Below, one piece after another: positions 1-64,000 of a stretch of DNA of 64,000 nucleotides. The translations under genes and the position numbers were made by a program. The notes under the pieces are model-generated. The model did not search any database. It was not told the DNA's origin and saw only the letters and a list, made by a program, of their open reading frames with translations. Numbering within the stretch: position 1 is the stretch's first letter; each line of letters starts with the position of its first letter. This stretch comes from Micromonospora sp. H61 (GTDB lineage Bacteria > Actinomycetota > Actinomycetes > Mycobacteriales > Micromonosporaceae), in contig NZ_JAGPXY010000001.1 of NCBI RefSeq assembly GCF_018070325.1, positions 1-64,000 on the forward strand. The letters are read 5' to 3'.

Positions 1-2
1 GT

Positions 3-10
3 TCACCTCC
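3..10 (-). promoter_or_regulatory. Strong RBS for a gene just off the left edge
   Basis: On the minus strand GGAGGTGA overlaps the TGA stop of the lanthionine synthetase. A near-perfect Shine-Dalgarno here means a translationally coupled gene starts within about ten bases beyond the window. In SapB-type loci the gene after ramC is the precursor ramS, so a lanthipeptide precursor is the best guess; this is inference. Confidence 0.6.
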
Positions 11-2600
11 CTTCCTTCCGTTCGCCGATCAGGTCGCCCCCGCTGTCGCGGGGGAGTCTGTTCGCGCCCGGCAGGGGCGCGAGGAAGGGCAGCGTCGGCG
101 GCTGGTCGTGCTCCGCGCTGGCCAGCGCGTACAGCACGCCGGCGGTGCCGGTGCCGAAGTCCATGGAGAGCCGCAGCAACTGCTCGCCGGGGAATGCGAT
201 CCCCTCCCGGTACGGCAGCGCGTGCCAGTCCAGCCGATCCATCTGCGCGCGGAGTTCGCCGCGGTCGGCCTCGTCGGTCGAGGCGGCGAGGTAGGCGATG
301 ATGCCGGCCCGGCCGGCGAAGAGCCCGGACTGTGCGTAGAACGGTGAGCGCGCCGCGCGCCGAACCCCGGCGCTCGCCTCGGCGAACCGGTCGTCGGCCC
401 GGTGGCGCAGGTACTGGTCGAGGACCAGCCCGATACCGACGCTGCCGTGGGCCAGATAGGGCATGGTGCGCCAGCCCTCATTGACCTCCAGGGCACCGTC
501 CGGGCGCAGCACACACCGCCGCAGATCCTGACGCAGCGCGGTGGCGGCGTGCCCCAACAGCTCGTCGTCGCCGCTGAGCTCGTAGAGGCGCAACAGCATC
601 AGCGCCGGTCCGGTCCGGCCCCGCAACAGCCCGGCGTACGGGTTACGGCCGCCGCTGACGTCCGGGCCCGGGTCGTCGGCCAGCTGCCCGATCACACGCT
701 CGGCGGCCCGCCAGGCGGCGTCGCGCAACGACACCTCCCCGGTGCGTGCGGCCAACTCGGCCAGGTTGAGCGCGATCCCGGACAGTCCGCTGGCCAGGCT
801 GTGGTCGAGCCCGTCCATGGGTTCCCGCAGGCAGATGTCGAGAACGTCCAGCGCGTCCTGCCGGCGTCCGAGGTGGACCAGCGCGTACGCGACGCCGTGC
901 AGCCCGTCGAAGAAGCCGCAGCGGGTGCCGGACGGGGGCGTTGTCGCCCGCCGCACCAGCCAGTCTTCGTGCTCGGGCCATCGCCCGGCACCGCTCTTGT
1001 CGAGCGCGTACAGCACCCCCGCCGCCCCGTGGGCGAGGTTGAGGCCGCCGCTGCGGAACTGCTCGATGTCACCGGGAAAGAGCCGATCGTCGCGCTCGGG
1101 GGTGGCACTGGCCACGATCGCCGTCGTCAGCCGGTCCCGCATGGTGCGCCAGTCATCAGTGCCGAGATTCCCTCGCGGTTCCGCGGCGACACACGGCTCA
1201 CCGGTGATCTCCTCGACCGCCGGATCGAGGAAGGACCTCGGCACCGGGAAGTTGGCGGCGATGATGTCGGCCAGGTGAGTCACCTTCGCCGGGGCGAGCC
1301 GGACCAGCTGGGTCAGTGGCAGGAACAGCGCCAACCGCAGGCACGCCAGGGCGTACCGGTCGACCGCCGGCCCGCTGCGGTCCCTCGGTGCCGCGAAGCC
1401 CTGGTTGCGCAGCCCGGGTCGGCGGTGCCCGGCGATCGGGGCGGCCACCTCGAAGTCCACCAGGGCGACCCGGTCGTCCGGCCGGATCATGATGTTGAAC
1501 AGGTGCAGGTCCCCGTAGACCAGGCCGCGCTCGTGGATCGCCGCCACGACGGCTTCGACCTGCTCGTAGGTCTGGCGGGCCCACCGGGCGTACGCCGCCC
1601 GGTCGTCGTCGGTCGCGTCGGCGTCGATCAGCGGGTACCGGTCGACCAGCACCTTGTTCAGCGGCCGGCCCTCGATGAACTCGAGCGCGAGGAACCGGTG
1701 CTCGCCGAGGACGAACTCGTCGTGCACACGAGGCACCTGCGGCAGGTCGGCGAGTTGCCGCAGGGCCTGCGCCTCGCGGGCCAGCCGGGCGACGGCGTCG
1801 GTGCCGTCGGCGTCCAGGCCGGCGTGCGGTCGGGCCTCCTTCAGCACCACCTCGGTGTCGGTACGCAGGTCCCTGCCCACGTACAGCCCGCCGCCGTTCG
1901 AGAAGTGGATCACCCGCTCGATCCGGTACGGCACCTGGTCGGTGCTGGTGCCGCTCCGGGCGGCCAGGTGCGGGCCGAGGAAGTCCGGCAGGGTGACCCA
2001 GGACGGTACGTGAAAGACGGGCTCCCGCCGGTCCGGCACCAGCGTGCCGCCGTCGTCCTCGATCGCCGGCACCACCTGGCCGTCCGGCGAGTGGCAGTAG
2101 CGGGCGGCAAAGCCGCCGTAGCGCACGTGGACCGGGCCGACGCCGTAGCGGAGGTCACTGAGGATGTACGGCCCGGTCTCGCCGGTCAGCAGTTCGTCGA
2201 GTTCCTTGCAGGCCAACTCCAGCTCCGCGTCGTCGCACGGATAGACAGTGATGAACTTGCCGCTGGCGGCCCGGGCGGCGTACTTGGAATTGCGCAGCAG
2301 CAGCGTGCGCGGTCCGCGCAGGAACTTGAAGGACAGGCCGCGGGGGACGCAGTAGTTCCAGACCGCGTCCAGCACCCGTTCGGCGTTCGCCAGACCCGCC
2401 GACACATGGATCTTCCAGCCCTGCTGCGGCAGGGAGCCGCCGTCGGGCGCGTAGATCAGCCAGTCGTCGAGCGGCTCGCGGCGCCAGCCGGTCGGCGTCG
2501 GCCGTTCGGCGGCCGGAAAGACCGGCTGTGCGACGGCGCTGCCGAGCGAGTCGTAGAACAGCCGATCCGCGGCGCAGTAGCTGTCGTAGCGTTCATCCAC
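3..2600 (-). CDS. Class III lanthionine synthetase (RamC/LabKC-like)
   Basis: An 865-aa three-part enzyme expected to install (methyl)lanthionine or labionin rings in a lanthipeptide precursor: it phosphorylates Ser/Thr, eliminates the phosphate and adds Cys. The first ~210 residues are the lyase-like part. A Ser/Thr kinase domain follows (about 225-480), with catalytic loop VYGDLHLFN (D364) and metal-binding VDFEVA. The C-terminal third has LanC-type helical repeats (LAHGAAG, FDGLHG, SGLSG, RGRTG, LAHGSVG, FAGRAG, GTGTAG). None of the Cys/Cys/His zinc ligands of class I, II and IV cyclases is visible, which is why I call class III. The GTG start has GAGGGG about 11 bases upstream; the ATG four bases further in is out of frame. 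The precursor peptide is not in the window. Confidence 0.9.
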   Translation of the reverse strand: MDERYDSYCAADRLFYDSLGSAVAQPVFPAAERPTPTGWRREPLDDWLIYAPDGGSLPQQGWKIHVSAGLANAERVLDAVWNYCVPRGLSFKFLRGPRTLLLRNSKYAARAASGKFITVYPCDDAELELACKELDELLTGETGPYILSDLRYGVGPVHVRYGGFAARYCHSPDGQVVPAIEDDGGTLVPDRREPVFHVPSWVTLPDFLGPHLAARSGTSTDQVPYRIERVIHFSNGGGLYVGRDLRTDTEVVLKEARPHAGLDADGTDAVARLAREAQALRQLADLPQVPRVHDEFVLGEHRFLALEFIEGRPLNKVLVDRYPLIDADATDDDRAAYARWARQTYEQVEAVVAAIHERGLVYGDLHLFNIMIRPDDRVALVDFEVAAPIAGHRRPGLRNQGFAAPRDRSGPAVDRYALACLRLALFLPLTQLVRLAPAKVTHLADIIAANFPVPRSFLDPAVEEITGEPCVAAEPRGNLGTDDWRTMRDRLTTAIVASATPERDDRLFPGDIEQFRSGGLNLAHGAAGVLYALDKSGAGRWPEHEDWLVRRATTPPSGTRCGFFDGLHGVAYALVHLGRRQDALDVLDICLREPMDGLDHSLASGLSGIALNLAELAARTGEVSLRDAAWRAAERVIGQLADDPGPDVSGGRNPYAGLLRGRTGPALMLLRLYELSGDDELLGHAATALRQDLRRCVLRPDGALEVNEGWRTMPYLAHGSVGIGLVLDQYLRHRADDRFAEASAGVRRAARSPFYAQSGLFAGRAGIIAYLAASTDEADRGELRAQMDRLDWHALPYREGIAFPGEQLLRLSMDFGTGTAGVLYALASAEHDQPPTLPFLAPLPGANRLPRDSGGDLIGERKEGR

Positions 2601-2732
2601 CGTCCCGCCGCCCCTCGTACTCGGCCGGCTGTTGTTCCGGCGATGAATCGAGTCTCATCGACGGGACGAGTGGGCTCCAGTGCGCTTAGTCACGACGTTC
2701 GATGCGGGGTGCACAGGTACTCATGACATTAG

Positions 2733-3086
2733 TCAGGCCCGCACACCGTAGACGGCGGCGCCCATCGGCTTGTCGACGTCGAGGTCCGGGGGGACCGGCG
2801 GTGGTGCGGCGACAGCACCCGTGCGCGAGGAAGGCGCGGGTGGACCGGCCCCGAAAGCACGCTGATGCCCGTCGATGTTGCCAAAGTCGATCCAGACGTG
2901 TTGGAATGGCTCATATCGCCGCAGCGCGGGGGCAACCGCGCTGGGAACGGCCAGCACGGGAGCATCGCAGCGCCGGCAGCGCGCCGCCTTGGCGGACGCT
3001 CGCCTGGCGAATCGCCGGGTCACCTCTACGACGACGGGCGCCTTGCCGGGCAACCACTCTCGCCCGCCGTAGGTAACCCCCGGCAC
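2733..3086 (-). CDS. Possible small CxxC (zinc-ribbon-like) protein
   Basis: A 117-aa reading frame from a GTG preceded by GGGGGGAC; a second GTG at 3023 would give 96 aa. The visible motif is CRRCDAPVLAVPSA near the N-terminal third, like the single CxxC knuckle of short actinobacterial hypothetical proteins, then VWIDFGNIDGHQ and a Pro/Ala-rich tail. Third codon positions are mostly G/C, consistent with coding. I do not recognise a family. It is divergent from the membrane protein at 3186. It could be spurious: the stretch is open in several frames. Confidence 0.35.
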   Translation of the reverse strand: MPGVTYGGREWLPGKAPVVVEVTRRFARRASAKAARCRRCDAPVLAVPSAVAPALRRYEPFQHVWIDFGNIDGHQRAFGAGPPAPSSRTGAVAAPPPVPPDLDVDKPMGAAVYGVRA

Positions 3087-3185
3087 GTGTCCCCCCAACG
3101 GCTGACGCGCTCGACGCCTGACCCGCCGGGGGCGTCCGATTCGGCCTGCCAGCACCAGAAACCGGCGACGAGGTGAGAAGCAATC

Positions 3186-3764
3186 ATGATTTCCCGAGAG
3201 AACTTCGCGGGTTGGTACCGAAACCGCTTCGTGTGGGTGGCGGTGATCCTGCTGGTGGTGTCGGCCGGCGCGGTCGTACTGGTCAACCGGGCCGGCCCGG
3301 AGGCGAAGCCGGCGGATCTGCAATCACAGATCATCGCCCGGATGCGTACGACGCTCGAACAGGCAGACCCGGGGCAGCACAACCACGCCGGACACGGCGC
3401 CCAGCAGGCGGCCACCACGGAGAAGCCGGCAGTGATCTGCGGGGTCCGCGTCTACGGCTACGAGCCGACCGAGGCCACCGCGCTCGCCGACGTGCAGACG
3501 GTCTACGGCTTCCACCTCTGCGGGGTCGCCGAACAGAAGCGCCCCTGGGACGTGGCGGTCAAACTGGCCGGACCCGTGATCATGGACATGTCCACCCAGC
3601 CTCCGGGCATCCAGGTGGTCGAGGCGACCGCCGAGGTCATGTTCACCGACCGGGTGCGGCAGATGCTCCCGCCCAAGTACGCGGAGCTGGCGCTCAAGGA
3701 GGCGCTGTCCGAGTCGGAGATGGTCGACCAGCGCCGCCGATACGACGCCGCAGCCGGCCTGTGA
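3186..3764 (+). CDS. Membrane-anchored protein of unknown function
   Basis: 192 aa with a short basic N-terminus, one transmembrane helix (about residues 14-34, FVWVAVILLVVSAGAVVLV) and a soluble domain probably outside the cell. After the helix there is a His-rich stretch (HNHAGHG), then two cysteines (in VICGVRVYGYEP and FHLCGVAEQ) that could form a disulfide. The ATG has a good Shine-Dalgarno (GAGGTGAG). I do not recognise the domain and the neighbours give no clear clue. Confidence 0.75.
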   Translation: MISRENFAGWYRNRFVWVAVILLVVSAGAVVLVNRAGPEAKPADLQSQIIARMRTTLEQADPGQHNHAGHGAQQAATTEKPAVICGVRVYGYEPTEATALADVQTVYGFHLCGVAEQKRPWDVAVKLAGPVIMDMSTQPPGIQVVEATAEVMFTDRVRQMLPPKYAELALKEALSESEMVDQRRRYDAAAGL

Positions 3765-3907
3765 CAGTGCCGGGCGGCAGGCGGCGCGGTCGTTACCCGC
3801 ACCCGGATCCGAACCGGGCGGCTGCGGACAGCCCGGTCAGCTCGATCCACATCCGACCATAGATAGATAACGATTGATATTTGAGTCGATAGATGCAACA
3901 GTTGGTT

Positions 3908-3921
3908 TGGGAGCGTTCCCA
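3908..3921. promoter_or_regulatory. CebR-type operator upstream of the LPMO
   Basis: TGGGAGCGTTCCCA differs by one base from the 14-bp palindrome TGGGAGCGCTCCCA bound by the cello-oligosaccharide-responsive LacI-family repressor CebR in actinobacteria. It lies 36 bp upstream of the LPMO start, where a bound repressor would block transcription. No CebR gene is in the window. The match is seen; the regulation is inferred. Confidence 0.7.
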
Positions 3922-3957
3922 TACTGATCTGTAGTCCCGAAGAGCGGAGGATGAACA

Positions 3958-4638
3958 GTGCGTTCACTCAAGTCCGATCGATCCGGCGGACGATCCCGGT
4001 CACCAGTCCGTCGGTCCCTTCGAGCGTTCGTCATGGTGTTCGCCATCGTGGCCGGCATGCTGCCCTTCACCGGGGCAGCCCAGGCCCACGGCACCATCAT
4101 CAACCCGATGAGTCGCGCCTACCAATGCTGGAAGGCGTGGGGCAACCAGCACATGAACCCCGCCATGCAGCAGCAAGACCCCATGTGTTGGCGGGCGTTC
4201 CAGGCCAATCCCGACACCATGTGGAACTGGATGAGCCAGCTGCGCGACGGCCTCGGCGGCCAGTACCAGGCCCGCACCCCGGACGGTCAACTGTGCAGCA
4301 ACGCCCTGTCCAGGAACGACAGCGTGAACCAGCCCGGGGCGTGGAAGACGACCACCGTCAGCCGCAACCTCACGGTCCAGCTGTACGACCAGGCCAGTCA
4401 CGGCGCTGACTACTTCCAGGTCTACGTCACCAAGCAGGGGTTCAACCCGGCCACCCAGAAGCTCGGATGGGGCAACCTCGACCTGATCACGACGACGGGG
4501 CGCTACGCGCCGGCGCAGAACATCTCGTTCAACGTCTCGCTCCCGTCGCGCAGCGGGAACCACATCCTGTTCGTGCTCTGGAGGGCGTCGCACCTGGACC
4601 AGACCTACATGTGGTGCAGCGACATCAACGTCACCTGA
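3958..4638 (+). CDS. AA10 lytic polysaccharide monooxygenase
   Basis: 226 aa. Secreted copper enzyme that oxidatively cleaves crystalline cellulose or chitin. A signal peptide ends at AQA, so the mature protein starts with His44 (HGTIINP), the first ligand of the copper histidine brace; the second His is in QASHGADYFQVYVT. The C-terminal WRASHLDQTYMWCSDI resembles the active-site segment of cellulose-active AA10s, with Tyr near copper. There is no attached binding module. The start is GTG at 3958, seven bases after GGAGG; an ATG at 3951 is in a different frame. The CebR-type box upstream argues for cellulose rather than chitin induction. Confidence 0.93.
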   Translation: MRSLKSDRSGGRSRSPVRRSLRAFVMVFAIVAGMLPFTGAAQAHGTIINPMSRAYQCWKAWGNQHMNPAMQQQDPMCWRAFQANPDTMWNWMSQLRDGLGGQYQARTPDGQLCSNALSRNDSVNQPGAWKTTTVSRNLTVQLYDQASHGADYFQVYVTKQGFNPATQKLGWGNLDLITTTGRYAPAQNISFNVSLPSRSGNHILFVLWRASHLDQTYMWCSDINVT

Positions 4639-4667
4639 TCGGCAGTACCAACAGCTACAGAACTATT

Positions 4668-4697
4668 CCGGCTCAGGGCGTCAGCGCCCTGAGCCGG
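4668..4697 (+). terminator. Hairpin terminator after the LPMO
   Basis: Perfect 13-bp stem CCGGCTCAGGGCG / CGCCCTGAGCCGG with loop TCAG, 29 bp after the LPMO stop and just before the convergent VOC gene. There is no U-tract, which is usual in high-GC actinobacteria; it could serve both directions. Confidence 0.8.
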
Positions 4698-4718
4698 ATT
4701 GGTTGTCTCAGGTGGAGG

Positions 4719-5117
4719 TCACGCGTCGGCTTCGAGAGCGAAGGTGTTGCCGTCCGGGTCCTGGAACCAGGCGATACGTCCACCTCCGGCCCGCGCGGTA
4801 ATCCCCTTGTCGTCGTGCTCGAACTGCTCGTAGCGAACGAACTCGACGCCGGACGAGGTGAGCTCGTCGACGATCTGGTCGATGTCGTCGACGTACCACG
4901 TCGCCACCGTCGCCGAGGTCTGCCCGGCAGTGACCGACTGATACACGTTCAGCGCCGGCCCGCCACCGGAGCCATAGACACGGCTACCGTCGGCGATGGT
5001 GGCGCTGGGGCCCGACCGCAACGCCCGCAGGCCCAGCGCGCCTTCGTAGAAGGCCACGGCCGTCTGAATGTCGGACACGGCGACCGAGGCTCTGAGGTGG
5101 TACGTACTCAAGGGCAT
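4719..5117 (-). CDS. VOC (glyoxalase/bleomycin-resistance) family protein
   Basis: A single-copy vicinal-oxygen-chelate fold protein of about 132 aa from the ATG at 5117 (MPLSTYHLRASVAVSD). The frame stays open to a GTG at 5171 (150 aa) and neither start has a clear Shine-Dalgarno; I prefer the inner one because the fold begins there. Visible features are the first beta-alpha unit (VSDIQTAVAFYEGALGLRAL) and the C-terminal FQDPDGNTFALE. Substrate is unknown: these proteins range from lyases to antibiotic binders. It lies downstream of the serine hydrolase at 5324 on the same strand. Confidence 0.8.
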   Translation of the reverse strand: MPLSTYHLRASVAVSDIQTAVAFYEGALGLRALRSGPSATIADGSRVYGSGGGPALNVYQSVTAGQTSATVATWYVDDIDQIVDELTSSGVEFVRYEQFEHDDKGITARAGGGRIAWFQDPDGNTFALEADA

Positions 5118-5323
5118 GAACCACTCTGGCAGGTGCTCGACGAATCGGGGCGCCGAATCGGAGACCGTCACATCCGCACACTGCGGGAAATGCCGAACAG
5201 GACGTTCGGACGCAGTGCCCCGTCGGGTTCGGTGGGATCGTCGAAGCCGTGGGCCAGGACCGCCAGCGGCCCCTCGGTAGCGCAGCCCCGGCCCCAGGCT
5301 GAGCGGGCGAGCGGCGCCGAGGG

Positions 5324-6247
5324 CTACCCCTGCGACGGGCCGTCGCCCGCAGTGGCGGTACGCAGCTCCTTGAGCACGTACGTGGCAGCCTTCTCGACGA
5401 CGCGGATGCCCTCTTTCTGGCTCACGTGATGGTCGGAGAGCACGGCGATCAGCCAGTCATGACGGGCCTCGACGATCCGCCCGATGCTGTTGACCAGCCA
5501 GCGGCCCCCGTCGACATCAGCGGTGTCCCAACCGTTCTTGACGTACTCCGAACGACTGCCCGCCTCCCGCGCGGCGGTGACTCCCCACCGCTGCTCGGGG
5601 ATCACCTTCTTCATGAGGCCCATGACGAAGGTCCGGTCCTGCGGGGTCAGCGGTCCTGTCGGTGACGTCAGCGCGGTCAGCAGACGGAGTTGGTCGGCGA
5701 CCGTGGTCGTGGTGAGGCCCCAGTGCGAATTGGGCTTCGTCTCGCGCAGACCGAGCGCGCGGTTCGCGGCGGTGAGGCCGCGCGAGCCCTCGATTCGCTG
5801 CCAGAGGGCGACCGCCGCATCGTTGTCACTGGACACGATCATGGCCTCGGCCAACCGCCGGGTGTCGGAACCCAGGGCCTTGCCCGGCGGGTTCTGGCGC
5901 AGCAGAAGGGCCGCGAGGATGTTGACCTTGACGATGCTGGCGGTCTCGAACCGTTTGGCGCCGACCGTCACCGCAGCCGTTCCTTGTCGATCCAGTGCCG
6001 CGACCGCCAGGTGGCCGTCGTACCGCTGCACGTAGGCCTTGATGCGCGTTCTCGCCTGGTCGATCCGGTCGACGGCCGGCGTCGTGGGGATCGGACTGGC
6101 AGGGGAGGAACCCTGCGATGGTCCGGCTCGGTCGCCGTCGCGGCCGCGCGTGGCACCCAGGGCGGCCGTCGCGACGCCGGCCAGCGACGTGGTGACAGCG
6201 GAGATGACCCAGCGTCGCGGCAGCTGCCGCCCTTTCCGCTCAGCCAA
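5324..6247 (-). CDS. Class A beta-lactamase-like serine hydrolase
   Basis: 307 aa, exported (N-terminal basic/hydrophobic segment RRWVISAVTTSLAGVATAAL, then a Ser/Pro-rich linker). It has the three penicillin-recognising motifs: S104-x-x-K107 in ETASIVK, S140-D-N in SSDND, and K237-N-G in place of K-T-G. The omega-loop Glu arrangement (EPELN) is not obvious, so it may be a non-lactamase hydrolase or weak D,D-peptidase. The TTG start overlaps the stop of the upstream lipoprotein gene by 8 bp (TTGGCTGA), so the two are translationally coupled. Confidence 0.8.
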   Translation of the reverse strand: MAERKGRQLPRRWVISAVTTSLAGVATAALGATRGRDGDRAGPSQGSSPASPIPTTPAVDRIDQARTRIKAYVQRYDGHLAVAALDRQGTAAVTVGAKRFETASIVKVNILAALLLRQNPPGKALGSDTRRLAEAMIVSSDNDAAVALWQRIEGSRGLTAANRALGLRETKPNSHWGLTTTTVADQLRLLTALTSPTGPLTPQDRTFVMGLMKKVIPEQRWGVTAAREAGSRSEYVKNGWDTADVDGGRWLVNSIGRIVEARHDWLIAVLSDHHVSQKEGIRVVEKAATYVLKELRTATAGDGPSQG

Positions 6248-6923
6248 GGCGGGCCACCGCCCTCGCCGCGATCTCGTCCACCGCGGCCTGGCTGCCCGGA
6301 TCGGGCAGGCGGACCGTCGAGACCGTCTCGCCTCGTTTCACCATCACGAAGTACGTGACGGTGTTCGAGGTGTCCGCACGCGCGATGCGACCTCGAACGA
6401 GCATGCCGGCGCCGTCCAGATATTGCGGGTCGACGACGTCGAACGAGACCTGCGATCCGAGGACCGGGTAGCTCGCGCACCGCAGGAGGACCCGACGGAC
6501 GTCGTCGACGTTCCGCTCGGCCCATCCAGGTTCGTACGTCTCCACGACGTGATGGGCCGGCGACGAGCCGTCAGACGGCCGGTAGTAGCGCTCCACGGCA
6601 GCGCGCCGATGCGATTTGGCCGGGTAGTCGCTGCTCCGATAACTAGGGCAACTGTCCTGCTCCCACGGCCAGGGCGGCAGACCGGTTCGCGCGTCGTCCG
6701 CACGCCAGTCCGCTCCCAGATCGCCCGCCCCCAGCAGCGGGCTCGGATCGCCCCGTTCCGCGTTTGCGGTGTGTCGCTCGTCGGGGCTGATACCGGACTC
6801 CCCCCGATGGCACCCCGCGGCCATCACCATCGACGCCGCCAGGACCGCCGGCACGACCGCAAGCGAACCTCGGCCGCTGCCGCGGATCCGGCCTCGGCTC
6901 GTCCTGCTGCTCGATACGAACAC
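6240..6923 (-). CDS. Putative lipoprotein of unknown function
   Basis: 227 aa with a lipobox VMAAGC (lipidated Cys38), then a soluble domain with conserved-looking cysteines (QDSCPSYR, LLRCASYP). This pattern resembles actinobacterial sensor-type lipoproteins, but I cannot name the family. The GTG start has a strong GGGGAGG five bases upstream. It overlaps the downstream serine hydrolase and sits 160 bp after the sigma factor gene, so lipoprotein and hydrolase may belong to the same regulon. Confidence 0.75.
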   Translation of the reverse strand: MFVSSSRTSRGRIRGSGRGSLAVVPAVLAASMVMAAGCHRGESGISPDERHTANAERGDPSPLLGAGDLGADWRADDARTGLPPWPWEQDSCPSYRSSDYPAKSHRRAAVERYYRPSDGSSPAHHVVETYEPGWAERNVDDVRRVLLRCASYPVLGSQVSFDVVDPQYLDGAGMLVRGRIARADTSNTVTYFVMVKRGETVSTVRLPDPGSQAAVDEIAARAVARLG

Positions 6924-7083
6924 CGAAACCTCCCCAGACGCAGATACTTGCCACCGCAGGTGGCGCCTCAGCCGACGACGCGGGGCGGCACGTTCGCCGC
7001 CGCCGCAGCACCGACGCGGCGGTTACCGGCCGACGGTCCGACACCATCGGGATCCGCCACACCCCGGCCGCAGACAGGACCCG

Positions 7084-7584
7084 TCAATGGCGTTCCTCGG
7101 CGAACAGCTCGGCACGGGTCTCGCCGAGCAACTCACGCAGGCGGTTGAGGGAGCGCATGCTCTGGCTCTTGACAACGGCGGTGGAGACGCCCACAACCTC
7201 GGCGGTTGTCTCCACGCTCAGGTCGTCCCAGTAACGCAGGACGATGATCGCCCGATCCCGCAACGGCAATGTGGCGACCGCGTCCAGCAACGTCATGCGC
7301 AGCTCGGCCGGATGTTCCTCGCCCCGATCCGGCGGCGCCGACATCGCCAACTCGCGGCTGGAGCGACGTCGCTGCTGGTCGATCATGCAGCGCAGCAGTA
7401 TCTTGCGGGCGTACGCGTGGGGGTCGTCGGCCCGGCGGACCCGCCTCCAGTTGGCGTACACCTTGGCCAGCGTCGTCTGGGTGAGGTCCTGGGCGAGATG
7501 CCAGTCGCGGCACATCAGGAAGGCCGCGTCGCGCAGCCGACCAACGGTCGCCTGCGCGAACTCCACGAAGTCTTCGTCAGCCAT
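7084..7584 (-). CDS. SigE-family RNA polymerase sigma factor
   Basis: 166 aa, group 4 (ECF-like) sigma factor of the SigE family. Region 2 begins FVEFAQATVGRLRDAAFLMC with LAQDLTQTTLAKVY, and region 4 carries the HTH (LRDRAIIVLRYWDDLSVETTAEVVG then STAVVKSQSMRSLNRLRELL, about 105-155). Its ATG overlaps the stop of the upstream membrane-protein gene (AATGGCTGA), so the two are coupled. The gene order, membrane protein first and sigma second, is the reverse of most sigma/anti-sigma pairs. Confidence 0.92.
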   Translation of the reverse strand: MADEDFVEFAQATVGRLRDAAFLMCRDWHLAQDLTQTTLAKVYANWRRVRRADDPHAYARKILLRCMIDQQRRRSSRELAMSAPPDRGEEHPAELRMTLLDAVATLPLRDRAIIVLRYWDDLSVETTAEVVGVSTAVVKSQSMRSLNRLRELLGETRAELFAEERH

Positions 7585-8455
7585 TCGCCCGGGCCAGCTT
7601 CGGGAACCTCTTGGTCCCGTTGACGACGTACTCGGCCGGCAGTGTCGTCCCCCAGTTCGGGTTCGCGGCGATCGCGATCGCCTCCTTCACGGAGAGGACG
7701 GGCGGCGCCGGCGACGTTCCCTTGGCGTCCCAGACCAGACAGGTGGCGATCATGAGATCGACCTGGAGGCCAGCGCGGTGGTGCACGGTGACCGTCTGGT
7801 TCTGCACGCAGTTGTCGGGTACCTCGGTCAGCTCCACCGTCCCCGGGGCGGGGTCGCCGCCGACGCGGTCCCGGTAGATGGAGAGCCGCAGCATGCCCGG
7901 TCCATCGCCTCGGTCCAGGTAGAGCTGGACGTACGGCATGCCGGGGCCTGACCCGCTGCTCTCCAGACTCGCGTAACCGCTGGTCTTTCCCCTGGGCAGC
8001 AGCCGGGTCAGCAGTTCCAGGGCGCCCTGCGGTGTGGTGGTCAGCAGGTCACCGTCCGGCCCCGCCCCGATCCTCACGGTGTCGATCACCGTGGTCGAGG
8101 GAGTCGGCGGCGCTGACCGGAAGAGGTTTCCTTCGGCGCCCTCTTCCAGCCCGCCCGGGGCGCCACCGGAGGACCCAGCCGGGGACGGCGTGGTGGTGTC
8201 GACCGGTCCGCCCGGCAAGCCCACGTTCGCTCCGCCGGGCTGACCGGCGTCATCCGCTCCGACGCCGAACGGCCCGGCGGCCAGGCCGATCACGAGCAGC
8301 ATCGCCAACGCCGATCCGCCGACGCCGAACTGCGCCAGGCGGCGTTGGCGACGAAGTCGGCGGCCCTGCACCACCGACTGCTGGACCAGGTCACCCAGTG
8401 GCGGGGCGGGATGTTGGGCCAGGTCGTCCCTGAAACGCCCACGCACGTCGCCCAT
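7577..8455 (-). CDS. Membrane protein coupled to the sigma factor (possible regulator)
   Basis: 292 aa from the ATG at 8455, chosen because AGGAGGAAC lies upstream; the frame is open a further 31 codons. A cytoplasmic N-terminus of ~45 residues (RFRDDLAQHPAPPLGDLVQQ) precedes one TM helix (LAMLLVIGLAAGPFG), then a Gly/Pro/Thr-rich linker and an exported domain. The topology fits an anti-sigma-like partner of the overlapping SigE-family gene, but there is no zinc-binding anti-sigma motif (HxxxCxxC), so that role is inferred from coupling only. Confidence 0.75.
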   Translation of the reverse strand: MGDVRGRFRDDLAQHPAPPLGDLVQQSVVQGRRLRRQRRLAQFGVGGSALAMLLVIGLAAGPFGVGADDAGQPGGANVGLPGGPVDTTTPSPAGSSGGAPGGLEEGAEGNLFRSAPPTPSTTVIDTVRIGAGPDGDLLTTTPQGALELLTRLLPRGKTSGYASLESSGSGPGMPYVQLYLDRGDGPGMLRLSIYRDRVGGDPAPGTVELTEVPDNCVQNQTVTVHHRAGLQVDLMIATCLVWDAKGTSPAPPVLSVKEAIAIAANPNWGTTLPAEYVVNGTKRFPKLARANG

Positions 8456-8688
8456 GTCCCTTGTTCCTCCTCGGCCGGCCGCCCCCAGTGGCGATCCGTC
8501 ACTGACCTGACGGGTTGGCCAGCCGATTTGGTTACCGGCTTTCGGCACGAATCTTCAGCCACCGCGTCGGCGGAACGCCGTCGGTTCGAGCAGCTGAAGC
8601 TGCTGGCGGTCCCGGCGGCCGCACGGAAACACCGGGCCTGCCCATCAGCTCGCCTCGCCGCCGGGACACTCCACGCGAGCCGGTCCCC

Positions 8689-9690
8689 CTATTGATTCAT
8701 TTCTTCGAACATCGCAGCAGGGCGAGGGTCGCCGCAATCGGCCCAGAGGTCTCCAAGCTGGTCGACGCGGTGGGCCCGGATGTCGGGTTGCGGTCCGATG
8801 GCGTACCGGTGAGCTACGGCCCGCACGTGCTCCTCTGCGGGGTCGGCGAGCCCGTCGTACACCGCGACGAACACCGCCCGCGCGTCCCTCCTGGGCCATC
8901 CCGCAGGCATCAGCTCGATCGGCAGCAGCGGATCCAGGATGGGGAAGCGCCGATAGGCATCCATCACCTCGGTACGCGCCCGTACCGCAGCCGCCCCCGT
9001 GATGTCTCCCGACCGGACACCTGGCAACAGGGCATCCCAGCGTCGGATGAATGAGTCGTACTGCTGCACGAGCGCGGCGGTGTCCCAGGCGTCGATCGGT
9101 ACCCGATTGGTGTGCGCCTCGATCTCCACGTGCCGAGCGCGGAACACGGTCGTGGCGCCGAGCGCGATGGCCGAGAGCTTCGCTCTGGGCGTGTGGCCGA
9201 GATTGTGCGGTGATACCCACAGTCCGTCGTACAGGGGTGCGTACCCGAGCCATCGAAGCTGTCCGCGGAGGACGCGTCGCTCGGCGCTCGCCTCCTGCGG
9301 CAGGGAGAACGCAACCAGTGTCCACCAGCCGTCCCACGACTCGGCCTGCGCATCAAAGACAGCGATCCGGCGTGCGCCGCGCGCGAGGTTGTGGGCGGCG
9401 GGCTGGGTCAACCGGTAGAAGCTGTTCCGTCCCTGACGGTTGATCTCAAGCACTCCGCGGCGCGCCAGGCGGCTGATGGCGGTCCGCGCCCCGGCCGTGT
9501 TGACGCCCGATTCGGCAAGCAACGCCACGAGGGCGGCGGAGGGTAGCCAGGTGCGGCCCTGAAGTGTGTAGTCGGCCAGCAGCGTCACGGCCAAGCCTTG
9601 GGGTGAGCTGCCTGACTGCCTGCGGGGCAGTCGGGTGGAGCCGTCCGCGCTGTCGGGAAAAATCTCGTCGATGTTGAAGGGGCTGACCAC
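8689..9690 (-). CDS. PaaX-family transcriptional regulator
   Basis: 333 aa. PaaX-type repressors respond to aryl-CoA thioesters. An N-terminal winged helix covers ~30-95 (LLADYTLQGRTWLPSAALVALL, TAGARTAISRLARRGVLEI), followed by the PaaX central domain (WWTLVAFSLPQEASAERRVL, RWLGYAPLYDGLWVSPHN) and the C-terminal helical domain. GTG start at 9690 with GGAG six bases upstream. It is divergent from the secreted CE1-like esterase at 10090. A second PaaX-type gene lies at 24536. Confidence 0.88.
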   Translation of the reverse strand: MVSPFNIDEIFPDSADGSTRLPRRQSGSSPQGLAVTLLADYTLQGRTWLPSAALVALLAESGVNTAGARTAISRLARRGVLEINRQGRNSFYRLTQPAAHNLARGARRIAVFDAQAESWDGWWTLVAFSLPQEASAERRVLRGQLRWLGYAPLYDGLWVSPHNLGHTPRAKLSAIALGATTVFRARHVEIEAHTNRVPIDAWDTAALVQQYDSFIRRWDALLPGVRSGDITGAAAVRARTEVMDAYRRFPILDPLLPIELMPAGWPRRDARAVFVAVYDGLADPAEEHVRAVAHRYAIGPQPDIRAHRVDQLGDLWADCGDPRPAAMFEEMNQ

Positions 9691-10089
9691 ACGACGCTCC
9701 GGCGCAGATCGGGGAAGACCGCTAGTAGATCCGATTGTGGCAGGTGCCCGGCCACGTTCGTCCGCCCCCCGTCATCCGGAGCTGATTTCCGCTCACCTCG
9801 CCGCATCCATAGCGATTCGTCGATTGACAGTTTCACCGACCAGAGAGACACTTTTTGTAATGCGTCTGGCGCTGCGGGAGCGCGCAAAGCCAGCGGGCAG
9901 CTGACCGACCTCCCCGGGCGGAGGTCACCTGACGAGCCGACCGGCATAAACCTGCCGCGACCCACTTCACCATGGACGGGTTGACGGTGAGGCCGGTCCG
10001 GCGCGTCTTGTCCAACCACAGTGATGTACCGCCTCCGGTGCCCGGTGGCGCGATTCACCGTGTCCAATCAAGCGTCAAGGGAGTGAAGC
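9691..10089. other. Divergent promoter region, PaaX regulator / esterase
   Basis: 399 bp with no convincing gene. It holds a perfect 7-bp inverted repeat GACCTCC-N6-GGAGGTC at 9907-9926, about midway, which could be a regulator site or a hairpin in the esterase leader. The esterase RBS (AGGGAGTG) is at the right end. The part near 9845 is unusually A/T-rich for this genome (CACTTTTTGTAATGCG) and may hold a promoter. No CebR box was found. Confidence 0.5.
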
Positions 10090-11475
10090 GTGAAACCCTA
10101 TCGACGGCTGCTGGTCGGCTTCGCCGTGTTCCTCGCGGCGGCTGGCCTGGCACTGGTGATACCCGGACTGACGAAACCAGCCTCTGCGGCCTCGTTGACC
10201 GAGGTGACCAATTTCGGCAACAACCCGGGCGGGATGCGGATGCACATCTATGTGCCCGACGCCCGGCCGGCCAACCCGGCGATCGTGGTCGCCATGCACG
10301 GCTGCGGCGGCTCCGGCCCGGGCTTCTACTCGGGCAGCGAGTTCGCCTCGCTGGCGAACCAGTACGGCTTCATCGTCATCTACCCGAGCGCCATGCAGGA
10401 GGCCGGGTTCGGCAAGTGCTTCGACACCTGGTCGGACGCGTCCAAGCGCCGTGGTGGTGGCAGCGACCCGGTCTCCATCGAGTCGATGGTGAACTACGCC
10501 CGGCAGCAGCATGGCGGTGACATCAACCGGGTCTACGCCACCGGCAGCTCGTCTGGCGGGATGATGACCCAGCACATGCTCGCGGTCTACCCCGACCTGT
10601 TCAAAGCGGGCGCGTCATTCATGGGCGTGCCCTTCAACTGCTTCGCGAACGCGGCCGCCTACCCACCCGGCGGGCCGTGCACCAACGGCAGCATGAACCG
10701 GACCCCGCAGCAATGGGGCGACATGGTCCGGGCGGCGTATCCCGGCTACACCGGCCCGCGCCCGCCGATCCAGCTCTGGCACGGCACCAACGACACCCTC
10801 GTGCCCTACTCACTGCTGCAGGAGTCGGTCGAGCAGTGGACCAACGTGCACGGGCTGAGCCAGACTCCGACGTCCACCGACACCCCGCAGCCCAACTGGA
10901 ACCGCCGCCGCTTCGGCACCCAGGTCGAGGCGTACGCCATCCAGGGCGCAGGGCACAGCCTGCCCTCCAGCGGCATGGCGCGTGTCGCCATCCAGTTCTT
11001 CGGGCTGGACCGCACGACCTCGCCCACCCCGACGCCGACCCCCACCGACCCGCCGACCCCCACCCCTTCACCCACCGTTCCGCCCGGCTCCGCCAGCGAG
11101 ATCGTCGGCACCCAGTCCGGCAGGTGCGTCGACGTACCCAACGCCTCACGCAACAACGGCACCCGGGTCCAGCTCTACGGCTGCAACAAACAAACCAACC
11201 AGGCATGGACCTACACCACAACCAAACAACTCCAGGTGTACGGCACCATGTGCCTCGACGCCGCAGGCACCGCCAACGGCGCGGCAGTACAGATCTACAG
11301 CTGCCACAGCCAGACCAACCAACAGTGGAACATCAACTCCAACGGCACCATCAGCAACGTCCAATCCGGACGCTGCCTCGACGCCTGGAGCACCACCAAC
11401 GGAGCCCAAATCCAGCTCTACGACTGCCACGGACAAACCAACCAACAGTTCCGACTCGCCGCCCTCGCCCGCTGA
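10090..11475 (+). CDS. Secreted CE1/PHB-family esterase with CBM13 (feruloyl or acetylxylan esterase)
   Basis: 461 aa. Signal peptide to about residue 34 (ends ASA), then an alpha/beta hydrolase of the esterase-PHB/LpqC family: nucleophile S154 in GSSSGG, D235 in HGTNDT, H289 in GAGHS. A Pro/Thr linker ([13 protein letters not shown]) leads to a ricin-type beta-trefoil CBM13 of ~128 residues with three QxW-type repeats. The family includes feruloyl and acetylxylan esterases as well as short-chain PHB depolymerases. The xylan-type CBM13 and the hydroxycinnamate genes nearby favour feruloyl/acetylxylan esterase. GTG start with AGGGAGTG upstream. The CBM13 DNA is almost identical to that at 36572. 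Confidence 0.85.
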   Translation: MKPYRRLLVGFAVFLAAAGLALVIPGLTKPASAASLTEVTNFGNNPGGMRMHIYVPDARPANPAIVVAMHGCGGSGPGFYSGSEFASLANQYGFIVIYPSAMQEAGFGKCFDTWSDASKRRGGGSDPVSIESMVNYARQQHGGDINRVYATGSSSGGMMTQHMLAVYPDLFKAGASFMGVPFNCFANAAAYPPGGPCTNGSMNRTPQQWGDMVRAAYPGYTGPRPPIQLWHGTNDTLVPYSLLQESVEQWTNVHGLSQTPTSTDTPQPNWNRRRFGTQVEAYAIQGAGHSLPSSGMARVAIQFFGLDRTTSPTPTPTPTDPPTPTPSPTVPPGSASEIVGTQSGRCVDVPNASRNNGTRVQLYGCNKQTNQAWTYTTTKQLQVYGTMCLDAAGTANGAAVQIYSCHSQTNQQWNINSNGTISNVQSGRCLDAWSTTNGAQIQLYDCHGQTNQQFRLAALAR

Positions 11476-11550
11476 TCACAGCCAAGTTCGCAGCACGTTC
11501 GACTGCGTGCAGATGGACCAACGGCAGGGCGAGATCAACACACCTGAGAC
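11074..11550 (+). repeat. 477-bp near-identical repeat, copy A (CBM13 plus 3' flank)
   Basis: The CBM13-coding end of the esterase plus ~75 bp beyond its stop matches 36572-37048 with about six substitutions and no indels by eye. The encoded CBM13 is identical in both proteins. Identity beyond the stop codon shows a recent DNA duplication or gene conversion rather than protein-level selection alone. Confidence 0.95.
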
Positions 11551-11566
11551 AGACCGGACTGCAGAC

Positions 11567-11597
11567 GGGCGGGCTCGGCGTCACGCCGGGCCCGCCC
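11567..11597 (+). terminator. Terminator after the esterase
   Basis: 14-bp stem GGGCGGGCTCGGCG / CGCCGGGCCCGCCC with loop TCA; the single mismatch is a G-U wobble in RNA. It lies between the convergent esterase and IclR genes and probably stops both. Confidence 0.8.
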
Positions 11598-11637
11598 CCA
11601 TCGACGTCGGTCAGTTGCCGGCCGCGCTGCGTGACGC

Positions 11638-12465
11638 TTACTCCCCGCCTGCGGGCAGGACTCCTGCCGCCGAAGTCTTGCCCAGGCCACCCCGGACATC
11701 CTCCTCGATCCGCTTCGCGGCAGCCAGCAGCGGCGGGAGCAGCTCGCGACGGATCATCTCGAACGACCCTCGGGTGGCGTGTGCGGAGACGTTCACCGCT
11801 GCGATCACCGAGCCGTTCTCGCCGTGGATCGGCGCGGCCACGGAGCGCAGCCCCTCCTCCAACTCCTGGTCCACGATGGCGTACCCCTGGGTGGCGATCT
11901 TCGTCAGGACGGTGCGCAGCTTGGCCGGGTCGGTGACGGTACGCCGGGTCAGCGGCCGCAGCTGAGCCGTGGCGAGGTAGTCGTCCAACCAGTCCACCGG
12001 TTGCGCGGCGAGCAGCACCCGGCCCATTGACGTGGCGTACGCGGGGAACCGGGTACCGACGCTGATCCCCACCGTCATGATCCGCTTGGTGGGCACACGG
12101 GCGACGTAGACCACCTCGTCGCCGTCGAGCACCGACACCGAGCAGGACTCGTGCACCCGCGCGACCAGTGCCTCCATGTGCCGCTGCGCGACCTCGGGCA
12201 GGCTCAGGCTGGACAGGTACGCGTAGCCGAGTTCGAGGATCCGTGCCCGCAGCGAGAAGAGCCGGCCGTCGGTGTGCACGTAGCCGAGCTCGACCAGGGT
12301 GAGCAGGAACCGGCGTGCCGCGGCCCGGGTCAGCCCGGTCCGTCTGGCCACCTCGCTGAGCGTGAGCTGCGGATGTTCGCCGTCGAACGCCCGGATCACC
12401 GCGAGGCCGCGCTCCAGCGACTGGACGAACTCCGGCGACCTCGCCGCGTCCTCGCTCACGCTCAC
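11638..12465 (-). CDS. IclR-family regulator of the pca operon (PcaR-like)
   Basis: 275 aa. Winged-helix domain at ~15-75 (FVQSLERGLAVIRAF, LTLSEVARRTGLTRAAARRFL) followed by the IclR effector domain with QELEEGLRSVAAPI. It is the last gene of the operon. Its GTG overlaps the pcaC stop (GTGA) with AGGAGG four bases upstream, which fixes the start despite a longer open frame. PcaR/PcaU-type regulators respond to protocatechuate or 3-oxoadipate. The boxes at 17897 and 18067 fit the GTTCG-N5-CGNAC operators known for this subgroup, so autoregulation of the operon is likely. Confidence 0.88.
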   Translation of the reverse strand: MSVSEDAARSPEFVQSLERGLAVIRAFDGEHPQLTLSEVARRTGLTRAAARRFLLTLVELGYVHTDGRLFSLRARILELGYAYLSSLSLPEVAQRHMEALVARVHESCSVSVLDGDEVVYVARVPTKRIMTVGISVGTRFPAYATSMGRVLLAAQPVDWLDDYLATAQLRPLTRRTVTDPAKLRTVLTKIATQGYAIVDQELEEGLRSVAAPIHGENGSVIAAVNVSAHATRGSFEMIRRELLPPLLAAAKRIEEDVRGGLGKTSAAGVLPAGGE

Positions 12466-12842
12466 CCGGCCTCCTGCCGCAGAGTCTCCCGGGCCACCTT
12501 GAACGCCCGGTTCGCCGCCGGTACGCCAGCGTAGACGCCGACCTGGAGCAGGACCTCCGCCACCTCGGCCGGGCTCAGCCCGTTGCGCAGCGCGGCCCGG
12601 ACGTGCATCGCCAACTCCTCCTCGTGGTGCAGCGTGGCGAGTACGGCGAGAGTGACGCAACTACGGGTACGCCGGTCGAGGCCCGGCCGGTTCCACACCT
12701 CCCCCCAGGCGTAGCGGGTGATGAAGTCCTGGAAGTCGGCGGTGAACTCGTCCGTGCCGGCGACCGCGCGGTCGACGTGCGCGTCACCGAGCACCTGTCG
12801 ACGTACCGCCATGCCCGCCTCGTGCCGCTCGCGGTCGTTCAT
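12462..12842 (-). CDS. pcaC: 4-carboxymuconolactone decarboxylase
   Basis: 126 aa, the usual size of stand-alone PcaC. It decarboxylates 4-carboxymuconolactone to 3-oxoadipate enol-lactone. Visible family segments are YAWGEVWNRPGLDRRTRS, TLAVLATLHHEEELAMHV and GLSPAEVAEVLLQVGVYAGVP. The ATG overlaps the pcaD stop (ATGA). In many actinobacteria this domain is fused to PcaD as PcaL; here the two are separate, coupled genes. Confidence 0.95.
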   Translation of the reverse strand: MNDRERHEAGMAVRRQVLGDAHVDRAVAGTDEFTADFQDFITRYAWGEVWNRPGLDRRTRSCVTLAVLATLHHEEELAMHVRAALRNGLSPAEVAEVLLQVGVYAGVPAANRAFKVARETLRQEAG

Positions 12843-13618
12843 CTGTCCCCGCGTTCCTCGTCGAAGTGGTCCAACAGGAGCCGGCACACCTGCTCGGGTT
12901 GCTCGACGTTGGCCAGGTGCGCCGCCGCGTCGACCACGGCCAGCCGGGCCCGCGGGATGCGCCCGACGATCTCGCGGGCGTGCTCCACCGGGGTGGCCCG
13001 GTCGTCGGCTCCCGCGATGACCAGCGTCGGCGCGGCGACCCGCCCGAGGTCGGGTCGGAGGTCCATCGCGGCTATCGCCTCGCAGCAGGCGGCGTATCCG
13101 GCCGACGACGTCGCGGTCAGCATGGCGCGGTGCGCGGCGATCGCCTCCGGCCGGGCCGCGGCGAACGCCGGGGTGAACCAGCGGGCCACCACCGCGTCGG
13201 CGATCGCCGGCAGACCGTCCGCGCGTACCGTGGCGGCTCGTTCGCGCCACTGTTCGGGTGGGCCGAGCGACGCCGACGTGCAGAGCAGCGCGAGCCGCCG
13301 CACCCGCTCGGGCGCGTGCGTGGCGAGCCACATGCCCACCATGCCCCCGAGGGACAGCCCCGCGTAGTGCACCCACTGCACGTCGAGGTCGTCCAACGTC
13401 AACAGCAGTTCCCGACCCAGCAGGTCCAACGTGTACGGCCCGGACGGCACCGCCGAGCGGCCGTGGCCCAGGTGGTCGTACCGAACAACCCGGAACCGTT
13501 GGGCGAGCACCGGGACCTGGGGTTCCCACATCGCGGCGGCGGTGCCGAGGGAGCTGCCGAGCAGCAGCACCGGCGCGGCGGCCGGGCCGTCGACGGTGAG
13601 GTGCAACCGAGAGGTCAT
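12839..13618 (-). CDS. pcaD: 3-oxoadipate enol-lactonase
   Basis: 259-aa alpha/beta hydrolase that opens 3-oxoadipate enol-lactone to 3-oxoadipate. Oxyanion region LLGSSLGTAAAMWEPQ, nucleophile elbow GLSLGGMVG, acid in GADDRATP and catalytic His in DAAAHLANVEQPE. The ATG overlaps the pcaB stop and the TGA overlaps the pcaC start by four bases, so it is translationally coupled on both sides. Confidence 0.95.
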   Translation of the reverse strand: MTSRLHLTVDGPAAAPVLLLGSSLGTAAAMWEPQVPVLAQRFRVVRYDHLGHGRSAVPSGPYTLDLLGRELLLTLDDLDVQWVHYAGLSLGGMVGMWLATHAPERVRRLALLCTSASLGPPEQWRERAATVRADGLPAIADAVVARWFTPAFAAARPEAIAAHRAMLTATSSAGYAACCEAIAAMDLRPDLGRVAAPTLVIAGADDRATPVEHAREIVGRIPRARLAVVDAAAHLANVEQPEQVCRLLLDHFDEERGDR

Positions 13619-14955
13619 CCGCTCACTCCCCGGGCAGCGGTCAGGGCACTGTCGACGAACCGGCCGGCCGAGCCGAGCCAGCGGGACGGGTCGAGCGCCT
13701 CGGCTATCTCCGTCTCGGACAGGTGGGCGCGTACCTCGGGGTCGGCGAGCAACGCGGCGCGGAACGAGGGTCCGGCGGCGGCGCGGGTCACCAGTTCGTG
13801 TGCGACGGCGCGACCGACAGCGGGCGCCAGCCGCGCGGCGACGGCCTCGGCGAGCAGGAGGCCGCCGGTCGCGTCGAGGTTCTCCCGCATCCGCTCCGGA
13901 CGGACCTGCAGCCCGGCCAGCACCCGGGCGCACCGGGCGGCGGTGCCACCGGCCAGGTGCAGCAGATCGAGCAGGGGCTCCCACTCGGCGTGCCAGGCGC
14001 CTGCGGCCCGCTCGTGCTCCTGCACCGCCGCGGCGAACAGGGTGGCGACGAGACCCGGACCGCGGCGCGCCGCGGCGGTGACGAGGATCGAATCCACCGG
14101 GTTGCGCTTGTGCGGCATGGCCGAGGAGCCGCCTCGTCCGGCGCCCCCCTCGGCGACCTCGCCTACCTCGTTCTGGGCGAGCAACCCGACGTCGAGCGCG
14201 ACCTTGCCGGCGGCCACGAGGAGCCCGCCGAGGGCGGTGGCCAGATCGAGCCAGGGCTGACGCCGGGTGTGCCAGGGCAGCGGGCTCGGCGACAGGCCCA
14301 GGTGCGCCGCGAACCGCTCGGCGACCTCGGTGCCGGCCGGGCCGAACGCGGCCAGGGTGCCGACCGCCCCACCGAGTTGTGCCGGCTGTACGGCGCGGGC
14401 CTGACGCAGGCGGTCCCGGGCCTCGACCAGACCGGTCAGCCAGCCGGCGGCCTTGAGCCCGAACGTGGTCGGTGCCGCCTGCTGCCCGAGCGTCCGCGCG
14501 ACCATCACCGTGCCCCGGTGGGCGTCGGCCAGTTGGGCGGCGGCGTCCACGGCGGCGTCGAGGTGACGCAGCAGCGGCCCGAGCGCCCGTACGGCCACCA
14601 GGGCCAGCGCGGTGTCCAGGACATCCTGGCTGGTCGCTCCGAGATGCACCCAGGCTCGGGCATTGTTCGGCACGGCGGCGGTCAGCTCGCTCACCAGCGG
14701 GACGACCGGGTTCCCCGTGGCGTCGGCCGCCCGGCCGAGCACGCCCGGGTCGTACCGCTCGGCGCGGCACTGCTCGACGATCGCCTCGGCCGCCGGTGCG
14801 GGGATGACGCCGGCGTCCGCCGCGGCCCGGGCGAGCGCGGCCTCCACGTCGAGCATCGCCTGGAGCACTGACGGGTCGCTGAGTTCCGCGTCGACGTCCG
14901 TGGCGCCGGAGAGGCCGCCGAGCAGGCCGTCAGACGGCGAAGAAGACGGTCTCAT
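13615..14955 (-). CDS. pcaB: 3-carboxy-cis,cis-muconate cycloisomerase
   Basis: 446 aa, fumarase/aspartase superfamily; lactonises 3-carboxymuconate to 4-carboxymuconolactone. The superfamily signature GSSAMPHKRNPVDS is present. The start is the ATG at 14955, with AGGGAG four bases upstream, inside the end of pcaG (26-bp overlap). The frame stays open further upstream but that part is pcaG in another frame. Confidence 0.94.
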   Translation of the reverse strand: MRPSSSPSDGLLGGLSGATDVDAELSDPSVLQAMLDVEAALARAAADAGVIPAPAAEAIVEQCRAERYDPGVLGRAADATGNPVVPLVSELTAAVPNNARAWVHLGATSQDVLDTALALVAVRALGPLLRHLDAAVDAAAQLADAHRGTVMVARTLGQQAAPTTFGLKAAGWLTGLVEARDRLRQARAVQPAQLGGAVGTLAAFGPAGTEVAERFAAHLGLSPSPLPWHTRRQPWLDLATALGGLLVAAGKVALDVGLLAQNEVGEVAEGGAGRGGSSAMPHKRNPVDSILVTAAARRGPGLVATLFAAAVQEHERAAGAWHAEWEPLLDLLHLAGGTAARCARVLAGLQVRPERMRENLDATGGLLLAEAVAARLAPAVGRAVAHELVTRAAAGPSFRAALLADPEVRAHLSETEIAEALDPSRWLGSAGRFVDSALTAARGVSG

Positions 14956-15502
14956 GGTCTCCCTGAAGGTGGATGTCGAACCGGAACCCGTCCGAGGCGG
15001 GTCTCGCCAGCAGGGTGTCACGGCGGTCGGCGTCGACGCTGCGCAGCACGGGGTCGGCGGCGTTCGCCGCCGGCTCGTCGGGGAAGTAGAGCCGCGTGAC
15101 GAGACGGTGCAGCAGCCCACGCCCGAAGACCGACAGGGCCAGGTGGGGGGCTTCGGTGCCGCCGTCCGGATCGGGCAACGAACCCGGCCTGACGGTCAAC
15201 AGCCGGTACCACCCCTGCCCGTCGGTCTCGCTGCGCCCGAATCCGCGAAAGCCCGCGAGCGCGGGCGGCCGGGCACCCCGAGGGTCGTCCGGGTGGTCGA
15301 ACCGCCCGTCCGGGTCCGCCTGCCAGCTCTCCACCATCGCGTCGACCACCGGCGTCCCGGTGCCGTCGACGATCCGACCCCTGATCCAGAACGCGCCCGG
15401 CGTGCCCTCGGGTACGACGTACGGTCCGTCGGGCCAGCGCAGGCCGATGTGCAGGTACGGCCCGACGGTCTGCGCCGGCATCACGCCCAACCGTTCACTC
15501 AT
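14930..15502 (-). CDS. pcaG: Protocatechuate 3,4-dioxygenase alpha subunit
   Basis: 190 aa, intradiol dioxygenase fold (QTVGPYLHIGLRWPDG, IRGRIVDGTGTPVVDAMVESWQADPDG, HLALSVFGRGLLHRLVTRLYFPDE). This subunit lacks the full set of iron ligands and pairs with PcaH. The start overlaps the pcaH stop by 8 bp. Confidence 0.95.
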   Translation of the reverse strand: MSERLGVMPAQTVGPYLHIGLRWPDGPYVVPEGTPGAFWIRGRIVDGTGTPVVDAMVESWQADPDGRFDHPDDPRGARPPALAGFRGFGRSETDGQGWYRLLTVRPGSLPDPDGGTEAPHLALSVFGRGLLHRLVTRLYFPDEPAANAADPVLRSVDADRRDTLLARPASDGFRFDIHLQGDHETVFFAV

Positions 15503-16244
15503 CGTCGTCCTCGTCCTCGAAAGGGGTGCTCTCCCGGCCGCGCAGCACTATGTCGAACTCGTATGCCAACGCCCACTCCGGTGCGGTGGTGGCGTGGTCG
15601 TACCGGGCGATCATCCGTTCCCGGGCCTTCGGGTCGCGAACCGAGTTGAAGATCGGGTCCTGGAAGAAGAGCGGGTCGCCCGGGAAGTACATCTGGGTGA
15701 CCAGCCGCTGGGTGAACGCCCGACCGAAGAGGGAGAAGTGGATGTGCGCCGGCCGCCAGGCGTTGTCGTGGTTACGCCAGGGGTAGGCGCCGGGCTGCAC
15801 AGTGACGAACCGGTAGCGCCCCTGGTCGTCGGTGAGCGCCCGGCCCACCCCCTCGAAGTGGGGGTCGAGCGGCGCCGGCCAGGTGTCCCGTGCGTCGCGG
15901 TACCGGCCGGCGGCGTTCGCCTGCCAGATCTCGACCAGGGTGCGGGGTACCGGTCGGCCGTCACCGTCGCGGACCCGCCCGTGCACGATGATCCGCTGTC
16001 CCTGTGGCTCACCGTCGTGCTGGCGGGTCAGGTCGTGGTCGAGCGCACCGAGCCGCCCCTCCCCCAGCAACGGCCCGGTGACCTCGGTCAGCCGCTGCGG
16101 CAGGTGGATCAGTGGGTGTTGCGGCGCCCGTGCCACTGTCGACTTGTAGCCGGGGCTGAGCAGGGGTGGGTGAGCGTCGACGTCGTCGCGCCGGTACCGC
16201 GGTAGCACCAGGCCGCTGCTGGCCCGGTTGTCCTGAGTGGTCAT
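15495..16244 (-). CDS. pcaH: Protocatechuate 3,4-dioxygenase beta subunit
   Basis: 249 aa, the catalytic subunit that cleaves protocatechuate between its hydroxyls to 3-carboxy-cis,cis-muconate using non-haem Fe(III). Ligand-bearing motifs are visible: Tyr in PGAYPWRNHDNAW and the two His of RPAHIHFSLFG. ATG start overlapping the pcaJ stop (ATGA). It ends in an acidic tail (FEDEDDDE) whose codons also contain the pcaG start. Confidence 0.96.
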   Translation of the reverse strand: MTTQDNRASSGLVLPRYRRDDVDAHPPLLSPGYKSTVARAPQHPLIHLPQRLTEVTGPLLGEGRLGALDHDLTRQHDGEPQGQRIIVHGRVRDGDGRPVPRTLVEIWQANAAGRYRDARDTWPAPLDPHFEGVGRALTDDQGRYRFVTVQPGAYPWRNHDNAWRPAHIHFSLFGRAFTQRLVTQMYFPGDPLFFQDPIFNSVRDPKARERMIARYDHATTAPEWALAYEFDIVLRGRESTPFEDEDDDE

Positions 16245-17041
16245 GGGAGTCTCCCGTCGGACTTCGTCGCCTCCAGTGCCCGCAGCACCGTGAGTTCGGC
16301 TGCCGTCGGTGGCTCGCCCGTGGTCAGCCCTTCCGCGACGGCGAGGTCCCAGCCGGTGGCGGCCCGCGCCTGCTCCCGGGTCACGCCGGGGTGCAGGCGG
16401 GTCAGTGTGAGTTCGCAGGTGAGCGGGTCGGGTTCGAGGACGCCGAGATCGGTGATCACGACTCGTGGGCCTCCGCCCCGCAGGCCGAGTCGCTCCCGGT
16501 CGCCCGGGCCGGCCCCGTACCCGACCGAGGTGACGAAGTCGACCCGTTCGGTGAACGTCCGGAGGTCCTGCCGGACGATCACCACGACCTCGCGGCAGGA
16601 CGCGGCTATCTCCGGGGCGCCACCGGCGCCGGGCAGTCGGACCATCGGGGCGTCGTAGTCGCCCCCGACGACCGTGGTGTTGATGTTGCCGTACCGGTCG
16701 ATCTGCGCGGCGCCGAGGAAGCCCACGTCGATCCGGCCGGGCTGGAGCCAGTAGTTGAACACCTCGGGCACCGAGACGACCGCGTCAGCGGTGTCGGCGA
16801 GGACTCCGTCGCCGATGGAGAGCGGAAGCCGGTCCGGTTTCGCGCCGAGGCACCCGGATTCGTAGATGAGGACCAGGTTCGGGGCGTGGGTCGTCCGGGC
16901 GAGATTCGCCGCGGTGCTGGGCAACCCGATCCCGACGAAGCAGGCGGTGTCGTCGCGTAGTTGCCGCGCGGCGGCGACGGTCATCATCTCGTCCGCGGTC
17001 CAGTCCGCCACCGCGTTCCCTCGTTCGCTGCGCTGACTCAT
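16241..17041 (-). CDS. pcaJ: 3-oxoadipate CoA-transferase subunit B
   Basis: 266 aa, family I CoA-transferase beta subunit; with PcaI it moves CoA from succinyl-CoA to 3-oxoadipate. The oxyanion loop GIGLPSTAAN and the catalytic Glu in LIYESGCLGAKP are present. The start overlaps the pcaI stop (ATGA). An inner Met pair (DEMMTVAAA) is a possible alternative. Confidence 0.92.
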   Translation of the reverse strand: MSQRSERGNAVADWTADEMMTVAAARQLRDDTACFVGIGLPSTAANLARTTHAPNLVLIYESGCLGAKPDRLPLSIGDGVLADTADAVVSVPEVFNYWLQPGRIDVGFLGAAQIDRYGNINTTVVGGDYDAPMVRLPGAGGAPEIAASCREVVVIVRQDLRTFTERVDFVTSVGYGAGPGDRERLGLRGGGPRVVITDLGVLEPDPLTCELTLTRLHPGVTREQARAATGWDLAVAEGLTTGEPPTAAELTVLRALEATKSDGRLP

Positions 17042-17856
17042 GTCGTCGCCCCGGCCTTGTGCACGTGCTCGTCCAGCCAGGCGCGGAAGGTGTCGCGGTG
17101 CCGGCTGACGGCGTCCCAGTCCCGGTAGAAGTCGTTGTCGCGCACCGAGTAGCCGTGGGCGTAGGAGGGGTGCGCGCCTCCGGGTACCTCGGCCACCGCG
17201 GTGACCGCCCAGCCGGGCAGGACGACCTGCCCGGGTACGGGTGCCAACTCGTCCACGATCTCCTCGACTGTGACAAGTGACCGGTGGGCGGCCAGCACCG
17301 CCTCCTTCTGCACCCCGGTGATGCCCCACATCTGCACGTTGCCGTTGCGGTCGGCGCGCTGGGCGTGCACCACCGTCACGTCGGGACGCAGCGCGGGGAC
17401 GGCGGTGAGCGTCTCGCCGGTGAAGGGGCAGGTGATGGGCCGGATGTTTGGCGTGTGCCTGGGCAGGTCGGTGCCGGTGTAGCCGCGCAGGACGGCGAAC
17501 GGCAGCCCGGACGCCCCGGCGACGTAACGGTTCGCCATGCCGGCGTGACTGTGCTCCTCCAGCTCGAGCGGACGCGGCCAGGCGTGCTGCACGGCGTCCC
17601 GGAAGCGGTGCAGCGACCCGACTCCCGGGTTGCCGCCCCAGGAGAAGACCAGGCGGCGGGCGCACCCCGCCCCGATGAGCTGGTCGTAGATGACGTCGGG
17701 GGTCATCCGCACGAGGGTCAGGTCCTGCCGTCCCTGGCGGATGATCTCGTGACCGGCGGCGAACGGAATGAGGTGCGTGAAACCTTCCAGGGCCACCACG
17801 TCACCGTCGTGGACCAGGTGCGCCACGCCGTCGGCCAGCGAGACGAGCTTCGCCAT
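17038..17856 (-). CDS. pcaI: 3-oxoadipate CoA-transferase subunit A
   Basis: 272 aa, family I CoA-transferase alpha subunit and first gene of the operon. Segments LVHDGDVVALEGFTHLIP, LVFSWGGNPGVGSL and HAQRADRNGNVQMWG fit the actinobacterial PcaI/GctA type. ATG with GGGAGG upstream. Its 300-bp upstream region is shared with the divergent aldehyde dehydrogenase. No pcaF thiolase follows in the window. Confidence 0.92.
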   Translation of the reverse strand: MAKLVSLADGVAHLVHDGDVVALEGFTHLIPFAAGHEIIRQGRQDLTLVRMTPDVIYDQLIGAGCARRLVFSWGGNPGVGSLHRFRDAVQHAWPRPLELEEHSHAGMANRYVAGASGLPFAVLRGYTGTDLPRHTPNIRPITCPFTGETLTAVPALRPDVTVVHAQRADRNGNVQMWGITGVQKEAVLAAHRSLVTVEEIVDELAPVPGQVVLPGWAVTAVAEVPGGAHPSYAHGYSVRDNDFYRDWDAVSRHRDTFRAWLDEHVHKAGATT

Positions 17857-17896
17857 GGGCCTCCCGCCTTCCGCGAAAACCGCGCTGCCGCCAGCC

Positions 17897-17911
17897 GTTC
17901 GCTATGCGGAC
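17897..17911. promoter_or_regulatory. Putative PcaR operator 1
   Basis: GTTCGCTATGCGGAC fits the 15-bp GTTCG-N5-CGNAC pattern of PcaU/PcaR operators (for example GTTCGATAATCGCAC). It lies 41 bp upstream of the pcaI start, close to where transcription should begin. Confidence 0.6.
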
Positions 17912-18066
17912 TGCCGTACTCATCTCGAACGTACGACGGCGGATGACATCCGTCAACGACAGGTTTGCCCGACCCGGCGCGCGCCGTCCACAGTGTCTGG
18001 AAGTCACGTCGGACGATGCGTTGACGCGAGCCGGGCCACGTGCCAACGTTCATACAGAGAACGGCC

Positions 18067-18081
18067 GTTCGGTAAGCGAAC
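18067..18081. promoter_or_regulatory. Putative PcaR operator 2
   Basis: GTTCGGTAAGCGAAC has perfect inverted arms GTTCG/CGAAC around a 5-bp spacer. It is 76 bp upstream of the aldehyde dehydrogenase start and 156 bp from operator 1, so one regulator could control both directions. Confidence 0.65.
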
Positions 18082-18156
18082 ACCTCCGGGCCTTTCGCGA
18101 GCGCACGTCGGCCCGGTCACCCCTGGGACCACCCCCACGCTCCGAGGAGGACCGCC

Positions 18157-19617
18157 ATGACACTGCTGGACCCCACTACCTGGCAGGGCACCCTGCACAG
18201 CGGCGGCTGGGTGGAACCGGCCGGCGGCACAGCGGCGGTACGATCCCCCGCCACCGGGGAGGAGATCGGCCAGGTCGGCACGGCGAACGCCGAGGATGTG
18301 ACGCGCGCCTGCGCCCGCGCCGTCGCCGCCCAGCGCGCCTGGGCCGCCACCGGCTACGCCGATCGGGCCGCGGTGCTGCGCCGGGCCGGGCAACTGTTCG
18401 AGCGGCACGCCGCCGAGATCGGCGACTGGATCGTGCGGGAATCCGGGTCCATCCCACCCAAGGCTGGGGTCGAGACCGACACCGCGGCGCAGGAGTGCTA
18501 CGAGGCGGCGGCGCTGGCCTCGCACCCGCTCGGCGAGATCATCCCGAGCGCGCAACCGCGGCTCAGCCTGGCGCGCCGGTTGCCCGTCGGCGTCGTCGGG
18601 GTCATCGCGCCGTTCAACTTCCCGCTCATCCTGGCCACCCGTTCCGTGGCCCCGGCCCTGGCCCTGGGCAACGCGGTGGTGCTCAAGCCCGACCCGCGCA
18701 CGGCGGTCTGCGGTGGCGTCTCGATCGCCCGGGTCTTCGAAGAGGCCGGCCTGCCCGAAGGGTTGCTGCACGTCCTTCCCGGCGGGGTCGAGGTCGGCGA
18801 GGCGCTGGTGGCCGACCCGAACGTACGGGTGATCAGCTTCACCGGCTCGACCGCCGCCGGCCGCAAGGTCGGCGAGGCGGCGGCACGCCATCTCAAACGG
18901 GCGCACCTCGAACTCGGTGGCAACTCGGCGCTGATCGTGCTCGACGACGCCGACCTCGACCTGGCGGTCTCCGCCGGCGCCTGGGGGTCGTTCCTGCACC
19001 AGGGCCAGATCTGCATGACCACCGGCCGGCACCTGGTGCACGAGAGTCTGTCCGAGCGGTACGTCGAGCGGCTGGCCGACAAGGCGGACCACCTGCCGGT
19101 CGGCGACCCGGCGAAGGAGCGGGTGGCACTGGGGCCGATCATCGACGAGCGCCAGCGCGACAAGATCCATGCGCTGGTCACCGCAAGTGTCGACGCGGGT
19201 GCCCGCCTGGCCGCCGGGGGCACGTACGAAGGGCTGTTCTACCGGCCGACGGTGCTCACCGACGTCACCCCCACGACCCCGGCGTACGCCGAGGAGGTCT
19301 TCGGCCCGGTCGCGCCGGTGATCACCTTCGCCGACCAGGACGAGGCCGTGGAGTTGGCCCGGCAGACCGAGTACGGCCTGTCGCTGGGCATCCTGAGCCG
19401 CGACGTGATGAGGGCGATGGCCCTCGCCGACCGGATCCCCAGCGGGATCGTGCACATCAACGACCAGACGGTGAGCGACGAAGCGGTAGCGCCGTTCGGT
19501 GGGGTGGGAGCATCCGGCACCGGCTCCCGGTTCGGTGGGCCCGCGGCGAACGTCGAGGCGTTCACCGAGACCCAGTGGCTCACCGTGCAGGGCGCCATCA
19601 CGCGGTACCCGTTCTGA
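18157..19617 (+). CDS. Aromatic aldehyde dehydrogenase (vanillin/benzaldehyde dehydrogenase-like)
   Basis: 486 aa, NAD(P)-dependent ALDH superfamily. Cofactor motif FTGSTAAGRKVG, general base in LELGGNSAL and catalytic Cys in QGQICMTTGRH are present. The closest types by feel are benzaldehyde/vanillin dehydrogenases (VVGVIAPFNFPLILATR). It is followed by pobA after 17 bp and divergent from pca, so it probably oxidises vanillin, 4-hydroxybenzaldehyde or protocatechualdehyde to the acid. ATG with GGAGG upstream (CCGAGGAGGACCGCC). Confidence 0.88.
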   Translation: MTLLDPTTWQGTLHSGGWVEPAGGTAAVRSPATGEEIGQVGTANAEDVTRACARAVAAQRAWAATGYADRAAVLRRAGQLFERHAAEIGDWIVRESGSIPPKAGVETDTAAQECYEAAALASHPLGEIIPSAQPRLSLARRLPVGVVGVIAPFNFPLILATRSVAPALALGNAVVLKPDPRTAVCGGVSIARVFEEAGLPEGLLHVLPGGVEVGEALVADPNVRVISFTGSTAAGRKVGEAAARHLKRAHLELGGNSALIVLDDADLDLAVSAGAWGSFLHQGQICMTTGRHLVHESLSERYVERLADKADHLPVGDPAKERVALGPIIDERQRDKIHALVTASVDAGARLAAGGTYEGLFYRPTVLTDVTPTTPAYAEEVFGPVAPVITFADQDEAVELARQTEYGLSLGILSRDVMRAMALADRIPSGIVHINDQTVSDEAVAPFGGVGASGTGSRFGGPAANVEAFTETQWLTVQGAITRYPF

Positions 19618-19634
19618 CACCGGGAGGAGAGGGC

Positions 19635-20816
19635 ATGCCGGGAATGCGCACCCAGGTCGGCATCGTCGGCGCCGGGCCGGCGGGGCTCATGCTGTCGCAC
19701 CTGCTGCACCTGCGTGGGATCGATTCGGTGGTGCTGGAGAGCCGCAGCCGCGACTACGTCGAGCACCGACTCCGGGCCGGCGTCCTCGAACAGGGTTCGG
19801 TCGACCTGCTCTGCCGCAGCGGCGTCGGCGAGCGGCTGCAACGGGAAGGGCTGCGCCACGAGGGCATCGAGCTGCGCTTCGCCGGGGAGTCGCACCGAGT
19901 GCCGATGGCAGACCTGACCGGGCGGGCGATCACCGTCTACGGGCAGCAGGAGGTGGTCAAGGACCTGATCGCCGCCCGGCTCGCGGCCGGTGGCTCGATC
20001 CTCTTCGAGGCCGACGCGGTACGCCTGGACGGCCTCGACTCGGACTCGCCGATCGTCCACTTTCGACGCGACGGACGTGACGAGGAGCTGCACTGCGACT
20101 TCGTGGCCGGCTGCGACGGGTTCCACGGGGTGAGCCGCGGCGCGGTGCCCGAGGGTGTGCTGACCACCTACGAGCGGGTGTACCCGTTCGCCTGGTTGGG
20201 CGTCCTCGCCGCCGCGCCGCCGGCGGTGGACGAACTCATCTACGCCAACCACGAACGGGGCTTCGCCCTCTACAGCATGCGCTCCCCCGAGATCTCTCGG
20301 TTGTATCTACAGGTCGCGCCGGACGAGGACATCGGCGCGTGGCCGGATGAGCGGATCTGGACAGAGCTGCGGGCGCGGTTGGAGACGGTGCCGGGGTGGT
20401 CACTCAACGAGGGGCCGATCCTGGAGAAGTCCATCACCCCGATGCGCAGCTTCGTGGTCGAGCCGATGCAGTGGGAGCGACTGTTCCTGGCCGGGGACGC
20501 CGTGCACATCGTTCCGCCCACCGGCGCGAAGGGCATGAACCTGGCCCTGGCCGACGTCGCGCTGCTCGGGGAGGCCTTCACCGGGTGGTACGACGGGGGG
20601 CGCACAGACCTGCTGGAGTCCTACTCGGTCACCGCGTTGCGCCGGGTCTGGCGGGCCCAGCACTTCTCCTGGTGGATGACGTCCATGTTGCACCGGCTGG
20701 AGCGCGACGACCCGTACGAGACGAAGCTGCAGACCGCCACGCTGAGGTACGTCGCCACCTCCGACGCCTACGCCACCAGCCTGGCCGAGAACTACGTAGG
20801 TCTGCCCGAGGTCTGA
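19635..20816 (+). CDS. pobA: 4-hydroxybenzoate 3-monooxygenase
   Basis: 393 aa, the usual PobA length. FAD-dependent hydroxylase making protocatechuate. Rossmann GIVGAGPAGL, NAD(P)H/FAD-contacting CDGFHGVSR and the FAD ribityl motif FLAGDAVHIVPPTGAKGMN are all present. ATG at 19635 after GGGAGGAGAGGGC; ATG at 19644 is a possible inner start. The frame is open upstream through the aldehyde dehydrogenase but that is not coding. Confidence 0.95.
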   Translation: MPGMRTQVGIVGAGPAGLMLSHLLHLRGIDSVVLESRSRDYVEHRLRAGVLEQGSVDLLCRSGVGERLQREGLRHEGIELRFAGESHRVPMADLTGRAITVYGQQEVVKDLIAARLAAGGSILFEADAVRLDGLDSDSPIVHFRRDGRDEELHCDFVAGCDGFHGVSRGAVPEGVLTTYERVYPFAWLGVLAAAPPAVDELIYANHERGFALYSMRSPEISRLYLQVAPDEDIGAWPDERIWTELRARLETVPGWSLNEGPILEKSITPMRSFVVEPMQWERLFLAGDAVHIVPPTGAKGMNLALADVALLGEAFTGWYDGGRTDLLESYSVTALRRVWRAQHFSWWMTSMLHRLERDDPYETKLQTATLRYVATSDAYATSLAENYVGLPEV

Positions 20817-20824
20817 AAGCGAGC

Positions 20825-20840
20825 GTGGCGGTGTCGCCAC
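20825..20840 (+). terminator. Weak hairpin after pobA
   Basis: GTGGCG-GTGT-CGCCAC, 8 bp after the pobA stop. Only a 6-bp stem, so partial readthrough is possible. Confidence 0.45.
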
Positions 20841-20865
20841 CGCAGAGCGTCGTTCAACTAATTCA

Positions 20866-20877
20866 TGACGGGCGTCA
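20866..20877. promoter_or_regulatory. Palindrome upstream of the ABC importer
   Basis: TGACGGGCGTCA (arms TGACG/CGTCA) lies just before a possible -35 (TTGACT at 20885). The 9-mer CGGGCGTCA recurs in the promoter of the SDR gene at 29343-29351. Both may be targets of the PaaX regulator encoded at the end of this operon; that is inference. Confidence 0.4.
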
Positions 20878-21023
20878 GAAATTATTGACTTTCAATGCCT
20901 GGGTGACTGACCATGGCCACCACAGCGGCGTGCGCCCCCACGCAGCGGTAGTCCACCTGCAAATCCGAGGCATCCGCCGACTTCCGACGCACCCACCACC
21001 CCCGCCCAGGAAGGGCCTCGTCC

Positions 21024-21998
21024 ATGAAGAAGGTCATGGCTTTCGGGCTGATCGCCGCCACCGCGATCGCCCTCACCGGATGTACCGACTCCGACGCGTC
21101 CAACCCGTCCGAACAGACCTCGGGCGAGTTGCGCAAGGTCCGGGTCGCGGCGCTGCCCATCACCGAGACCGCCGCGCTGTGGGGCGGCATCAAGGCGGGC
21201 ATCTTCGCCGAACGCGGGCTCCAGGTCGAGGTGCTGCCCGCCCAGGGCGGCGCACAGGCCATTCCCGCACTGATGAACGGCGACATCGACTTCGCGATCG
21301 GCCAGCCCTTCGGTCCGTTCCGGGCCGACCTGGGCGACCTCGGAGTCGTCATCATCGGCAACTACGCCTCCTCGTACGCCGACGGCGACGACATCAACGC
21401 CGTGGTGGCCTCGGCGAAGTCCGGCATCAAACGGCCGGCCGACCTCGCGGGCAAGCGGGTCTCGGTCAACAGCCTGGGCGCCGCCGGTGACGTGACGATC
21501 ATGGCAGCGGTCGAGAAGGACGGCGGCGACCCGTCGAAAATCAAGTTCGTCGAGGTCGCCTTCCCGGATGCCCCGGCCCAACTCGAATCGGGCAACATCG
21601 ACGCCGCGTGGGTGCCGGAACCCTTTGTGACGCAGCTGAAGACCCGCGGCGACACCTTCATCGTCGCGCCCTACCAGGCGGTGGTGCCCGGCCTGACGAC
21701 GCTCACCACCATCACCACCAAGGAACGCACGGACAAGGACGCCAAGCTGGTCGAGGACTTCACGGCGTCGATGAAGAAGACGTTGGAGTGGGCCAAGGAC
21801 CCCGCCAACGATGCGGCGCTCCGGCAGGCCATCAAGGACAATCTGCAGCTCCCCCCGCCGGTGGCCGAGTCGGTGCGGCTCCCGGCCTTCGGTTGGGAGG
21901 TCGACCGGGCGAGCCTGCAGACACTCGCCGAACTCGCGCAGAAGTACAAGGTGCTCGACAAGCAACCCAACTTCGACCGTCTCATCCAGCAGCAGTAG
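21024..21998 (+). CDS. ABC importer substrate-binding lipoprotein (NitT/TauT type)
   Basis: 324 aa, lipobox LTGC (Cys20), then an SsuA/ThiY-like periplasmic-binding fold (VRVAALPITETAALWGGIKAGIF, LPAQGGAQAIPALMNGDIDFAIG, DLAGKRVSVNSLGAAGD, NIDAAWVPEPFV). First gene of a five-gene operon (SBP, two permeases, ATPase, PaaX). The position between aromatic-acid genes suggests uptake of hydroxycinnamates or other aryl acids, but the sequence alone does not show the ligand. Confidence 0.88.
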   Translation: MKKVMAFGLIAATAIALTGCTDSDASNPSEQTSGELRKVRVAALPITETAALWGGIKAGIFAERGLQVEVLPAQGGAQAIPALMNGDIDFAIGQPFGPFRADLGDLGVVIIGNYASSYADGDDINAVVASAKSGIKRPADLAGKRVSVNSLGAAGDVTIMAAVEKDGGDPSKIKFVEVAFPDAPAQLESGNIDAAWVPEPFVTQLKTRGDTFIVAPYQAVVPGLTTLTTITTKERTDKDAKLVEDFTASMKKTLEWAKDPANDAALRQAIKDNLQLPPPVAESVRLPAFGWEVDRASLQTLAELAQKYKVLDKQPNFDRLIQQQ

Positions 21999-22069
21999 CT
22001 GGCGCGATCCGCCCTCCCCGGCCCCGGACCGGGGAGGGGCCTCGCCGCCCGCCTGAGGACGGGAGTGAC

Positions 22070-22870
22070 ATGCGCGTGTTTCCCACCCGACGCCTGCGCG
22101 CGTTACGCAGAGCGATGCTCGGCGTCGTCGGCCTGACCGGGTTCCTCGTCCTCTGGCAGCTGATCCCGACGCTGGGCCTGATCAACCCGCTGTATCTGCC
22201 GTACGTGACGGACGTGCTGGCCCGGCTGTTCGAGCAGCTCGTCGACCTCGCCTTCTGGCGGCGGCTGGGCAGCACGATGACGTCCTGGGCGATCGGCCTG
22301 ACGGTGGCGACGCTCGCCGCCGTCGCCGTCGGCACCGTCGTCGGGCTGGTGCCCTTCCTGCGGCGCGCGACCCACACGATGGTCGAGTTCCTGCGACCGA
22401 TCCCGTCGGTCGCCCTCATCCCGCTCGCCGTGCTGATGTTCGGCATCCAGCGGCAGGCCGCCCTCGTCATCATCATCTACGCGTCGTTCTGGCAGGTGTT
22501 CGTGCAGGTTATCTACGGCGTCGCCGACGTCGACGTGGTAGCTCGCGACACCGCACGCAGCTTCGGTCTGACCCGGCGGGAGCAGCTGTCGCACCTCGTC
22601 CTGCCGACCACCCTGCCGTACCTCATGACGGGCCTGCGGCTCGCGGCGGCGGTCGCGCTCATCCTCGCCATCACCGCGGAGATGGTGATCGGTAACCTCG
22701 GCCTCGGGCGCATGATCGAGTTGTCCCGGTCCGCCGGTGACGCCGCCGGCCTGTACGCGCTGGTCGTGGTCACCGGCCTGCTCGGGCTCATGGTGAACAT
22801 CGTCTTCCGGTTCATCGAGCGTCGGGTGCTGTCGTGGCACCAGTCCGTACGAGGAGAGGAGCCGCTGTGA
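22070..22870 (+). CDS. ABC importer permease 1
   Basis: 266 aa, about six TM helices, with the EAA loop RDTARSFGLTRREQLSHLVLP that contacts the ATPase. ATG at 22070 after GGGAG; the open frame further upstream is out-of-frame read of the SBP gene. The stop overlaps the next permease start (GTGA). Confidence 0.9.
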   Translation: MRVFPTRRLRALRRAMLGVVGLTGFLVLWQLIPTLGLINPLYLPYVTDVLARLFEQLVDLAFWRRLGSTMTSWAIGLTVATLAAVAVGTVVGLVPFLRRATHTMVEFLRPIPSVALIPLAVLMFGIQRQAALVIIIYASFWQVFVQVIYGVADVDVVARDTARSFGLTRREQLSHLVLPTTLPYLMTGLRLAAAVALILAITAEMVIGNLGLGRMIELSRSAGDAAGLYALVVVTGLLGLMVNIVFRFIERRVLSWHQSVRGEEPL

Positions 22871-23691
22871 CCGCGTACACCGGGCGGGTCGCCACCACGG
22901 CACGCGGCCGGACGATCGGATCCCGGATCGCGGCGAGCCTCCTCTACCCGTTGGGGCTGCCGACGCTGCTTCTGGTGGTCTGGGGTCTGGTGGCGACGAG
23001 GACGACGAGCCGGTTCTTCCCCGACCCGTTGACGATCGCCGAAGCCTTCCGGGAGACCTGGATCGGCCCGGCGTTCGTCGAGGACGTGCTGCCGAGCCTC
23101 GCCCGCCTCGGCCTCGGTGTCGCCGCGTCGATCGTGCTCGGCGTCGCCGCCGGCACCGTCATCGGCCTGACCCACTGGTTGCGGGAACTCCTCGAACCGC
23201 TGCTGGAGTTCCTCCGGGCCATCCCGCCCCCGGTGCTGATTCCGGTGGTCATGCTCCTCCTCGGGATCACCGACACCATGAAGGTCGTCGTGATCGTCTC
23301 CGGCGCGGTCTGGCCCATCCTGTTGAACACCATCGAGGGTGTCCGGGGAACCGACAGCGTCATGAAGGAGACCGCTGAGTCGTTCCGGGTCTCCTGGTGG
23401 GAGCGGCTCAGGTTCCTCGTGCTCCCGGCCGCCAGCCCACGGATCATGGCCGGGGTTCGTCAAGCCCTCTCGGTCGCGCTGATCCTGATGGTCATCTCCG
23501 AGATGTTCGCCTCCTCCTCCGGCCTCGGCTACCGGATCGCCTACTTTCAGCGCAACTACCTGATCGCCGAGATGTGGAGCGGCATCCTCCTCCTCGGCCT
23601 CGTCGGCGTCTTCCTCGCCGTCGCTTTCGGTCTCGTCGAACGGCGCGTCCTGCGCTGGTACCACGGAATCAGGGAGGTCAACCGTGCCTGA
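22867..23691 (+). CDS. ABC importer permease 2
   Basis: 274 aa, about six TM helices, EAA loop KETAESFRVSWWERLRFLVLP. The GTG start overlaps the previous stop. Two different permeases suggest a heterodimeric channel, whereas SsuC/TauC-type systems usually use one permease gene. Confidence 0.9.
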   Translation: MTAYTGRVATTARGRTIGSRIAASLLYPLGLPTLLLVVWGLVATRTTSRFFPDPLTIAEAFRETWIGPAFVEDVLPSLARLGLGVAASIVLGVAAGTVIGLTHWLRELLEPLLEFLRAIPPPVLIPVVMLLLGITDTMKVVVIVSGAVWPILLNTIEGVRGTDSVMKETAESFRVSWWERLRFLVLPAASPRIMAGVRQALSVALILMVISEMFASSSGLGYRIAYFQRNYLIAEMWSGILLLGLVGVFLAVAFGLVERRVLRWYHGIREVNRA

Positions 23692-24496
23692 TCGGCGCAC
23701 CCTGCTGCGGGTGGAGCACCTGCGCAAGGTCTACGAATCCGCGACGGGCAACGTCGAGGCGATCGGGGACATCAGCTTCACGATGGACGCCGGCGAGCTC
23801 GTCTGCATCGTCGGACCGTCCGGATGCGGCAAGACCACTCTCCTGAAGTGCCTCGCCGGCCTGCTGCGCCCCACCAGCGGCGTGGTCGAGATGGACGGCT
23901 CACCGGTGACCGGGCCCAGCCCGGCCATGGCCGTCGTGTTCCAGGAGTACGGCCGCAGCCTCTACCCCTGGCTGACGGTGCGCGGAAACGTCGAGCTTCC
24001 GCTGCGGCACAAGAAACTCTCGCGCGCAGCCCGGACCAAGCTGGTCGTCAACGCTCTTGAGGCGGTTGGCCTCGCGCACGCCGCACGAAGCCACCCGTGG
24101 CAGCTCTCCGGGGGGATGCAACAGCGCGTGGCGATCGCGCGGGCGATCGCCTACCAGCCCGACGTCCTGATCATGGACGAACCGTTCGCCGCGGTGGACG
24201 CGCAGACCCGGGCCGACCTGGAGGACCTGGTTCGCGAGCTGCACGCCAGCCGCACCATCTCGGTTGTCTTCGTCACCCACGACATCGACGAGTCGGTGTA
24301 TCTCGGTCAGCGGGTTCTAATATTGTCCACGTCGCCGACCTGGATCCAGGAGGACCTCGCGATCGACCTGCCGCCGGAGCGCGATCAGATCACGACCCGC
24401 GCCCTGCCCCGTTTCACCGAGCTGCGGACGCACGTCTACAACCAGATCCAGCGGGCCAAGCGCGGGCAGGCTGTGGCCCCGCGATCCGCGCGGTGA
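23684..24496 (+). CDS. ABC importer ATPase
   Basis: 270 aa. Walker A GPSGCGKTTLL, signature LSGGMQQRVAIARA, Walker B VLIMDEPFAAVD and H-loop VTHDIDES. The GTG start overlaps the permease stop by 8 bp. SsuB/TauB subfamily; energises the importer. Confidence 0.93.
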   Translation: MPDRRTLLRVEHLRKVYESATGNVEAIGDISFTMDAGELVCIVGPSGCGKTTLLKCLAGLLRPTSGVVEMDGSPVTGPSPAMAVVFQEYGRSLYPWLTVRGNVELPLRHKKLSRAARTKLVVNALEAVGLAHAARSHPWQLSGGMQQRVAIARAIAYQPDVLIMDEPFAAVDAQTRADLEDLVRELHASRTISVVFVTHDIDESVYLGQRVLILSTSPTWIQEDLAIDLPPERDQITTRALPRFTELRTHVYNQIQRAKRGQAVAPRSAR

Positions 24497-24535
24497 TCGG
24501 CGGCCAAGCCAACGAGTTCCCCGAAGGGAAGGGCT

Positions 24536-25426
24536 GTGGGTAGTCGTCAGCCGAAGCAGTTGTTGCTGGCCTTCTTTGGCGAGCATGTCGTCGACGGCGC
24601 CACTGGGCCGATCCGGGCGAGCGTCCTGATAAACGTGCTGGAGGGTGCGGACGTCGCCGCGCCGGCCACCCGCGCGACCCTCGACCGTCTCGTGCACAGC
24701 GGCATCCTCGCCCGAAGCAGGAGTGGCCGGGAGACGCTGTTCTCGCTGACCGAACACGGCGTCGCGGTGCTGCGCGAGGCGACGTACCGCGTCCGCGGGC
24801 CGCGGCCGTTCGACCCGCAGGGCAGCGGCTGGACCCTGGTCACCTTCTCGATCCCCGAGGGCCAGCGGATGCTGCGGCACCGACTGCGCTCAACCCTCAC
24901 CTGGGAGGGCTTCGCGCCGATCCGGGACGGCCTCTGGCTCGCGCCCGGCGAGGTCGACCTCGCCGGCTCGCTGGAGCCGCTGCGGCAGGACCTCGCGCCC
25001 AACACCGTGGTCGCCTTCCACGCCCGCGAACTCGCCGGGTTCCCGATCGGCGAGAGCGTACGCGCGGCGTGGGACATCGAGGCAATCCGGCGCGCGCACC
25101 TCGCCTTCATCGACACCTGGGACGACCCCTCCGCGCTGGGGATGGCACCGACTGCCCTCACCGTACGCACGATGCTCGTGGCGGACTGGCTCGCCCTGCT
25201 GCGCGCCGACCCACGGCTGCCGGCCGAGTTCATGGACGCGGAATGGCCCGCCACGAAATCGGCTCAGACCTACCGTCGGGTGCACGAGAAGCTGGCCGAG
25301 GCGTCCGCGGCGGAGTTCGATGCACTCGTCGCGGCCCGGCCCGCGACTAGGCGCCGAATCGGGTCCTCAGATCCGCCTTCCGCACCTTCCCCGACGCGGT
25401 CCGCGGCAGCTCGTCCACGACGATGA
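24536..25426 (+). CDS. PaaX-family regulator of the importer/cou-like genes
   Basis: 296 aa. N-terminal winged helix (PKQLLLAFFGEHVVDG, ATRATLDRLVHSGIL), PaaX middle domain (WTLVTFSIPEGQRMLRHRL, GFAPIRDGLWLAPGEVD) and C-terminal helices. GTG start with AAGGGAAGGG upstream, 39 bp after the ATPase. Its last 80 bp overlap the convergent acyl-CoA ligase. PaaX proteins sense aryl-CoA, so a hydroxycinnamoyl-CoA made by that ligase is a reasonable inducer; this is inference. Confidence 0.87.
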   Translation: MGSRQPKQLLLAFFGEHVVDGATGPIRASVLINVLEGADVAAPATRATLDRLVHSGILARSRSGRETLFSLTEHGVAVLREATYRVRGPRPFDPQGSGWTLVTFSIPEGQRMLRHRLRSTLTWEGFAPIRDGLWLAPGEVDLAGSLEPLRQDLAPNTVVAFHARELAGFPIGESVRAAWDIEAIRRAHLAFIDTWDDPSALGMAPTALTVRTMLVADWLALLRADPRLPAEFMDAEWPATKSAQTYRRVHEKLAEASAAEFDALVAARPATRRRIGSSDPPSAPSPTRSAAARPRR

Positions 25427-26873
25427 CGTTCCTCGGGAGCTTGTAGCGCGCGATCCTGCCGTCGAGGCACGCCCGGACGGAGGCGGTGTCCACGAACACC
25501 CCCTCCCGGACGGTCACGATCGCCCACGGCACCTCCCCCCACCGCTCGTCCGGTACGCCGATGACCGCCGCCGAGGTCACCCCGTCGACCTCGGTGAGCA
25601 GCCGCTCGAGTTCGAGCGGGTAGATGTTCTCGCCCCCTGAAATGATCATGTCCTTGAGGCGACCGGAGATGTAGAGGTAGCCGTCGGCGTCCAGGTGACC
25701 GAGGTCGCCGGAGCGGAACCACCCGTCGGGTGTGAACGCCTCGACGGTCGCCTCCGGGAGCCCGTGGTAGCCGGGAAAGACGTTGGGCCCGGCCACCTCG
25801 ATCTCACCGACGGCGCCGGCGGGCACCACCACACCGGCCGCATCGGTGATCCGCACGTCGGTGAAGAAATGCGGCAGACCGACACTGCCCTGCTTGACGC
25901 GGGTCATCGTCGAGGGCAGCGCGGTCGCGCCCGGCGCGGCCTCGGTCATGCCGTAACCCTGCGAGAACGACAGCCCCCGCGCCTCGTACGCGTTGAGGAT
26001 GCGGGCCGGCACCGCCGAACCTCCGCAGGTGAGCTTCGTCAGCGTCGACAGGTCGGTCGACGCCCAGGCGGGGTGATCGGCCATCAGCTGGTAGGTGGTC
26101 GGCACGCCGCTGAGCATGGTGACCCCGTGCCGCTCGATCTGCGCGAGCGCGTGGCCCGGCTCGAAGCCCTTCTCGATGACCATCGTGGCGCCCTTGAGGA
26201 TGACGGGCAGGGCACCCATCCCGAGCGAGGCGACGTGGAACAGCGGCGAGATCATGAGCGCGACGTCCGTGGAGACGACGTCGTAGTCGACCACACAGTT
26301 GAGCGCCACCCAGGTGAGGTTGCCGTGCGTCAGCACGGCGCCCTTGGCCCGGCCGGTCGTGCCCGAGGTGTAGACGATCGCCGCCGGGTCCTCGTGGGCG
26401 GTGTCGGCATGGTCGGTGAACGGGGTGCGGGCGGCCCGTGCCAGGGCGGCCAGCCCGGGCCGGTCCGCGGTGCCCGCACCGTTGACGATGACGGACGGGG
26501 TCCGGGCGGCCGGCGCGGCGGAGGCCACCGGCGCGGCGAAGTCCAGGTCGTGGATCAGCACCCGAGCGCCGCAGTCGCCGAGGACGTGGGCGATCTCGGG
26601 CGCGGCGAGCCGGGTGTTGATCGGCACGAAGACGGCGCCGACCTGCGCCGCCCCGAACATCACCTGGAGAAATTCTGGGCTGTTCTCACCCAGGTAGGCG
26701 ACGGAGTCGCCCTTGCCGACGCCCCGATCCCGCAGCACGGCTGAGACCCGGTCGGTGGCTTCGGCAAACTGTCCGTACGTCATGGGCGACCGCTCGCCGT
26801 GGATGATCGCGACCTGGTCCGGGGACTTGAGCCGGCGCTTGGCCACCCAGGCGCCGATTCCCTGCTGGTGCAT
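25347..26873 (-). CDS. Acyl-CoA ligase (hydroxycinnamate-CoA ligase candidate)
   Basis: 508 aa, ANL superfamily. AMP-binding YTSGTTGRAKGAVLTHGN, then GYGMTEAAPG, GWFRSGDLGHLD and the hinge/C-terminal GRLKDMIISGGENIYPLELE with PRTASGKVRK. The second of two tandem ATGs is six bases from AGGAG and is preferred. It would activate an aryl- or fatty acid; the hydratase, SDR and amidohydrolase upstream fit p-coumarate/ferulate activation (CouL-like), but the sequence cannot exclude a medium-chain acid. Its 3' end overlaps the convergent PaaX gene. Confidence 0.85.
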   Translation of the reverse strand: MHQQGIGAWVAKRRLKSPDQVAIIHGERSPMTYGQFAEATDRVSAVLRDRGVGKGDSVAYLGENSPEFLQVMFGAAQVGAVFVPINTRLAAPEIAHVLGDCGARVLIHDLDFAAPVASAAPAARTPSVIVNGAGTADRPGLAALARAARTPFTDHADTAHEDPAAIVYTSGTTGRAKGAVLTHGNLTWVALNCVVDYDVVSTDVALMISPLFHVASLGMGALPVILKGATMVIEKGFEPGHALAQIERHGVTMLSGVPTTYQLMADHPAWASTDLSTLTKLTCGGSAVPARILNAYEARGLSFSQGYGMTEAAPGATALPSTMTRVKQGSVGLPHFFTDVRITDAAGVVVPAGAVGEIEVAGPNVFPGYHGLPEATVEAFTPDGWFRSGDLGHLDADGYLYISGRLKDMIISGGENIYPLELERLLTEVDGVTSAAVIGVPDERWGEVPWAIVTVREGVFVDTASVRACLDGRIARYKLPRNVIVVDELPRTASGKVRKADLRTRFGA

Positions 26874-26931
26874 CATCTTCTCCTGTGGGTGGAGGTGGTG
26901 TGCTCATCCGGCTCGACGGATGCCCCCGGGC

Positions 26932-27384
26932 TCAGGCGTAGAAGCGGTACAGCCCTCGCGCGACGACCGCCGGCTTGGTCCCGTCCTCGATCTCGATCGT
27001 CTGGTCGACAGCGAGCTGGTAGCCGCCGCGGACCTCGACGACCTCGACGACTGTGGCTTGCATGCGCACCCGCGCCCCGACCACGACCGGTGCGGGGAAG
27101 CGGACCTTGTCGAGGCCGTAGTTCACCTTCGTGGTCACGCCCTTGACCTCGAGCAGTTCGGTCCAGAAGGGAACCGCCAGAGAGAGGGTGAGGAAGCCGT
27201 GCGCGATGGGTGCGCCGAACGGGCCGGTCCTCGCCCGTTCGGGGTCGACGTGGATCCACTGGTGGTCGTCCGTGGCATCCGCGAACAGGTCCACCTGGTC
27301 CTGGGTGACCGTGCGGTACCCGGTGTGGCCGAGATCGGTGCCGGCAAGGTCGCCGAGCCGGTCGTAGGTGATGGTCGTCGTCAT
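26932..27384 (-). CDS. MaoC-family acyl-CoA hydratase
   Basis: 150 aa, single hot-dog domain. The MaoC motif is visible: VDLFADATDDHQWIHVDPER and GPFGAPIAHGFLTLSL (catalytic Asp and His). It would hydrate an enoyl-CoA such as p-coumaroyl-CoA. ATG with AGAGGAAACGC upstream; 58 bp from the ligase. Confidence 0.88.
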   Translation of the reverse strand: MTTTITYDRLGDLAGTDLGHTGYRTVTQDQVDLFADATDDHQWIHVDPERARTGPFGAPIAHGFLTLSLAVPFWTELLEVKGVTTKVNYGLDKVRFPAPVVVGARVRMQATVVEVVEVRGGYQLAVDQTIEIEDGTKPAVVARGLYRFYA

Positions 27385-27400
27385 GCGTTTCCTCTCGTCG

Positions 27401-28282
27401 TCAGCGGGCGAGGCCCAGCAGTCGGACCGCGTTGTCCTTCAGGATGCCCGGGAGCACATCCGGCTTGAGGTCGGTCGCCTGCACGTCGCGCAGCCACCGG
27501 TCGGGGGTCAGCATCGGGTAGTCGGTGCCGAACAGCACCCGCCGCTTCAGCACCGAGTTGGCGTAGCGCACCAACTCGGCCGGGAAGTACTTCGGGCTCC
27601 AGCCGGACAGGTCGATCCAGGTGTTGTGCTTGTGCGTGGCCACCGACAACGCCTCGTCCTGCCAGGGCACCGACGGGTGGGCCATGATGATCTGCAGGTT
27701 GGGGAAGTCGGCCGCGATCGGGTCGAGCAGGATCGGGTTCGACAGGCCGAGCCGCAGACCGTAGCCGCCCGGCGTACCCGCGCCGATGCCGGTCTGCCCG
27801 GTGTGGAAGAGCGCCGGGACGCCCGCCCGCTCCAGCAGGCCCCACAGCGGCGCGTACTCGTCGTGGCTGGGGTCGAAGCCCTGCACGGTGGGGTGGAACT
27901 TGAAGCCGCGTACGCCCTCCTCCCGGATCAGCCGGTCGGCGAGTTCGAGGGCCGCTGCCCCGGTGCGCGGGTCGACCGATCCGAACGGAACGAGCACGTC
28001 GGCGTGCTCGGCCGCCGCGCGAGCGATGTCGGTGCTGGACAGTGGCCGGTGCTTCAGTTGCGTACGCGCGTCCACTGTGAAGACGACGGCTGCCATGTGC
28101 CGTTCGCGGTAGTACTGGGCCACAGCCTCGACCGCAGGCCGTGGGCCGTCCGTCTTGAAGTACGCCGACGCCGCTGCCACGAGCGGTTCGGGCAGTGAGG
28201 TGTGACCGTGGTCGTCGACCTCGATGTGCACGTGCATGTCGATCGCCGTGACGTCGTCAAGGTCGATGGCGGGCTGGTACAT
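27401..28282 (-). CDS. Amidohydrolase-2 family hydrolase (CouO-like beta-ketoacyl-CoA hydrolase candidate)
   Basis: 293 aa metal-dependent TIM-barrel hydrolase: DMHVHIEVDD (HxH), GFKFHPTVQGF, IIMAHPSVPW and FGTDYPMLTPDRW carry the metal ligands. In Rhodococcus jostii RHA1 a protein of this family (CouO) is reported to release acetyl-CoA and 4-hydroxybenzoate from the beta-ketoacyl-CoA, replacing a thiolase. The gene set around this one matches that scheme. ACMSD- or resorcylate-type decarboxylases are alternatives. Confidence 0.82.
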   Translation of the reverse strand: MYQPAIDLDDVTAIDMHVHIEVDDHGHTSLPEPLVAAASAYFKTDGPRPAVEAVAQYYRERHMAAVVFTVDARTQLKHRPLSSTDIARAAAEHADVLVPFGSVDPRTGAAALELADRLIREEGVRGFKFHPTVQGFDPSHDEYAPLWGLLERAGVPALFHTGQTGIGAGTPGGYGLRLGLSNPILLDPIAADFPNLQIIMAHPSVPWQDEALSVATHKHNTWIDLSGWSPKYFPAELVRYANSVLKRRVLFGTDYPMLTPDRWLRDVQATDLKPDVLPGILKDNAVRLLGLAR

Positions 28283-28333
28283 GGGGCCAACCTTCGTCGG
28301 GCGGTTCTGCGCAGGCGGGTCTGCTCGGGCTGG

Positions 28334-29260
28334 TCAGGACGTCGTGGGCTCGAACTCCTCGGGGAGTTTCGGGAAGCGTTCGCCGACGCTCTGCGCGGCG
28401 CCGGCGAACGTCGTCGGCCAGGCGTCCACGAGCGCGTCGTACGTCCAGCCGCCCTCGCGGTGCGCGGTCAGCGCCGCCTCGGGGTGGGTCCAGATCTGCA
28501 GGCGGTCACCGCCGACACCGATCACCTGGCCGGTCACCGAGGCCGCCGCGTCGGAGCCGAGGAACGCGACAAGTCCGGCCACGTCGTCCGCAGTGCCGAA
28601 CCCCAGATCGTGTCGGAAGAACGCGGGCATCGGCTCGCCGTTCGCCTCGGCCCGTACCGCCGCGGCGAAGTAGGGGACGGTGGCGGTCATCGCGGTCGCG
28701 GCGACCGGGACGACGGTGTTGGCGGTGATGCCGGCCCGCTTGAGTTCGAGCGCCCAGGTACGGACCATGCCGACGATGCCCGCCTTGGCGGCTGCGTAGT
28801 TGGTCTGGCCGAAGTTTCCCCGCTGTCCGGTGGGTGACCCGACGCAGATGATCCGCCCGCCCTCGCCGGCCTGCCGCATGTGCTGCACCGCCTCGCGCAC
28901 TGTGGTGAACGTGCCGCGCAGGTGCACGTTTATGACGGTGTCGAAGTCGTCGTCGCTCATCTTCCACAGCACCGTGTCGCGCAGGACGCCTGCGTTGGTG
29001 ACGAGGATGTCCAGGCGCCCGAAGTGCTCCACCGCCGTGCTGACGAGTTCCTTCGCGGTCTCGGTCGGGCCGACCGGTGCGACCACCGCGACGGCCCGGC
29101 CGCCGAATGCCTCAATCGCCGCCACGGCGTCGGCCGTGACCGAGGCGTCGACGTCGTTTACCACAACCGAGGCGCCCCGCCGCGCCAGCTCCTGCGCGTA
29201 GGCGAGGCCCAGACCCCGCCCAGCCCCGGTGACGATGGCGACTTTGCCGTCCAGTGACAT
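28334..29260 (-). CDS. SDR-family 3-hydroxyacyl-CoA dehydrogenase
   Basis: 308 aa. Cofactor motif TGAGRGLG, NAG in VTNAGVLRD, and YxxxK in NYAAAK with Ser in VGSPTG. The extra C-terminal ~50 residues (GWTYDALVDAWPTTFAGAAQ) resemble the multifunctional-enzyme-2/HSD17B4 dehydrogenase type. It would oxidise the beta-hydroxyacyl-CoA formed by the MaoC protein. First gene of the four-gene ligase operon; a promoter is visible upstream. Confidence 0.87.
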   Translation of the reverse strand: MSLDGKVAIVTGAGRGLGLAYAQELARRGASVVVNDVDASVTADAVAAIEAFGGRAVAVVAPVGPTETAKELVSTAVEHFGRLDILVTNAGVLRDTVLWKMSDDDFDTVINVHLRGTFTTVREAVQHMRQAGEGGRIICVGSPTGQRGNFGQTNYAAAKAGIVGMVRTWALELKRAGITANTVVPVAATAMTATVPYFAAAVRAEANGEPMPAFFRHDLGFGTADDVAGLVAFLGSDAAASVTGQVIGVGGDRLQIWTHPEAALTAHREGGWTYDALVDAWPTTFAGAAQSVGERFPKLPEEFEPTTS

Positions 29261-29322
29261 GAGCGCTCTCTTTCGTCGATGCCGATCTGCGCACGAGGGT
29301 GGGGGTCAGCTGTCGCACGGGC

Positions 29323-29352
29323 AACGTAATGCAGAATTTGATCGGGCGTCAA
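29323..29352 (-). promoter_or_regulatory. Promoter for the SDR-to-ligase operon
   Basis: On the minus strand TTGACG, an 18-bp spacer, and TACGTT match -35 and -10 of a housekeeping-type promoter, 63 bp before the SDR start. The -35 overlaps the 9-mer CGGGCGTCA shared with the ABC importer promoter, a position suited to a repressor. Confidence 0.6.
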
Positions 29353-29422
29353 CGATTTGCAGTCTGTCTACATCAGACGGGGCTGTGGGTCTGGCCGGCA
29401 GGGCGCGACCGCTGAGGTTTCC

Positions 29423-30187
29423 CTACCTCGGTGGTTGCTGGTGGGAGCTGTTCAGCGCCCGGGAGACCACCCGACCCGCGGCCTGGACCAACGGTGCCAA
29501 CGCCACCGGGTCCGCGCGGTCGTGGGCGACCACCAGCGAGATCGCTGCCACCACACCCTCCGGTACGCGGATCGGCGCGGCCACCGAGAGGGCGTCCATG
29601 GTGACCTGACGGTCGCTGACCGCGTATCCGATCCGGCGCACCTCGGCGAGGCAGCGACGCAGCCGCTTCGGGTCGGTGATGGTCAGTTCGGTGTACCGCT
29701 CCAACGGCGCGGCCAGCACCTGCTCCTGGACCTCGGCGGGCGCGTGGGCGAGCAGGACCAGCCCGACGCCGGTGGCGTGCAGCGCGAAGCGACCCCCCAC
29801 CCGGGTGAGCACGGGCACCGCGTGTCGCCCGGCGATCCGTTCGATGAAGACGAGTTCAAGGTCCTGCCGGACGGCGAGCTGGACGTTCTCGTGGGTCACC
29901 TCGTACAGGTCCTCCATGACCGGCAGTGCCAGCTCCCGCAGCCCAAGGCCCCTCGGGGCGAGCGAGCCCACCTCCCACAGCCGCAGACCGATCCGGTACC
30001 GCCCGTCGTCGCCGCGCTCCAGTGCCCCCCACGCGACCAGTTCCGCGGCCCGCCGGTACACGGTGGGCAGGGGCAGTCCGGTGCGACGCGCCAACTCGCT
30101 CAGGGTCAACACCGGACTGGCCTGGCTGAACGCGTCCAGCAGCGCCAGCACCTTACTGGTCACCGACCGTCCCGGTTGTGCGCGCAC
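29423..30187 (-). CDS. IclR-family regulator next to vanAB
   Basis: 254 aa. Winged helix (SKVLALLDAFSQASPVLTLS, LARRTGLPLPTVYRRAAELV) and IclR effector domain (GYAVSDRQVTMDALSVAAPI). GTG start, 30 bp after vanB on the same strand. Position suggests vanillate-responsive control of vanAB, whereas Gram-negative VanR is GntR-type. The 17-bp inverted repeat at 32501 upstream of vanA is a candidate site. Confidence 0.85.
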   Translation of the reverse strand: MRAQPGRSVTSKVLALLDAFSQASPVLTLSELARRTGLPLPTVYRRAAELVAWGALERGDDGRYRIGLRLWEVGSLAPRGLGLRELALPVMEDLYEVTHENVQLAVRQDLELVFIERIAGRHAVPVLTRVGGRFALHATGVGLVLLAHAPAEVQEQVLAAPLERYTELTITDPKRLRRCLAEVRRIGYAVSDRQVTMDALSVAAPIRVPEGVVAAISLVVAHDRADPVALAPLVQAAGRVVSRALNSSHQQPPR

Positions 30188-30217
30188 CTCGCCATCATCC
30201 CCGCGTGCGCCGGCCGC

Positions 30218-31171
30218 TCACAGCTCAAGGACGAGCCGCGGCGTGCGGGCCCGGGACACACAGATCATCATGGTGTCCCCGGCGGCCCGCTCCTCCTCGG
30301 TGAGCAGGCTGTCGCGATGCTCCGGCATGCCGGCGAGCACCGGGGTCTCGCAGGTGCCGCAGGTGCCCTCTCGGCAGGACGAGAGGACCTGCACGCCAGC
30401 CTCCTCCACCGCCTGCAGGATCGGCGTACCCGGGGGCACCGTCACCGTCCGCCCGGAGAGCGCGAGTTCGACCACGATCGTCGTCTCCGGCTCCCCGGTG
30501 CCGGCCGGGGCGGTGAAGCGCTCGACGTGCAGGCAGCCGGTTGGCCAGCCGCGGCAGTGCTCCTCGACTGCTGTGATCAGTGCTTCCGGGCCACAGCAGT
30601 AGACGAGCCCGGCGCCGGGCCGGCCCAGCAATCCGGCCAGGTCGAGCAACCCGGTCTCGTCCTGCGGGTGCAGGCTCACCCGGTCGCCGTACTTTTCCCA
30701 CAGGGTGGTGGCGAAGGCCATCGTGGTGCGGCTGCGTCCCCCGTACACCAGCCGCCAGTCGGCGCCCGCGGCGTCGGCGGCGGCGACCATCGGTGCGATG
30801 GGGGTGATACCGATGCCACCGGCGACGAAGAGGTAGCGCCGTGCCGCGACCAGCGGGAAGGTGTTACGCGGTCCGCTCACCCGGACGGTCGCCCCGACGG
30901 TGAGCCGCTCGTGCACCAGCCGGGAGCCGCCGCGTCCGTTCGGTTCGCGCTGCACCGCGATCCGCAGGGCGGACCGGTCCGCCGGGTCGCCGCAGAGGGA
31001 GTACTGACGGGCCCAGCCGGTGCTCAACTCCAGGTCGATGTGCGCGCCCGGCGCCCACTCGGGCAGGTCACCGCCGTCGGCGCGACACAGGCGAATCGCC
31101 ACGACCTCGGCCGCCACCCGATCCCGGCCGGCAACCACCAGCTCCACACCGGTCAGAACGTCCACTGTCAC
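30218..31171 (-). CDS. vanB: Vanillate O-demethylase reductase subunit
   Basis: 317 aa, class IA phthalate-dioxygenase-reductase type: FMN-binding ARQYSLCGDP, NAD-binding GGIGITPIAPM and YCCGPEALI, and a C-terminal plant-type 2Fe-2S domain with C-x4-C-x2-C in SSCREGTCGTCETPV and the fourth Cys in MMICVSRA. It passes NADH electrons to VanA. The GTG start overlaps the stop of the 72-aa gene upstream (GTGA); longer open sequence is not coding. Confidence 0.93.
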   Translation of the reverse strand: MTVDVLTGVELVVAGRDRVAAEVVAIRLCRADGGDLPEWAPGAHIDLELSTGWARQYSLCGDPADRSALRIAVQREPNGRGGSRLVHERLTVGATVRVSGPRNTFPLVAARRYLFVAGGIGITPIAPMVAAADAAGADWRLVYGGRSRTTMAFATTLWEKYGDRVSLHPQDETGLLDLAGLLGRPGAGLVYCCGPEALITAVEEHCRGWPTGCLHVERFTAPAGTGEPETTIVVELALSGRTVTVPPGTPILQAVEEAGVQVLSSCREGTCGTCETPVLAGMPEHRDSLLTEEERAAGDTMMICVSRARTPRLVLEL

Positions 31172-31386
31172 TCGCGCATCGCCATCGTTCTCGGCGGTCC
31201 GGCCGCCCGCACCGCCACACCCTGGTGGCCCTGCGGGTGGGCGAGCAGCCACTCCCACAACTCGACCGGGTCCTCGGCGATCCGCTCGGCCCCACAGTGG
31301 CAGATCCCACGCAGGGTGTCGGTGCCCGGCACCCAGTGGATCCGGTAGACCCGGTCCCCCGTGAGGGTGCCTGCCAGGGAGCTCAC
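31168..31386 (-). CDS. 72-aa conserved-looking protein between vanA and vanB
   Basis: Small protein locked between vanA and vanB by GTGA overlaps on both sides, which makes it very probably real. The centre reads HWVPGTDTLRGICHCGAERI, with a CHC cluster that could bind metal, then ELWEWLLAHPQGH. No signal or TM. The overlap pattern suggests 1:1:1 production with the oxygenase and reductase, for example as an assembly or accessory factor; that is inference. I do not recognise a family. Confidence 0.75.
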   Translation of the reverse strand: MSSLAGTLTGDRVYRIHWVPGTDTLRGICHCGAERIAEDPVELWEWLLAHPQGHQGVAVRAAGPPRTMAMRE

Positions 31387-32426
31387 CGCGCCGCTCCCAC
31401 CGTCCCCGACCCGACCATCCGGGCCAGCAGCCGCCGGGCGGCCAGGCCACCGGTGTCGATGTTGATGCTCAGCTCCTGATACCTGTCCGGCTCGGTCGCG
31501 ATCACCTGCTCCAGGATGTTGAGCGCGGTCACATCCTGCATGACCACTGTGTGGTTGCTGTGGTGGAGGTACTCGCTGACCGACTCGTCGTCGATCGCGA
31601 AGTCGCGCGCCACGGCCCAGAAGTCATAGGTGGTGTTCTCGGTCGACGGGGTGATGGCGTACACGATCTCGGCGTGGAACGCTTCGCTGTCCTCGCCCTC
31701 GGCGGGCGGATGCACGCCCTGCGGCGCGATCCGGCTGTGCAGCAGGTAGAGGCAGGGCGGGTGGTATTCGATGTCCTGCCACCGGGTGATCCGGCCCTGG
31801 ATCCCGGTCGAGCGGGCGTAGAACGGAGGGCACTCGGCGTCGTCCATGTGCCGACTGACATAGACGATCCCCCGGTCCTCGTCCACCTCGGTGGTGATCG
31901 GGGTGTTCGCTACCTCCGGCGTGCCGATGTAACCGCCGTGCAGATAGGTCTCGTGGGACAGGTCGAGGAGGTTGTCCACCAGCAGGCCGTACCGCGCGTT
32001 CAACGGCGCCATGCCGCGTACCACCGCGTAGCGGGGGTCGGCGAGCCACGGTGCGCGGGGAATCGCGGCGGGGTCGGCGCGGTCCAGGTCGCCGATCCAG
32101 ACCCAGATGAAGGAGTCCTGTTCCACCACCGGGAACGAGGGAACCCGCGCGGTGCGCGGGATGCGCTGCTGACCCGGCACGAAGACGCAGGCGCCGGTCG
32201 GATCGTAGGTGAAGCCGTGGTAGCCGCAGACGATGGTGTCACCGTCGAGCCGGCTCTCCGAGAGCGGGAAGCGCCGGTGCACGCACCGGTCAGCGAGCGC
32301 CACCGGCTTCCCGGCACCGGTGCGGTACAGCACCAGCGGCTCACCGAGCACCGTACGGGCGAGCAGTGCCCGCCCGACCTCGCTGGCGTAGGCCGCCACG
32401 TACCACTGGTTACGCGCGAAGGCCAT
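31383..32426 (-). CDS. vanA: Vanillate O-demethylase oxygenase subunit
   Basis: 347 aa, Rieske non-haem iron oxygenase. Rieske ligands CVH (RCVHRRFPL) and CGYHG; mononuclear iron motif DLSHETYLHGG. It removes the vanillate methyl group as formaldehyde, giving protocatechuate. The start is the ATG at 32426 (MAFARNQWYVAAYASEVG), which matches the VanA N-terminus and follows AGGAGGGGGG; upstream codons in frame are unlikely to be used. Together with pca this completes a ferulate-to-3-oxoadipate route. Confidence 0.93.
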   Translation of the reverse strand: MAFARNQWYVAAYASEVGRALLARTVLGEPLVLYRTGAGKPVALADRCVHRRFPLSESRLDGDTIVCGYHGFTYDPTGACVFVPGQQRIPRTARVPSFPVVEQDSFIWVWIGDLDRADPAAIPRAPWLADPRYAVVRGMAPLNARYGLLVDNLLDLSHETYLHGGYIGTPEVANTPITTEVDEDRGIVYVSRHMDDAECPPFYARSTGIQGRITRWQDIEYHPPCLYLLHSRIAPQGVHPPAEGEDSEAFHAEIVYAITPSTENTTYDFWAVARDFAIDDESVSEYLHHSNHTVVMQDVTALNILEQVIATEPDRYQELSINIDTGGLAARRLLARMVGSGTVGAAR

Positions 32427-32500
32427 GCGACCGACCCCCCTCCTGGACGAACACGGGTGGGGCCAAATCATCGCGTGAGGTGTGCGCGGCGGGGACTGAG

Positions 32501-32517
32501 CTTTCACTGGATGAAAG
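32501..32517. promoter_or_regulatory. Inverted repeat upstream of vanA
   Basis: CTTTCACTGGATGAAAG: perfect 6-bp arms, 5-bp spacer, 75 bp before vanA. Size and symmetry suit an IclR-family dimer. Candidate operator for the regulator at 29423. Confidence 0.5.
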
Positions 32518-32614
32518 GCCGAGGTGCGGTCTGCCATCAACTTGTGGATGGTTCACCGTGATCGGGGTCACAACCGACAGCGCCGGCCGCTCCGGGAGAC
32601 CAGAGGATTTGATC

Positions 32615-32660
32615 TTGCCCGGCCGAAGGGAGTCGAACACCTGTCGCCCTGATCCGTAAC
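32615..32660 (-). other. tRNA-Arg 3'-end-like remnant
   Basis: On the minus strand, ACGGATCAG matches the anticodon and 3' anticodon stem of tRNA-Arg(ACG). After a short variable region there is a T-loop-like GTTCGACTCCC and an acceptor-like GGCCGGGCA. The 5' half of a tRNA is absent and the T stem pairs poorly, so it is not a functional gene. Such fragments are often left at attachment sites of integrative elements. Confidence 0.4.
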
Positions 32661-32883
32661 ACACCCGAAACTACCGGTTGAAAACTCTGGAATTTTCTGC
32701 CAGCCTGGGAGCCATCGATGAGTGTGAACGTTAACATGATCACTTCACTTCCGGAGGCGCCTCAGGTGACCACCAGCCCACCCACCTAACAGGTACCACG
32801 TCCACCACCGGCAGACCCCAGCGCCCGCAACCGCTTCCCGGCGGGCGACCGGACGCACTCACCGCAACCCCTGCATCCGCTGA

Positions 32884-35472
<2,589 letters not shown>

Positions 35473-35487
35473 CGACCGGACAACGCC

Positions 35488-35528
35488 GGGGCGGGCAGGC
35501 TCGGCACCACACCGAGCCCGCCCGCCCC
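35488..35528 (+). terminator. Terminator after the xylanase
   Basis: 17-bp stem with one mismatch (GGGGCGGGCAGGCTCGG / CCGAGCCCGCCCGCCCC), 7-nt loop. It ends only 29 bp before the next start, leaving no room for a full promoter, so the downstream hydrolase depends on readthrough or a promoter inside the xylanase gene. Confidence 0.8.
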
Positions 35529-35557
35529 GCACCCACCACCACCAGGAGGTAGCGACA

Positions 35558-36973
35558 GTGCGAGGACACGGGCACCACCCCCCGCCCGCGGGGGAAACCC
35601 ATACCGACCGAATGCCCGCCCGATTTCGGGGACGGCTGTTCAAGCTCGCCGCGGCTGGGATCGCCGCCGCAGTCGGGCTGTTCACCATTACCGTCGCGAC
35701 CGGGTCGGCGTCGGCCGCCGACAACCCGTACCAGCGGGGCCCGGATCCCACCCGGACCAGCGTCACCGCCGTGAACGGTCCCTTCGCCAACACGTCGGTC
35801 AGCGTCCCGACCGGGTACGGCTTCAACGGCGGCCGGATCTACTACCCGACCGACACCAGCCAGGGCACCTTCGGGGCCATCGCGATCTCGCCGGGCTACA
35901 CCGCGTTGTTCTCCGCCGAGCTGGCCTGGATGGGACCGTGGCTGGCGTCCCACGGCTTCGTCGTGATCGGCATCGAGACCAACAGCCGCAACGACTTCGA
36001 CACCGCCCGAGGCACCCAACTGCTCGCCGCACTGGACTACCTCACACAGCAGAGCCCCGTACGCGACCGGGTCGACCCCAACCGGTTGGCCGTCGCAGGC
36101 CACTCCATGGGTGGCGGCGGCGCGCTGAGCGCAGCCACCCGACGCCCGTCGTTGAAGGCAGTGGTCGGCATCGCGCCGTACTCGCCGTCGTCGAACCTGG
36201 CCAACGACCGGGTGCCCACCATGATCTTCTCTGGGCAGGCGGACACGGTGGTCACCCCGTCCTACGCCACCGGCCTGTACAACAGCCTCCCGGCCACGAC
36301 GGAGAGCGTCTACCTGGAGGTCGCCGGCGCGGATCATGGCTTCATGGTCGGACGGTCGAACCCGGTGATGGTCCGGACCATGCTGCCGTTCGTCAAGATG
36401 TTCATCGACAACGACACCCGGTACAGCCAGTTCCTCTGCCCACTGCTCGACTCCAGCGGCGTGGTCACCTACCGCAGCACCTGCCCGTTGCTGCCTTCGA
36501 CCCCGACCGACCCGCCGACCCCCACCGACCCACCGACCCCCACCGACCCGCCGACCCCCACCGATCCGCCGACCGTTCCGCCCGGCTCCGCCAGCGAAAT
36601 CGTCGGCACCCAATCCGGCCGGTGCGTCGACGTACCCAACGCCTCACGCAACAACGGCACCCGGGTCCAGCTCTACGGCTGCAACAAACAAACCAACCAG
36701 GCATGGACCTACACCACAACCAAACAACTCCAGGTGTACGGCACCATGTGCCTCGACGCCGCAGGCACCGCCAACGGCGCGGCAGTACAGATCTACAGCT
36801 GCCACAGCCAGACCAACCAACAGTGGAACATCAACTCCAACGGCACCATCAGCAACGTCCAATCCGGACGCTGCCTCGACGCCTGGAGCACCACCAACGG
36901 AGCCCAAATCCAGCTCTACGACTGCCACGGACAAACCAACCAACAGTTCCGACTCGCCGCCCTCGCCCGCTGA
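35558..36973 (+). CDS. Cutinase/PETase-like polyester hydrolase with CBM13
   Basis: 471 aa. Signal peptide (AAGIAAAVGLFTITVATGSASA), then a mature start NPYQRGPDPT typical of Thermobifida-type cutinases. Catalytic triad S183 (AGHSMGGGG), D229 (GQADTVV), H260 (GADHGFM); oxyanion Tyr114 (SPGYTAL) and Met184; C-terminal disulfide pair in FLCPLL and STCPLL. The Trp of TPW in TfCut2/IsPETase is replaced by Tyr208 (APYSP). A PTDPP repeat linker joins a CBM13 identical to that of the esterase at 10090. GTG start with AGGAGGT upstream. Likely substrates are cutin or suberin esters; activity on synthetic polyester is only a possibility. Confidence 0.88.
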   Translation: MRGHGHHPPPAGETHTDRMPARFRGRLFKLAAAGIAAAVGLFTITVATGSASAADNPYQRGPDPTRTSVTAVNGPFANTSVSVPTGYGFNGGRIYYPTDTSQGTFGAIAISPGYTALFSAELAWMGPWLASHGFVVIGIETNSRNDFDTARGTQLLAALDYLTQQSPVRDRVDPNRLAVAGHSMGGGGALSAATRRPSLKAVVGIAPYSPSSNLANDRVPTMIFSGQADTVVTPSYATGLYNSLPATTESVYLEVAGADHGFMVGRSNPVMVRTMLPFVKMFIDNDTRYSQFLCPLLDSSGVVTYRSTCPLLPSTPTDPPTPTDPPTPTDPPTPTDPPTVPPGSASEIVGTQSGRCVDVPNASRNNGTRVQLYGCNKQTNQAWTYTTTKQLQVYGTMCLDAAGTANGAAVQIYSCHSQTNQQWNINSNGTISNVQSGRCLDAWSTTNGAQIQLYDCHGQTNQQFRLAALAR

Positions 36974-37048
36974 TCACAGCCAAGTTCGCAGCACGTTCGA
37001 CTGTGTGCAGATGGACCAACGGCAGGGCGAGATCAGCACACCTGAAAC
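36572..37048 (+). repeat. 477-bp near-identical repeat, copy B (CBM13 plus 3' flank)
   Basis: Partner of 11074-11550, same length, about six substitutions by eye. Identity starts at ACCGTTCCGCC in the linker and stops at the base of each copy's terminator, which differ. The CBM13 of the xylanase (about 34115-34509) is a third, clearly more diverged relative. Confidence 0.95.
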
Positions 37049-37080
37049 GGGCGGACCCGGCGTCGCGCCGGGTCCGCCCG
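37048..37080 (+). terminator. Terminator after the polyester hydrolase
   Basis: Perfect 15-bp stem CGGGCGGACCCGGCG / CGCCGGGTCCGCCCG, loop TCG. Lies at the convergent junction with the gene at 37083 and likely acts in both directions. Confidence 0.85.
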
Positions 37081-37082
37081 CA

Positions 37083-37568
37083 TCACGTGGCCGGAGTGCG
37101 GCGACGCCTGGCGTCTCGGACGAGCGTCAGGGCGATGACGAGAAGGCCGAGCAGGGCGACGACGGCATTGGCGGTTGTGAGGAACACCTTCTCGCCAAGG
37201 GTGGCGTGGTGCAGATGGGTCAGGTGGAAGAAGAAGTGGGGTATGGCGAAGGTGGAGAATGCCGCCGCGGCGGGGATGGTGAAGACCGCCCGAGGTGCGA
37301 CGAGCGCTATGCCGAGGACGACAGCGAGGCCGAGGGTAGCTCCGCCGAAGTCTCGCGCGTAGTGCTCGCTGAACGGCGGGGTGAGGCTGACGGTCGGGAA
37401 GTTGTTGTAGAAGCTTTCGGGGAAGACCTGGTTCCAGAACCCGACAACGAGTTCGTCGAGGAAGAGGACGGCCAGGGCGATCCGGATCAACGCGGTCAGC
37501 GCGGTGTCGCGCCCGTCTGTTGACGTTGCCGGCGGTGCGGCGGGGGTGGGTGACCGGCCTTCGTTCAT
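37083..37568 (-). CDS. Four-TM membrane protein (paralogue of 39273)
   Basis: 161 aa with four hydrophobic helices. The signature SFYNNFPTVSLTPPFSEHYA and PHFFFHLTHL recurs in the protein at 39273, so the two are paralogues. The ATG overlaps the stop of the upstream oxidoreductase gene (ATGA). Function unknown; topology is like small DoxX-type proteins, but the family is not assigned. Confidence 0.8.
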   Translation of the reverse strand: MNEGRSPTPAAPPATSTDGRDTALTALIRIALAVLFLDELVVGFWNQVFPESFYNNFPTVSLTPPFSEHYARDFGGATLGLAVVLGIALVAPRAVFTIPAAAAFSTFAIPHFFFHLTHLHHATLGEKVFLTTANAVVALLGLLVIALTLVRDARRRRTPAT

Positions 37569-38332
37569 CGGGTCCGCCCGGCGTCGTGCTGCGCTGCCGG
37601 GCTGGCCAGCCACTGGTCGAAGGTCTGTTTGCCCCTCGGACCGGGGCCGGTGGGCAGCAGGCCGTTTTCGGCCATGGCTCGCCCGGTCGCTCCCGGAAGG
37701 CGGACGGGCAGGACAAGGCGGTGACTCCCGCGGGTACGCAGCAGGCGGCGGGCCATGTCAGACATGCGCAACTGTTGCGGGCCGGCGATGTCGGGCGCCC
37801 GTCCGGCCGGGTCTGCCAGTGCGAGGTCGACGAGACAGTTGGCGACTTCATGGGACGCGATCGGCTGCATGAGCATCTGGGGCACCACTGCGATCGGGCC
37901 GGGAATGGTGGCGAGCATCTGCGCGGCCAACTCGTAGAACTGCGTCGAGCGGAGCAACGTCGCCGGTACCGCACCGTCCAGGACCAGCCTCTCCTGGCGT
38001 CGTTTGCCCGCGTAGTAACCCCAATTCACCCGGTCGGCGCCGACGACCGACAGCGCGACGTGGTGCCGCACCCCGACGCGCTGGCCTGCGGCGAGCAGGT
38101 TCGTTGTCGCCGTGCCGAAGAAGCGCTCCGACTTCTTCCGGTTGATCGTCGACACGTTGCTGACGTCGATCACGACCGGCACGCCGGTCAGCGCCTCGAC
38201 CAGCCCGGAACCGCGGATCAGGTCGACGCCCGTGGAGCGGGCGAGGATGACCGGCTCGTGTCCGGCAGCCCGCACGGCGTGGACGACGAGACGTCCGACG
38301 CCGCCGGTCCCGCCAGCTACCGCGATACGCAC
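37565..38332 (-). CDS. NmrA-like NAD(P)-binding oxidoreductase
   Basis: 255 aa, atypical SDR: GGTGGVGRLVVHA at the N-terminus, no YxxxK pair in the usual place, and ALSVVGADRVNWGYYAGKRRQE, LRSTQFYELA. This fits NmrA/ytfG-type quinone oxidoreductases or redox sensors. GTG start with GGGAGGT upstream. Coupled to the four-TM protein. Confidence 0.85.
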   Translation of the reverse strand: MRIAVAGGTGGVGRLVVHAVRAAGHEPVILARSTGVDLIRGSGLVEALTGVPVVIDVSNVSTINRKKSERFFGTATTNLLAAGQRVGVRHHVALSVVGADRVNWGYYAGKRRQERLVLDGAVPATLLRSTQFYELAAQMLATIPGPIAVVPQMLMQPIASHEVANCLVDLALADPAGRAPDIAGPQQLRMSDMARRLLRTRGSHRLVLPVRLPGATGRAMAENGLLPTGPGPRGKQTFDQWLASPAAQHDAGRTR

Positions 38333-38486
38333 TGAGCTACCTCCCGATCTGCGTTCGCCGTAACGCCGCTGTGGCGCGTAGCCCGGACCGGGGGCCGGGG
38401 TGAAAGGAAGATAAGTCGCTGTGATGTCACTGTTGGTTCTACCTCTCCGAGACTTCTCGTCCAGGACACAGACTGCGCAAATAGCC

Positions 38487-39098
38487 CTAAAGGGTGGAAC
38501 CCTCGCCTGTATCGGTGCGCTTGCTGGCGGCGTAGACACCGCGTGAGAGCGTCATGATCGCGAGTAGGAGGGCCAGTACTGCTCCACCCGAGGCGGCGTA
38601 CAACGCGACGACTCCGCCGCGCGTGAGGCGGGCCCGAAACGGATTCGCTGCGGCGGCCGCCGCGGCTTCCGCTCCCACAGTGAACTCCGCCGTGCCGGCT
38701 ACCGGGTGTCCGTCGGTGAAGGTCGCCCGCCAACTGATCTCGTACCAGCCGTCAGGCATATCCGCTCTCACCTGATGGCGCAGCGTCGCTGCGTGGACAG
38801 CCGACCGGCCGACTGCCCAATCCGTCCCCGTGTGGTCCGTCACTGTGACACTGCTGTCGGACGTGATCTCGGCGGCGAACACCACCTCGACCCGTTGCGG
38901 GGCCTTCGCGAGCGCGGCACCGGCGGTCGGCGTGATCGAATGCGTCGCGCCGTGCGCGAACGCGGGCGCGGGTGTGACCGCCAGCGGGAACCCGGTAGCA
39001 AGCGCGACCGTGACGATCAATCTGACGCTACGACGAATGCGAGGCGCCCGACCGGTGTCCGACCTGTCGGTCACGCGCGCCGCAACGCTTCTCTTCAT
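38487..39098 (-). CDS. CopC-domain copper-binding protein
   Basis: 203 aa. Signal peptide ends AFA, making His49 the mature N-terminus (HGATHSITPTAG), as in Cu(II)-binding CopC where the terminal His binds copper. The domain ends DGHPVAGTAEFTV, followed by an Ala-rich linker and a C-terminal TM helix (GVVALYAASGGAVLALLLAI), so the protein is anchored outside the membrane. CopD/YcnJ is not fused or adjacent. ATG with GGAGGGGAG upstream. Confidence 0.85.
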   Translation of the reverse strand: MKRSVAARVTDRSDTGRAPRIRRSVRLIVTVALATGFPLAVTPAPAFAHGATHSITPTAGAALAKAPQRVEVVFAAEITSDSSVTVTDHTGTDWAVGRSAVHAATLRHQVRADMPDGWYEISWRATFTDGHPVAGTAEFTVGAEAAAAAAANPFRARLTRGGVVALYAASGGAVLALLLAIMTLSRGVYAASKRTDTGEGSTL

Positions 39099-39142
39099 GG
39101 CGTTCTCCCCTCCGCCGCGAACGACCGCGGCGTCTGCGAACA

Positions 39143-39222
39143 GGACCGAGCGGCCCTCCGATTCGTGACAGCAGAGGTCACGGCCGGGGCGGTGTGTCAC
39201 GAATCGGAGACCTGCTCGGTCC
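39143..39222. repeat. Nested 80-bp inverted repeat in the CopC/39273 promoter region
   Basis: Two pairs of perfect arms: GGACCGAGC / GCTCGGTCC (9 bp, outer) and CTCCGATTCGTGACA / TGTCACGAATCGGAG (15 bp, inner), with unmatched 4-base steps between and a 24-bp centre. It lies in the 174-bp gap between divergent genes, so duplicated operator/promoter halves are likelier than a terminator. Confidence 0.85.
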
Positions 39223-39272
39223 GTACCTGGTGACACTCACCCACCACCGGCACAGCGCAAGGAGCGACGATC

Positions 39273-39707
39273 ATGACCGCCATCATCCGCATCGCACTGG
39301 CGATCTTGTTTCTCGACAATTTCGTGGTCGGAGCCTGGAACGCGATCTGGCCGGCCAGCTTCTACGCGAACTTCCCGACCGTGGATCTCACGCCGCCGTT
39401 CAGCGAGCACTACGCGCGGGACTTCGGTACGGCATCACTAGCGATCGCCCTGCTGCTGGGCATCGCGGCGGTCAAACCCACCGCCCACTTCGTCATCCCT
39501 GCCGCGGCTGCCTATTCGGTCTTCGCGCTACCCCATTTCTTCTATCACCTCACGAACATGCAGGGGGCGACCGTGGGTGAGGCGATCCTCCTCACCACCG
39601 CAAACGCGACCGTGGCGCTCATCGGCCTGGTGATCATCTTGCTGACGGCGCTACGCGACCGTTCGGCGGCTCGGCGCGGTCTCGCCTCGGCTCGGGCCGC
39701 CCACTGA
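39273..39707 (+). CDS. Four-TM membrane protein (paralogue of 37083)
   Basis: 144 aa, four hydrophobic helices, with SFYANFPTVDLTPPFSEHYA and PHFFYHLTNM in common with the protein at 37083. ATG with AAGGAG upstream. Divergent from the CopC gene across the nested inverted repeat. Function unknown. Confidence 0.8.
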   Translation: MTAIIRIALAILFLDNFVVGAWNAIWPASFYANFPTVDLTPPFSEHYARDFGTASLAIALLLGIAAVKPTAHFVIPAAAAYSVFALPHFFYHLTNMQGATVGEAILLTTANATVALIGLVIILLTALRDRSAARRGLASARAAH

Positions 39708-39736
39708 ACCTGCTGCGTCAACCACTGGGAGAACCG

Positions 39737-40036
39737 ATGGTTCCCGAACCCCTCCGGCCACCTCGGCTGAACGCGCTACCCAGCGCGTTCTGCGTCGTCG
39801 TCGCCGAACGACGCCTCCTCAAGAACCTCGCGTACCACCTGCTCGGTTCAGTTGACGTCGCTGAACACGCGGTACAAGCGACGTACACCATCTGGTACAC
39901 CATGCCGGACGACAAACAGGATGGCATCAACAGTCCCTTTACCTGGCTCGTCGGCACGCTCGTGCAGATCTGTATCGGTCTGCTCGAATCGCCGCCGACC
40001 CAAGCCGCTGGCCATAACGCCGCTCGGGTGCTGTAG
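39737..40036 (+). pseudogene. Truncated ECF sigma factor (region 2 only)
   Basis: 99 aa. The middle reads like ECF sigma region 2: LLKNLAYHLLGSVDVAEHAV and INSPFTWLVGTLVQI correspond to RLFGIAYRMLGSVAEAEDIV and DPIGFLVTTTSRL in the intact sigma just downstream. Region 4 and the C-terminal SnoaL-like domain are missing and key residues have drifted (Glu-Asp to Glu-His). Probably a remnant of a tandem duplication, or an isolated region-2 protein that could still bind core polymerase. Confidence 0.6.
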
Positions 40037-40147
40037 TACGGCCCGACAGGGGTACCTGTGTGGTTGGTGCTCAACAGACAGCAGCGATGTCGGCGGCAGT
40101 TCAAATTCGCCTGCACATTCAGGGATAGAAGCGACGAGGCGGCGGCC

Positions 40148-41032
40148 ATGGTAGGGCGAGGAAAAGACGGGGCAATGGTCGACGCGTTAGCGGTGTTCGA
40201 CGCGGTCCGTCCGCGGCTCTTCGGCATCGCCTACCGGATGCTCGGCAGCGTCGCCGAGGCGGAGGACATCGTGCAGGAATCCTGGCTCCGGTGGCAGCAG
40301 ACCGAACGCAGCCAGGTACGGGACCCGATCGGGTTCCTGGTCACGACGACTTCTCGGCTCGCTCTGAACGCCGCGACGTCGGCTCGCGCCCGCCGCGAGT
40401 TGTATCCCGGACCGTGGCTACCCGAGCCCGTCGACACCTCCGCCGACCCGACACTCCGGGCCGAACGCAACGAGTCGCTCGAACTCGCCGTGCTACTCCT
40501 GTTGGAACGGCTCACCCCGGCCGAGCGAGCGGTGTACGTGCTGCGGGAGGCGTTCGACTACCCATTCCGGCGGATCGGCGAGGTACTCGACGTCACTGAG
40601 GCATACGCACGACAGCTCGGCCACCGCGCCCGCACGCACCTGGCCCGGCAGCGGCGCGAACCGGTCGGCCACGCCGACCGCGACCGCCTGCTGCATGCCT
40701 TTCTCGCCGCAGCCCGCTCCGGTGAGCTGACCCAGCTCGAGGAACTGCTCGCCGAAACAGCCATCTCCTACGCCGACGGCGGCGGCACCGTCCGGGCCGC
40801 CCAGCTACCCGTCGTCGGACGTGACAACGTCGCGCGTTACCTCCTGGGACTGATCCGGAAGTTCGGCCGCGACCTCTCACCGGAGATCGTCGAATCCAAC
40901 GGCCAGGCCGCGATCCTCGTCTCGCGGCCCGGGACAACTGTCGCTCTGGTCACCATCGACGCCTCACCCGCCGGGATCGAACGAGTGTTGATCATCCTCA
41001 ACCCGCAGAAACTAGCCCAGTTCCAGCGGTGA
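40148..41032 (+). CDS. ECF sigma factor with C-terminal SnoaL-like domain (SigJ/ECF41 type)
   Basis: 294 aa from ATG 40148; ATG 40175, where homology begins (MVDALAVFDAVRPRLFGIAY), is an alternative. Region 2 contains LGSVAEAEDIVQESWLRW, region 4 LTPAERAVYVLREAFDYPF with RIGEVLDVTEAYARQLGHRA, and the last ~110 residues are the SnoaL-like domain that tunes ECF41 sigmas. In such systems the target is usually an adjacent oxidoreductase or carboxymuconolactone-decarboxylase-like gene; the NmrA-like gene at 37565 is a candidate. Confidence 0.88.
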   Translation: MVGRGKDGAMVDALAVFDAVRPRLFGIAYRMLGSVAEAEDIVQESWLRWQQTERSQVRDPIGFLVTTTSRLALNAATSARARRELYPGPWLPEPVDTSADPTLRAERNESLELAVLLLLERLTPAERAVYVLREAFDYPFRRIGEVLDVTEAYARQLGHRARTHLARQRREPVGHADRDRLLHAFLAAARSGELTQLEELLAETAISYADGGGTVRAAQLPVVGRDNVARYLLGLIRKFGRDLSPEIVESNGQAAILVSRPGTTVALVTIDASPAGIERVLIILNPQKLAQFQR

Positions 41033-41156
41033 CCGTCGGCACCGACGCCTGGCGACGCGTGGTTCGTCGACGGCACGTACGTCGGGGTCGATGCTCTGGC
41101 GCCTGAGTCGTCGCCTAACCTGCCGGCGGTGCTCTCACGAATGGGATCGTTGCTGA

Positions 41157-42608
41157 GTGACGAAGTCGCTTGACCTGCATCTGGAGTTCGATCGGAGTGC
41201 GGGTTTCCCGGGTCGCTCGCTGGAGAGCGCGTTACGGGAGAGCATTCGGACCGGCCGGCTGCGGGCCGGGTCGCGCCTACCCGGGAGCCGGAGCCTGGCC
41301 GCCGACCTGGGCTTGGCCCGGGGCACCGTGGTGCAGGCGTACGCGCAGTTGGTGGCGGAAGGGTGGCTGCTGGCGGCACCCGGCTCGGGCACCCGGGTCG
41401 CGGACGTAGCTCATGATCCGCCCGGCTCGCGCGGGCGACCGCGGCCGTCGCCCCCGGCCGGGCCATTGATCGAGTTGCGGCCGGGGATTCCCGACCTCGC
41501 GTCCTTCCCCCGAACGGCCTGGGCGGACAGCGTCCGCCGGGCGCTGACGACGGCTTCACGCGGCACGCTGGACTACTCCGAACCGACCGGGCTACCCGCA
41601 CTCCGGGCGGCGGTGGCCGGCTATCTCGCGCGCACTCGTGGAGTGCTCTGCGAGCCGGATGCGGTGGTGATCACGGCGGGCTTCACCCAGGGCCTCTCCC
41701 TTCTCGCGCGGACGCTGCACCGGCGCGGCGTCCGTGCCATCGCCACCGAGAACCCCGGTCTGGCCCATCACCGCATGGTGCTGCGTGCCGCGGGTCTGAC
41801 AGTCACCCCGCTCACCGTCGGTCCCGGCGGGGCCGACCCGGATGACGCGGCGGGTCAGGCCGCGCTACTCACCCCGGCGCACCAGCATCCGACCGGGGTA
41901 GTGCTCGCCCCACGGCACCGCTACCGGCTCATCGCGTGGGCACGGAAGCACGACGCGTTCCTGATCGAGGACGACTACGACGGCGAGTTCCGCTACGACC
42001 AGCGGCCGGTGGGCGCCATGCAGGCGCTGGCACCAGAGCGGATCGTGTACGCCGGCAGCACGAGCAAGTCGCTGGCGCCGGGCGTCCGCCTGGGTTGGTT
42101 CGTCGTCCCCGAACGACTGCGTCGTGACCTGACGACGACGATCATGGAGGCCGGCGCCGCAGTCTCCGCGATCGACCAGCTCACCATGGCCGACCTGCTC
42201 ACGCACGGCGACTACGACCGACACATCCGCCGCATGCGCCTGACCTACCGGCGTCGCCGGACGGAGCTGGCCGGCCGCCTGGCCGAGGTGACCACCACTG
42301 CGCTGGAGGGCATCGCCGCCGGCGTCCACGCGCTGCTACCGCTGGCCTCAGTGGCGCAGGAGCGCTGGCTGATCCAGGCCGGACGCCGCGAGGGGCTGCA
42401 CCTGATCGGCCTGCACAGCAACGGCTACTGGCACGATCCCGTGGATGAGCGGCAGGCAGCAGCCCTGGTCCTCGGATACGCGGCGCCGCCGGCTCACGCC
42501 TGGCAGGAGGCACTGTCCGGGCTCTGCCAACTGGTCCATCAGACCGGTCACCAACTGGTCCATCCTGCTGGTCCGGTCGAGGATACGTTCGACTCATGCA
42601 GACCATGA
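41157..42608 (+). CDS. MocR/PdxR-type GntR regulator with aminotransferase domain
   Basis: 483 aa. GntR winged helix ~15-85 (LESALRESIRTGRLRAGSRL, SRSLAADLGLARGTVVQAYA), linker, then a fold-type I aminotransferase domain with PLP Lys304 in GSTSKSLAPGVRLGW and IEDDYDGEFRYD. PLP-dependent transcription regulator. Its last codons contain a direct repeat that may be its own operator for the next gene, whose start lies 13 bp before this stop. Confidence 0.9.
   Translation: MTKSLDLHLEFDRSAGFPGRSLESALRESIRTGRLRAGSRLPGSRSLAADLGLARGTVVQAYAQLVAEGWLLAAPGSGTRVADVAHDPPGSRGRPRPSPPAGPLIELRPGIPDLASFPRTAWADSVRRALTTASRGTLDYSEPTGLPALRAAVAGYLARTRGVLCEPDAVVITAGFTQGLSLLARTLHRRGVRAIATENPGLAHHRMVLRAAGLTVTPLTVGPGGADPDDAAGQAALLTPAHQHPTGVVLAPRHRYRLIAWARKHDAFLIEDDYDGEFRYDQRPVGAMQALAPERIVYAGSTSKSLAPGVRLGWFVVPERLRRDLTTTIMEAGAAVSAIDQLTMADLLTHGDYDRHIRRMRLTYRRRRTELAGRLAEVTTTALEGIAAGVHALLPLASVAQERWLIQAGRREGLHLIGLHSNGYWHDPVDERQAAALVLGYAAPPAHAWQEALSGLCQLVHQTGHQLVHPAGPVEDTFDSCRP
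42528..42564. promoter_or_regulatory. Direct repeat, candidate MocR operator
   Basis: CAACTGGTCCATC occurs at 42528-42540 and again at 42552-42564 (24-bp period, about two helical turns), 32-68 bp upstream of the cupin start, with GACCGGTC between. MocR regulators often bind direct repeats. It is coding for the regulator's C-terminus, so the repeat (QLVH..GHQLVH) could also be accidental. Confidence 0.45.
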
Positions 42609-43000
42609 AGATCGGAAACAACGAGATCGTGCTGCTGGGCACGGCCATGCCACCGGAGTTGCCGGACGGCTCCCACGTGATGACAGCGACGATCGAACTG
42701 CCACCGGGCGACCCGGGCACGCCGCCACACCGGCACTCCGGCCCGGTCTTCGGCTACCTGCTCGAGGGCGAAATGCTCTTCGAGCTGGAGGGCGAGCCCG
42801 AACGGGTGATCAAGGCCGGTGAGGCGTTCTGGGAGCCAGGCGGCGATGTCATCCACTACCGGTCGGCCAACAACCTGTCCGATCGGGTGACCAAATTCCT
42901 GGTCGTGATGGTGTGCGCGCCCGGCCAGGAAATGCTGGTGCTGGTGAGCCCCGACGAGCTCGAACAGCGTAAGGACCGCCGCTCACCCCGGCCGAACTGA
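42596..43000 (+). CDS. Cupin-domain protein
   Basis: 134 aa, single cupin barrel. Motif 1 GTPPHRHSGPVFGYLLEGEM and motif 2 with EAFWEPGGDVIHY supply His/Glu metal ligands. Overlaps the end of the MocR gene and precedes an NAD-dependent epimerase by 12 bp. Enzymatic (dioxygenase/isomerase) or binding role cannot be told. Confidence 0.85.
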   Translation: MQTMKIGNNEIVLLGTAMPPELPDGSHVMTATIELPPGDPGTPPHRHSGPVFGYLLEGEMLFELEGEPERVIKAGEAFWEPGGDVIHYRSANNLSDRVTKFLVVMVCAPGQEMLVLVSPDELEQRKDRRSPRPN

Positions 43001-43012
43001 GAGAGGCACGTC

Positions 43013-43828
43013 ATGCGTATCGTTCTCGCCGGTTCGACCGGCGTCATCGGCCGCCGGCTCGAGCCGATCCTGACCGCCCAGGGGCATGAGGTCATCGGGT
43101 TGGCCCGCAACGGCCCGGTCGCCGTCGACGTGCTCGACCGGGACGCGGTCGCGGCCGCCGTCCGCGACGCCCGGCCCGACGTGGTGATGCACCAGCTCAC
43201 CAGCCTGAGCACTGGCGACTTCGCCGCCAATTCGCGGCTGCGCCGGACCGGGACCCGCAACCTGGTCGACGCGGCGCTCGCCGCCGGGGTACGCCGGATC
43301 GTGGCACAGAGCATCGCCTGGGCGTACGAGCCGGGCGCCGAGCCCGCGACCGAGGAGACCCCGCTCGACCTCGGCGCCCCAGAGCCACGCCAGACCAGTG
43401 TGGCTGGTGCCGCCGCGCTCGAATCCGCCGTCCAGGAAGCGCCCGAGTGGGTCGTGCTGAGGTACGGCACCCTCTACGGCCCGGGCACCTGGTACGCCCG
43501 CGACGGTCTGATGGCCCAGTTCGCCGCCGCCGGCAAGGTCCCCGCCGACGCGGACGTGAGTAGCCTGCTGCACATCGACGACGCCGTGGCCGCCGCGGTA
43601 GCGGCTCTGGAGTGGCCCGTCGGCGTCGTCAACGTCTGCGACGACGAGCCAGCCGCCGCCTCGCAGTGGGTGCCCGCTTTCTGCGCGGCGGCCACTGTGC
43701 CAGCACCAGCGGTGACCGGGGGCGAGCGGCATGGCTGGGCGCGGGGAGCGAGCAACCACCATGCCCGCACGCACCTTGGCTGGAGCCCGGCCTATCCGTC
43801 CTGGCGGCAGGGATTCGTCACCCTGTGA
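43013..43828 (+). CDS. NAD-dependent epimerase/dehydratase-like protein
   Basis: 271 aa, extended SDR with N-terminal GSTGVIGRRL and NVCDDEPA near the C-terminus. The usual YxxxK is not evident (AESAV region instead), so catalysis is uncertain. ATG with GAGAGG upstream; part of the MocR-cupin-epimerase-CrtC-like unit. Confidence 0.83.
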   Translation: MRIVLAGSTGVIGRRLEPILTAQGHEVIGLARNGPVAVDVLDRDAVAAAVRDARPDVVMHQLTSLSTGDFAANSRLRRTGTRNLVDAALAAGVRRIVAQSIAWAYEPGAEPATEETPLDLGAPEPRQTSVAGAAALESAVQEAPEWVVLRYGTLYGPGTWYARDGLMAQFAAAGKVPADADVSSLLHIDDAVAAAVAALEWPVGVVNVCDDEPAAASQWVPAFCAAATVPAPAVTGGERHGWARGASNHHARTHLGWSPAYPSWRQGFVTL

Positions 43829-43875
43829 GCCGTCCGCACATCTTGATCTTGCAGAAGCAACGGAGACGAAGAGTC

Positions 43876-45009
43876 ATGTCCGATCACCCCGAACTGGCCG
43901 CGCTCAGTGACGACTATGCCCGCTTCGGCCTAGAGCGCGATGCCGTACGCGAATGGGAGGACGGCGCCCGCACCGACAATCGCGCCGGGTCGTACGAGTG
44001 GTGGTACTTCGACGCCCACCTGGACGACGGCGCGAAGGTTGTCGTGGTGTTCATGAACAAGGACCTCGGCGCGGCGGGTAGCCCGCTGTCACCGCAGCTT
44101 CGGGTCAACCTGGAACTGCCTGACGGGACGACGTCGAACAACACGATCGCGATCCCCGCGGCGGACTGGTCGGCGGCGAGCGGGCGTACTGACGTCCGGA
44201 TGGGGCCGGGCAACCGCTTTCAGGGCGAGAGCCTGCGCGAGTACCGGATCCAGGCGACCGCCGGAGGGCTGAGGGTCGACTTCACACTGACGTCCGAGGT
44301 CCCGGCCTGGCGTCCGGCCACCGGGCACATGCTGTTCGGCCCGGAGCGCGACCTCGAGTTCAATTGGCTGCCCTCGGTGCCCCAAGGAGCCGTGCGGGGC
44401 TCGTACACGATCGACGGGGTGCGGCATGAGACGACCGGCGTCGGCTACCACGACCACAACTGGGGCAACGTCGGGCTGCCGAAAATCATCAATGACTGGT
44501 ACTGGGGACGGGGGCAGGCCGGACCGTACACGGTCATCGCGTCGTTCATCACCGGCGCCGAGAAGTACGGCTCCGCCGAGATCCCCATCTTCATGCTGGC
44601 CCGCGACGGCCGGATCATCGGCGACGATCCAGCGAAGATGACGTTCGAGCGGGACGGGGTCTACACCGACGCGAAGACCGGCAAGCCGGTGGCGGACATC
44701 GTCCGCTACACCTACGTGGACGATGACGACACGTACGTGGTGACCTTCGACCGCGAGCGCGACCTGGTCCGCAATCCCCTCACCAAGGACCTGCCCTGGC
44801 TCAAGCGGGCAGCGGCCCGGTTGATCCGGTTCGACGGCGCCTACCTCCGCTTCGCCGGCCTGCTCACGATCGAGCACCACAAGGGCGGGCAGGTGGTCGA
44901 GGCGTTCGCCGAGGACGCGATCTGGGAGCTCATGTACTTCGGGCGCGCCCGCGTCACCGCCGCGGATCCGTCAGTGCCCGGTCGGCGGGTCGCCCGGAAG
45001 CGGCACTGA
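43876..45009 (+). CDS. CrtC/AttH-like lipocalin-fold protein
   Basis: 377 aa. The hallmark SYEWWYFDAHLDDG and GYHDHNWGNVGLPKIINDWY fit the AttH/CrtC (hydroxyneurosporene-synthase-like) double-lipocalin family, which includes carotenoid hydratases and pericyclases. No signal peptide. Start ATG at 43876 with GGAGACGAAG upstream; the open frame before it belongs to the epimerase. Its last 39 bp overlap the convergent membrane protein gene. Confidence 0.8.
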   Translation: MSDHPELAALSDDYARFGLERDAVREWEDGARTDNRAGSYEWWYFDAHLDDGAKVVVVFMNKDLGAAGSPLSPQLRVNLELPDGTTSNNTIAIPAADWSAASGRTDVRMGPGNRFQGESLREYRIQATAGGLRVDFTLTSEVPAWRPATGHMLFGPERDLEFNWLPSVPQGAVRGSYTIDGVRHETTGVGYHDHNWGNVGLPKIINDWYWGRGQAGPYTVIASFITGAEKYGSAEIPIFMLARDGRIIGDDPAKMTFERDGVYTDAKTGKPVADIVRYTYVDDDDTYVVTFDRERDLVRNPLTKDLPWLKRAAARLIRFDGAYLRFAGLLTIEHHKGGQVVEAFAEDAIWELMYFGRARVTAADPSVPGRRVARKRH

Positions 45010-47199
45010 GTCCATCGGCTGGCGAAGGCGCTCAATCAACTCGCGGGCCGCCTCGGCGTACCGCTGCTCCGATCCGCGGGGCCGGTGTCCCTGGATTGGC
45101 GGCGGGACGCTGTCGCCGGGTAACGGCACCACGTCGGCGGGATCCCGTAGCCGGCGGTCCACCGTTGCCGCCGTCTGGCCGACGGTTGCCGGAACGGCTG
45201 TCCGGTGGGCGGCGAATATCCAGCCGCCGATCGAGTCGGTGTCGCGCCACAGGTTCACCCACCGCCAGTCGACGCGAGCGCCGATCTCGTGCAGCACCTC
45301 GTCGTCGACGAAGGCGGGAAACAGTCGCGCGTAGAGTCGGCTCAGTGGCGACCCGTGGGTGAGCAGAGCGACTCGACTGCTGACCTGGGGCGGCAACTGG
45401 AGCACTGTCGCGGCGGCCAGGACCGCACCGTGGCTGTGTGCGGTGAGCAGGACGAGGTTGCCGCGTCCGACCAGATACGTGATTCGTCTGGTCAACTCCG
45501 GCACCGCTCGTTCGGCGTAGCAGGGTGGCGCGAACGGGTGGGCGGCCCGTGGCCAGAAGGTGCCCAGGTCCCACAGGACACCGACGTGGCGCCTGAATTC
45601 GGCCGTCCGGTAGGCGAAGATGCCGCCGATGGTCAGGCCGAGGATGATCGCGGCGATCCCCCAGCTCCCGAACGCGATGGAGAAGGTGATCAGGTCGGCG
45701 GGCACCCGTGCGTACCGCTGCACAGACTCGCTCGGCAGCAACTCCAGCAGACCGAGCGTGGTGGTGGCCGTGCCGATCCCGGCCAGGCAGGCGTAGACCA
45801 CCGCCAACGGAATCAGTCTTTCCGTGAAGCGGGCCCTGGCTATCGCCTTCTGCACCTGCCGCAGTCGGGTCGCGGCTGCGGGCGGGCGGTCCGGGTAGTC
45901 GCAGGCGACGATCGCCGCCGCGGCACGAAGTCGACGGCGTCGAGAGATGAGGATGACCGGAACCGCTACCACCAGCGTGAACAGCACTGTCCGGAGAAAG
46001 CCGAAGATCGCCCAGGTGAACGCCGGCGGCAGACCGGAGGCCAGGCCCTCCCCGGTCGGCGCGTCGCGATCCAGGAAATCCGCCACCCGGTAGACGAACT
46101 CGGCGGACACTGCCACCGCCAGACTGACCGCGCTGGCCGCCATCACCAGCGCGCCCAGCCCGAGCAGCGGGCTGGCGTCCCGCCGCCGAACCCGGCGCCA
46201 GAGCAGCACACCGCCGAGGGCGGTCAACAGGGTCGTCTGGGCAACGAACAGCGAGGTGAGAATTGCGCCGTAGCCGGGTAGGCCTTCCCCCTCATGCCAC
46301 GGTGCCGGGCTGGCGAGGACGTTTACCGTCACCACGATGGTCAGGACCACGGCCACCGTCCGCACCGTGCGGGTGATTCGGTCCAGTCGCCGGTCCGAGG
46401 CGGCCCGGTCGAGCAGCGGGGGCAGGCAGAGCAGGACCACGCAGCTGGCCAGCACCGTCCCGGTGGCCACAGCCAACGCGATCGTGCTGGCCGAGGCGCC
46501 GTTCGCGGCTCGGGCGGCGATTAGAGCGACGTCCAGTGTCGCGAACGCCGCCGCGACGTGAATCGAGCGCAGCCGACCCACCAGCGGCCCCGCGTCCCAC
46601 TGACCGATCCCGCTGAGTCGATGTTCGGCGACCTCGTCCGCCGGAGCGCGGAACGCGTCGAACATCTTTCCCGGCCGGGTGCTGGCCCGCCAGAGCAGGC
46701 CGATGGCGCCGGCCGGGACAACAGCGAGTACCGCGAGGCGCAGGCCCACCGGTTGCCCACCCAACCAGGACAACCAGGTGCGCCCGGCCAGGCAGTCTGA
46801 CGAGCCCATGCACTTCCACCCGATCAGGTCCAACGTGACGCCGACGAAGGCAAGCACATACAGCGCGGTGAGAGTGAGCGCCAGCAACCGGCACAGGGAT
46901 CTGACCGTCGCGTCGGAGCCGGGGCTCGCCGGCCGCATCCAGATCGCCAGGTTGGCCAGCATGAACGGCAGGAGGAACACCAGCGTCAGCGTTCGGACCA
47001 CGCTTCCGGCGGGCAGGTCACCCCAGCGGTACGCCTCCGTCACCCGTTCGCCGCTGCCGCAGGAACACGGGCGGTGGGGTCGGTAGAAGCCCCCACTGCG
47101 GTCGCCCGCGACCTGCTCGACCTGCGCCACGTTCAACACCTGGGCGGCGCTTGCGCTGGCGGCCCCGTGGACCCGCAGCTCCACCACCTCATCGGACAT
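44971..47199 (-). CDS. Multi-TM protein with C-terminal lipase-like domain
   Basis: 742 aa from ATG 47199 (GGTGGG upstream); in-frame ATGs at 47235 and 47265 are possible. The short N-terminal part begins VVELRVHGAASASAAQVLN, typical of alpha/beta-hydrolase-like starts, then ten or so TM helices, and a C-terminal cytoplasmic domain with LVLLTAHSHGAVLAA (AHSHG nucleophile-elbow-like) and LTHGSPLSRLYARLFP. This looks like an integral-membrane lipase/esterase or a split hydrolase with the TM block inserted. Substrate unknown. Confidence 0.75.
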   Translation of the reverse strand: MSDEVVELRVHGAASASAAQVLNVAQVEQVAGDRSGGFYRPHRPCSCGSGERVTEAYRWGDLPAGSVVRTLTLVFLLPFMLANLAIWMRPASPGSDATVRSLCRLLALTLTALYVLAFVGVTLDLIGWKCMGSSDCLAGRTWLSWLGGQPVGLRLAVLAVVPAGAIGLLWRASTRPGKMFDAFRAPADEVAEHRLSGIGQWDAGPLVGRLRSIHVAAAFATLDVALIAARAANGASASTIALAVATGTVLASCVVLLCLPPLLDRAASDRRLDRITRTVRTVAVVLTIVVTVNVLASPAPWHEGEGLPGYGAILTSLFVAQTTLLTALGGVLLWRRVRRRDASPLLGLGALVMAASAVSLAVAVSAEFVYRVADFLDRDAPTGEGLASGLPPAFTWAIFGFLRTVLFTLVVAVPVILISRRRRLRAAAAIVACDYPDRPPAAATRLRQVQKAIARARFTERLIPLAVVYACLAGIGTATTTLGLLELLPSESVQRYARVPADLITFSIAFGSWGIAAIILGLTIGGIFAYRTAEFRRHVGVLWDLGTFWPRAAHPFAPPCYAERAVPELTRRITYLVGRGNLVLLTAHSHGAVLAAATVLQLPPQVSSRVALLTHGSPLSRLYARLFPAFVDDEVLHEIGARVDWRWVNLWRDTDSIGGWIFAAHRTAVPATVGQTAATVDRRLRDPADVVPLPGDSVPPPIQGHRPRGSEQRYAEAARELIERLRQPMDSVPLPGDPPTGH

Positions 47200-47420
47200 C
47201 CCGGGCCCACCTGACCGCGCTGATGCACCCGACATCGGCCCCTCCGAAGCACCTTCGGTGGCCAAACCGGGTTAACCCAGCCCTCGCGCCACTCGCGGCG
47301 GTGTACCCCACCCGGCCGAGACCAAGCGTGGGCCCGCCGCACGGTTGGCTCAGCGCTTGCAGGTCCTCGGGCGTACAAAATTCCGGTGTCGATCTGGTAG
47401 GCGGTGGCTAGCGTACGCGG

Positions 47421-48329
47421 ATGAGCACTGTCCCGAGGACCGGACTGCGGCTGCGGTTTCACACCGATCCGGGCGAGTTCCTGGCCGCTGCGGGTGACTA
47501 CCTGGGTGCCGATCCGGTCGTCAGCACTGTCGTGACCACCATCGCGCACCGGCTGTTGTCGCAGCGGGCCGAGGGGATCCCGCAGCCCGACCACAACTGG
47601 TGGTTGGTGGTCAGCGACGACTCCGGCACCGTGGTCGGTGCCGGGATGCGCTCGGCGCCGTATGCCCCCTATCCGCCGTTCCTGCTGCCCATGCCCGATG
47701 AGGCGGCCGTTGCGCTGGCCCACGCCCTGCACGAGCGCGGAGAGGAGGTCCTCGCGGTCAACGGGGCGCTGCCTGCCGCTGAGGTGTGCGCCTCCGCGCT
47801 GGCCCGGCTCGGCGGGGGTGAAGTCCGGGTCAACCAGCACACACGGCTGCACGAGCTCGGCGAGCTGACGTGGCCGCCTCCGGTGCCGGGCCGCTTGGTG
47901 ACCGCGACCGAGGACGACGCGGTACTTGTCACGCAGTGGCTAGCCGCGTTCATGGGCGACGCCGACGAACAGGCGGGCCGCCCGCGCGGTACGAGTGCGC
48001 ACGAAGCGCCCGACCACGCGGAGGTGCTGCGTCGGATCGGAGCCGGACGGCTGTGGTTCTGGGTCGACGAGGCCGGGGAGCCGGTGCACCTCACCGGCGC
48101 CAACCCACAGTCGTTCGGGGTGGCCCGGTTGGGCCCGGTGTACACACCGCCGGCCCAGCGGGGGCGCGGTTGGGCCAGCAACGCGGTAGCCGAGATTTCC
48201 CGCCAAATCCGGGCCGAGGGCGCGCGGGTCTGCCTGTTCACCGACCAGGCCAACCCGACGTCGAACAAGATCTACGCCGCCCTCGGCTACCGGCCGGTCG
48301 TCGACATGGCCAACCTGGTCATCGTGTGA
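47421..48329 (+). CDS. GNAT-family N-acetyltransferase
   Basis: 302 aa. C-terminal GNAT domain with acetyl-CoA loop GRGWASNAVAEISRQI and FTDQANPTSNKIYAALGYRP. The N-terminal half (VVSTVVTTIAHRLLSQRAEG) is a second, degenerate GNAT-like part. Substrate unknown. The stop overlaps the start of the barstar gene by one base (TGATG). Confidence 0.87.
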   Translation: MSTVPRTGLRLRFHTDPGEFLAAAGDYLGADPVVSTVVTTIAHRLLSQRAEGIPQPDHNWWLVVSDDSGTVVGAGMRSAPYAPYPPFLLPMPDEAAVALAHALHERGEEVLAVNGALPAAEVCASALARLGGGEVRVNQHTRLHELGELTWPPPVPGRLVTATEDDAVLVTQWLAAFMGDADEQAGRPRGTSAHEAPDHAEVLRRIGAGRLWFWVDEAGEPVHLTGANPQSFGVARLGPVYTPPAQRGRGWASNAVAEISRQIRAEGARVCLFTDQANPTSNKIYAALGYRPVVDMANLVIV

Positions 48330-48790
48330 TGGGCATCTGGTGGAACGGCGCCACCGATCAGATCGTGGTCTGTTCGCGTAGTGCGCAGGTCGAGTTGGCG
48401 GCGGTGTTACCAGCAGCGGGCCGGTTCGTCGTCGCCCGGCTCGACGGAGAGAGGATGACGGACGCGGACCACACCTTCTACGAGTTCTCCGACGCGCTGC
48501 TCTTTCCCGGCTACTTCGGTTGGAACTGGGACGCGTTGTCCGATTGTCTCCGTGATCTGCACTGGTTGCCTGCGGACGGGTATCTCATCCTCGTCGAGAA
48601 CCCGACTCGGGTGCTCTCGAGTAGTGCCGCGGATCGGCACACGCTGTTCCAGATCCTGGCGCAGGCCGTTCATCACTGGGCGAGCCCGTTCGGCCAGCCA
48701 GAGTTCGCTGTGCTGCTGCTCTGTGACCGCGACGACGAGGCGACTCTGCTGCGGCAGGAGATCGCCGCCGCGGTCCACAAGCGGCGGTGA
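48329..48790 (+). CDS. Barstar-family (ribonuclease inhibitor) protein
   Basis: 153 aa, barstar-like: FYEFSDALLFPGYFGWNWDALSDCLRDLHWL contains the helix that plugs the barnase active site. No barnase-type RNase gene is in the window, so it is an orphan immunity-like protein coupled to a GNAT enzyme. Confidence 0.87.
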   Translation: MGIWWNGATDQIVVCSRSAQVELAAVLPAAGRFVVARLDGERMTDADHTFYEFSDALLFPGYFGWNWDALSDCLRDLHWLPADGYLILVENPTRVLSSSAADRHTLFQILAQAVHHWASPFGQPEFAVLLLCDRDDEATLLRQEIAAAVHKRR

Positions 48791-48844
48791 AACCGTCGAC
48801 GCCGCCGGCCATCCGCTCCCCCAACGCTCGGACGTGGCTACGCC

Positions 48845-49321
48845 TCACCGAGACGGGTTCCCTGATCGTCGGCCGTAGGAAACGGTCGTCCCAACCAGCA
48901 GCACTGCTCCTGCGAAGAAGTAGGTGTTGATTCCGATGCCGGTCCAGAACTCGCCCGTGGAGATGTCCGCCACCCCCACGAAACCTCCGCGACGGATACC
49001 GCTGACCATCAGAAGATTTTCGACCATTCCTGGAGCACCCCGGATGACGAGCAGGATGCTGCCGAACAACAGTGGCGTCAGAAGTAGCCACCGGGGACGA
49101 CGTCGAGCCGGCGGGCGGACTGTGGCCAGAACGACGGCTGCTCCGATGGTCGACATCGAGATGAGCACCACGTTGAAGATCACGTAGGCCCTCATGCCCC
49201 ACGGTCCATCACCGGTTGGATCAGGCCCGGGGAAGAACACCAGGATCACGTGGGACACCACAAAGAAGATCAACCAAGCCAAGGCGCCGTACGCCCAGCG
49301 ACGACTTCTGAAAGCGGGCAT
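48845..49321 (-). CDS. Four-TM membrane protein (unknown)
   Basis: 158 aa with helices near residues 8-30, 47-67, 78-95 and 128-148. Resembles small actinobacterial DUF3995-type proteins in size and layout, but I cannot confirm the family. Convergent with the barstar gene. Confidence 0.7.
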   Translation of the reverse strand: MPAFRSRRWAYGALAWLIFFVVSHVILVFFPGPDPTGDGPWGMRAYVIFNVVLISMSTIGAAVVLATVRPPARRRPRWLLLTPLLFGSILLVIRGAPGMVENLLMVSGIRRGGFVGVADISTGEFWTGIGINTYFFAGAVLLVGTTVSYGRRSGNPSR

Positions 49322-49806
49322 ACCAGCACTCTCGCCAAGCCAACACCCTGGCGCCTCCCTCCCTGGGCCGGTTTCACTCCCTCAGGAGAGCGAGGTGCGG
49401 GAGCGATACATGCTGCTACCGGGGTGCCACTCTCGGCATGATTCTCCGTTCGCCGGTGGCGGCCATCGAGTGCATGGCGCTCGCCGGCGGTCCGCCAGAC
49501 GGCGACGGAGTCATACGACTGATCCAGTGATATTCACCCATGTTTGCTGTGGACATCGGAGGCTCTGGTACTGCATGCCGTTGTGACGTCAGGACCGTCT
49601 TTGGGAGACGGCTCTCCCGCGGTCCGCACGTTCGTCCCGCAGCGAACGTTCGGCATTCCCCGCTGGGGGCGTACGTCCACCGTAGATGGCCGATGCCGCA
49701 CACGACGTCCCGCGTTTGACAACCGGGCTCGCCGCTCGTGCAGCCAGACCAGCACCACCATGGCGACGTGGAAGGCAACCGGTGCCGCGATCGCCGCTTT
49801 GGCCGT
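49322..49806. other. 485-bp intergenic stretch
   Basis: No gene I can support: the open frames here have no recognisable motif. It holds the promoter of the minus-strand membrane protein on the left and a hairpin (49603-49618) behind the response regulator on the right. Confidence 0.5.
49603..49618 (-). terminator. Hairpin downstream of the response regulator
   Basis: GGGAGA-CGGC-TCTCCC, about 190 bp after the stop of the DesKR-like operon. Short stem; moderate support. Confidence 0.45.
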
Positions 49807-50409
49807 CTACAGCCAGTCGTGTTCGCGGGCGTAGCGGGCCGCTTCGTGGCGGGTCCGGGTCTGGGTCTTGCGCATCGCGTTGGAGAGGTAGTTGCGGACG
49901 GTGCCCGGAGCGAGGTGGAGCCGAGCGGCGATGTCGGCGACCGAGTAGCCCTCGCCGGTGACCCGCAGGACGTCGGCTTCACGGTCGGTGAGGGGGGAGT
50001 CCTCGGTGACGGCGAGCACTGACACGTCCGGATCGATCCAGCGTTTCCCCGAGTGCAGGGTGGCGATGACCGAGGTGATGTGGGCTGGCTCGGCGGACTT
50101 GCTGACGAAGCCCTGGACGCCGAGCTTCAGCGCCTTGCGCAGCACTCCGGGGCGGGCGTGCCGGGTCAGCATGAGGATCACCTGCTCCGGCCGCTCACGG
50201 CGGATCTCGGCGACCGCGCCCAGGCCGTCCACGCCCGGCATCTCCAGGTCGATGACCAGCACGTCGGGCCGGTGCCGCAGGGTGGCATCGATCGCCGACC
50301 GACCGTCCTGCGCCTCGGCGAGAACGATGATGTCGCCCTCCATCGGCAGCAGCGCGGCCAGGGCCGTGCGCAGCAGCGCCTCGTCGTCGGCGAGCACGAT
50401 GGTGGTCAT
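49807..50409 (-). CDS. NarL/DesR-type response regulator
   Basis: 200 aa. Receiver with phospho-Asp54 (VLVIDLEMPG) and acidic pocket LADDE; LuxR-type HTH ~137-195 (LTDREADVLRVTGEGYSVAD, IAARLHLAPGTVRNYLSNAM). The start overlaps the kinase stop by one base (TGATG). Probable target is the 42-bp palindrome at 51593. Confidence 0.93.
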   Translation of the reverse strand: MTTIVLADDEALLRTALAALLPMEGDIIVLAEAQDGRSAIDATLRHRPDVLVIDLEMPGVDGLGAVAEIRRERPEQVILMLTRHARPGVLRKALKLGVQGFVSKSAEPAHITSVIATLHSGKRWIDPDVSVLAVTEDSPLTDREADVLRVTGEGYSVADIAARLHLAPGTVRNYLSNAMRKTQTRTRHEAARYAREHDWL

Positions 50410-51563
50410 CAGTCGTCCTTCCCGGTGACCGTCGGGGCCACGTCGGCCCGAGCGGGTGGGAAGACAGCGGCGGTCAGGAACCGCCCGTCCTTCTGTTCGA
50501 CGGTCAGCTCACCCCCGTCGCCCGCCACCCGTTGCCTCAGTGTCGCCAGCCCCCTGAGCTCGGGCGTCGTGCTGGCGGTCACGCCGTCGTTGACGATGGT
50601 GATGCCCGACGCGGCGAGCGTGATCTGCACCTGGGTGGCCTGCGCGTGCCGCAGGATGTTGGTGGTCGTCTCCCGCAGCACCTGCCCGAGCAGTTCGCTG
50701 GCGCGGGCATCGACCTCGGCCTCCCGGGTGACCCGGACCCGGATGCCGGCGGCCTCGAACAGGTTCTTCGCGTTTTCGATCTCGGCGGTGAGGTTGAGCC
50801 GCCGTTGCGCGTAGGCCAGTTCCTTGGTCTGCGCGATGGTGTCGCTGACCAACGTGTACGTCTCCCGCAGCTCCTTCTCCGCCCGAGCGGTGTCGCGGAG
50901 CAGCAGTCGCTGGGCCAGGGCGATCTTCAGCTTGACCACGTGCAGGGTGTGGCCCTGGATGTCGTGCAGGTCGCTGGCGAACCGTACGCGCTCCCGGACC
51001 ACCGCCAGCTCCGCCTCGCGTTCCCGAGTTTGTTCGAGCTCCCGGATGAGGTCGTAGAACCGCTCGCCCACCACCGTGAAGACCGTCACGACGACGGTGA
51101 GAACGGTCGGGATGAGAACGTAGGTGACCAGCACTCCACCGATGTCGTCCCGCTGCACCAGCAGCCGCGCCGCGCCGACGGCGGCGACGTAGGTGAACAG
51201 CCCGGCCATCGTCAGAGCCCGATGCCGTCGCACCTCGCGCAGGGCAAGCGAACCTACGGCGCAGACACCCCAGTAGGCGTTGGGGCTGCCGGTCACCAGG
51301 ACCCCGAGGGGCCAGACCGCTGCCGCCACGACCAGGCAGGGCAGCGCGACCCGGGCGAGGTCGTTCGCCGTCCACCGTTCGAAGGCCACCACTGCCGCCA
51401 CGGCCCCCGGCGCCAGGACGACGATGTGCCACCAGGTACGCGCGTCGGTCCAGAGCAGGACCACCGCGGCGAACACCACCGGCGGCAGTGACGTGGCCAG
51501 GTTGAGCCGGCGCAGCCTTCCCTGCGTCGACTCGGTGAAGCGCGGCGATCTCCCGGTCACCAC
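50409..51563 (-). CDS. DesK-type sensor histidine kinase
   Basis: 384 aa. About five to six TM helices in the first 170 residues without a large external sensor, then the HisKA_3 dimerisation helix with His200 (SDLHDIQGHTLHVVKLK), and an HATPase domain (RETTTNILRHAQA as N-box, NDGV and ELRGLATLRQRV as G-boxes). DesK-like kinases sense membrane state or cell-envelope-active compounds. Divergent from an ABC exporter it likely controls. Confidence 0.92.
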   Translation of the reverse strand: MVTGRSPRFTESTQGRLRRLNLATSLPPVVFAAVVLLWTDARTWWHIVVLAPGAVAAVVAFERWTANDLARVALPCLVVAAAVWPLGVLVTGSPNAYWGVCAVGSLALREVRRHRALTMAGLFTYVAAVGAARLLVQRDDIGGVLVTYVLIPTVLTVVVTVFTVVGERFYDLIRELEQTREREAELAVVRERVRFASDLHDIQGHTLHVVKLKIALAQRLLLRDTARAEKELRETYTLVSDTIAQTKELAYAQRRLNLTAEIENAKNLFEAAGIRVRVTREAEVDARASELLGQVLRETTTNILRHAQATQVQITLAASGITIVNDGVTASTTPELRGLATLRQRVAGDGGELTVEQKDGRFLTAAVFPPARADVAPTVTGKDD

Positions 51564-51592
51564 CTCAGTATCCGGCAGCCAGGGGCCACGAC

Positions 51593-51634
51593 CAGTGACA
51601 CCACGTCACATGCGGTGATGACGTGGTGCCACTG
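51593..51634. promoter_or_regulatory. 42-bp palindrome between the DesK-like kinase and ABC exporter
   Basis: CAGTGaCACCACGTCA, a 10-bp centre, then TGACGTGGTGcCACTG: 16-bp arms with one mismatch, in the 104-bp gap between divergent start codons. Ideal operator for the response regulator at 49807, controlling both directions. Confidence 0.7.
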
Positions 51635-51667
51635 ACGGGTCGGCCGGGTCCGCGCTGTCATTGGTGC

Positions 51668-52549
51668 ATGTCCACCACACCCGTCATCGAAGTCGACCGG
51701 CTGAACCTCACCTACGGCGACTTCCACGCCGTCAAGGACCTCTCCTTCGAGGTACGACCCGGAGAGCTCTACGCCCTGCTGGGCACCAACGGAGCCGGCA
51801 AGACCTCGACCCTGGAGGTTGTCGAGGGACACCGGAGGCCAACCTCGGGCACCGTTCGCGTCTTCGGGCGCAGCCCCGACGACCGGCGAGCGGTACGTCC
51901 CCGAATGGGTGTCATGCTCCAGGAGAGCGGATTCTCCCCGGACCTCACCGTTCGTGAGTCCGTCGGTCTGGTCGGTCGGCTCACCCGACGCACCGACGAC
52001 GTCGACCGGGTGCTCGACCTGGTCGACCTCACCGGCCGATCCGGCCGCAAGGTGTCGCAGCTGTCCGGCGGAGAGAAACGGCGCCTGGACTTCGCCACCG
52101 CGGTCTACGGCACCCCGGAGCTGATCTTCCTGGACGAGCCGACCACCGGCCTCGACATCCAGTCCCGCGACGCCGTCTGGGCGACTGTTGACCGGCTCCG
52201 GGAGAACGGGGCGACCATCGTGCTCACCACGCACTACCTGGAGGAGGCACAACAGCGCGCGGACCGGATCGGGCTGATGCACGAGGGCGCCTTCCACCGG
52301 GAAGGCACCGTCTCCGAGCTGACCCGCACCCTGCCCGCGGTCATCCGCTTCTCCCTTCCGGTGCCGGCGCCGGCGCTGCCGGTGCGGGCCGCCGTCGACG
52401 CGGACGGGAAGGTCGTGGTCGAGACCTTCGAGCTGCAGAAGGACCTGCACCTCCTGCTCGGCTGGGCGCAGGACCACGCCGTGGAGCTGCAGGACCTGGC
52501 GGCAGGGCCGACCCGGCTCGACGACGTCTTCCGCGCCATCAACAGTTGA
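51668..52549 (+). CDS. ABC exporter ATPase (drug/lipid type)
   Basis: 293 aa. Walker A GTNGAGKTST, signature LSGGEKRRLDFA, Walker B LIFLDEPTTGLD, H-loop TTHYLEE, CcmA/NatA-like family. Start at ATG 51668 (MSTTPVIEVDRLNLTYGDFH); the frame is open 15 codons further up. Forms an exporter with the next gene. Confidence 0.92.
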   Translation: MSTTPVIEVDRLNLTYGDFHAVKDLSFEVRPGELYALLGTNGAGKTSTLEVVEGHRRPTSGTVRVFGRSPDDRRAVRPRMGVMLQESGFSPDLTVRESVGLVGRLTRRTDDVDRVLDLVDLTGRSGRKVSQLSGGEKRRLDFATAVYGTPELIFLDEPTTGLDIQSRDAVWATVDRLRENGATIVLTTHYLEEAQQRADRIGLMHEGAFHREGTVSELTRTLPAVIRFSLPVPAPALPVRAAVDADGKVVVETFELQKDLHLLLGWAQDHAVELQDLAAGPTRLDDVFRAINS

Positions 52550-52575
52550 TTCGATCTTCCGCGAGGAGCCTCACC

Positions 52576-53295
52576 GTGTTGTCCATCGCGTCCAGCGAGC
52601 TGATCCAGATCTTCCGCAACCGGCTGGTGCTGATCACCAGCCTCATCATCCCGGTCGCGGTCTGTGTGTTCTTCGTCCGTCAGCACGAGACCTACGCCGC
52701 CATCGGGAGCCTCGGCTACATCGCCGCGATCGTCACGTTCACAGTGGCTGCGTTCGGGCTCTACGCCACCGCCGTCACCACCCTGGCGTCGCGGCGACAG
52801 AATCTCTTCCTCAAGCGGCTGCGCTCCACCGCCGAAGGCGACGCCGGCATCCTCGCCGGCCTGCTGCTGCCCGTGGTCGTCCTCGCCGGGGTGCAGGTGA
52901 GCGCGATCCTGACCGCCCTGGCCGTGGTCGCCGGCGGACCGGCGAACATCGCCCTGCTGGTGGTGGCGGTCCTCGCGACAGTGGCCATGATGATCGGCCT
53001 GGCGCTGGCCACGGCCGGGCTGACGAACTCCCCCGAACACGCCCAGGTCACCACCCTGCCCGTTACTCTCGGGGTGATCGCCATGGCCAGCTGGGTGGGC
53101 ATCACCGGCACCGAGAACCTCGCCTGGCTCAAGCGGCTGCTGCCCGGCGGCGCCGCCACCGAACTGACAATGAACGCCTGGAACGGCGGCGTCGCCGTGA
53201 CCGACTCCCTGCTCCTGCTCGCGCCCACGCTCGGCTGGGTCGTCGTCGCCGTCGCTCTGGCCACCCGACTCTTCCGCTGGGAGCCCCGCCGATGA
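52576..53295 (+). CDS. ABC exporter permease (ABC-2 type)
   Basis: 239 aa from the GTG at 52576 (GAGGAG upstream), about six TM helices, ABC-2 topology with the LASRRQNLFLKRLRSTAEGD coupling segment. The stop overlaps the GPP34 gene start (ATGA). Confidence 0.88.
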   Translation: MLSIASSELIQIFRNRLVLITSLIIPVAVCVFFVRQHETYAAIGSLGYIAAIVTFTVAAFGLYATAVTTLASRRQNLFLKRLRSTAEGDAGILAGLLLPVVVLAGVQVSAILTALAVVAGGPANIALLVVAVLATVAMMIGLALATAGLTNSPEHAQVTTLPVTLGVIAMASWVGITGTENLAWLKRLLPGGAATELTMNAWNGGVAVTDSLLLLAPTLGWVVVAVALATRLFRWEPRR

Positions 53296-53972
53296 CCACC
53301 GAACCCCTGTCGGACGCGCCGACCCTGGTGGAAGACCTCCTGCTGCTCCTGTTCCAACCCAGGTCCGGGACCATCGCGGGAGAGAACACCCTTTTCTACG
53401 TCCTCGGCGGAGCCGTTCTCGCGGACCTCGCCCTCGGCGACCATCTGACCGCGGCGGACCGGGGGCGGCTCAGGAGCGTGGCGGGTCACCCACCGTCGGA
53501 TGGCCTCCTACGCCCGGCGTGGGACTACCTCGCCGAGAAACCGAGGGGGGTGCAGACGGCCCTGGCCGCTATCGGTCCCGCCCTGCGTCAGCCGGTGCTG
53601 GAGCGGCTCATCGCACGAGGCGACATCGACCAGGAGCCCCGTAAGGTGCTCGGCCTGTTCCGGACGACGGCCCTGCGGGAGGGCAGGACCGAACGACGGT
53701 CCCGCCTACTCGCCGACGTTCGGCAGGTTCTCGTGGACGGCGCGGAGCCGCAGGCCCGTGTCGCCGCGCTCGCGGCGCTGCTCTCGGCGAGCGGAACGCT
53801 CCCGCAGTTCGACCGCGAGATCCCGTGGACGTCATCGGTGATCAGCCGGGCCAAGGAACTCGAGCGAGGCAACTGGGGTGCCGACGCCGCGTCGGCAGCC
53901 GTGACCCGCACCGTGACTGCCACCGTCGTCAACAGCGCCATCGCGGCCATCACAGTGCTTCCTCGAAGCTAG
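53292..53972 (+). CDS. GPP34 (GOLPH3/Vps74-like) phosphoinositide-binding-fold protein
   Basis: 226 aa. Begins TLVEDLLLLLFQPRSGTIAG and continues VLGGAVLADLALGDHL, the GPP34 signature shared with eukaryotic GOLPH3. In actinobacteria the role is unknown, possibly membrane association. Translationally coupled to the ABC-2 permease, so it may serve the exporter or report on membrane lipids. Confidence 0.87.
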   Translation: MTTEPLSDAPTLVEDLLLLLFQPRSGTIAGENTLFYVLGGAVLADLALGDHLTAADRGRLRSVAGHPPSDGLLRPAWDYLAEKPRGVQTALAAIGPALRQPVLERLIARGDIDQEPRKVLGLFRTTALREGRTERRSRLLADVRQVLVDGAEPQARVAALAALLSASGTLPQFDREIPWTSSVISRAKELERGNWGADAASAAVTRTVTATVVNSAIAAITVLPRS

Positions 53973-53994
53973 GGCGCGCGAGACCAGACCGGTC

Positions 53995-54240
53995 CAGTCA
54001 TTGTCAGCCGGGCTACACACCCTTGCCTCTGACATCCAGGTTCGGGCCGCCGGGGTGGCGCGCATCGACCACATGCTCCGGTCCGGACTCGTCCGGGCGC
54101 TCAACGGCAATCTGCCCCTCCCGTAGGTGATGGGATTGGAGGCCGCCGGTGACGTGCTCGCGGTCGGCGCCGGCGTCACCGGCATCGCGGTGGGCGACGC
54201 GGTGTTCGGGTTCGCGCTCAGCGGTGCCGGCGGCCTCCGT
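53995..54240 (+). pseudogene. Fragment of an MDR (quinone oxidoreductase-type) dehydrogenase
   Basis: In one frame the translation reads SDIQVRAAGVARIDHMLRSG ... NLPLP, stop (TAG at 54121), VMGLEAAGDVLAVGAGVTGI ... VGDAVFGFAL, which is the N-terminal GroES-like part of zinc-type alcohol dehydrogenases. There is no start, an in-frame stop, and the rest of the gene is gone, so this is a decayed copy. Confidence 0.6.
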
Positions 54241-54281
54241 ACGACCGCCGGACGTGTGCGGGTCGGTGGAAGTTTCTACGC

Positions 54282-55484
54282 TCACTGCCTGGAGTTGGCC
54301 GGGTGCGGTCGTTCGGGCGGTTTCCCCTTGGCGTGGACGGCGTCGGAAGCGGCGATGCCGGCGAGGACGATGACGGCGGTGACGGCCACGGCCAGCGGCG
54401 GCAAAAAGATCATGAGCGGCGACGCGCCGGCAAGCGTCAGAGCGCCGACGATCCGAGAGCGGGACACCCGGGCGAACACGGCATGTTCCAACAAGGCTCG
54501 CCCGATCAGGAAGAGCATCGGTCCGCCGAGGACAACGAGGATCCACGCCGCGTTGGTGTGCCCGAACGGATGTTCGATCACGATCTCGTATCCGACGGCA
54601 ACGGCGACGATCCCGGCCACCATGAGTACGTGCGCGAGAAAAGCCTCCCGAATGAGGTGCGCGGGCCGCGCGGCGGCTCTGATGGCTTCGGGCAACAACT
54701 GACCCGACCTGAAGACGTAGACGCGAAACAGCAGCACAGTGGTGATGAATGAAACCGCGAAGGCTGCTGCGGCTCCGCCGTGCCGGAACGACGTGTCGCT
54801 GTAGGCCGAGCCGGTCGTCAAAATCAGTTCACCGAGAGCGATGATGAAGAATTGTCGGTAGCGCTCGGACAGGTATTCGGCCAGGACGGGCCACTGCCGT
54901 TGGGTGGGGCGGGACCACGGCGCGGGATAGAACAGCAGCAGTGCCGCGCCGTCGATGGCGATCGCGAGCGTCCACAACAGGCTGCGGGCCAGGTCCGTCA
55001 CGATCGCGCCGGCGATCCACGGCACTGCCGACAGCGTGAACCAGAAGAACACCCCGGCCGCTCGGCGCTGAGCCTCGTGGCCGCGCAACATCGGGACGAT
55101 GATCAGCCCACGGATGATGTGGACGGCGACGTACGCGCCAGCGAAGGCCAGACTTCTGTCACCGAACGCGTGCGGCACCGCGACCGCCATCACCAGCGCG
55201 CCGAGCATGGCCGTGTAGACCAGCACCTGAAGTTGCGGCCGCTGCGGATCGTAGAGGTCGGTGACCCACGCCGTGACGAACCACAGCACCATGAAGGCCA
55301 GCAGCAACAGCAGCGTCTCGCCGACGTCGATGAGGACGACGCGCTGCTCGGTAAGCTCCTCGACCAGCCGCTGTGAGACCCGATTGAGGGCAAAGATGAA
55401 GACCAGGTCGAAGAAGAGTTCCAGAAGGCTCGGCCGCTGCGGTTGCCCGGGTTTTCGAAGCAGCGCTGCTGCCCTTGTCGACAT
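54282..55484 (-). CDS. ltrA: LtrA-family membrane protein
   Basis: 400 aa, about ten to twelve TM helices. LLELFFDLVFIFALNRVSQR at the N-terminus and FFIIALGELILTTGSAYSD are hallmarks of the low-temperature-requirement A family. Start is the ATG at 55484, where family homology begins; upstream in-frame codons are not convincing. Function in actinobacteria is unknown. Confidence 0.9.
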   Translation of the reverse strand: MSTRAAALLRKPGQPQRPSLLELFFDLVFIFALNRVSQRLVEELTEQRVVLIDVGETLLLLLAFMVLWFVTAWVTDLYDPQRPQLQVLVYTAMLGALVMAVAVPHAFGDRSLAFAGAYVAVHIIRGLIIVPMLRGHEAQRRAAGVFFWFTLSAVPWIAGAIVTDLARSLLWTLAIAIDGAALLLFYPAPWSRPTQRQWPVLAEYLSERYRQFFIIALGELILTTGSAYSDTSFRHGGAAAAFAVSFITTVLLFRVYVFRSGQLLPEAIRAAARPAHLIREAFLAHVLMVAGIVAVAVGYEIVIEHPFGHTNAAWILVVLGGPMLFLIGRALLEHAVFARVSRSRIVGALTLAGASPLMIFLPPLAVAVTAVIVLAGIAASDAVHAKGKPPERPHPANSRQ

Positions 55485-55747
55485 GGGCCGCCCATTCCTG
55501 CCGGCTTCGCCTATCCGGGTATTGGTACCACGCCGCGCGGGTCGTCGAGTCGATACCCGAAGAATGCCGGTGGACCGCACACCTTTCGACGGCAGCAGGC
55601 CCGAGGCCCCCCATGGACTCGCACTGCTCAGAAGTTCGGTTACGAGTAGCGGACAGCCGACACCAGAGCGCGATGTAGCCGACTGTGACCATCAGATCAC
55701 TACGCGCACACTCCTCTCCGACATGTTCCCGTCGACTGGAGGAACAG

Positions 55748-56833
55748 ATGCGTCTCCGATCGTTAGTCACCACGGCACTGGCCGCCGTCCTGGCCGTCGG
55801 CGCACTCGCGCCGCCGGCGCCGGCAGCGGCGGCCACCGCCGACCGCTGGGGCTTCGCGTACGTCAAGGACCCGACCGTGCCGGCCTGGACGGTGCTGGAC
55901 ACCAGCCGGCAGTGGGGTAGCTGGAAGACCGCGTTCCCGGCCGCCTGGGCCGACGGCATCAAGCTCGCGCCCGGCCGTTTCCAGGTCCGCTTCCCGCAGA
56001 TCGGTGCCAGCTCACGGGGTGTGCCGCACGTGACCCCGGTGAACCGGACCGGTCACTACTGCGAGGTGGTCCGCTGGTTCCAGTCCGGCGCCGACGAGAT
56101 CGTCGACGTGCAGTGCCACAAGCCGGGCGGTACGCGCGACGACACCCCGTTCACAGTGCTCTGGACGACCAGCTCGGGTGTGCTGCCCGCCGCTACTGCC
56201 CACGCGTACGTGCAGTGGAGCAGCGGGCTGGTGGCGCAGTCGTACAACTCCACCGGCGTCGTGAACACTGTCGGGCCGCTGGGCGTCGGGCAGTACCTGG
56301 TGCGGCTGCCCGGGGTGGGGTTGGCCGGTCTGCTCGCCGGCAACGTGCAGGTCACCGCCGTGCAGCCGAACGCCGGCCCTCGCCGCTGCAAGGTCTACTC
56401 CTGGAGTGCGGTCGGCACCGGCGTGCAGGTGTACGTCTTCTGCTACGACCAGGCAGGCGCGTTCATCAACACCGACTTCGTCCTCTCGTACCACCGTCGG
56501 CGGCCGGTGATCGGCTCCCTCGGCCCGCCCTCGTACTTCGGCTACCTGGGTACCGCCGTCGGCGGGCCGACCAACGACAACTCGGTGCTCGGCGTCGGCG
56601 CGAACACTGTGGCACCGCTGGCGCCCGCCGGCCGCTACCTGGCGACCTTCCCGCAGGTCGGCCTCAAGGAGACGCACGCCCAGGTGGTGGCGCAGGGCAC
56701 CGGTAGCAACTACTGCCACCTCACCCAACCCTGGCCGTACACCACAAACGCCGACGTCGACGTCATCTGCTTCGACAACGCCGGCGTCGTCACCCCGCAC
56801 CGCTTCCTGGCCACCTTCACCTCCCGGCTCTGA
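55748..56833 (+). CDS. Secreted triple-repeat protein of unknown function
   Basis: 361 aa. Signal peptide ends AAAA around residue 30. Three repeats of ~95-105 aa, each with G.(F/Y)...(F/L)P.(I/V)G, then a Cys, then a V-x-V-x-C-(F/Y/H) strand and a closing F...(W/Y/F) strand: GRFQVRFPQIG, GQYLVRLPGVG and GRYLATFPQVG start the cores. The paired cysteines suggest one disulfide per repeat. Start ATG with GGAGGAACAG. No family recognised. Confidence 0.8.
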   Translation: MRLRSLVTTALAAVLAVGALAPPAPAAAATADRWGFAYVKDPTVPAWTVLDTSRQWGSWKTAFPAAWADGIKLAPGRFQVRFPQIGASSRGVPHVTPVNRTGHYCEVVRWFQSGADEIVDVQCHKPGGTRDDTPFTVLWTTSSGVLPAATAHAYVQWSSGLVAQSYNSTGVVNTVGPLGVGQYLVRLPGVGLAGLLAGNVQVTAVQPNAGPRRCKVYSWSAVGTGVQVYVFCYDQAGAFINTDFVLSYHRRRPVIGSLGPPSYFGYLGTAVGGPTNDNSVLGVGANTVAPLAPAGRYLATFPQVGLKETHAQVVAQGTGSNYCHLTQPWPYTTNADVDVICFDNAGVVTPHRFLATFTSRL

Positions 56834-56840
56834 CGTCGGG

Positions 56841-56879
56841 CCGCGCCGGTGGTGGCGGTTTCCGCTGCTGCCGGCGCGG
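56841..56879 (+). terminator. Hairpin after the triple-repeat protein
   Basis: CCGCGCCGG / CCGGCGCGG, perfect 9-bp stem, 21-nt loop, eight bases after the stop. Confidence 0.6.
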
Positions 56880-57026
56880 TCAAGGGCCAGCACTCGTGGT
56901 AAGTCCGCTGAGTCTTCGGGATCCGGCGGACCCGAGTGTCTAGAACCCGGTGCCTTGCGCAGCCCGCCTGGTTTGTTCATCGAAGCGTCGCGATGCCGAG
57001 GCCACAGTCAATTCGTGGCCGCCAGA

Positions 57027-57605
57027 TCATCGTCCTGCCAACTCAAGACACCCACGACAATCTTCCCGTTCGGACCAGCTTCGTCGCTTCAGGTCGGCCG
57101 GCTCCAACCGGGCCTGGTCGAACTCTGTGCGCACCGCCATCCGGAACTGCCAGATCGCCTCGGCGAACTCGTGGTATGCGCGGTGGTACTCCCCCGACGA
57201 GAGCGTCACGCCGGATCGGATCGCGTTCCGCACCCCGATCAACCCCTGGTAGGCCATCTCCCCGGCTTTGACGATCTCTTTGGTACCGGCGACGAGTAGA
57301 CGTTCTCGCGCGGTAAACACGTTCGACTCGTGGACAACGCGGCTGGCGGAACGGAGACCGTGTGACGGGTCCTCGCCGCTTTGGGCGATCTCCCGGAGCG
57401 CGCTGTGGGCTGTGTCGAGCGCCACGGCAAAGTCCAGGTAATAGCCGATGCGCTCCCCCTCACGGCCGCGTCGACGTTCGGCACGGTTGTGCTGTACCTC
57501 GACGCTCACCGCACTGGCGAGGGCAATAGCGGCTCCGCAGATCGCACCGACGAATGGTATCCATTCCACGTCTTCAGTCTCCGCCGACGATGTCCGGCCC
57601 ACCAT
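57027..57605 (-). CDS. TM-anchored member of a two-protein family with shared C-terminal domain
   Basis: 192 aa. One N-terminal TM helix (WIPFVGAICGAAIALASAVS) then ~150 cytoplasmic residues related to the C-terminal half of the HTH protein upstream: RERLLVAGTKEIVKAGE, VRNAIRSG, YHRAYHEFAEAIWQFRMAVR, RRSWSEREDCRGC. Both end in a CxxC. ATG with AGGAAC upstream. Unknown family and function. Confidence 0.75.
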   Translation of the reverse strand: MVGRTSSAETEDVEWIPFVGAICGAAIALASAVSVEVQHNRAERRRGREGERIGYYLDFAVALDTAHSALREIAQSGEDPSHGLRSASRVVHESNVFTARERLLVAGTKEIVKAGEMAYQGLIGVRNAIRSGVTLSSGEYHRAYHEFAEAIWQFRMAVRTEFDQARLEPADLKRRSWSEREDCRGCLELAGR

Positions 57606-57753
57606 GTGTTCCTGTCTCCGGTATGACTGGGGTCAGGAAACACCGGCGGAGGGTGTTGCCGGAATCGTGGCCGGATTACCGTGTATCCAGACGACACAGA
57701 GACCCGCCTTACTGGCCTCTCTGCGCGTCGCCCAATGCCGTCACCACCGGGTC

Positions 57754-58581
57754 TTACGCGGAGGGAAATCCCTGCTGCTCACAGTCGCGGCACCGTTCAC
57801 GGTCCGACCAGTCTCGCCGGCCGATCGCATCCGGGGTCAACGGCGACTGCCCCAGGTCGGCCCGCAAAGCCATCCGGAAGGTCCACAGCGCCTCGGCGAA
57901 CGGGTGGTAGACCTGATGGTAGGCCGCCTCCTCTAAACGCGCCCCGGTCCGGATCGCGTCCCGAACCGCGATGAGCCGCAGGAACGCCGCTTCGGCCGCG
58001 CTCACCAACGGCACGGTGCCCAGCACGAGGAGCCGCTCACGGAGCGCGTACACCCGTGCGTCATGGAGCACGTCATTGGCTGGGTCACGTCGGGCCGAGG
58101 GCGGCAGGTCGGCACGGGCGACGGCGCGCAGGGCATTGTGCGCTTCGTCGAGAGCGAGCATGAACGCGACGGCAGTGCCCGACGAAACCGGCAGCTCAGC
58201 CTCGGCGAATGGCTCGTCGGTGCGGTGCTGAGATGTCGCGACGTCGCGGCGACGCTGGCGAGGCAACCCGAGCGGCGCCTCCCGCGCGGGATCGCGTGGC
58301 TCCGTCCGTTCGGGCGGGTGCGGGTCACGCGGCTGCGTCCGCGCAAGCTTGGCCAACGCGCCGCCGGTCCCAAGCGCCTCGTCGCAACGCTCCGCCAACT
58401 GGATGTTGCCCGGTGCGCGGCCTGTCTCCACCTTGCTGAGATAGCCGCGGCTGTAGTTGACTTTTCGAGCGAGCCCGGAAAGAGACAGCCCGGCGGCCTT
58501 ACGGCGTCGGCGGAGGCACTCTCCCAGCCGTTCTACGGTGTCGTTAGGCGGTTCGAATTCCTCGTCGCGCGCGGCCATCAT
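57754..58581 (-). CDS. XRE-HTH protein with the same unknown C-terminal domain
   Basis: 275 aa from the first of two tandem ATGs (58581, 58578). XRE-type helix-turn-helix ~12-70 (LGECLRRRRKAAGLSLSGLA, KVNYSRGYLSKVETGR), a charged Pro/Arg-rich linker, and a C-terminal domain ~145-275 shared with the protein at 57027 (RERLLVLGTVPLVSAAE, VRDAIRTG, YHQVYHPFAEALWTFRMALR, RRDWSDRERCRDC). A soluble DNA-binding and a membrane-anchored paralogue side by side suggest hetero-oligomerisation through the shared domain. Confidence 0.8.
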   Translation of the reverse strand: MMAARDEEFEPPNDTVERLGECLRRRRKAAGLSLSGLARKVNYSRGYLSKVETGRAPGNIQLAERCDEALGTGGALAKLARTQPRDPHPPERTEPRDPAREAPLGLPRQRRRDVATSQHRTDEPFAEAELPVSSGTAVAFMLALDEAHNALRAVARADLPPSARRDPANDVLHDARVYALRERLLVLGTVPLVSAAEAAFLRLIAVRDAIRTGARLEEAAYHQVYHPFAEALWTFRMALRADLGQSPLTPDAIGRRDWSDRERCRDCEQQGFPSA

Positions 58582-58684
58582 GGCGCAGCGTCGCCTTGGC
58601 AGGACACATCGTAACTGTATCAAGGTCGACCTTCGTACGGCGGTGGTCCGGCGGCGGGAGGTGACGGCCGGACCACCGCCACGA

Positions 58685-59038
58685 TCAGCACACGGGCGTC
58701 GACACCTGGGCCGCGACCAGCGAGGAGTGGATGAAGCCGCCCGTCGGGGCACTCACCCTGAACCAGCGGTTGGACGCGTAGTTGGAACTCGGCGGGTAGA
58801 CCCACTGGGTATCGGTCCAGCAGACCATCGTGACGGACGTGCCGTTGCCGTAGTACCCGTTGGACGAGCACCCGGTGTTGGCGCAGCTTCGGATGTTGGC
58901 ACCTCCGGAGTTCGAACTGATGTATGGACCGGCGGCGGATGCCGGCACACTCGTCGCCGCCACGAGTGCCCCGGCCGCACCGACGATCGCGGTCATCCGC
59001 CCGAGACGGCGGCGGAAGGCAACCCTGGTTTCTGACAT
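58685..59038 (-). CDS. Secreted SH3-like peptide
   Basis: 117 aa. Signal peptide ends ASA, then a bacterial SH3-like core: GGANIRSCANTGCSSNGYYG, GTSVTMVCWTD, RWFRVSAPTGGFIHSSLV. Such domains often bind peptidoglycan. ATG; preceded by GGAGAGTGCG. 103 bp upstream of the HTH gene on the same strand. Confidence 0.85.
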   Translation of the reverse strand: MSETRVAFRRRLGRMTAIVGAAGALVAATSVPASAAGPYISSNSGGANIRSCANTGCSSNGYYGNGTSVTMVCWTDTQWVYPPSSNYASNRWFRVSAPTGGFIHSSLVAAQVSTPVC

Positions 59039-59162
59039 CGCGCACTCTCCTCTGCACTCTGGGCTGGTAGGAGGACCAGCCGACTGCCATGAGCGTCAAC
59101 CGTCCGAACCTCTTTCCGGAACGTGTTTCCTGTTGCATCCGACAGGAGGAGACAGCGCACGT

Positions 59163-60356
59163 TCATCTCCGCTGAAGCCTGGCCGCCCGGATCGCGGATC
59201 CGAGCGTCGCGACCGTCGCTGACCAGGAGAAGCGGTGGAGCAGCCGCTCGCGCAGGCGGTGGATCTCGGCGAAGGCGGTGGGCAGGTCGTCCAATACTCG
59301 CTGCACCGCCTTTGACCACGTCCGAATATCGCGGTCACGGTCGTCGGTGATGTCAACGATCAAACTGTCAGCGGAGGCGCCCAGTTGTTCCCGCAGCAAC
59401 TCCGCCAGCCCGCTCTGCGCGCTGACGAGGATCGGGGTGCCCACCGCGAGCGCCTCCCACGCCGCCAGACCGAAGCCTTCAGCCCGGGAAGGCATCAGGC
59501 ACAGCGCTGCACGCCGAAGGTCCCGGCGCACCGCCACACCGTCCTCCGAGAACGGGCGTACGTCGACTCGGCCTCGGGCCAGGTTGGTAAGGCCGACGAG
59601 CGTGGCGCGCACCTGCTCGCACTGCTCGGCTGGGGCGCCGCGAACGTACAGCAGCGGAGCCAGGCGGTCGGGCCTGTGCGGCAGGCTGGCGACAGCGCCA
59701 GCCGCGATGTCGAGGCCCTTGAGTTCTATGTCTCCGGTACGACCGAGGACCATCACATTCGCGCGTACCGGAATCCGGCGTGCCCGGTCGAGGGGGTCCG
59801 GGTCGAGACCTGGGTCGAGGCGGTGCACAGGGCGACCCCCGTAGCCGTCGTCGAGGAGGTGTGTGGCGTACCGGGCCAGACGGGGCCCCACGCCGACGAC
59901 GACGTCAGACTGTCCCGCAAGATCAACGGTGTATGCCTCGCGCGCCTCCACCCGGGCAGACGCCTCACCGCTACCCTTGTACGGTTCGATCTCAGCAGGG
60001 GCGGTGTGCACTATGTGGACCATCGCGGCGGCACCGAAGTTACGGGCATAGAGCCAGCCGATATGCCCGGTCACGCGGTCATGCCCTACAACGACGTCGG
60101 GTTGCCGTGCGACGACCTCAGCAACTGGCAGGTGGAGATCCGGACCCGCAGGCGTGCGGTCGGCGACGAACAGCCGAACGCCATGTCGGGCGGCGTCCGC
60201 GCGCTCGGCATCCGTGGCCTGCGCGACAAGGCACAGCACAGCGTCGCCGCACTCGGCGAACGCGACGGCCAGGGCTCGGTTGAGCACGGAGATGCCACCT
60301 TTTGCAGGCGACCACTCGTCGCAAACGAACAAGATGGTCAGCGGTGTCTCGGTCAT
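59163..60356 (-). CDS. GT4-type glycosyltransferase
   Basis: 397 aa from the ATG at 60356 (MTETPLTILFVCDEWSPAKGG); a GTG at 60422 would add 22 residues that look non-homologous. GT-B fold: N-terminal VCDEWSPAKGGISVLNRALA, C-terminal donor site MPSRAEGFGLAAWEALAVGTP with the E-x7-E signature. Acceptor unknown. It is divergent from the TPR protein at 60425, 68 bp apart. Confidence 0.87.
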   Translation of the reverse strand: MTETPLTILFVCDEWSPAKGGISVLNRALAVAFAECGDAVLCLVAQATDAERADAARHGVRLFVADRTPAGPDLHLPVAEVVARQPDVVVGHDRVTGHIGWLYARNFGAAAMVHIVHTAPAEIEPYKGSGEASARVEAREAYTVDLAGQSDVVVGVGPRLARYATHLLDDGYGGRPVHRLDPGLDPDPLDRARRIPVRANVMVLGRTGDIELKGLDIAAGAVASLPHRPDRLAPLLYVRGAPAEQCEQVRATLVGLTNLARGRVDVRPFSEDGVAVRRDLRRAALCLMPSRAEGFGLAAWEALAVGTPILVSAQSGLAELLREQLGASADSLIVDITDDRDRDIRTWSKAVQRVLDDLPTAFAEIHRLRERLLHRFSWSATVATLGSAIRAARLQRR

Positions 60357-60424
60357 GGCGGCAGCCGACCAGCACAAAAGAATGAATTCAACACCGATCG
60401 AATGAAGATCGTTTGGAGTCACTG

Positions 60425-62149
60425 ATGCCGGATGAGGCGGCGTGGCGGACCATGGCCACCGGGCTGGTGACCGTCCGAGACGTCATTCGCAAGGTCAACC
60501 GCGGTTGCACCCGATCGGTCGAGCGCGCGGCGCTGGCCAAGGTCGCCGACAGCGCCGCGTTCGTGGGGCTCGGCCCGTCCTCACCGAACCGCGCGAGTTG
60601 GATCGTCGGACGCATCCGAGGTTGCCTCCTCGACCTCGAACGCGCCGTCGCCGAGGCAGCCGCGGACCGGGCGATCCGCTGTTGGGCCCGATACATCGAC
60701 GAGGGCCTGACACCTGTTGAGCTGTACGGCGCGTATCCCCACCTCATCCTGAACGACGTACCCACAGACAGGGCTACTGCCCAACGTCAACGCGTGCAGA
60801 GCCTCATGTGGGCTGGCGGCGCACGGGGGGACAAGGATTCCCTCCCGGGCGTCCTGAAACTCGCCGCCGAACTACGCACCGCGCTCTCTACGGATCTACC
60901 CGACGGACCCCGAATGGACGCCACGACCTTCGGATACGAGTGGGAGCGCCTCGCTACCGCGGCACCGGATGGCCGTGACCTACTCCAGGTGCTGGCCCGG
61001 CTGGCTCCGGGCAACCCGTTCCCGAACTCGCTGCTGCGCGAGGCGGGTGACTGTTTACCCGGCCGCGCCGAGGTCGCATGCGCTTCCCCAGCCGCGCTAC
61101 GAGAGGCGTACACAGCGCTGCGGACCCGGGGCCTGCTGGACACAGATGGCGATCGCGTATCAGTGCCGGCGAATATCGCCGTCCACGTGAGAGAACAGGT
61201 GACGCCTCAGCAGGATGCCCACTGGACCGCTGCCGTGCTGCGTTTCCTCACCCATGCGCTGCGGCCCGACACCCACCACAGCGACTCATGGACGGAGTGG
61301 GAGTTCGGGTACCCCCATGTGCTGGCCGTATGCCGGGAGGCGGAGCGGCACCAGGTGCAGTTGAGTGACGTTGCCTACCTACTCGACCGTGCATCGGTGT
61401 ATGTGCGCGAGGGTGTCGAGGACCCGGACGCGGCGACCGTTCTCGCGGAGCGCGCCGTCGCGATCGCCCTGGCCGTGCAGGATCGCGAGTTGACTGGCGA
61501 CAGCTTGGGAAATCTGGCACTGGCACACCGGGCCGCCAACCGGATAGCAGATGCCGTCCGTACCTCGACGGAGTCGCTGGACCACGTCGCCGCGACGTAC
61601 GGCACCGGCTGCGAGACGTACGCCGAGAGCCTTACAGTGCATGCCAACATCCTTGCCGTGGCAGGACGCGCTGCGGACGCCGGCCGGGCTCACGAGCAGG
61701 CGGTCGGAATCCTACGGACGTTGTACGGGACATGTTCGACGGACCACATTCGTGGGCTGCTGGTCGAGGCTCTCAACGACCACGCGGGACACCTGTTTAC
61801 CAGCGGTGCGCCTACCGCTGCCGCTCGGGAGCTGCTAGATGAGGCGAACAAGCTGGTGCGACGCGGCGATTACGGCTGGACGCAGATCACGTTGAACCTC
61901 GCCCGGGCATGCCGCGCGGCCGGTGATCTGCGTGAGGCACGCGACTACCTCGAATCTCTGCGGGAATACTGCGTCAAGACCAGACTCAGTGGGTCGACCA
62001 CCCACGTGTGCACAGTGGTGGACCTGGCCGAAATCTACAGCGATCTGGGCGACCCCCGCGCCGCCGCCACGTTGCGCGAGGCACACCGCCTTGACAACGC
62101 GCTGGCAAACGCCTTGGATCGGCCGCTGCGCCACGGCCGGAGCAGGTGA
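60425..62149 (+). CDS. TPR protein resembling a STAND regulator without NTPase
   Basis: 574 aa. The N-terminal ~160 residues are helical and unassigned (VRDVIRKVNRGCTRSVERAA). Around 170-265 is a winged-helix-like segment as found after NB-ARC domains (LLREAGDCLPGR, AYTALRTRGLLDTDGDRVSV), and the C-terminal ~300 residues are tetratricopeptide-type repeats (ALAHRAANRIADAVRTSTES). No P-loop (GxxxxGK) or Walker B is visible, so this looks like a STAND relative that has lost, or never had, its NTPase. ATG with GGAG six bases upstream. Confidence 0.75.
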   Translation: MPDEAAWRTMATGLVTVRDVIRKVNRGCTRSVERAALAKVADSAAFVGLGPSSPNRASWIVGRIRGCLLDLERAVAEAAADRAIRCWARYIDEGLTPVELYGAYPHLILNDVPTDRATAQRQRVQSLMWAGGARGDKDSLPGVLKLAAELRTALSTDLPDGPRMDATTFGYEWERLATAAPDGRDLLQVLARLAPGNPFPNSLLREAGDCLPGRAEVACASPAALREAYTALRTRGLLDTDGDRVSVPANIAVHVREQVTPQQDAHWTAAVLRFLTHALRPDTHHSDSWTEWEFGYPHVLAVCREAERHQVQLSDVAYLLDRASVYVREGVEDPDAATVLAERAVAIALAVQDRELTGDSLGNLALAHRAANRIADAVRTSTESLDHVAATYGTGCETYAESLTVHANILAVAGRAADAGRAHEQAVGILRTLYGTCSTDHIRGLLVEALNDHAGHLFTSGAPTAAARELLDEANKLVRRGDYGWTQITLNLARACRAAGDLREARDYLESLREYCVKTRLSGSTTHVCTVVDLAEIYSDLGDPRAAATLREAHRLDNALANALDRPLRHGRSR

Positions 62150-62271
62150 GACACGCCAGAGCGACCCGGCGTCCGACCACCAGGTGTCCCATGACCCACA
62201 CGCCGAGCCCCTGACCAGCGCCGCCAGACCCGAGCAGCATCCCGGCGAAGTTCGTCGGGTGTCGACAGCGA

Positions 62272-62322
62272 GACGGCCCGGCGATCGTCGGCCCTCCGCG
62301 GAGGGTTGATCGCCGGGCCGTC
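62272..62322. terminator. Nested bidirectional terminator
   Basis: Perfect 15-bp outer stem GACGGCCCGGCGATC / GATCGCCGGGCCGTC, whose 21-nt loop itself contains the palindrome CCCTCCGCGGAGGG (62292-62305). Sits between convergent genes. Confidence 0.85.
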
Positions 62323-62362
62323 CCGGTGGCGAGCCGTGCGCGGCGGCCCGCCGGTCAGCCGG

Positions 62363-64000
62363 TCAGAGGCCGGCGGCGTGCGCGGCGGCGGTGCCGCCGA
62401 CCACAGGTAGGACGATGTTGCTGCTCTTCAGCGCGACCTGCAGGTTCGCGGCGGTGGTGTCGGCCTGGCTGGAGTACTGCGGGTAGCTGGCCACGATGAT
62501 GACGCCGATCCGGTGGCCGGGCTTGAAGACGTAGTCCTCCGGCAGCAGCGGGAAGCTGAAGTTGTACGACTCCCCCTGCACGAGCGGCACGGCGACGCGG
62601 ATCGACTGCCGGTTCTGAGCGTCCATGATGCCCTTGGTGACCAGCTCGTAGTCGGCGGTGGCCACCCGCTTCGTGGTCTGCTTGTAGCAGCCGTCGTCGG
62701 TGGGGCTGCTCTGGCCCCAGCAGTCCTCGGTGGTCAGGGTGATGATTCCCTCGCCGGAGGCCCGGTGCGCGACCCGCTCGTCGGTGCCGTAGTCGACCAG
62801 GATCGCCCCGAGGTTGGTGTCGGGCTGGTCGGCGGAGGCCCGCAGTTGCACTGTGGGTGTGCCGGAGATGTGCAGCGGCGCGGACAGTGGCGCGGAGAGG
62901 AAGGCCAGCCGGTTGGGCTGCACCGCGTCCGGGTTGAGGATCATCGTGTTCTGGCTCTGCGTGCGGCTGTCCTGGAACGCCCCGGTCACCGGTTTCGCGG
63001 TGGGCACCAGCCCGAGACCGCCCGCGCCCGTGGTGCCGGGCTGCAGGAACACCTCCGTGTCTGCCTTGCCGGGAATCGGCCAGTCGGCGTGGGTCTCCCA
63101 CGCGTCGGCAGAACGCTCCAGGTCCACCCGCGGCTCGTCCATGATGCCGTTGGCGACGTTCTGCAGCCAGAAGTCGAACCACCGGTGCAGCGTCGACACC
63201 CACACCGCGCGGCGCGAGTCGAACGGGTCGACGTGGCCCTCCTGCGACAGCCACAGCTTGCGCGGCACGTTGTTCTCCGCCAGGGCGTACCAGAACTTGC
63301 TGAAGTGGTCCGGTCGCACGTTGTCGTCGTTGAGCCCGTGGTAGAGCAGGACGCTGGCGGTGACGTTGGGGACCTTCTTGACGTAGCTGCGCTCGTTCCA
63401 GAAGGACGTGTAGTCGCCGTGCTCGTCGCCGTCGGCGGCGCCTATCGCGTCGCGCACCGGCTTGCAGTACTCCCGGCGCTCCGGGTTGGTGACGGTGTTG
63501 GCCAGCGAGGACACGTAGCTGTTGCCCCGGGTGACCACGCCGTTGCTCCGCACGTAGTCGTAGTACTCGGTCGGTCCGCTGATGGGCACGACAGTGGTCA
63601 GGCCCTTCACGCCGGTCACCGCCGTGGCCATGGCCAGCGAGCCGTCGTACGACTTGCCGATCATCCCCGTCCTGCCGTTGTGCCAGTCCGCCTTGACGAC
63701 CTCACCGGCGGCGTTGCGGGCGGTGGCCCGGCCGTTGAGCCAGTTGATGGCCTGCTTGGCGCTCAGGTTGTCCTGGTTGGCGTTTGTGGTCGGGCAGCCG
63801 GTGGAGTTGTTGGTGCCGACCATGTCCAGCAGGATGACCGCGTAGCCTCGCGGCACGAAGTAGTTGTCGTAGAACAGCGGCCACTTGTCGAGCAGCCCGT
63901 CGCCGTCGAGGTCCGCCTTGCACTCGGACTCGTTGCCCCGGCAGACCGTCGAGTAGTAGGGGCTGGCGTCCATCACCACGGGGGCCTTGAGCCCCTGCGC
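62363..64000 (-). CDS. CocE/NonD-family (Xaa-Pro dipeptidyl-peptidase-like) hydrolase, N-terminus off the right edge
   Basis: Partial: ~545 residues to the stop at 62363, the frame running through the window end. Alpha/beta hydrolase core with nucleophile in GMIGKSYDGSLAM, acid in YHGLNDDNVRPDH and His in SQEGHVDPFDSR; C-terminal beta-sandwich (PPD C-terminal-like) ending in HAAGL. Likely a secreted acyl hydrolase or X-Pro peptidase. The signal region is not visible. Confidence 0.88.
   Translation of the reverse strand, partial: AQGLKAPVVMDASPYYSTVCRGNESECKADLDGDGLLDKWPLFYDNYFVPRGYAVILLDMVGTNNSTGCPTTNANQDNLSAKQAINWLNGRATARNAAGEVVKADWHNGRTGMIGKSYDGSLAMATAVTGVKGLTTVVPISGPTEYYDYVRSNGVVTRGNSYVSSLANTVTNPERREYCKPVRDAIGAADGDEHGDYTSFWNERSYVKKVPNVTASVLLYHGLNDDNVRPDHFSKFWYALAENNVPRKLWLSQEGHVDPFDSRRAVWVSTLHRWFDFWLQNVANGIMDEPRVDLERSADAWETHADWPIPGKADTEVFLQPGTTGAGGLGLVPTAKPVTGAFQDSRTQSQNTMILNPDAVQPNRLAFLSAPLSAPLHISGTPTVQLRASADQPDTNLGAILVDYGTDERVAHRASGEGIITLTTEDCWGQSSPTDDGCYKQTTKRVATADYELVTKGIMDAQNRQSIRVAVPLVQGESYNFSFPLLPEDYVFKPGHRIGVIIVASYPQYSSQADTTAANLQVALKSSNIVLPVVGGTAAAHAAGL

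Follow-up and report, generated by a model that had tools for sequence, protein, structure and literature searches.

Two adjacent genes in the window, by which we mean the whole 64-kb stretch of DNA analyzed here, encode a membrane-anchored protein and an XRE-type regulator that carry the same domain. Judged from sequence comparison the domain is real and lies outside the family libraries searched, and the locus around it is larger than the first-pass annotation of this DNA saw; its mechanism is proposed only. We favor, at a probability of roughly 0.45, an accessory conflict module of Micromonospora with a putative role in immunity or regulated death, in which a helical adaptor would hold a regulator and an effector at the membrane until a signal arrives. 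The locus is a compact five-gene module in which the cassette varies naturally, and its adaptor-like domain, so far without a name, would link effectors of the GT4-conflict type to a transcription factor and a membrane protein. With this locus, the way in which such effectors are restrained could be tested directly in a laboratory actinomycete.

The domain shared by the membrane protein and the regulator

Both genes lie on the minus strand, where the first-pass annotation had placed two adjacent open reading frames. The membrane-anchored form (TM form; 57027 to 57605) comprises 192 aa when read from the ATG at 57605, and an alternative GTG start at 57569 fits its relatives better. Its membrane helix, approximated as the transmembrane part of the first helix from the structural model and the flank charges, is encoded at 57498 to 57557 and the shared domain at 57042 to 57446 (E 1.5e-79). 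The regulator (XRE form; 57754 to 58581, 275 aa) has a helix-turn-helix (HTH) part at 58336 to 58527 (HTH_31, PF13560, Pfam E 3.4e-14; helices 19-82 in the model) and bears the shared domain on a low-confidence linker at 57775 to 58179 (E 6.7e-78). Both domain E-values were obtained with model A2, which was built from the two window copies themselves. Residues 54-186 of the TM form and 135-267 of the XRE form are identical at 64/133 positions (48%, BLASTP E 9e-43), a likeness that at this E-value is far beyond chance. The earlier observation of the pair is confirmed. About 133 residues are common to both proteins, the three motifs that had been listed (RERLLV-x-GT, YHxxYHxFAEAxWxFRMAxR and RRxWSxRExCxxC) are found in each, and a DNA-binding domain, HTH_31, does precede one of the copies.

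The label "uncharacterised", which the domain had been given, also remains appropriate, since no family in Pfam, NCBIfam, PADLOC or PHROGs covers it. Comparison of all 49 aligned relatives with Pfam and NCBIfam yielded scattered weak matches, the best Pfam E being 0.00084 for a family matched by 4 rows. When the 49-row profile was searched against PDB sequences, no match fell below E 0.28, and Foldseek gave no match at E ≤ 0.001. The query P0001 had no match among phage records at E ≤ 1e-4 and two among plasmid records, both from Streptantibioticus cattleyicolor, which cover 68% of the query at 34% identity. Only two copies of the domain score at significant E in the window genome (264 contigs, 7.17 Mb in all), and a third site reached E 0.44. 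Both forms are under purifying selection when compared with those of M. rubida (dN 0.097 and dS 0.61 for the TM form, dN 0.136 and dS 0.42 for the XRE form).

The AlphaFold model of the TM form, taken from the GTG start, is all-helical (mean pLDDT 95.7, pTM 0.85). A long helix spans residues 4-64, its first part being the membrane span, and is followed by helices up to residue 149 and a C-terminal tail. In the model of the XRE form the HTH (about 19-82) is joined to a helical domain (132-271) by a low-confidence linker (about 83-131). Within the membrane helix one Gly is invariant across the 31 core TM rows. A basic flank follows the span in 47/47 pieces (mean 5.2 R/K in 15 residues, minimum 3), and the N-terminal flank of the same 47 pieces has a mean net charge of -0.8. 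The shared domain of the TM form should therefore lie in the cytoplasm, where the TM and XRE domains could meet.

The domain alignment contains several invariant Arg residues as well as an HxxxH and a CxxC motif. All four residues of the latter two (H141/H145 and C183/C186) are present in 36/49 rows and none in 11/49; the incomplete rows are L122 with a single His and L025, in which one Cys is missing. The rows without any of the four mostly form one remote group, which argues for few independent losses, and L103 is a case inside the core group. The joint presence or absence of both motifs suggests a putative metal site. A sensing role for the CxxC in redox or metal, raised by the first-pass annotation, gains support from this, because the CxxC co-varies with the HxxxH pair over the 49 rows.

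The trio and its effector cassette

Just upstream of the XRE form lies the gene of a small SH3-like protein (58685 to 59038, minus strand, 117 aa) with an apparent signal peptide, as judged by eye; its SH3-like annotation is sub-threshold (SH3_3, E 0.11). The gene is found upstream of the XRE form in 5/5 loci of the window's XRE clade. Seven of 160 genomes of the genus match the protein at E ≤ 1e-8, five trio genomes strongly (E ≤ 1e-42) and two weakly, and the presence of SH3-like protein, XRE form and TM form coincides (5/5/5 genomes).

The glycosyltransferase encoded beyond this trio (59163 to 60362, minus strand) belongs to the curated GT4-conflict family (PF20706, E 8.2e-120, 400.7 bits versus a gathering cut-off of 26) and is a predicted effector; the GT4 proteins of the M. 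rubida locus (L018) and of L025 also pass the gathering score of PF20706. GT4-conflict proteins are predicted to act as effectors in immune-like systems of bacteria and animals; in the text consulted they are discussed as predicted effectors of counter-invader systems, and their targets and control are predictions as well (PMC8195603). Divergently from the GT4 gene, a TPR protein of 578 aa (60413 to 62149, plus strand) is encoded in the position that TPR-CHAT proteins hold in sister loci. It matches NF040586 at E 9.5e-17, below the cut-off of that family, and has no detectable NTPase, with no AAA, NB-ARC or NACHT match at E ≤ 1. In 200 family genomes it finds distant partial matches, from residue 164 onward, in long ORFs of 4 other genomes. 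The SH3-like protein, the glycosyltransferase and the NTPase-less TPR protein had thus been described correctly as neighbors, but the first-pass annotation missed the GT4-conflict membership. By its GT4-conflict and TPR proteins the locus is of the conflict type, a predicted class that was overlooked before.

The gene order in the window is TM form, XRE form, SH3-like, GT4 and TPR protein. Locus L093 of genome G238 reads SH3-like, XRE form, GT4 (on the opposite strand), TPR-CHAT and TM form, and the M. rubida module has the order of L093. In G253 and G268 an SH3-like/XRE pair is separated by about 840 kb and about 170 kb, respectively, from a GT4/TPR-CHAT/TM set, and both sets are kept. TPR-CHAT is encoded directly upstream of the TM gene in four of the five genomes with both forms, on one strand and with a gap of 70-131 bp in 4/4 loci. 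A CHAT gene hence adjoins in four sister loci, and none was found among the window neighbors scanned. An LtrA-like membrane protein is encoded near the module in three genomes (54282 to 55484 in the window, L094:9333-10559 and L096:5827-7092; about 40% identity to the window's). The protein left of the module (55748 to 56833) has no family above cut-off and occurs in 5/41 genomes searched, its own genome included.

Comparison with M. rubida revealed identities of 80% for the TM form, 78% for the XRE form and 87% for the SH3-like protein (dN/dS about 0.16-0.32), versus only 37% for GT4. Among the GT4 proteins compared, that of L025 is closest to the window's (48%). The TPR-CHAT protein of M. 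rubida contains CHAT at E 1.7e-18; a search of the window genome with it, run without a positive control, found nothing at E ≤ 1e-5. The His of SGHG and the Cys of GCWSG or SCWSG, which we take to be the CHAT catalytic pair, are present in 4/4 TPR-CHAT proteins. At the level of sequence, a constant trio is accompanied by a differing effector cassette, with a CHAT-less TPR protein in place of TPR-CHAT. We infer that the cassette was exchanged between close trios; old paralogy of the cassettes is a possible alternative.

The 10-mer CAGGAAACAC is a candidate operator upstream of the TM gene (57634 to 57643, plus strand) and again upstream of the SH3-like gene (59123 to 59132, minus strand). An AGGAAAC block is found upstream of the SH3-like gene in 5/5 genomes and, in reverse, 65-86 bp upstream of the GTG start of the TM form in 5/5 genomes, against a background of 0.106 per kb over seven loci with these sites counted in. 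The exact 10-mer occurs at the SH3-like gene in 3/5 and at the TM gene in 2/5 genomes, and the window genome contains 7 copies (two in this locus) versus 4 for the reversed control. Since the AGGAAAC block was noticed while viewing alignments, it is suggestive only as a candidate common operator of the SH3-like and TM genes. A hairpin between the SH3-like and XRE genes (58630 to 58690, minus strand; dG -37.6 kcal/mol, z -5.4), both arms of which align in L018 and L093, is a possible attenuator. Scans of 56900 to 60700 for consensus promoters and terminators returned nothing, including no T-run terminator.

On its right side, the DNA that is not shared with relatives at this site has its edge at 62250 to 62342 (no strand assigned). 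In all six relatives compared, the peptidase gene to the right is conserved (90-97% DNA identity) and nothing of the module is found next to it; G238 and G300, which are among the six, have the module at another place in their genomes. The DNA that one relative (L180) has at the peptidase site was compared with that of the five others, and only one 2.4-kb block is shared, with L181. The peptidase boundary is possibly an integration hot spot. In G238 the module abuts a tRNA-Gly gene (L093:12789-12862) that runs into the 3' end of the TM-form ORF as called, which suggests that the module integrated next to a tRNA in that genome; the 64-kb window contains no tRNA.

Distribution of the domain and its neighborhoods

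We surveyed 354 genomes of the family, scoring the best 9 candidates per genome, so that a second copy could be missed. The domain is matched at E ≤ 1e-5 in 36 of them. Twenty-five genomes with E ≤ 1e-40 were taken as the strong set and the surroundings of all 25 were inspected, and the 11 with E between 1e-40 and 1e-5 were left outside it. Both forms are present in 5/25 genomes of the strong set (the window genome G000, G238, G253, G268 and G300), the XRE form alone in 2/25 (G146 and G309) and TM forms alone in 18/25, as counted from the best 9 candidates. In an even sample of the class 28/394 genomes match, G000 included; no XRE type was recognized there, and the match in G603 is partial.

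For tree reconstruction, 49 of the 55 domain pieces found in the loci were used (alignment A4); the near copies L112, L114 and L116, L105 as a near copy of L104, and the two pieces of the broken frame L126 were left out. The rows comprise 42 TM and 7 HTH types, some long frames having been judged without their upstream parts. The TM form of the window groups with the TM form of M. rubida and its XRE form with the XRE form of M. rubida, and adjacent TM and XRE copies are not each other's closest relatives. The TM clade and the XRE clade show the same unrooted genome order. Both window lineages occur together in 5/5 genomes carrying either, even where they lie about 840 kb (G253) and about 170 kb (G268) apart; these five genomes belong to one genus with shared ancestry and are therefore not independent trials. 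The data neither establish nor reject one clade that unites the five TM with the five XRE rows (p-AU 0.235), and support for a common origin of the 7 XRE rows is weak (63/72). The first-pass annotation had proposed that the TM and XRE proteins form a signaling pair and had pointed to their co-occurrence in other genomes as a check. Such co-occurrence does exist, in the five strong-set genomes named above, and the pairing holds for the window lineages, but it fails as a general rule given the many genomes with one form alone. Broken XRE copies in M. rubida (L018) and G309 (L098), considered on account of one reported internal stop, were dismissed; by its coordinates the stop is the end of the ORF.

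In 10/25 strong-set genomes a GT4-conflict gene lies no more than about 8 kb from the domain. This count was made with a GT4 HMM trained on three of these GT4 proteins, and PF20706 agrees with it for the five genomes of a 200-genome sample. In this sample 13 genomes contain the domain and 21 contain GT4-conflict; the 5 genomes that have both always keep them within 8 kb (hypergeometric P 0.006; probability of falling within 9 kb by chance about 0.002 per pair). The partners of GT4 beside the domain vary. Besides TPR-CHAT we found an XRE-NB-ARC-TPR protein (L025:3569-6298), divergent from a GT4-conflict gene that is 33 bp from the XRE form of the domain, and a fusion of GT4-conflict to NACHT and WD40 repeats immediately downstream of the XRE form in G309 (L098:3108-7757). 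A conserved six-gene cluster adjoins the TM form at L022:1-7416 and L030:2-7735 and encodes GT4-conflict, a serine hydrolase, a small protein, a weakly nSTAND3-like NTPase, a weakly methyltransferase-like protein and a histidine-specific-methyltransferase-like protein. In L023 the GT4 gene is divergent from its TM form. In 15/25 strong-set genomes the TM form has no GT4 nearby, and most of the remote TM relatives from other families of the class, among the matches listed, are surrounded by ordinary genes. The domain may therefore have a non-immune base function.

Several other genes were observed beside TM forms. In Micromonospora sp. KC213 the TM form is immediately adjacent to the PglZ, BrxD and BrxH genes of a BREX-type system (L021:7394-13580). 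A weakly TIR-like protein (TIR_2, E about 1e-3), a candidate partner effector, is encoded 89 bp downstream of the TM form on the same strand at L027:4333-5445 and L101:6306-7457. Near the TM form, L024 has a TPR protein that matches STAND weakly, and L028 has large proteins that are weakly STAND-like. Other TM forms have ordinary neighbors.

Possible roles of the domain

A combination of helical adaptors with GT4 effectors has been described as a grammar of conflict systems (Kaur et al., 2020, PMC7159879; follow-up in PMC8195603, both in their accessible parts). With its constant trio, its differing GT4/TPR cassette and its helical domain on two partners, the locus resembles published conflict systems with coupling adaptors, and we therefore favor a membrane adaptor. 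The shared domain would be a helical bundle, one end of which might be pinned by the HxxxH/CxxC metal site. The TM form would display it on the inner membrane face and the XRE form would carry it on a flexible linker, and binding would run through it, either of the copies themselves or of a partner they share, for example the GT4/TPR proteins. Regulator and effector would stay tethered to the membrane until a signal from the envelope or from an invader frees or activates them, and the XRE form would regulate the TM gene as well as its own operon through the AGGAAAC sites. A bolder version, in which a metal-pinned adaptor tethers the transcription regulator together with an interchangeable glycosyltransferase/protease cassette to the inner membrane and one envelope signal releases both, appears rather doubtful to us.

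Three other explanations were weighed against the membrane adaptor. In line with the first-pass annotation, the TM form might sequester the XRE regulator via the shared domain, and a signal might release it, possibly by CHAT proteolysis, and switch the module on. The common compartment of both domains predicted from the topology, the five genomes with both forms (two with unlinked genes), the position of CHAT genes immediately ahead of the TM gene in four of these and the possible common operator all speak for it. However, the 18/25 genomes with a TM form but no XRE form, the 2/25 with the reverse and the window genome, which yielded no TPR-CHAT match at E ≤ 1e-5 in the search without positive control, make it unlikely. 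About equally improbable is a role of the domain as a stand-alone detector of a small ligand or metal, built like the four-helix bundle of a chemoreceptor and equipped with an HHCC site; the two proteins would then use it separately and have no contact. Ligand-binding domains of chemoreceptors extend outside the cytoplasm, whereas our domain is predicted to be cytoplasmic. The best structural matches (VIA) are indeed four-helix domains of this kind (Z 12, rmsd 2.7, 116-118 residues), and the invariant Arg residues together with HxxxH and CxxC would suit a sensor, but the identity is 7%, a Z of 12 is within reach of generic helical bundles and Foldseek returned no match at its threshold.

The explanation to which we give the least credit is a coincidence at a hot spot, with an ordinary actinobacterial membrane protein and a regulator paralogue situated in variable islands and the conflict genes as passengers. 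It would account for the variation among the relatives compared at the site beside the module and for the unrelated neighbors of many TM forms. It is less easily reconciled with the recurrence of GT4-conflict beside the domain with different partners (TPR-CHAT, XRE-NB-ARC-TPR and the NACHT-WD40 fusion), a gene present in only 21/200 genomes, and with the close spacing of the TPR-CHAT and TM genes on one strand in 4/4 loci.

Among known systems, the effector-associated domains (EADs) are the closest comparison. As far as the available text of PMC7159879 describes them, they are small, mostly all-helical and non-enzymatic, are found on a core component and on effector or signaling enzymes, and their copies in adjacent genes are closer to each other than to others; homotypic interaction is a further trait of EADs. 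Our domain resembles them in being small, helical and non-enzymatic, in occurring twice per locus on different partners, in its conflict-type actinomycete neighborhood and in its expected coupling role; at about 135 residues, with an all-helical model and no enzyme family above its cut-off, it is somewhat large for an EAD. In contrast to these, the window copies have no fusion to a core component or effector, form separate orthologous lineages, have no Pfam match and possess the HHCC site. We do not class the domain as an EAD because two defining features, the fusion pattern and the kinship of adjacent copies, are absent. By analogy it may work like one; that the only fusion partners of the two window copies are a TM helix and an HTH, with no effector among them, argues against an EAD-like adaptor.

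The remaining likenesses are more partial, each as far as the cited text covers it. The membrane-associated EACC1 two-gene system (PMC7159879) likewise has a single TM helix with small residues, and its caspase-like protease gene has a possible counterpart in the CHAT gene of the sister loci, but EACC1 is a TM helix with short alpha+beta extensions, whereas in the TM form a large all-helical bundle follows the helix and the window neighbors scanned include no CHAT. As in the GT4-conflict systems (PMC8195603), the window GT4 passes PF20706 and STAND, TPR and CHAT partners recur nearby; the TM/XRE/SH3-like trio is absent from the part of that description available. The TPR-CHAT architecture of the sister loci recalls the type III-E CRISPR Craspase, from which the window TPR protein differs in having no CHAT (PMC9729208). 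Among titles and abstract beginnings we found no description of the trio, and its listing in the supplements of PMC7159879 or PMC8195603 is possible; the term GT4-conflict did not occur in the literature searched. Finally, the XRE-DUF397 pairs of Streptomyces (PMC10364602, PMC6262351) are another actinomycete case in which a small gene accompanies an XRE regulator. The window differs from them in that none of the 7 proteins scanned has a DUF397 match at E ≤ 1, the partner is SH3-like and lies upstream, and the C-terminal domain of the XRE protein is another. In G268 an apparent XRE-DUF397 pair, identified by eye, is located some 4 kb away from the XRE form (L097:11586-12621).
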